From a virus, in the IMG/VR virus record IMGVR_UViG_3300035698_012571, positions 1 to 20,127 of that record: a DNA stretch of 20,127 nucleotides; one strand, 5' to 3'. The position numbers and the translations under genes are program-made. A model generated the notes under the pieces. It was not told the DNA's origin and searched no databases. It worked only from the letters and a program-made list of their open reading frames with translations. This document shows positions 1-20,127 of this stretch, one piece after another. The stretch's first letter is position 1. The number at the start of each line of letters is the position of its first letter.

Positions 1-202
1 CATTCCCTCTGCCACTATTGTCTGGAGTAATGACCGCTGAGTTTGTTCCTGCTTCCATCTGATACCAGACAATGCCATCGTAGACAGTAGCCGCACCACT
101 CCCCCACCGCCCATACGTCCCTTGAGGATAGATAAGTTTCATCCCCGCATACGACTGTACTGCGAACAGACAAAATATTATTACGGTGTTGAGCCTTCGC
201 AC
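1..202 (-). CDS. Partial exported phage protein (runs off left edge)
   Basis: This frame is open from a GTG at 200-202 to the window edge, giving 67 visible residues. The N-terminus is a textbook Sec signal peptide: basic MRR, hydrophobic VIIFCLFAV, then a QSYA|G cleavage site near residue 19. The mature part begins MKLIYPQGTYGRWGSG and continues with a Tyr/Trp-rich, beta-like stretch; I do not recognise a family. The GTG is chosen because GAGGT sits about six bases upstream on the minus strand and because the whole signal peptide lies upstream of the first ATG (codon 21), which would delete it. It overlaps the end of the preceding fibre gene by 22 bases, in line with operon packing. The exported N-terminus matches its neighbours, so it is probably another virion-surface or cell-surface protein. 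The function is unknown. Confidence 0.6.
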   Translation of the reverse strand, partial: MRRLNTVIIFCLFAVQSYAGMKLIYPQGTYGRWGSGAATVYDGIVWYQMEAGTNSAVITPDNSGRGN

Positions 203-1863
203 GTTGACCTCACTTGATTAGTGTTAGTAAAATCTGAAACGGCTGTAAGATAATATCCAAACTCCTCACCATCCAATAGCGAGTTTGTATTGAAGCTGGA
301 TATATCCTGTAAAGTAGAGGACAGGGCAACAGCGTCATGTATGTTTGTCCACGATCCAAGCCCGCAAGTAACGTCATGTTTAACAAGCTGACACATACCT
401 GTCATACCGCTGGAAACGATTGTGAAGCGGGTAAGCGTACTGTCAGACCGCATTGGATCGAACCAGACAACAACATTATTTGTCCCGCCTACTTCCTGTG
501 CTGAGTCTGACCATAACGACCATGCGTTAGTCTGACCCTGTATAGCAACTATAGCGTCAAGGATGTTTATGCTGTCAACCGTGAGATTACTAGCCACGCT
601 TGCATTGCCAAGGGCTGAAAAATCTTGTTCTGTGATGTTGCCCGTAGCGATAAAGTTATTAGTCAGCGTTAATCCATCACCCTTATTCAGTACCATCATC
701 GGAGTGGAATCTTCTGCAAAAAATAAAACATTACTGCTAACCGATTCCGACCTCCCGCCAATATTTACCGTCCCACCAGAACTTGTGCCAAGAAAAAGCG
801 TGTGCGGATCAGTGCCAGCTGCTTGCACAACAAGATCATTATTGGTAGAAAATAATCCACTTAGACCGCTAATACCAATGTATACACTTCCTCCATTTGC
901 ATAAACCTTTTTAATTGCTGTGACGTTATCAGCCGTTATATCGACGTTAACCACAAGATTGCTTGCCACGTTCATATTGCCAAGTGCCTTTATATCCTGA
1001 AACACTTTATCGCTTGGATCGCTTAAAGATGGCGATGATAAATGGGCATCGTATGTAGCTGAACCGCCATATAAATTAAGAGTAGCTCCAGACCCACCCG
1101 CTCTTATACCGTACATTCTAACACCCAGATATTCTGTACCGCTTGGAACGTAATCATTTAAGAAATGGACATATTGCTCGTATTCTTTTATAGCTGTTTC
1201 AAGGGTTACTATATCCCCCACATATAATACGTTGGTCGTAGTTCCATCAGAGGTTACAATATCCATTCTCGTCTGCACAACTGGATTGCCTGTACCAGAA
1301 TAGTTACCGTGAAAATGTCCAATGTATGAACCAACCCTTAATTGCGAAGCTATGCTATTGGTATAGAACCAATCACCAATAAAGTTTGTACCTTCAGAAA
1401 GGACTGTGGTATTTGTCCAAGCTGACCCTGGCAAGGCAACAATTAACGTAGGTCTACCACCAATGACGGTATGGATGTTTGTTGCGCCAAAGAGTTCTGA
1501 TAATGAGTATGCCCCTAGTCTGGTATCAACTTCTTCGGAAGTAATATATTCCGTAGGATCATATAAACCTGTTGCAAGCCGATAACCATTACTGGCATTC
1601 ATCTGATCAAATATATTAAGGTCTGTAAAAGTATTACTCTTATCTGTATATACTACCGTTGCTGGTAGAACATTTGTTGGGACAGTTCCAATAGTAATAT
1701 CAGAAGCATCAAGAACAGCGTTCGTGACAGGATACCCGCCCATGTCAAGAGGTTCCGTTGCCGGAAAAGAAGACCATGTTGATACGTCCGCAGGATTGTA
1801 AATCTCTGCACAAGCAAAAATAGGCAACATAACGCCTAAAAGAAAACTCAAGTATTTTTTCAT
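181..1863 (-). CDS. Putative tail fibre protein with signal peptide
   Basis: This is a 560-aa protein rich in Asn, Thr, Ser and Gly, as expected for a beta-structured phage fibre. Residues 1-19 form a Sec signal peptide (MKKYLSFLLGVMLPIFACA|E). Residues about 20-55 (WSSFPATEPLDMGGYPVTNAV) look like the docking segment of fibre-type proteins. A 14-residue repeat occurs twice, ALGNMNVASNLVVN near 293-306 and ALGNASVASNLTVD near 417-430, each introducing a beta-rich unit. The C-terminal 110 residues form a distinct Cys-containing domain. AGGAGA lies nine bases before the ATG. The gene is in the fibre/decoration string downstream of the tail hub, so host-surface contact is the likely role. The signal peptide is odd for a cytoplasmically assembled tail part. 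No family is assigned with certainty; it could instead be a secreted surface protein. Confidence 0.6.
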   Translation of the reverse strand: MKKYLSFLLGVMLPIFACAEIYNPADVSTWSSFPATEPLDMGGYPVTNAVLDASDITIGTVPTNVLPATVVYTDKSNTFTDLNIFDQMNASNGYRLATGLYDPTEYITSEEVDTRLGAYSLSELFGATNIHTVIGGRPTLIVALPGSAWTNTTVLSEGTNFIGDWFYTNSIASQLRVGSYIGHFHGNYSGTGNPVVQTRMDIVTSDGTTTNVLYVGDIVTLETAIKEYEQYVHFLNDYVPSGTEYLGVRMYGIRAGGSGATLNLYGGSATYDAHLSSPSLSDPSDKVFQDIKALGNMNVASNLVVNVDITADNVTAIKKVYANGGSVYIGISGLSGLFSTNNDLVVQAAGTDPHTLFLGTSSGGTVNIGGRSESVSSNVLFFAEDSTPMMVLNKGDGLTLTNNFIATGNITEQDFSALGNASVASNLTVDSINILDAIVAIQGQTNAWSLWSDSAQEVGGTNNVVVWFDPMRSDSTLTRFTIVSSGMTGMCQLVKHDVTCGLGSWTNIHDAVALSSTLQDISSFNTNSLLDGEEFGYYLTAVSDFTNTNQVRSTCEGSTP

Positions 1864-1881
1864 AATTCCAATTCTCCTGTA

Positions 1882-2415
1882 TTACCTTTTGAGTTGTACG
1901 CCGACTTTATTGGTAGAAGCATCTGAAATGGCATATACTGAACCTAGTGTGGCATCGGATACTTTGGAGTAACTGCCACCCAAACCATTAATACGAATAC
2001 CCTGATTCGTAACCGCCGGATTATCAAAGCCAAGGTAGATAGCCGCAGAACCGTCATTCACAATATACAATTCATTACGGACAGGATCAATGTAACGCCA
2101 TACAACCGTCCCATCGGTAACATCGTTTGTATAGGAAAGCGTAGGATAACTGGTATCGCTCGTACCCGCACTCACAGCAAACCAGTACCGATCAGAATTG
2201 TTAGTGTACGCTTTCAGGTATGCACCTTCTGAATAGGCTGTAGACGCGACCCAGTTGGTTGTAGTACCTGGATGAATGGAAGGCACAATCAGCTTGGAAG
2301 TTATACCTACAGTGTATCCTTGTGGTTTGTACCCGTTACCTCCGGCAATTACCATGAAGCATACAGCCAGTACCAAAATTGCCATTGCCAAAACGATTGT
2401 CTTTATCTTTTTCAT
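1882..2415 (-). CDS. Exported protein with a CBM5/12-like glycan-binding module
   Basis: This 177-aa protein has an N-terminal hydrophobic signal (residues about 4-24, MKKIKTIVLAMAILVLAVCF...), either a cleaved leader or a membrane anchor. Residues about 54-109 follow the pattern of small chitin-binding-like modules common in phage tail proteins: NWVASTAYSEGAYL, then YWFAVSAGTSDTSYPTLSY, then DGTVVWRYI. These modules bind polysaccharide through exposed aromatics. The last 65 residues (ELYIVNDGSAAIYLGFDNPAVTNQGIR and following) look like a beta-rich domain found next to such modules in virion proteins. The start is supported by GAGGT just upstream. It lies between an Ig-like decoration protein and the long fibre. 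The probable role is attachment to a glycan on the host surface or capsid decoration. The module is recognised by pattern only. Confidence 0.55.
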   Translation of the reverse strand: MKKIKTIVLAMAILVLAVCFMVIAGGNGYKPQGYTVGITSKLIVPSIHPGTTTNWVASTAYSEGAYLKAYTNNSDRYWFAVSAGTSDTSYPTLSYTNDVTDGTVVWRYIDPVRNELYIVNDGSAAIYLGFDNPAVTNQGIRINGLGGSYSKVSDATLGSVYAISDASTNKVGVQLKR

Positions 2416-2438
2416 CTTACCTCTCTTTTTGTTTTATA

Positions 2439-2969
2439 TTATATTGTAATTGCTAGCGCACTACTCGCGTAAACTACACCGTCATTACCGGCCGCACAGA
2501 CGTACCATGTATGTGTAGCTCCGCCGGTCTGATCCGCTTTGACTACAGCCACACCGGAAGCGTTTGTAAGTACCATCAAATGCTCACTTGCTGTTACCTC
2601 TTTCAACTGCGTTCCAGTTGTAACCGTAAAACCTGTACTTGGAGTTGTAGCTGTCTCTCCGCCCTTGGAAGTATCCGAAAGCCAAACCCTGAGAGCCTGT
2701 ACTGAGGCAAGGTTCTCCGCCTTGGCATTTTTCATCTGGATAGTGACCGAAATTGCGTCTGAGGATTCTGCGGCAACTGAAAAGGTCGGATAGCCGATAA
2801 AATTTGCAAGAGCTGTCGTAAGGTCTGCTGTGGCAATAGCATCGGCCATATCAACAACTACTGTAGGCAAGCCAAGGCTGTTGAGCCTGTCCATGAGTAT
2901 AAGGATTCTATTCTGAGCGTCCTTAACGAACGTATATCCGGCTGTTACTGTCGTTGTTACTAAACTCAT
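2439..2969 (-). CDS. Putative virion decoration protein, Ig-like domain
   Basis: This 176-aa protein, unlike its neighbours, has no signal peptide (MSLVTTTVTAGYTFVKDAQN...). Residues about 65-176 (FSVAAESSDAISVTIQMKNA..., VQALRVWLSDT, ...SEHLMVLTNASGVAVV, ...THTWYVCAAGNDGVVYASS) match the pattern of Ig-like beta-sandwich decoration domains on phage heads and tails: a VWLSD strand, an 'L(V/T)NASGVA' turn and a YV-x-A closing strand. GGAG precedes the ATG by nine bases, and the gene begins four bases after the preceding stop. It is probably a non-essential surface decoration or head-fibre protein. The absence of a leader makes it a useful internal contrast with its secreted-looking neighbours. 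The call is by pattern, not by a database match. Confidence 0.5.
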   Translation of the reverse strand: MSLVTTTVTAGYTFVKDAQNRILILMDRLNSLGLPTVVVDMADAIATADLTTALANFIGYPTFSVAAESSDAISVTIQMKNAKAENLASVQALRVWLSDTSKGGETATTPSTGFTVTTGTQLKEVTASEHLMVLTNASGVAVVKADQTGGATHTWYVCAAGNDGVVYASSALAITI

Positions 2970-2973
2970 GTTG

Positions 2974-3615
2974 TTATTCTCCTATCCAACTCATTGAAAA
3001 TACAGTATATGGTGCATTAAGACTCCTTGCGGCTCCACAATTATGCAAAATATAAACATCCACATAATCATTTGTTGTAAGATCAAGAATATTGAAAGCT
3101 CTAGCTGTAATACTATTTGCTGTTCTGGTCGATACAAAGTTTCTACCAACACTGGGAAGGTTGGCCACTCCGTTAGTATATAATGCTAATTGTATATATT
3201 TATCGTCATTAAATGAAATACCCCTTGTATTGGAAAAGGATACATACCGTCCGTTTTTAGGCGGAGTATATCGGAAAAGAACAGGATCATATCCGCCCCC
3301 AATATCGCTAATTTCTGTTCCAGCGGTTAATTTAGTTGCTGTTGCAGAAGCAACAGCCTGATTTGTTGCCGCGACAGCTCGAAATGAAGGCGGCTTATTA
3401 AGCGTTACGCCTTCCAAGGTAATAATATTATCTATATTCGTTATACTGTAAGTAGCAACATTCCAGTTGGAAGTAGCCGGATTTGTGACTTTATCTTCAA
3501 CAGCTTCTGCTATCCATAGATCAATTAGTCTTTTCTGAGACGGAGTAAAGGGAGGTCCGGCATTAACCAGCCCGCACACCATAACCAGAATAATTGTTAA
3601 ACCCAGTCGTTTCAT
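2974..3615 (-). CDS. Exported C1q/TNF-like jelly-roll protein
   Basis: This 213-aa protein has a Sec signal peptide (MKRLGLTIILVMVCGLVNA|G). From about residue 77 to the end it follows the C1q-like jelly-roll pattern: PPSFRAVA and ATATKL, then EISDIGGGYD, then FRYTPPKNGRYVSFS (the 'aP..G.Y.F' strand), QLALYTNGV, a NILDLTTNDYVDVYI strand (usually 'L..GD.V.v') and the closing TVFSMSWIG. C1q-like heads trimerise and act as receptor-binding tips in many phages. The start codon overlaps the stop of the upstream 141-aa gene by four bases (ATGA), indicating translational coupling. The likely role is a fibre head or small receptor-binding protein. The fold assignment is fairly secure; the export signal on it is unexpected. 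Confidence 0.65.
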   Translation of the reverse strand: MKRLGLTIILVMVCGLVNAGPPFTPSQKRLIDLWIAEAVEDKVTNPATSNWNVATYSITNIDNIITLEGVTLNKPPSFRAVAATNQAVASATATKLTAGTEISDIGGGYDPVLFRYTPPKNGRYVSFSNTRGISFNDDKYIQLALYTNGVANLPSVGRNFVSTRTANSITARAFNILDLTTNDYVDVYILHNCGAARSLNAPYTVFSMSWIGE

Positions 3616-4037
3616 TTCTTCTTCCGTTTCTTATCTTTCTTTTTGTCCTTGTAGATATTGTAAACAAAATTGGTTGTCTTGTGATTGATCTTAGCTATCG
3701 TATCAAGTATCGCCTGCCCCTCGGTTGTCATTTGAAAAACATCGTCGCTCATGCTCTGCCAAGAAATCTCTGTTATCGCCCCAAGTTCGCTTATGTTCTT
3801 TGCTCCATCAACCCATACCGCAACTGTACCAGATCCTACAGCGTTTGTTTTTATTCCCGAGAGAGTTGTCCCGCCGCAGGAAGCCTTGCCGTCCTGATAA
3901 GAAATATAATCACCATGCGTGATAATATTCCCGTTACCCTTCTGCCAGATAAGAGACTCATCGGCATTTGCGATCAGAAACGCACACCCCAAAAGTGCCA
4001 CGATATATGCGATAATAAAAATAGGTCCTTTTTTCAT
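3612..4037 (-). CDS. Exported hypothetical protein with polybasic C-terminal tail
   Basis: This 141-aa protein is not recognised. Residues 1-25 are a signal peptide or anchor (MKKGPIFIIAYIVALLGCAF...ANA|D); the LLGC inside it is only a weak lipobox. The body has a beta-like part (SLIWQKGNGNIITHGDYISY) followed by 'ISWQSMSDDVFQMTTEGQ', a helical segment and a striking tail, KDKKKDKKRKKK, in which ten of the last twelve residues are Lys or Arg. The tail could contact nucleic acid or anionic surface polymers. AAGGAG lies five bases before the ATG; the gene starts nine bases after the spike gene and its stop overlaps the next start. The function is unknown; a small accessory to the spike or fibre is plausible from position alone. 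Confidence 0.55.
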   Translation of the reverse strand: MKKGPIFIIAYIVALLGCAFLIANADESLIWQKGNGNIITHGDYISYQDGKASCGGTTLSGIKTNAVGSGTVAVWVDGAKNISELGAITEISWQSMSDDVFQMTTEGQAILDTIAKINHKTTNFVYNIYKDKKKDKKRKKK

Positions 4038-4046
4038 ATTTTCTCC

Positions 4047-5036
4047 TTATGGGAATACCTGTCCACCAGTTGTCTCAAATTTGTCAGCCGCCGCACCAGT
4101 TGGATATGACGCTGGTGCTGTACTGGAATTTATACCAGCTATTCCTGCGTCCCTTGCCGCAACTCCGTAATGAGGTTGTGTAGAAAGATTCGTGCATGAA
4201 AGAATACCTAGATGACCTAGATTATCTGCCTCATACCCATACAATCCACCTATAACAATACACGTTTTTGTTTCCATTGCACCACCATGTAATGTTCTGA
4301 AACCTGTACCAAAATTTGTTCCTGTATTCCATCCAAAACAATATAAGAATCGTCCAAATGAGCTACACTTCTCCATATCGAAAACACCGCCATTTACACT
4401 AGAGAAAGTTCCTTTAGCGGCAATTCCTTTAACCTCAAAATCACAAGCATTGTCTTTGAATCTCATAACATCAACATCATTGGTCAATAAGGTTCCATCT
4501 ATGAATACAGTTTGATTTGTAGATTGAAATGTATTCGTCCATCCCAAAACCCTATATTTTCCGCCACCATAAAACCCATCGAACGTATAAGGCACTGTAG
4601 AATTTGTGTAGGTTCCTGCTCCAAACTGGAAGGTCAGAGTTTGGTCTATTGGAATATACTTACCAGCCGCATCAATAAGAGCTTGATTCTCAACGTCTGT
4701 ATTTGAATTGGTAAGGTTTATGGTCTCGCTTTTCTGAGGGGTCATATCTATTGTGTTGACTGTGAGTTTTGTAATACTCTGCGTCGGGCAGACTACGAGA
4801 AAAGGATATGCACCGGAAGTGTCAAGGATCAAACTTATACCGTCAAAAAGTTTGTTGGTCCCGCTCGTACAGTTGGTAGTGAAATATGATTTTGTAATCA
4901 AATCCTCTAACTGCGCTCCTGTTTTCAGTCCGGTCTCTCCGTCAAACTTATAACCTCGAACAAAGTTATCAGCCGCCAATACCGTAACGGCCGCAACCGA
5001 CAGGACAAATAAAATTACCGCAAGTTTCTCTTTCAT
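4047..5036 (-). CDS. Putative tail spike, beta-helix-like, with signal peptide
   Basis: This 329-aa protein starts with a Sec signal peptide (MKEKLAVILFVLSVAAVTVLA|A). The central region, about residues 125-270, has the signature of right-handed beta-helix spikes: FQFGAGTYTN, then a GFYGGGKYRVLGW turn, VFIDGTL, and short repeating strands such as VMRFKDNACDFEVKGI, GGVFDMEKCSSFGRFL and TKTCIVIGGLYG. Such proteins bind or cut surface polysaccharide; no catalytic residues can be assigned here. The start is supported by a purine-rich GAAGGAAGAAGG region formed by the end of the tail-hub gene, two bases away. It lies directly after the tail hub, the usual place for a podoviral spike. It could equally be a non-enzymatic fibre. 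The exported leader is again unusual for a virion protein. Confidence 0.55.
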   Translation of the reverse strand: MKEKLAVILFVLSVAAVTVLAADNFVRGYKFDGETGLKTGAQLEDLITKSYFTTNCTSGTNKLFDGISLILDTSGAYPFLVVCPTQSITKLTVNTIDMTPQKSETINLTNSNTDVENQALIDAAGKYIPIDQTLTFQFGAGTYTNSTVPYTFDGFYGGGKYRVLGWTNTFQSTNQTVFIDGTLLTNDVDVMRFKDNACDFEVKGIAAKGTFSSVNGGVFDMEKCSSFGRFLYCFGWNTGTNFGTGFRTLHGGAMETKTCIVIGGLYGYEADNLGHLGILSCTNLSTQPHYGVAARDAGIAGINSSTAPASYPTGAAADKFETTGGQVFP

Positions 5037-5038
5037 AA

Positions 5039-6973
5039 TTAGCCTTCTTCCTTCTTGGCAAATAGATTCTGTTGAGCCAAAGACAAGATACTACTGATTT
5101 TCAACCGCCCTTGGTTGTTCTGTATCCGCACAGAATATTCAGTATTACGAGCAGAGCGGGGGATGAACCTCAATGCGTGACGGGTATCAAGATCAACGTA
5201 CACACCGTCATCATCAACGTACATTCCAGCGTTCGGTATAAACAGCGAATTGTCTTCCCGATACGGAGTATGGTAATCAAGATTTGCGTTCGTCTGTACC
5301 CAGTCGGCATTATTATTTACATCGTATTTCACTTGGGAATATTCTGTATCGGCAAAAACGTCCACAACTGTATCAAAATCCTTGGTCTCATATTGAACCG
5401 TTATCTTGGGATTCTGATGTTTGTAACTAATCATGCACCGCCCCCACCGTTTCGGACTGGCCTCATCACCGTGTATGTAGAATCTTGTCCATATATCAGA
5501 TGCTATCTGGAATAAAACGGCCTGATCCGTCTGTTCTTCCCAAAAATCAGTATCGGTAAGATCTTCACCAATATTCTCAACCAAGCATTTGTAGACCTTA
5601 CTGCTACCATCCCATGCGTGTTTACCAACCTCATACCGCTTAGAATTGTCGTAGATAGGCACATCAACTGAAATATCCTCGCTATCAAACCATGATTCCG
5701 TAAACATTAATTTCATAGCCCCATCACTATTCAGGAAATACAACTTATCTTCTTCGACAAAAAACTCTACTGGGGTCATAAGTTCGCTTTTCCATACTGA
5801 AACCCATGCACCATTACCGCCCGCAGCTTCCAGATCGTAAACCAGCAACTCGTTGTTGACAGTCGAATTTTCTGTTGGAACGGCAAAAATAAAGTAATTC
5901 CTGTAAGCTATCGCGCAAGCCGCACTCGCATATTTCCAGTTGATACGGTCTATCAACGGCTGAATCGGCGCAGAAAGCGGTATATCACGCCCCAATACTT
6001 CCCCTTGCTGAGTGCGTTCAATGGTCTCTATTGAGCCGTAGGAAAGAAAGGCTATCTGCTCACCGGCAACAGCATAAGCCAGCCGGCCGACAAGCCCTTT
6101 GGTCTTGGAAATCGTGTCTATACTGACATAATCCACTAACTCGGAACCTGTAACAACATAGGAATTTGCACCTTTCAACAGGTAAGTAGATGCGTTCTTA
6201 AAGCATACCGCATAATCGTCCCTGAACTGAACAATATTAACGAGTCTGTTGTAATCACCCTTATTGATACCGAAAAGCTGATATGTATAATCGTATGTAT
6301 CGAAATCAAGAGAATCGGAAGCATATATATCGTCGTCCTCAAAAGGCATGAGCCGCCCAAACATATACGCGCCAGCCTTCGTCTGCGGTATTCTGTTCGT
6401 TGTACCAGGGCTTGTAAACTCTTGGAAGCCGGTTTCTTCGTCCGCCCCGTCCCAATACAGGGGGTCGTGTATAACGTCAGGAGTGCCCTTAGTGTAGCGA
6501 AACATGACGAGCTTGTTATTACCCTGTGTGAAGGTTACTGTCTCATCTACGCCAATCTCAACGCCGGAAGGAAGGGCTATACCGTAGACGTTCCCTTTAT
6601 CGTGAACAAAGATCGTCCCATTCGTAACAACTAACTGCCTACTGTACTCGTCGGCAAGAAATCGGAAGAAGGTCATGCCCTGCAAACCAATCCATAATTC
6701 TCCGGCAAAGCTGAATGGAAACCAAAAACCAGTATGTGTAGCATCATTATACCGCACATTGTCTTCGTTAAACCAAAAACCCTGATTATAGGCCGCCGAA
6801 TTGAGCTTGAACGCCCTACGAAACCCGAGCCGCGTCTCCGCATTGCCACCCCGAACAACCATATTCTCGCTGTAACGGTACTCTGTTGGACCGAGATTAT
6901 CACCCACAAGGCGCATGCCACCGGAAAAGTCGGTCTGTCCGTCAACAACTTGGTATCTTCTATCTGATCTCAT
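5039..6973 (-). CDS. Tail hub / stabilisation protein with inserted chitin-binding-like module
   Basis: This 644-aa protein is typical in length and opening for podoviral tail-hub or tubular-B-like proteins: FSGGM at 16-20, then NMVVRGGNAETRLGFR at about 37-52, the 'NM..R.G....R.G' motif of tail proteins that sit beneath the connector. Repeated strand-turn units from 90 to 430 suggest a beta-propeller or beta-barrel hub. Residues about 441-480 (YDNSKRYEVGKHAWDGSSKV, YKCLV, then DFWEEQ) form a compact CBM5/12-like module, implying that the hub itself may touch host or environmental glycan. It follows the connector gene by three bases and has only a weak ribosome site, so translation is probably coupled. 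It has no signal peptide. The general tail role is likely; the exact homologue is uncertain. Confidence 0.7.
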   Translation of the reverse strand: MRSDRRYQVVDGQTDFSGGMRLVGDNLGPTEYRYSENMVVRGGNAETRLGFRRAFKLNSAAYNQGFWFNEDNVRYNDATHTGFWFPFSFAGELWIGLQGMTFFRFLADEYSRQLVVTNGTIFVHDKGNVYGIALPSGVEIGVDETVTFTQGNNKLVMFRYTKGTPDVIHDPLYWDGADEETGFQEFTSPGTTNRIPQTKAGAYMFGRLMPFEDDDIYASDSLDFDTYDYTYQLFGINKGDYNRLVNIVQFRDDYAVCFKNASTYLLKGANSYVVTGSELVDYVSIDTISKTKGLVGRLAYAVAGEQIAFLSYGSIETIERTQQGEVLGRDIPLSAPIQPLIDRINWKYASAACAIAYRNYFIFAVPTENSTVNNELLVYDLEAAGGNGAWVSVWKSELMTPVEFFVEEDKLYFLNSDGAMKLMFTESWFDSEDISVDVPIYDNSKRYEVGKHAWDGSSKVYKCLVENIGEDLTDTDFWEEQTDQAVLFQIASDIWTRFYIHGDEASPKRWGRCMISYKHQNPKITVQYETKDFDTVVDVFADTEYSQVKYDVNNNADWVQTNANLDYHTPYREDNSLFIPNAGMYVDDDGVYVDLDTRHALRFIPRSARNTEYSVRIQNNQGRLKISSILSLAQQNLFAKKEEG

Positions 6974-6976
6974 TCG

Positions 6977-7702
6977 TTACCATTCGTCCATATCACCATA
7001 CATGGGGTCAGCCGGATAAGCCTCATTGCCCCTGGCCTGTTGCCTCTCAATCTTGTCTTTCGCAACCTTAAACAGTCCAGTCCAGTCACCCTTCGCAGTC
7101 TGTCCGTCCCAAACCCGTAATTCATCTGCTATATAAGCAATAATGGCCGAATCAGCATGATCTATCGGCCAAGAAAGAACCCGGTAATCAGTCGGTGTAG
7201 TGGTAGGAGCAAGTGGATCGTAAGCCGCATCTATAACAGCCGGAACAAATCGTATCTGAGCCAGAATCTTGTATTTGGCAATAGCGTCGGCCTTACTGAC
7301 AATGATCCGTCTATGCCCGCTACTATCATCAGGGTAAGGATCAAATCTCCCACTGGAAACCTCAACACCGTTAATCGCCGCATTTATATCGCTCTGAGGA
7401 TAAACTATCGTGTCATCATTATCGGTATCCGTAGCATCAACAGAACGTACCGCCCGCACAGTATCCACAACCGATTCAAAAACAATAATTCCTGTCGCAA
7501 CCGTGTAACTACTAACATAAGTCGCATTATCGGTATCAAAAACAGGTACTTTGGTATTGTCCCAAGGGTATAAATCGAAAAGGGTCTTGCCACATTTACG
7601 GTATTTGGCAATACCTTCATTGATAACATTGTTCTGGATAGGGTCTCTTTCGAGTCCAAGTCCGTCACTTACTGCGTCCTGAATAATCTCCCATACGGTC
7701 AT
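6977..7702 (-). CDS. Head-tail connector / tail adaptor (tubular-A-like)
   Basis: This 241-aa protein has the size, position and helical ends expected of podoviral head-to-tail adaptors. An N-terminal helical region (VWEIIQDAVSDGLGLE, then NEGIAKYRKCGKTLFDLYPW) is followed by a beta insertion with 'VRAVRSV' and 'FDPYPDDSSGHRRIIVS'. A C-terminal helical bundle (SAIIAYIADELRV, KVAKDKIERQQARG) ends the protein. Such proteins dock on the portal ring and receive the tail hub, which is encoded three bases downstream. AGAGGAAG precedes the ATG by about six bases. It lacks a signal peptide, like the other core morphogenesis proteins here. The assignment rests on synteny (capsid, small protein, adaptor, hub) and fold style rather than on a unique motif. 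Confidence 0.6.
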   Translation of the reverse strand: MTVWEIIQDAVSDGLGLERDPIQNNVINEGIAKYRKCGKTLFDLYPWDNTKVPVFDTDNATYVSSYTVATGIIVFESVVDTVRAVRSVDATDTDNDDTIVYPQSDINAAINGVEVSSGRFDPYPDDSSGHRRIIVSKADAIAKYKILAQIRFVPAVIDAAYDPLAPTTTPTDYRVLSWPIDHADSAIIAYIADELRVWDGQTAKGDWTGLFKVAKDKIERQQARGNEAYPADPMYGDMDEW

Positions 7703-7778
7703 AGCGTCTTCCTCTTTGCCTTAATAACGACCCCTTTGGAATAAACCGCCGGGGCCGTGTCCTTAACGCTGGAGACGC

Positions 7779-8402
7779 TTATCGGACAATTCGATACATT
7801 CCACCCAACACCATAGCACCGCCGGAAGCAGGAACAGCTATGTGAACAGGCATATTACGTTTTCCTGAGAAAACATACTTGTGGTCTGTCTGTGCAGTAC
7901 CCGAAAGGCAAGGGAACGTAACAATATCTGTAGTATCAACAAAATACACCAGATCGTCCGCCGAGCAGGTAATAGACGTATCAAGACTCCATTGAGTCCA
8001 GTTAGTAGTCGTATTGGCCTGAACCAACGCGCCCAATCCCGCCAACTGCCAGCCGCTCGTACCATTGTAAATCAGAATAGAGTCGGCTGCGGCAAGTGTT
8101 ACACCGTCCAGCGTATTACTCGAATCTGTATGAATGAGTATATTGGTTGTCCCCGCAACAGCCGAATCAGCCGAAGTTCTGAGCGACGGTTTATATATAC
8201 TCATATTCACGTTTGTCGAGCAGGTAACATACATCGTCTCGTCAACGACATAACCGTTTCCGTTCGGGATAGTGAAAGCCATTGCCTCACTTGTACCCGT
8301 ATCCTGAAACGTACCTACTGCATAATCATTCAGCCCTGCACATACAAGCCCCGCAAGTCCCAAGACTACGAATAGGCTTAATATTGTCTTCCTTACTTTC
8401 AT
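7779..8402 (-). CDS. Exported beta-rich protein next to the capsid gene
   Basis: This 207-aa protein is not assigned to a family. Residues 1-22 form a clear Sec signal peptide (MKVRKTILSLFVVLGLAGLV-CA|GLND). The mature part is rich in Thr, Ser, Asn and short hydrophobic strands (AMAFTIPNGNGYVVDETMYV, LVYFVDTTDIVTFPCL, VFSGKRNMPVHIAVP), with a GGMYRIVR end, suggesting a beta sandwich. The gene lies immediately after the major capsid gene, where podoviruses often encode head decoration or cement proteins, and is separated from it by a strong hairpin. GAGGT is spaced eight to nine bases before the ATG. Possible roles are capsid decoration or a secreted accessory. The combination of capsid-adjacent location and export signal is the notable point. 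Confidence 0.6.
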   Translation of the reverse strand: MKVRKTILSLFVVLGLAGLVCAGLNDYAVGTFQDTGTSEAMAFTIPNGNGYVVDETMYVTCSTNVNMSIYKPSLRTSADSAVAGTTNILIHTDSSNTLDGVTLAAADSILIYNGTSGWQLAGLGALVQANTTTNWTQWSLDTSITCSADDLVYFVDTTDIVTFPCLSGTAQTDHKYVFSGKRNMPVHIAVPASGGAMVLGGMYRIVR

Positions 8403-8442
8403 GTTGTTTTACCTCGTTTAATGTTAATTTTTAAGGTGTGAA

Positions 8443-8467
8443 CGGGGGAGAGTCTTTCCCTCCCCCG
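8443..8467 (-). terminator. Strong hairpin between capsid and downstream gene
   Basis: Minus-strand RNA here folds into a perfect 8-bp GC-rich stem (CGGGGGAG / CTCCCCCG) around a 9-base loop. It lies 21 bases beyond the capsid gene stop and upstream of the 207-aa gene. No U-tract follows directly, so it is more likely a partial terminator, an RNase barrier or an mRNA stabiliser that keeps capsid expression above that of downstream genes than a full terminator. Confidence 0.5.
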
Positions 8468-8487
8468 GAATTTCTACTTATTTTTCC

Positions 8488-9648
8488 TTATACGTAGTTA
8501 CCAAAACCCTCAAGCATGGCATCAGGATCGTCAGCATCGTAGCCATTTGGTTTCTGTTCGGATACCGGAGCCTTGTAAACACAACCCCATGTATCGTTGA
8601 TAATACCCGTCTGGTACGGAAGCAGATAACCCAGTGAGTACCCGTAACCAGTCTTCGTGTTATCCGTGATTTTCAGAGGTGGATCTTTCATTGAGCCGCC
8701 GTCTTTCCCGGTCATTGGCATCCATGTGTACGTTTTTGCACCAAAGCACAAAGCGGAGTGGATAGGGCCAAAGTTAGCCCGCTTGTTCTCGTTACCAATA
8801 TCCTCAGTGTAAGGAGCATCATCAATAACAAACGTGAAACCGGCATACCGGAAAGTGGTATGTTCTTCCAGTCCCTTGATAGCCGTCTGCAGCCCACCAG
8901 CGATAGCCGCAGTCAAGCGTCCACTATCGTCATCCATAAGCAGGTCAGTCCAGAACGCCTCGGAACACACACATATCCATGTACCACCGATCTTCCTTGC
9001 ACCAGCAAGTCCAAGCCTTACACCAATGCGGCGCATATCAGCCCAGTTAGCACGTTCGCTTCCATCCATAAGATCGAAGTTGCCAACGTCATTGACGTAA
9101 TACTTCGCAGCCGACAGGAACGTGAAGCTCTCGTCGTAGAGAGTAACTGTTGCTTCAGCGCTCTGGTCAAATGCTGTAGACGCAATATTGTGAGTTGTAT
9201 CCCATACACCAGGAGTAAACCGACCAACAACAAAACGGTTCTGCACAAACTCATGCAAACGACGCTTGAGAGCAAAAGGCAGATCGTCTCTTGCCCACTC
9301 ATCAAGATTGATCCATGAGGTCATTTTTGCGACCTTGGATATGTCGATGTATTCCTGCAAGAATTCAATCGGCAGTTTAACCTGTGCGGTGTTTATGTGC
9401 GCGCCGGAATTGGGATCACTACCCGTACCACTCGGAGAAGGCATTGTCTGAGGACGCCTTGCCCTTCCTTTGCGGGTGAACTTGCTCCACTGCCCATCGT
9501 AGGTACGAAGCGGATCAACTCTCCCCCATTTCTTATTTGTGAGTATCGTTTCCCAGTCTCGACGTTCCAAAAGACGCTTGTTGAGATATTCTTCAACTAG
9601 AGCCTTACCATCATCTTGATTCAATATACTTGTAAGGTTTAATGCCAC
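8488..9648 (-). CDS. Major capsid protein, N4-gp56-like
   Basis: This 386-aa protein has the length and operon position (portal, scaffold, MCP, adaptor) of an HK97-fold major capsid protein; the sequence style resembles the N4-gp56 capsid family. Residues 1-35 form a helical N-arm (SILNQDDGK, LVEEYLNKRLLERRDW). Residues about 40-100 carry an extended basic loop (KFTRKGRARRPQTMPS) typical of the E-loop region. From 125 on comes the helical P/A-domain core (KRRLHEFVQNRFVV, MRRIGVRLGLAGARKI, FWTDLLMDDDSG). The start is GTG (9646-9648), chosen because GGAGG sits eight bases upstream. There is no signal peptide. Its N-arm motif recurs in two other small proteins of this operon (17158-17250 and 18318-18560). 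Capsid identity is inferred from context plus pattern. Confidence 0.78.
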   Translation of the reverse strand: MALNLTSILNQDDGKALVEEYLNKRLLERRDWETILTNKKWGRVDPLRTYDGQWSKFTRKGRARRPQTMPSPSGTGSDPNSGAHINTAQVKLPIEFLQEYIDISKVAKMTSWINLDEWARDDLPFALKRRLHEFVQNRFVVGRFTPGVWDTTHNIASTAFDQSAEATVTLYDESFTFLSAAKYYVNDVGNFDLMDGSERANWADMRRIGVRLGLAGARKIGGTWICVCSEAFWTDLLMDDDSGRLTAAIAGGLQTAIKGLEEHTTFRYAGFTFVIDDAPYTEDIGNENKRANFGPIHSALCFGAKTYTWMPMTGKDGGSMKDPPLKITDNTKTGYGYSLGYLLPYQTGIINDTWGCVYKAPVSEQKPNGYDADDPDAMLEGFGNYV

Positions 9649-9665
9649 TTTTTTATCCTCCGCGA

Positions 9666-10763
9666 TTAAGCGGACATTTCTTTAAGTTCTCCTAGAACTG
9701 TGTCCGCGTTCCGCTCTTTTTTCGAGTTTGTAGAATGCGACGAAGAACTACTTTCGAGAGAATCAGAAAGATTTAACTTTTTCTCCAATTCTGCGATTTG
9801 AGCCTTAGCCGCGTTAAGTTCAGAATCACTACCAGCGGTTACAGTTGGATTGAAAGACTCACGAAACATTTTTGCTTGCGTGTAGGGGTGAGCAACAAAA
9901 GTCGCTAATTCAGCACCCTCAAGAATACCCGGCTCGACAATTTGTCCGTTTTCAACTTTACCAATGAGCTTGGTTGTCCATTCGGTAAAGGCTTGCGCCT
10001 CGGGCTTAGTAGGATCAAGCAAATCTGCGAAGTCCTTTTTAACCTCAACAACTTCCTTGCCATACGCATTTTGGAAGTCTTGAGCGGTCTTCTGGTCATT
10101 TGCATATTTTTCCTGCTCTGCCTTAGTTTCGGAATTTTCACGCGCAATAACTCTCGGCAGGTAATTATTCGCCTGCTCAAGTATATCAGCACTCACCTCT
10201 CCAAATCCGCCAACCTCGGCCTTTTCAATGACCTTGTTTATGTCGGCAGAAGATAGATCTTTTGTGATTGCATCTCTTGCGGCTGATTCCAAATGTCGAT
10301 CTTCGTCGAGTTGACCCTTTATCAGATACTCAAAACACGAATCCGGTGACGGTTGATCCGCCGCTGGAGGCTTGGCCGATTCCTCTGCGTCTTTCAACGC
10401 TTGGGCTTTCTCGGCTTCATACTTTACAATGGCTTCCTCTTTCTCTTTGAGGTCAATCCTCATTTTTGCCATAGCATCGTCGGTTTTCTTCTGATCCTCA
10501 GACTTCTCGGGTTCAGGGACTATTTCCTTTTCAGGCTCCTTCTCAGGTTCCTTCTCGTCCTCTGGCTTCTGATCCTTGTCGTCGGACTGCTGGTCGTCCT
10601 TTTTGTCTTCTTCTTTCACAGCTTCTTTTTCGACAGGGGTATCGTCGGCTTCCTCGTCGTCCTTGACGGGACGCCCCTCGTTTACTTCCTCACCCATTCC
10701 GGCAAGTTTTTCTTCGAGTTCGTCTGCGGTTAGGTCTTTCTTCTCTTCTTCTTTGTCTTTCAT
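9666..10763 (-). CDS. Capsid scaffold protein
   Basis: This 365-aa protein is very acidic and largely helical. Residues 1-95 are low-complexity Glu/Lys/Asp sequence with EKEPEKEP-type repeats. Residues 95-140 form a predicted coiled coil (MRIDLKEKEEAIVKYEAEKA), the middle is helical, and near the C-terminus comes a second coiled coil (AAKAQIAELEKKLNLS), a Ser-rich linker and a short positively charged end (KKERNADTVLGELKEM). This is the usual build of phage scaffolds, whose C-terminal helix contacts the capsid protein and whose bulk is expelled or degraded before packaging. It sits 17 bases upstream of the capsid gene, the canonical position. GGAAGG precedes the ATG. No Ser-His-Asp maturation protease signature is seen. 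Confidence 0.72.
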   Translation of the reverse strand: MKDKEEEKKDLTADELEEKLAGMGEEVNEGRPVKDDEEADDTPVEKEAVKEEDKKDDQQSDDKDQKPEDEKEPEKEPEKEIVPEPEKSEDQKKTDDAMAKMRIDLKEKEEAIVKYEAEKAQALKDAEESAKPPAADQPSPDSCFEYLIKGQLDEDRHLESAARDAITKDLSSADINKVIEKAEVGGFGEVSADILEQANNYLPRVIARENSETKAEQEKYANDQKTAQDFQNAYGKEVVEVKKDFADLLDPTKPEAQAFTEWTTKLIGKVENGQIVEPGILEGAELATFVAHPYTQAKMFRESFNPTVTAGSDSELNAAKAQIAELEKKLNLSDSLESSSSSHSTNSKKERNADTVLGELKEMSA

Positions 10764-10839
10764 AACTGTTACCTTCCACGCAATTAAGGCTTGCGGAGCC
10801 TATAGTCACGGCTTCTACGGACGCCGGGCCCGTTGTCTT

Positions 10840-11142
10840 TTACGTCTCCGTTTCTGTCCAATCGTATTCGGCATCTTCTTCCTCGTCTTTGTCGCTTTTC
10901 TCCAGTACGGGAAGTGCTTGAAATCCACTTATACAGGCAAGCCAGCCGTCCTTAAATCCTTCGGGAACATCATTATGAAGTATCTGAGTCAACATCTGCG
11001 CGATAAGATGTTTCTTGATCTTAGGCCATTGACTGACAATAAAAGACTGTAGATGCTCACGCTCGGCAGGAATGAACTCCGGTGCTTCAAGCACAAGCCT
11101 AAATTTCTTGACCTTATTCGGTTTTCTTAGCCAATTCAGCAT
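10840..11142 (-). CDS. Small portal-associated hypothetical protein
   Basis: This 100-aa protein is not recognised. It starts within the end of the portal gene (29-base overlap, +1 frame) with AGGAA just upstream, so its translation is probably coupled to portal. The N-terminal half is basic (LNWLRKPNKVKKFRLVL), the middle is helical with aromatic residues (FIVSQWPKIKKHLIAQMLTQ), and the C-terminus is strongly acidic (KSDKDEEEDAEYDWTETET). The position between portal and scaffold suggests a small morphogenesis or internal head protein. The charge pattern would suit a protein that bridges scaffold or DNA, but that is inference. Confidence 0.6.
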   Translation of the reverse strand: MLNWLRKPNKVKKFRLVLEAPEFIPAEREHLQSFIVSQWPKIKKHLIAQMLTQILHNDVPEGFKDGWLACISGFQALPVLEKSDKDEEEDAEYDWTETET

Positions 11143-13057
11143 TTTTGTCTTCCTTATTTTGCGTCTCCATTTTTTCTATGTCTTCTGAGTTCTCAACAGC
11201 AAGTTTCTGTATTTCTTCAATTTCCTTATCTCGCTCCTGTCCAGACACTCCAAGCTGTTTAACAGCCTTCAAAACCTCGTTAATCAAAACATACATAGGC
11301 GGCTCGGCATTAACTCCAGGCTCTTTAGGATTCTGCAACATGATATCTGCCAAGAGCGGATCGTGCCGCGTCATTACATAATCAAGAGTCTCGTACAGAT
11401 TCATCGGAGTTTCGCCCTTAAACTGAGCTGCAAAGGCAACGGCTTCCATATCACGGTTGAACTGTAATTCAGGATTAAGATGCTTCTGAGAAGTAGCAGG
11501 CATAATCATGTAATCGTAGTCGTAAACTTCCATAGGCGCAAAACCCTGTAGTTTACCGTTATGGATCATCGGGAGCTTTACCTTTAACTCTTTCAATTCA
11601 GACCACAGCATAGCGAAGTGTTCTATATCGGGATCATTCACCCTATCGACACTCGCGGAAGACAACATAGCTCTCTGAGCATCTTCTGACTTCTGCTGAG
11701 TAGCGGTTTTCTCAAGTTTCCGACTGGAAGATACCGCCGCGCTGTAAAGAGAGTTTCCTGCACCTGACCGCTGAGAGGCTTCTCGCTTCTCGGCATCAAT
11801 ATCAAAGTCTATCTGTCCGGGCTGTACCCACATCGCAGCCGGAGTTATTCCTTTCGGAAGTTTCTTACCTGGCGCCGGCGCAATATTCTGTTCATTGTCA
11901 ACACTTGATCCATCATCCTGATACATGGGATTCGTTGAGTAATCAGAAAAGATAAGTTTCTTTTTCTTGAGTTTTGTAGCCGTGATATGGTTGTCAATAT
12001 TCTTATGGCCTAGTCCACGAACATCATACCAGTCAAGCGACCTGTTCTCGAAACGATACTGAATACCAAACCAAGATTTCTTGACCTGAATAGTTTTGGT
12101 GGTCTTAGGCTCTCTGGTTTCTTCTTGAGTTTTTTGCCGCTCGTTAATTATTTCGTCAAGTGTCAGAGGAACTTCTTTAGCCTTTGTCCAAGGCATAACC
12201 TTTGTCGCAAATTTAGGAACGTCGGGACAGACATAGGATACACAGGCATCACCCTCTTTTACCTTTTCATTCCCGCTCTGTTTTACGTCCCATGCAGTCG
12301 CATAATGGAAAGTCTCGTAGAAAACAATAGTCTGGTGAGCATAGTCGGAAACATTGATACCGATTATCTTCTGCTTGATCTTGAGGATGTTTTCTTCGTC
12401 GTGATCGCTCTCATTGGAATATGAATCTCCATCACCCTGAGACTTCAACTCGTTAAGGATTTCTTTAGTATGTTTCCACCCGCTATCTTTCTCCTTATCT
12501 TTGACCTCACGCGGACTGAGCCGGATAATAAAAGCCATTCTCTCTGCCTTCTGAGACGCAGGCACTTTGGTATCCATAGGAACAATACAGTCTTTAGGGT
12601 CAACAGGCTCAGTATTCGGTACTAATCCCCAAAGCGGATCTTCTCGCCGCGTTATCTTAGCGACTGAAAAACCTCGTAGATTCTTGGTGTCAAGCAATAC
12701 ATCCTTCTTGAGCCTGATCCGGTCTATACACCTCAGAAATGAATCAAAACCCTGTTGAGCTGCCATTACTATCTCTGGAGGTACACCATCAGTAACAGGA
12801 GTAAACTTTGCCAAGAGCGGCGTATTGAGCATCATCGAAAGCTCTTGATCCGTCCGCTCACTAACAACGTCGTCAAGGATATTGACAACAGGATTCGGCG
12901 CGCCCTTATAAGGCTTGTTCTTCTTCCCGCGCTTGCCCATGCGATACTCAACAAAAGTATCGTCGCGTCTGTTCCAGATAGCGCGGGCTTCTATATCGTC
13001 AAATATCTCTTGAAGATACGGACATACCGCAGAATCGCCTTTGCCTTCATTTTCCAT
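11114..13057 (-). CDS. Portal protein
   Basis: Starting at 13057, the protein is 647 aa, in the size range of podoviral portals. It sits between TerL and scaffold/capsid, the expected location. The N-terminal region (FDDIEARAIWNRRDDTFVEYRMGKRG..) and a long alternating alpha/beta middle with 'NPVVNILDDVVSERTDQEL' fit a portal wing/clip. A helix-rich later section (FDIDAEKREASQRSGAGN, SSRKLEKTATQQKSEDA) fits the stem and crown, and the last 60 residues form a coiled coil (GQERDKEIEEIQKLAVEN). The ring forms the DNA channel, docks TerL and nucleates head assembly. An in-frame ATG at 13150 exists, but it lies inside the upstream gene; AAGGA before 13057 favours the later start. The first 18 nucleotides are identical to those of terL. 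Confidence 0.68.
   Translation of the reverse strand: MENEGKGDSAVCPYLQEIFDDIEARAIWNRRDDTFVEYRMGKRGKKNKPYKGAPNPVVNILDDVVSERTDQELSMMLNTPLLAKFTPVTDGVPPEIVMAAQQGFDSFLRCIDRIRLKKDVLLDTKNLRGFSVAKITRREDPLWGLVPNTEPVDPKDCIVPMDTKVPASQKAERMAFIIRLSPREVKDKEKDSGWKHTKEILNELKSQGDGDSYSNESDHDEENILKIKQKIIGINVSDYAHQTIVFYETFHYATAWDVKQSGNEKVKEGDACVSYVCPDVPKFATKVMPWTKAKEVPLTLDEIINERQKTQEETREPKTTKTIQVKKSWFGIQYRFENRSLDWYDVRGLGHKNIDNHITATKLKKKKLIFSDYSTNPMYQDDGSSVDNEQNIAPAPGKKLPKGITPAAMWVQPGQIDFDIDAEKREASQRSGAGNSLYSAAVSSSRKLEKTATQQKSEDAQRAMLSSASVDRVNDPDIEHFAMLWSELKELKVKLPMIHNGKLQGFAPMEVYDYDYMIMPATSQKHLNPELQFNRDMEAVAFAAQFKGETPMNLYETLDYVMTRHDPLLADIMLQNPKEPGVNAEPPMYVLINEVLKAVKQLGVSGQERDKEIEEIQKLAVENSEDIEKMETQNKEDKNAELAKKTE
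13040..13057 (-). repeat. 18-bp direct repeat, copy at portal start
   Basis: The first six codons (ATGGAAAATGAAGGCAAA, MENEGK) are identical to the first six codons of terL at 15722-15739. The sequences diverge immediately on both sides. Confidence 0.9.
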
Positions 13058-13073
13058 AGGTTCCTTTGTAAGA

Positions 13074-13904
13074 TTACTCGTAAGTACCCATGTTCTTCCA
13101 GTCGAGAGTGACAGTACCAGACGGATGATTTGTATTTGCACCGCTGTCATTGGCCGCAGGTACAGCCCAGTTCCAATAAACTGCTATTGCGGTAGACGTA
13201 CCGTCATAAATAGTTCCAACGGTTGCTATCGCGCCCTGTGCACTAAGAACAAGATTCGTACCGCTGACAGTATCCATACTGATATTAGCGATCATATCTG
13301 CACCAGTAGCAGAAATAGTCCCGTCATTATCGGTATTGGTAACTGAGCCAACTGCAACATTATACAAATCAGATGAAGAAGCATTGAAGTTAGTTGAGGT
13401 CATAGTGCAAACCATGTCAGCGGTTCCACCTTCAAGAACTATATGCCCCTCTGGAAACGTGTAAAGCAACTGCGCATTTTCAAATGCTCCGTCAGCTATA
13501 ACTGAGGCAGTTCCTTTAAGCGTTAGAATCGACCTGTGACTTATGCCATTTCCATACTCTGCAACAGAGGTCACATTGGTCGTGTTGATCGTACCAACAT
13601 CAGACGAACAGAGCGGAGGTGATGCAACAGTCGTTGAACTTGTAATTTCTTTAACGGTGATAACCCCATTGGTGTCGATAGTTGCTCCGCCGCTCATGGC
13701 AAATTCTGACCATGTGCCATCAGCCTGAAAAATCATCATGTATCCGGCTGTACCCTGTTCGTGTTTATCAATGTAGGTCTGGATACGATTTGCTCCCCAA
13801 CAATCCTCTGAGCTATTCTGCCACGCACCAGGACCACCTGCTAAACCGATCATTACCGAAACCATGAGAGCGAACACTACTGATATACCCAACATTTTCC
13901 TCAT
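13074..13904 (-). CDS. Exported beta-rich protein between TerL and portal
   Basis: This 276-aa protein has a Sec signal peptide (MRKMLGISVVFALMVSVMIG-LA|GGPG). The mature part begins AWQNSSEDCWGANRIQTYID. It then becomes almost entirely short Thr/Ser/Asn-rich strands (TWSEFAMSGGATIDTNGVIT, ILTLKGTASVIADGAFENA) and ends with 'VYWNWAVPAAND' and GTVTLDWKNMG, suggesting a beta sandwich or fibre-like decoration. I do not recognise the family. It follows the terminator, so it is the first gene of the portal-capsid-tail transcription segment, and AAGG lies eight to ten bases before the ATG. Its place inside the packaging/head module suggests a virion-linked role, yet the leader predicts export. It may be a capsid decoration protein or a secreted effector expressed late. 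Confidence 0.58.
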   Translation of the reverse strand: MRKMLGISVVFALMVSVMIGLAGGPGAWQNSSEDCWGANRIQTYIDKHEQGTAGYMMIFQADGTWSEFAMSGGATIDTNGVITVKEITSSTTVASPPLCSSDVGTINTTNVTSVAEYGNGISHRSILTLKGTASVIADGAFENAQLLYTFPEGHIVLEGGTADMVCTMTSTNFNASSSDLYNVAVGSVTNTDNDGTISATGADMIANISMDTVSGTNLVLSAQGAIATVGTIYDGTSTAIAVYWNWAVPAANDSGANTNHPSGTVTLDWKNMGTYE

Positions 13905-13939
13905 CCTACTACCTTCTGTTTTTGTTGCATTTCAAAAAT

Positions 13940-13975
13940 AAAAAAAGAGCAAGAAGTTTTTTAGGCTTCTTGCTC
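13940..13975 (-). terminator. Intrinsic terminator downstream of the terminase segment
   Basis: On the minus strand a perfect 10-bp stem (GAGCAAGAAG / CTTCTTGCTC) with a 9-base loop is followed by seven consecutive T, then ATTTTT. This is a strong Rho-independent terminator for leftward transcripts coming from TerL and the 53-aa gene. On the plus strand there is no T-tract after the stem, so it is one-directional. It divides the late unit into a packaging segment and a portal/head/tail segment. Confidence 0.85.
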
Positions 13976-14002
13976 CGGCGTAACTTGCTGAGAGCTAATT
14001 AT

Positions 14003-14164
14003 TTATGTTAGTTTTGTCTTACTCAATTCCGTCTTCTCTATGTGTATTTCCTTGTCTCGTTTCTTTATGAGTAGACGACCGTAAGGCATTGCTAGAAAGT
14101 CCTTTATGACATTTTCAAGCTCCCAAAAATGTTTGTTATTTTTCGCTTCATGCTCTTTATTCAT
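14003..14164 (-). CDS. 53-aa hypothetical protein downstream of TerL
   Basis: This short ORF begins MNKEHEAKNNKHFWELENVI and ends KTELSKTKLT. It is polar, helical and Lys/Glu-rich, with an aromatic HFWELENVIKDFLAMPYGRL core that looks protein-like rather than random. It starts 27 bases after the TerL stop and ends 27 bases before the terminator, so it fits as the last gene of the segment. The ribosome site is weak. No family is recognised. Confidence 0.5.
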   Translation of the reverse strand: MNKEHEAKNNKHFWELENVIKDFLAMPYGRLLIKKRDKEIHIEKTELSKTKLT

Positions 14165-14191
14165 AGCAAATAAATTACCCGTTTGTCAAGT

Positions 14192-15739
14192 TTAATCCCA
14201 TTCCTCACCGAAAACTGAGTCATCTTCGTTATTATCCATACCCTCTTTAACCTTCTTAAAATACTCTGCCGGTATCCCTGTTTTGACTGTCCCTCTGGCA
14301 ATATCCTCAATGGTAGGCATGGATTCCATACCGGCAACAAGGCCGACAATGGTTTCTAATCTGTCCGGGGATGCTTCTTTTCTTTTCTCCTTGGCCTGTC
14401 GCTTTGGTTCCAACCGAAACTTATTATCTTCTGTATTTTTCATCACATATCTGCGGAGGCGCATTTGTTTCAGCAATTTCTCATCTTTTGGGAGAATGAG
14501 CAGAGAATCATGCAGGGCCTGCTTGAACGCCCAGTAATCCTCGGTTGCCTTATCAGCGAATTGGGTCTTATCCATAGGATTCTGATTAGAGTTTACCCGG
14601 TTGATCGTATAGGACTTCTTCTTCATTTCCGTTATGATCCCGGCTCCCATACCGCCGTTATCGCCGTAAATCTGTTGAGAATTAAGCTCAAACTGCTTGA
14701 AAAGACGGATATAAGCATCTGCCTCGTCGGAAGGTGCAACGTGGCCGCTCCGGTTCCAACCGACAATAGGATGGATATAATTGCCATTCCGCACCCCAAA
14801 AGTCAATTCATCACCGCCACCTGAGAAATCACACCATGCCCGCTTACTCTTGCCGATATGTGGTCTATTCTGGCTCATAGCATCTTGCGCTGCGCGTATA
14901 TCTGCATCCGTAAAAACCTGATATGTGCCGGACCGGAAGAATCCAGCGTATAAATTTGATACGATAAACGGATGATCGCGCCCCAGTCGGTTAATCAATG
15001 CCATTTTACGCTTGTATGTTATTGGATCTTCGTACAAATGCGGGCATTGTTCCCAAGGAATAGCGAATTTATAGTATTTCCCCTGCCATTCGTAACCAGT
15101 TACCCAGTCTTCGGACATACAGGCATCGTGAAAGTTTCCAGAATCGTCGCCTGTTGTGGAGATATAAAGCTCAACAGCAGGATTACAGCGTTCGCCAGCA
15201 TCAAAAATAGTCTGTTTAATGGATTTTGCTTCATCGAAAATAGTCATTAGCGGGCAAAACCGCTCTACATCGTCCTTATCAGGGTAAAGTTTGGAGTGAT
15301 ACCCCTCAAACCGCTCACCTTCCTTGGTAACGCGGCAAATGATCTTAGACCCTGGCAATACCCCGTCCACGCTTGGAAGCTCTACAGTAGTGCCGTAGGT
15401 ACGCCATTTCTTCTTATTGGCAATGAGCTTTAAGACCGGCCAAAGTTGCTCTCCAAGCTGATCCTCAGAAGAACTCGTAATAACACACATACCGCCGGGA
15501 AAACCAACCGCCCATGCAGAAGCCAGTACAGGTACGAAATAACCACTTTTCCCGGCTTCATTGCACGTTCTAATTGCGACCTGTGCCCCGTAATTCCAAC
15601 AGGCAGACCATCCTGCATACTGCCAGTCGTAAGGCTGTATTGCCATAAACTCGCGCCAAGTAGCTACAGGACTGTTGTAATCCCGAAACAGAGCCGGTGG
15701 CAAGTCCTTCCGAGTAGCTATTTTGCCTTCATTTTCCAT
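14192..15739 (-). CDS. terL: Terminase large subunit (packaging ATPase-nuclease)
   Basis: This 515-aa protein has all the landmarks of TerL, the motor that pumps DNA through the portal and cuts the concatemer. The ATPase half shows an atypical Walker A, RTCNEAGKS at 57-65, Walker B LMTIFDE at 164-170 with Asp169/Glu170, and the coupling motif YISTTGD at 192-198. The nuclease half has WCDFSGGGDE at 302-311 (Asp304, Asp310), IYGDNGGMGAG at 358-366 (Asp360) and SPDRLE at 457-462 (Asp459), the acidic cluster of the RNase H-like fold. The start directly abuts the stop of the upstream gene, with AAAGGA ahead. The length is normal and the gene looks intact. Confidence 0.9.
   Translation of the reverse strand: MENEGKIATRKDLPPALFRDYNSPVATWREFMAIQPYDWQYAGWSACWNYGAQVAIRTCNEAGKSGYFVPVLASAWAVGFPGGMCVITSSSEDQLGEQLWPVLKLIANKKKWRTYGTTVELPSVDGVLPGSKIICRVTKEGERFEGYHSKLYPDKDDVERFCPLMTIFDEAKSIKQTIFDAGERCNPAVELYISTTGDDSGNFHDACMSEDWVTGYEWQGKYYKFAIPWEQCPHLYEDPITYKRKMALINRLGRDHPFIVSNLYAGFFRSGTYQVFTDADIRAAQDAMSQNRPHIGKSKRAWCDFSGGGDELTFGVRNGNYIHPIVGWNRSGHVAPSDEADAYIRLFKQFELNSQQIYGDNGGMGAGIITEMKKKSYTINRVNSNQNPMDKTQFADKATEDYWAFKQALHDSLLILPKDEKLLKQMRLRRYVMKNTEDNKFRLEPKRQAKEKRKEASPDRLETIVGLVAGMESMPTIEDIARGTVKTGIPAEYFKKVKEGMDNNEDDSVFGEEWD
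15722..15739 (-). repeat. 18-bp direct repeat, copy at terL start
   Basis: These six codons (MENEGK) are identical to the first six codons of the portal gene at 13040-13057. The flanking ribosome sites and following codons differ. Confidence 0.9.
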
Positions 15740-16078
15740 TTATTTCAGTCCTTTTGTCGAATCCGGCTCCTTATCCTCTGCCAATTTGTCCCAGTCCTTG
15801 TATCCTTCGGTTGCGTCGATAATCTCCTGAATATGTTTCTTGTGCTTCTCCATAGCCGGATGAATGATCTTGCCGCCCATATCACTCCAAATCTTCTTTG
15901 AAGCTCCATGAACAAGGCAAAGCGTCAACCCCGCTTTGGCAAGGTGGTCGGTGAAATCGTGATTATCTCTAATCAACTTCTCGCACATTGCCTGCAATTC
16001 CTTCTTATTCGGGACTTTAACCTGTTTCTGCCCCTTACCGCCGGGGAAAGATACTCTGTTGTCGTTGTTAATAACCAT
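15740..16078 (-). CDS. Hypothetical protein immediately upstream of TerL
   Basis: This 112-aa protein is helical and charged, and not recognised. It has a basic N-terminal part (FPGGKGQKQVKVPNKKELQA) and a hydrophobic core (DFTDHLAKAGLTLCLVHGAS), followed by HPAMEKHKKHIQEIIDATEG. The gene overlaps the upstream 73-aa gene by 11 bases, with GGAGG close before the ATG, and its stop abuts the TerL start, so the three are likely co-translated. A terminase accessory is possible from position, but nothing in the sequence proves it. Confidence 0.6.
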   Translation of the reverse strand: MVINNDNRVSFPGGKGQKQVKVPNKKELQAMCEKLIRDNHDFTDHLAKAGLTLCLVHGASKKIWSDMGGKIIHPAMEKHKKHIQEIIDATEGYKDWDKLAEDKEPDSTKGLK

Positions 16079-16289
16079 GAGCCTCCATTACGATTCGGGC
16101 AAGTGCGTCTCTTGCCGCGCTGTAGTTGTTCTCAAATCTCGGGTTAGATGGTAAAAATATCTCGTAAATCCACTTGTCTATCTCTGGCCGAACCGTAATC
16201 GTGTGCTTCCGGTCAATTCTCCGTAATTGGTCAGCAGAAACCGACGGTTTCCTACTTGGACTAGCTCCCCTTGTTTCATTTTCGGACAT
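16068..16289 (-). CDS. Small basic protein, possibly ribbon-helix-helix-like
   Basis: This 73-aa protein has a flexible polar N-terminus (MSENETRGASPSRKPSVSAD). It then shows RKHTITVRPEIDKWIYEIF, a strand-then-helix pattern like that of ribbon-helix-helix DNA-binding proteins, and a second helix SAARDALARIVMEAHG. RHH proteins in phages act as small regulators. The match is by eye and modest; the spacing between the two helices is longer than usual. AGAGGG lies about five bases before the ATG, and the stop overlaps the next gene start. Confidence 0.55.
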   Translation of the reverse strand: MSENETRGASPSRKPSVSADQLRRIDRKHTITVRPEIDKWIYEIFLPSNPRFENNYSAARDALARIVMEAHGY

Positions 16290-16368
16290 TTAAGCCCTCT
16301 TTGTTTGATTTGATGAAGCTGTAGCTTTCAGAAACCATCGGTCAGAATTTACCTCTTTTTTTGCCAGG

Positions 16369-16611
16369 CTATATCTGGGAAACGAATACCGCCGCTGAAC
16401 GCAGATGCTTGATAGCCTCTGCCCGGTTCTTATTGCTCTTTTCCTCGGCGTGTTTTTCAAGAAAGTTCGCCATTCCGCGAATCTCCTTGACCATTTCCGT
16501 CTCTGCAACCTCAACAGACGCCGCCTTTTCCTCGGCGGGATCAAGTATAGGCTTTTTGGTCACCGGCTCCTTGGTTGCTGGCTCCGCTGCATTATCTGGT
16601 GTTCTGTCCAT
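16369..16611 (-). CDS. 80-aa acidic helical hypothetical protein
   Basis: This protein has a Pro/Glu-rich N-terminal linker (AAEPATKEPVTKKPILDPAE) followed by a helical region (TEMVKEIRGMANFLEKHAEE, then NRAEAIKHLRSAAVFVSQ). It begins two bases after the GroES-like gene stop, with AGGAGG inside the end of that gene, pointing to coupled translation. A basic overlapping frame covers part of the same DNA but is less protein-like. No family is recognised; co-expression with the co-chaperonin is the only functional hint. Confidence 0.55.
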   Translation of the reverse strand: MDRTPDNAAEPATKEPVTKKPILDPAEEKAASVEVAETEMVKEIRGMANFLEKHAEEKSNKNRAEAIKHLRSAAVFVSQI

Positions 16612-16613
16612 GA

Positions 16614-16889
16614 CTATTCATCCTCCTGTATTGAATTTATGTCGTCTTCAACCGTCAAAACACACGGCTTTCCATCGACAACTACTCTGTGACCGCTGTA
16701 TCTCGTAAGAAAAATAGTATCACCCACTTTGATATCTCGTACCTTCGGTCCAACTGCAAAACACTTAACCCAGTGACCGTCTACAGCATCTTCACACGCT
16801 CCCTCGGGAATAATTATACTCCCAACCTTACGCTCCAATAACTGCGGGTCTTCTACCAACACTCGATGGTTAAGGGGTTTCAACATCAT
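16614..16889 (-). CDS. GroES-type co-chaperonin (Cpn10)
   Basis: This 91-aa protein aligns with bacterial GroES along its length: KPLNHRVLVE at 4-13, mobile-loop triplet III at 25-27 (the same position as IVL in E. coli GroES), FAVGPKV at 44-50, IKVGDTIFLTRYSG at 53-66, a VVVDGK strand and the final EDDINSI. GroES heptamers cap GroEL and enclose substrate. The roof loop between AVG and KVGD is about eight residues shorter than in E. coli, as in the roofless T4 Gp31 (from memory). The ATG at 16889 has GGAG eight bases upstream; a GTG two codons earlier is too close to it. It is probably used to fold phage virion proteins, such as the capsid, with the host GroEL. No GroEL is seen here. Confidence 0.87.
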   Translation of the reverse strand: MMLKPLNHRVLVEDPQLLERKVGSIIIPEGACEDAVDGHWVKCFAVGPKVRDIKVGDTIFLTRYSGHRVVVDGKPCVLTVEDDINSIQEDE

Positions 16890-16900
16890 CCTCACGTCTC

Positions 16901-17161
16901 CTATTTTATGTTCAGCTTCTCAATATCTTCCGCCTGTTGCTCTAATGCATCCTGAATGTCTATACCTCTGTCGGCCGTCATAAACCGAGGATCAAACCGA
17001 GGATCAATAGACGACTTAGATATTCCCAAATGCCCTATCTCAGTCCGCAACTTCCTGATCTCATCACGCAACTCGCAAAAACAGCTATGCACCAGTGTAA
17101 TCGTCATAAAAAACATAACGCAATTACCCAAAAAACAACACATAACTACAGTATTACTCAT
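16901..17161 (-). CDS. Small membrane protein with coiled coil
   Basis: This 86-aa protein has a single N-terminal membrane segment (VVMCCFLGNCVMFFMTITLV, about residues 5-26, Cys-rich). It is followed by a short coiled coil (ELRDEIRKLRTEIGHL), a duplicated DPRFDPRF tetrapeptide and a second helix (IQDALEQQAEDIEKLNIK). The topology resembles small phage lysis proteins such as i-spanins or holin-like regulators, but no diagnostic motif is present. AAGGAAGG precedes the ATG by about eight bases, and its start overlaps the stop of the 30-aa mini-ORF (ATGA). A lysis or membrane-tether role is a guess. Confidence 0.6.
   Translation of the reverse strand: MSNTVVMCCFLGNCVMFFMTITLVHSCFCELRDEIRKLRTEIGHLGISKSSIDPRFDPRFMTADRGIDIQDALEQQAEDIEKLNIK
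16983..17006. repeat. Perfect 12-bp tandem duplication (DPRF x2)
   Basis: AACCGAGGATCA occurs twice in a row, encoding DPRFDPRF in the 86-aa membrane protein. It is an in-frame recent duplication. Confidence 0.95.
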
Positions 17162-17250
17162 GTCTCTTTACCTTCCTTTTCCAGTAGTTTCCGAGTCAAA
17201 TATTCCTGCACCAGATTCCAACCAACCTTACTACTCAATATCTTATTCAT
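17158..17250 (-). CDS. 30-aa mini-ORF resembling the capsid N-arm
   Basis: This 30-residue ORF begins MNKILSSKVGWNLVQEYLTR and ends KLLEKEGKET. Almost its entire length matches the major capsid protein from Ser7 to Arg29 without gaps (I, L, G, L, V, E, Y, L, L, L, E identical, 11 of 23), and it also matches the C-terminus of the 80-aa protein at 18318-18560. Its ATG overlaps the TerS stop (TAATG) and its TGA overlaps the start of the 86-aa gene (ATGA), so it fills the only gap between two genes as a coupled cistron. There is no clear ribosome site of its own. Its 3' end also carries the Shine-Dalgarno of the next gene, which constrains the EKEGK residues. Whether it is translated is unproven. 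Confidence 0.55.
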   Translation of the reverse strand: MNKILSSKVGWNLVQEYLTRKLLEKEGKET

Positions 17251-18233
17251 TAACGATTCCAATTCCGATATATCTCGTTCAACTCAGCCAAATGTCCGAC
17301 ACCAGGGAGATTAGATACGGGAGGATAGGGTGATATATAGTCGTGAGATTGCGCGGGGGGGGGTGCGGGTTCCGATGTGCATGTTTCCCCGCGTCCTGGT
17401 GCGGTTGTGTCCTGTGGATCATCGTCAGGGTCTAGAGATGGTACTATGTCATGGATGACGGGTAGCGATGGTGTGCCCTCCGCGCTATCCACCTGCGCCG
17501 TTGCACCTGTATTGCATACGGTATGCATCGCATCATGCCCTAAATCACCCTGTTTACTGGTATTTAACTCGCTGTGCGTGGCTTCTTTGTGCTTTGCCCT
17601 GTGCGTTACTGCGTCGGATTCACTCTCAAGCGTTACAGATTTGAGTTTCAGGACCTTGCACACCGCCGGCGCCAGCTCTGCCAGTTCTGCGCGGAGAGGA
17701 TCGCGCCCGGATAACTCGCACTGTATCAAGTGTGCAATGACTGACTCTATCGGAACCTGGACACGATCAGCTGCCATTGACTCTTTGTCACCGTAGTATT
17801 CGGATAGCTTGTCAAGCGCCTTGATCGCTGCCTCTGATTTGACTCCCTCAACATAAAATCGGGCAACAACATCTTTATATACCGTCATTCTGCCGTCTCT
17901 GGTGGATATATCTGGCATTACCGGCTTACCTGATTCCTGCGCGGCTTTCTCATTTTCCTTGATTGCAGTTAAATATTCATATCTCGCCATCCAGTCGGGG
18001 TTGCTGTGGAGTTTGGACACCCTACTACTTGCAGTACCATTGGTTATCCTGTCGGGAGTGGCTTTCAAGATTGCAAGCTGTAACTTCATTCCGTCAGAGT
18101 GGTATTGTGCGGCCTTTTCGTCCCTTACGTTATGATATGGGTCTTGCGGGTTGTACTGATTGATATCTTTATCAGGGTGATGCTTAGTTGGTACATTAAT
18201 ACTTAACTGTTTAGTTATACTATTTATACTCAT
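17250..18233 (-). CDS. Putative terminase small subunit
   Basis: This protein is about 327 aa from the ATG at 18233; a GTG at 18242 would add three residues. The middle matches the small-terminase pattern: a helical region ending in ITNGTASSRVSKLHSNPDWM, where 'R.S.L..NP..' is typical, then ARYEYLTAIKE, a helical spacer, and SEAAIKALDKLSEYYG, equivalent to the 'ALk.L...G' helix. TerS rings bind the packaging site and hand DNA to TerL. The remaining 150 residues form a long Asp/Pro/Ser-rich tail, unusual for the family, crossed by a G9 tract. TerL lies about 1.5 kb further down the same transcript, separated by small genes, which is wider than usual. A different DNA-binding protein cannot be excluded. 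Confidence 0.5.
   Translation of the reverse strand: MSINSITKQLSINVPTKHHPDKDINQYNPQDPYHNVRDEKAAQYHSDGMKLQLAILKATPDRITNGTASSRVSKLHSNPDWMARYEYLTAIKENEKAAQESGKPVMPDISTRDGRMTVYKDVVARFYVEGVKSEAAIKALDKLSEYYGDKESMAADRVQVPIESVIAHLIQCELSGRDPLRAELAELAPAVCKVLKLKSVTLESESDAVTHRAKHKEATHSELNTSKQGDLGHDAMHTVCNTGATAQVDSAEGTPSLPVIHDIVPSLDPDDDPQDTTAPGRGETCTSEPAPPPAQSHDYISPYPPVSNLPGVGHLAELNEIYRNWNR
17355..17363. repeat. G9 homopolymer inside the TerS-like gene
   Basis: Nine consecutive G (C on the coding strand) encode the APPPAQ part of the C-terminal tail. A one-base change would replace roughly the last 35 residues. Confidence 0.9.
17513..17527. repeat. 15-bp palindrome within the TerS-like gene
   Basis: TGCATAC-G-GTATGCA has perfect 7-base arms around one central base. 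Packaging-recognition sites often lie within small-terminase genes, so it is a candidate protein-binding site. There is no direct evidence. Confidence 0.6.
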
Positions 18234-18317
18234 TACTCCCACTCTCTGCTCATGGTATTAGCTGATCTATGGTTTTTGGTGAATGTGGTGTATTCTGTTG
18301 GTTTAATGATGGACGAT

Positions 18318-18560
18318 TTAGCAAATGGTGTCATTATTTGTCCATTGCTTGCGTTGAAGGAGGTGTTTTGTTAGGTATTGCCCTACAATTTGACCGCCTT
18401 GGTTATCTTCTAAAATGCTTTTGAGTGTTCTGGCATGAGAGAGTCCGGGGGTTGTTGGTGTGGTCAATGCAATGGGAACATTGACAGCGGACATTGAAGC
18501 GGCGGCGGTTGGTAGTAACGAGATACCGGGAAGTAGGCAGAGGAAAGAACGGCGTTTCAT
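18318..18560 (-). CDS. Tat-like signal peptide fused to a capsid-arm motif
   Basis: This 80-aa protein has two parts. Residues 1-22 (MKRRSFLCLLPGISLLPTAA-AS) look like a twin-arginine export signal: RRSFL, a moderate hydrophobic core and an Ala-rich cleavage region. After a Pro/Thr linker (NVPIALTTPTTPGLSHA), residues 46-73 align without gaps to major capsid residues 5-32: LKSILEDNQGGQIVGQYLTK, then HLLQRKQW. Thirteen of 28 positions are identical and many others conservative. Twelve of the thirteen shared residues use a different codon in the two genes; only Trp matches, so the resemblance is kept at protein level. AAGGAG lies about ten bases before the ATG, which follows the previous stop directly. 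Possible roles include a capsid-docking factor, a decoy or membrane tether. The function is unknown. Confidence 0.6.
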   Translation of the reverse strand: MKRRSFLCLLPGISLLPTAAASMSAVNVPIALTTPTTPGLSHARTLKSILEDNQGGQIVGQYLTKHLLQRKQWTNNDTIC

Positions 18561-18872
18561 TCAGTGTACTCTCCTTGCTGATTTGACGATTGGCGGCTCT
18601 GTGGCTGGATCGTATTTTCGGAATCCCTGGTTTGGATCGTATCTTAAAAGGTATAATTTGTTGTGTGCAATGGCAACTCGTATCTGATCAAGACAACGTG
18701 CGGCCTTGGATCGTATCCTGTGGAGTTTGGATGGACGTGGGAGACAAATAGCTAGTGAGTTTGGGTCTTTATCATCCCTGATGATCCAGATGCGGAGACA
18801 CTCAGCCCGCCAGAAATTACGAGCGCAGGCTGTGTTGAACTTGATTAGTTCGGGTTTTTTGTATCGCCTCAT
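18561..18872 (-). CDS. First gene of the leftward operon, hypothetical basic protein
   Basis: This 103-aa, strongly basic protein is not recognised. It is rich in Arg and Lys (MRRYKKPELIKF..) with aromatic-rich short segments (ARNFWRAECLRIWIIRDD, VAIAHNKLYLLRYDPNQGFR), which would suit a small nucleic-acid-binding or regulatory protein. An excellent AGGAGGG lies eight bases before the ATG, and a sigma70-like promoter is just upstream, so it is the promoter-proximal gene. Its TGA abuts the start of the 80-aa signal-peptide gene. Confidence 0.6.
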   Translation of the reverse strand: MRRYKKPELIKFNTACARNFWRAECLRIWIIRDDKDPNSLAICLPRPSKLHRIRSKAARCLDQIRVAIAHNKLYLLRYDPNQGFRKYDPATEPPIVKSARRVH

Positions 18873-18896
18873 TAGCGTCTCCCTCCTGACCTCCAG

Positions 18897-18924
18897 ATGT
18901 TAGAGATATCGGCTGAATTGTCAA
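18897..18924 (-). promoter_or_regulatory. Sigma70-like promoter for the leftward operon
   Basis: On the minus strand, a perfect TTGACA (18919-18924) is followed after 16 bases by TAACAT (18897-18902, four of six consensus bases). The predicted start is only a few bases before the AGGAGGG of the 103-aa gene, giving a very short leader. A second TTGACA at 18963-18968 lacks a convincing -10. Confidence 0.6.
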
Positions 18925-18972
18925 GCACGATCCATGTCATAACTGATAATAAATTCGCATTTTGTCAAATAT

Positions 18973-18987
18973 GTGTACGATTTACAC
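18973..18987. promoter_or_regulatory. Inverted repeat, candidate operator
   Basis: GTGTA-CGATT-TACAC is a perfect 5-base inverted repeat. It overlaps the TTTACA -35 box of the rightward promoter and lies between the divergent units, a typical repressor location. No repressor gene is in the window. Confidence 0.4.
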
Positions 18988-19010
18988 CTGTGATATATAC
19001 GCTATATATT
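18981..19010 (+). promoter_or_regulatory. Rightward promoter candidate
   Basis: TTTACA (18981-18986) and TATATT (19005-19010) are separated by 18 bases, each matching five of six consensus positions. The region is AT-rich, and the nearest plus-strand gene begins at 19137. A perfect TATAAT at 19061-19066 is an alternative closer start site, though without a good -35. Confidence 0.45.
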
Positions 19011-19060
19011 TATTATGGGCTTAATTGCTAATGTTTACGGTGTTGGGTGTTATTTGTGTG

Positions 19061-19066
19061 TATAAT
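19061..19066 (+). promoter_or_regulatory. Consensus -10 box
   Basis: This is a perfect TATAAT, 70 bases before the first rightward gene. No -35 is present at 16-18 bases; activator-dependent use is possible. Confidence 0.35.
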
Positions 19067-19136
19067 TGGCACGGGTAATGCTTATTAACATCCTGTAATG
19101 ACATTTGAGGCAAACAACCAAACAGGAGAACAGACG

Positions 19137-19337
19137 ATGTCGAGAGAATCAAATAATGTGGTAGATGATGCGGGAGTGGTCAGGAATGGATACGACTACG
19201 AGTTGCAGGTTTGGGTTGAGGATTACATTGTGTTGGATTGTGGGCACCCTCAGCGGATGCGGCCAGGATGCTGTATGGCCGGAGAATTGGCTGGGCAGGA
19301 TATCCGGGCGCTGGCTGGCGTGCAGGACAGAAGCTAA
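19137..19337 (+). CDS. Small early protein with Cys/His cluster
   Basis: This 66-aa protein is the first rightward gene. The central part reads LDCGHPQRMRPGCCMAGELA, with CGH and CC spaced like a small zinc-binding knuckle, followed by a GQDIRALAG helix. Similar CGHP/CC miniproteins occur in phage early regions, from general knowledge; the function is unknown. The start is the ATG with GGAGA seven bases upstream; an earlier in-frame ATG at 19098 has no ribosome site. It is likely a host-takeover or regulatory protein, but this is inference. Confidence 0.6.
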   Translation: MSRESNNVVDDAGVVRNGYDYELQVWVEDYIVLDCGHPQRMRPGCCMAGELAGQDIRALAGVQDRS

Positions 19338-19363
19338 AACGGTCAACATCAAAAGGAGTGATT

Positions 19364-19624
19364 ATGAAAATATTAGCAGAAATACCACATCAACGGACGG
19401 CCAAGGTAACAGTATTTGAGGACCAAAAAGAATTGGATGACTATATTAGCATGCAGGCCGAAAAATACGAAAACGATAGTGAAGAATACGAAAACGAGTG
19501 GGATCAAGCGACGCACGATCTACACACCGCGCTTATATGGGATAACATAGCAGAAGGGCTGGAATGGACTGAAACACATCGGCATCAGTGGGTGGAGGTC
19601 CGTTGTCAATTAGGGGCGTTTTAA
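19364..19624 (+). CDS. Small acidic early protein
   Basis: This 86-aa acidic helical protein begins MKILAEIPHQRTAKVTVFED. It continues with a Glu/Asp/Tyr-rich central helix (YENDSEEYENEWDQATHDLH) and a Trp-rich end (WTETHRHQWVEVRCQLGAF). AAGGAG is six bases before the ATG. Its stop overlaps the next start (TAATG). The charge would suit a DNA-mimic or inhibitor of a host nucleic-acid enzyme, but there is no direct evidence. No family is recognised. Confidence 0.6.
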   Translation: MKILAEIPHQRTAKVTVFEDQKELDDYISMQAEKYENDSEEYENEWDQATHDLHTALIWDNIAEGLEWTETHRHQWVEVRCQLGAF

Positions 19625-19824
19625 TGATACAAAGATATTATAGTCCAGACGTACGCTCAGACGCACAGGGGGATTTAGTGCTTTATTCTGATTATAAGAA
19701 GCTAGAGCAATTAGTACGAGAGCTTTGTGCTGGGCGAGATGACGGCACTTGCGATTGTAATGCTTGCCCAATTTCCCCAAACCCAACAGACATTATCAGA
19801 GAAGACAAGGAGAAAGCAAAATGA
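19624..19824 (+). CDS. Small early protein with CxCxxC motif
   Basis: This 66-aa protein begins MIQRYYSPDVRSDAQGDLVL, continues with a helix (YKKLEQLVRELCAGRD) and has a CDCNACP motif that could bind metal. It ends in a charged tail. An AGGGG sequence precedes the ATG, and both ends overlap neighbours (TAATG and ATGA), indicating a coupled operon. Longer start sites upstream lie inside the preceding gene. Short proteins of this type, with a helical YKKLEQLVRELC-like heptad followed by Cys residues, are common in phage early operons; the function is unknown. Confidence 0.6.
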   Translation: MIQRYYSPDVRSDAQGDLVLYSDYKKLEQLVRELCAGRDDGTCDCNACPISPNPTDIIREDKEKAK

Positions 19825-20054
19825 AATGGCCTAGCAGAGATGAAATTGACGGAGAAACAGAACAACTAGAACAACTTGTTTATAATGACTGGTGTTGGCA
19901 GTTTCCATGATGGAAACGGATTGCTAACAAACTTAACGAAGAATATGGAAACAATAGAACTGCTAATGCCTGCATGAAAAAGTGCCATTCGTTAGCTGAT
20001 AAGGATGGAGAATATGATAACAAAAATAACAAAACAATTCCTCGTAAAACATAA
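19821..20054 (+). pseudogene. SANT/Myb-like DNA-binding gene interrupted by in-frame TGA
   Basis: The frame from ATG 19821 reads MKWPSRDEIDGETEQLEQLV and YNDWCWQFP, then meets TGA at 19908-19910. It then continues in the same frame as WKRIANKLNEEYGNNRTANA and CMKKCHSLAD before TAA at 20052-20054. Across the stop the two halves make one Myb/SANT-like unit: a first helix with E/L heptads, 'WKRIANKLN' as the second helix and 'RTANAC..K...L' as the recognition helix. One base change would restore a 77-aa protein. Other genes here end with TGA, so the code is not changed. It is either a recent nonsense mutation, a readthrough site or a sequencing error. The 29-aa upstream product alone would be non-functional as a DNA binder. 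Confidence 0.55.
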
Positions 20055-20127
20055 CGCATGTAAGGACGGTTACAAATACTGGTGCGGATCAGGCAAAATC
20101 AATGTCGATGAGTTTATCGAACATTGC
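20014..20127 (+). CDS. Partial early protein (runs off right edge)
   Basis: This frame is open from ATG 20014 to the window end, giving 38 residues: MITKITKQFLVKHNACKDGY, then KYWCGSGKINVDEFIEHC. The FLVKHNAC..GY motif is a recurrent N-terminal signature of small phage and bacterial proteins in which a conserved Cys-x2-Gly turn is followed by an aromatic pair; it often precedes pentapeptide-repeat or regulatory domains. GGATGGAGA lies just before the ATG. It overlaps the end of the interrupted SANT-like gene by 41 bases in another frame. The function cannot be assigned from this fragment. Confidence 0.55.
   Translation, partial: MITKITKQFLVKHNACKDGYKYWCGSGKINVDEFIEHC

Follow-up and report, generated by a model that had tools for sequence, protein, structure and literature searches.

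Phages very probably encode a class of Tat-addressed microproteins that mimic segments of their own virion proteins, mostly of the major capsid protein (MCP). No described phage protein family was found to join an export signal to pieces of the phage's own shell, and the class is so far undescribed. Its members, as defined here, are proteins of about 60-135 aa that combine an RRxF leader with a mature part similar to a virion protein of the same genome (mostly the MCP) above the whole-contig background; they include P0001, an 80-aa protein that matches its own MCP and shows constraint at the protein level. P0001 is encoded in the window, by which we mean the whole stretch of DNA analysed, a linear IMG/VR virus record of 20,127 bases from a tailed phage whose late genes lie on the minus strand (Table 1). 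For this combination of a Tat-type leader with a mimic of an own MCP segment we favour, tentatively and with somewhat more doubt than confidence, the explanation that such proteins may act as baits.

Table 1. Features of the window discussed in the text.
Feature	Position	Strand	Basis
P0001, 80-aa microprotein with Tat leader and capsid arm	18318..18560	-	ORF, ribosome site, match to MCP
P0001 leader, residues 1-22, MKRRSFLCLLPGISLLPTAAAS	18495..18560	-	sequence reading
P0001 linker, residues 23-42, Pro/Thr rich	18435..18494	-	sequence reading
P0001 capsid-arm segment, residues 43-73	18342..18434	-	BLASTP, Smith-Waterman, arm HMM
103-aa gene directly upstream of P0001	18561..18872	-	no assigned function
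Putative small terminase	17250..18242	-	position and gene order only
P0004, leaderless 30-aa capsid-arm peptide, MNKILSSKVGWNLVQEYLTRKLLEKEGKET	17158..17250	-	arm HMM from relatives
Small membrane protein downstream of P0004, hydrophobic N-terminus	16901..17161	-	sequence reading
Large terminase	14192..15739	-	tblastn to Akkermansia phage terminases, E 2e-28
MCP, 386 aa	8488..9648	-	G004 ortholog in PHROGs; conservation; gene order
MCP N-arm, residues 2-32, the copied segment	9553..9645	-	match to P0001; MCPs of relatives

Architecture and genomic setting of P0001

P0001 (MKRRSFLCLLPGISLLPTAAASMSAVNVPIALTTPTTPGLSHARTLKSILEDNQGGQIVGQYLTKHLLQRKQWTNNDTIC) is preceded by a ribosome site, AAGGAG, at 18571-18576, 10 nt upstream of its start, and its ATG directly abuts the stop codon of the upstream gene (TGA ATG). 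The ORF, with its twin-arginine leader motif and its Pro/Thr linker, is present as an earlier, sequence-only reading of this DNA had described it. The leader combines the twin arginine with a hydrophobic core and an Ala-rich possible cleavage site, its KRRSFLC being a partial fit to the Tat consensus (S/T)RRxFLK. This much of the proposed Tat-like character stands, but the curated Tat model TIGR01409 gave no match to P0001 at E<=1, so that the label Tat is given here for the RRxFL motif together with the hydrophobic core. The capsid arm claimed by the same reading was likewise recovered, but not at the very end of the protein, since the arm segment, which from residue 43 reads ARTLKSILEDNQGGQIVGQYLTKHLLQRKQW, is followed by TNNDTIC and stops seven residues short of the C-terminus. 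A full HK97-fold domain is absent from P0001, only 31 of its 80 residues showing the likeness.

The terminases of Akkermansia phages are distant kin of the large terminase of the window, so that the phage may have its host in Verrucomicrobia and allies. The putative small terminase had no match in PHROGs or Pfam. A counterpart of the 103-aa gene upstream of P0001 precedes the gene at the small-terminase position in G004 (score 100) and, weakly, in G003 (60). Near the small-terminase-position gene and the arm peptide P0004, a GroES-like co-chaperonin reminiscent of the T4 gp31 capsid co-chaperonin is encoded at 16614-16895 on the minus strand (Pfam Cpn10, 7.8e-11), and also at 13469-13738 of contig L014.

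Many virion-region genes of the window, all on the minus strand, open with Sec-like signal peptides (181-1863, 1882-2415, 2974-3615, 3612-4037, 4047-5036, 7779-8402 and 13074-13904). Such leaders were found on 15 of 77 genes in this phage group as against 38 of 852 in other phage contigs, and the gene immediately after the MCP carries one in 4/4 relatives. The gene at 4047-5036 encodes a collar-like protein whose leader, MKEKLAVILFVLSVAAVTVLA, was gained exactly before the N-terminus at which the relatives begin (M-ADN...FDGxSGLKTGAxLEDL); other sites of the collar-like protein are L014 2151-2891, L028 1726-2523 and L019 14403-14595, the leader being present in L019 too and absent in G002 and G004.

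Likeness of P0001 to the N-arm of the capsid protein

The MCP of the window is conserved in the relatives G002, G003 and G004; the G004 ortholog, 58% identical to it, matches PHROG 1357 'major head protein' (E 0.003), and the gene order TerL-portal-scaffold-MCP, in which 9666-10763 is the putative scaffold gene, supports the identification. A search of PDB sequences with the MCP profile found no match, and the AlphaFold model of the window MCP, computed from a four-sequence alignment, had a pLDDT of 29.

Residues 43-73 of P0001 align with residues 2-32 of this MCP with 14 identities in 31 positions (BLASTP, E 3e-7 for the pair; whole-contig E 9e-5). The Smith-Waterman score of 71 compares with 27 +/- 4 for shuffled sequences, none of 2,000 shuffles reaching it, and P0001 with the MCP is the top pair of the 5,940 formed by non-overlapping window ORFs of at least 50 aa, the next one scoring 61. 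The likeness is also found through an arm HMM built from the MCPs of three relatives only, the window's own MCP being excluded, which picks P0001 among the 202 window ORFs with E 8e-5. Of all 16-mers in the MCP family, the core of the copied arm (MCP residues 16-31) is conserved best, with 14 of 16 positions invariant.

Codon-position identity between P0001 and the MCP amounts to 18, 22 and 5 of 31 at positions 1, 2 and 3, the last figure being that expected by chance. The arm of P0001 is consequently no fresh copy, and the likeness has been kept at the protein level; judging by these codon positions, it is selection, not recent copying, that maintains it. An origin of P0001 in a recent duplication of the MCP gene was ruled out, with nucleotide identity at 45 of 93 positions and third positions at 5/31.

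A leaderless arm copy and the search for P0001 in relatives

The arm is encoded three times in this phage: at the N-terminus of the MCP, behind the Tat-like leader of P0001, and as the free 30-aa peptide P0004, which the earlier reading did not contain. P0004 is recognised by the arm HMM with E 1e-5, better than P0001 among the same 202 ORFs, and scores 59 as against 24 +/- 4 for shuffles. It shares bases with the genes on both sides, its start codon with the stop of the small-terminase-position gene (TAATG) and its stop codon with the start of the following gene (ATGA), and it is present also in the near-identical contig L001. No extra arm copies were found in G002, G003 or G004, the G002 contig ending before the place of P0001, nor did other contigs show leaderless tiny MCP fragments, which were seen in the window only. 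Since P0004 has no leader, relocation cannot be all that the arm serves for in this phage.

The sequence-only reading had named absence of the ORF from all relatives as an argument against its idea. P0001 is indeed missing in G003 and G004, where the contigs extend across the place; the contigs of G001 and G002 end before it, so that this objection holds in part. P0001 as a conserved gene of the lineage is therefore unsupported. No homologs were found in viral contigs and annotated phages, none was confirmed in bacterial and archaeal genome contigs, and a tblastn search with the leader only gave no match in annotated phages. Nonetheless, other small Tat-leader ORFs lie beside the same gene, two in G004 and one in G002. 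L028 13572-13853, which is one of these, shows likeness to another segment of its own MCP (z 5.1), and from this came the idea that small Tat-leader phage proteins may carry pieces of their own capsids.

Small Tat-leader ORFs in other phage contigs

Contigs were gathered by the leader DNA pattern alone (MNRR[ST]F[FL]K and MDRR[ST]F[FL]G), and the sequence after residue 24 of each small Tat ORF was compared with all ORFs of 120 aa or more from its contig; the RRxF(L/F/M) motif is common to all 38 strict ORFs by virtue of this selection. The held-out set comprised 32 strict Tat ORFs from 26 contigs, two pairs being identical ORFs in different contigs. Ten of the 32 matched a protein of their own contig at whole-contig E<0.01, where about 0.3 would be expected, and their targets were the MCP or an MCP-like protein in eight cases, the N-terminus of the large terminase in one (G020) and a tail-like protein in one (G022); the other 22 had no significant own-protein match. 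A match of this strength to an ORF of at least 250 aa was found for 9 of the 684 remaining small genes (Fisher p 5e-10). Ten genomes have an assigned MCP, and there a match to it at E<1e-3 is shown by 11 of 15 Tat ORFs and by 0 of 320 other small genes. The former figure is too high, since in some of these genomes it was the match that led to the assignment of the MCP; the 32-ORF test is free of this bias. A matrix of Tat-by-MCP scores is diagonal, the matching Tat ORFs fitting their own MCP and not those of unrelated phages.

The targets in G034, G016, G035, G032, G012 and G004 are 'major head protein' in PHROGs, that of G035 being GP7 in Pfam, and the identity of the MCP in G023, G024 and G028 is taken from size and from the match itself. 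TIGR01409 TAT_signal_seq of NCBIfam is matched by 15 of 24 small proteins and its capsid model NF033394 by one; major head families of PHROGs are matched by 3 of 24 small Tat proteins. Several Tat-leader ORFs were also recorded individually. The mature part of the one at L086 10943-11194 (+), which has an identical ORF in L044, resembles not a capsid protein but its own large terminase, in the N-terminus and the Walker-A region (E 5e-3). The ORF at L096 19369-19656 (+) contains a segment, NYASAPDSAMLTITGD, typical of LamG-like tail proteins and matches an ORF of the same contig (E 1.8e-4). That at L090 33-329 (-) matches the T4-type major head family phrog_138 at model positions 360-397 (E 3e-6), in a contig without an MCP of this type. 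An ORF beginning MNRRSFFKSVAGFVG in L102-L103 (G027) and L124 (G030) resembles by eye capsid decoration (DUF2190-like) proteins (VASSATLIAGEPIAAGTFVF), and no own-contig target reached significance for it.

The segment copied differs from phage to phage: the N-arm in the window, G016 and G028; a middle segment of the MCP in G034 (twice), G035 and G004; and the C-terminal part or end in G023, G024, G028, G032 and G012. From such differing segments no single shared binding site follows. In G016 two MCP segments occur in permuted order, the second scoring 49 as against 24.7 +/- 3.9, while in G034 and in G028 a pair of Tat ORFs draws on two different regions of a single MCP, the G028 paralogs having the same leader in front of the N-arm in one and the C-terminal part in the other. 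The idea that copying always picks the best-conserved patch of the MCP was considered and rejected, as it holds for the window and not for G035, where 55% of windows are at least as conserved. The codon pattern of P0001 recurs over 12 mimic-MCP pairs, with identity at 224, 268 and 137 of 420 codons for positions 1, 2 and 3; third positions are near chance throughout, and amino-acid identity is 182/420. Against its own MCP the G035 mimic reaches a score of 79, whereas nine related MCPs give 23-62. Leaders are orthologous within the group of G023, G024 and G028, and between G024 and G028 the MCPs are 97% identical and the Tat proteins 55%, with the MCP-like patch NPEWxNAPYE kept.

Discussion

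The part of the sequence-only interpretation that stands is the joining of a leader to a capsid-arm mimic, which goes beyond chance and is constrained at the protein level. A chance resemblance of two amphipathic helices might be argued from the shortness of the match, 31 residues, and from the lack of a P0001 ortholog in G003 or G004; it is nevertheless hardly credible, as the pair heads all those of the window and is reached by no shuffle, an HMM made from relatives only finds P0001, the operon contains a second arm peptide and the architecture recurs in phages with unrelated MCPs. Chance is refuted as far as shuffles and held-out recurrence can refute it. Another view is that recombination attached fragments of virion genes to a mobile leader cassette and that the products serve no capsid-related function. 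Targets other than the MCP, namely the large terminase in G020 and the tail-like ORF in G022, are what this view would lead one to expect, as are the G028 paralogs with their common leader and different mature parts; we regard it all the same as distinctly improbable, because drift would have erased a likeness that is kept in the proteins while third codon positions stand at chance, and because pieces of the MCP occur in none of the 320 other small genes.

Two further explanations grant the mimics a capsid-tied function. One is a membrane tether, an idea that goes back to the earlier reading: an uncleaved Tat or Sec leader would anchor the protein, and the arm would aid assembly by docking procapsids or capsid subunits at the membrane, where the leader-bearing virion proteins of the phage would join. 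The abundance of Sec-like leaders on virion-region genes of this group, the leader on the gene after the MCP in every relative and the presence of the most conserved 16-mer of the MCP in the copied arm are all consistent with it. However, where this architecture occurs in other phages, the copied segments come from the middle or the C-terminal part and Sec leaders are not in excess, the arm of P0004 has no leader at all and G003 and G004 have no arm copy, so we hold a tether to be rather unlikely. The other is interference, a capsid fragment acting as a dominant-negative inhibitor of assembly in superinfecting relatives with an MCP of the same type. In agreement with this, the best fit of the mimics is to the MCP of their lineage, and various inter-subunit segments could all poison assembly; there are also reports of small proteins blocking virion assembly (PMC10884400). 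Yet a fragment of the own capsid would poison the own phage too, the export leader would be unnecessary, and the genes stand at the start of the late operon instead of a lysogeny region, which makes interference of this kind improbable.

That the copied segments are diverse and that some genomes encode several mimics agrees better with baits for different binders than with a single tether. As a bait, the mimic segment would bind a partner that normally recognises the same capsid patch, and the leader would bring bait and partner to the membrane or export both by way of the Tat translocase, thereby lowering the free partner during capsid assembly. The likeliest partner would be a factor of the host or of a satellite by which the capsid is sensed or attacked, the alternative being an assembly factor of the phage itself. 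Bait and relocation of a capsid partner appear possible from the sequences, although we hold them with reserve; that the partner is a defence or satellite factor is, taken by itself, unlikely. It is tempting to speculate, at a level we consider more doubtful again, that phages with several unrelated capsid types independently make export-tagged mimics of their own capsid, and sometimes of terminase or tail, as a general counter-measure by which hitchhiker export of a Tat-addressed bait rids the infected cell of capsid-binding defence or satellite proteins.

The Tat system would be suited to such a relocation because it moves folded complexes and carries leaderless partners along (PMC4273604). 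In this hitchhiker export, as with PaoABC and HybOC of E. coli, a leader-bearing subunit carries the leaderless partners, as the bait explanation would need, but those complexes are host enzymes (PMC4273604). On the side of the host, CapRel, an immunity protein, senses an MCP directly by way of a folded capsid domain (PMC9712102). Whereas CapRel binds a folded MCP domain, the mimic in P0001 is a short arm. Satellites, for their part, hijack capsids, and with hosts able to sense an MCP directly a capsid bait could pay off.

The small phage proteins share with the Tat proteins of TIGR01409 an RRxFLK-type motif, a hydrophobic core and an Ala-rich end. Known Tat substrates are mostly cofactor-binding or folded enzymes, whereas the mature part of the phage proteins has 30-100 aa and resembles a capsid segment. 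With HK97-fold MCPs (PHROGs major head, Pfam GP7, NCBIfam NF033394) they have in common that their mature parts match one short segment of the own MCP; unlike these, they lack the full capsid domain, have an export leader in front and show third codon positions at chance. No Tat-leader capsid mimics turned up in ten phages, cultured or complete, whose MCPs or terminases are related. A literature search for links of phage Tat signals with capsid pieces, capsid decoys or capsid-derived interference, with subscription journals and preprints mostly outside its scope, returned nothing relevant.

Should the class prove real, the fusion of an export signal to parts of the phage's own shell would be a recurrent event, pointing to a conflict centred on the capsid in uncultured phages, be it over sensing, hijack or control of assembly. 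Each mimic would then mark a capsid patch that is recognised by something in the cell, and capsid-sensing defence or assembly partners would become directly searchable with a 30-residue bait.
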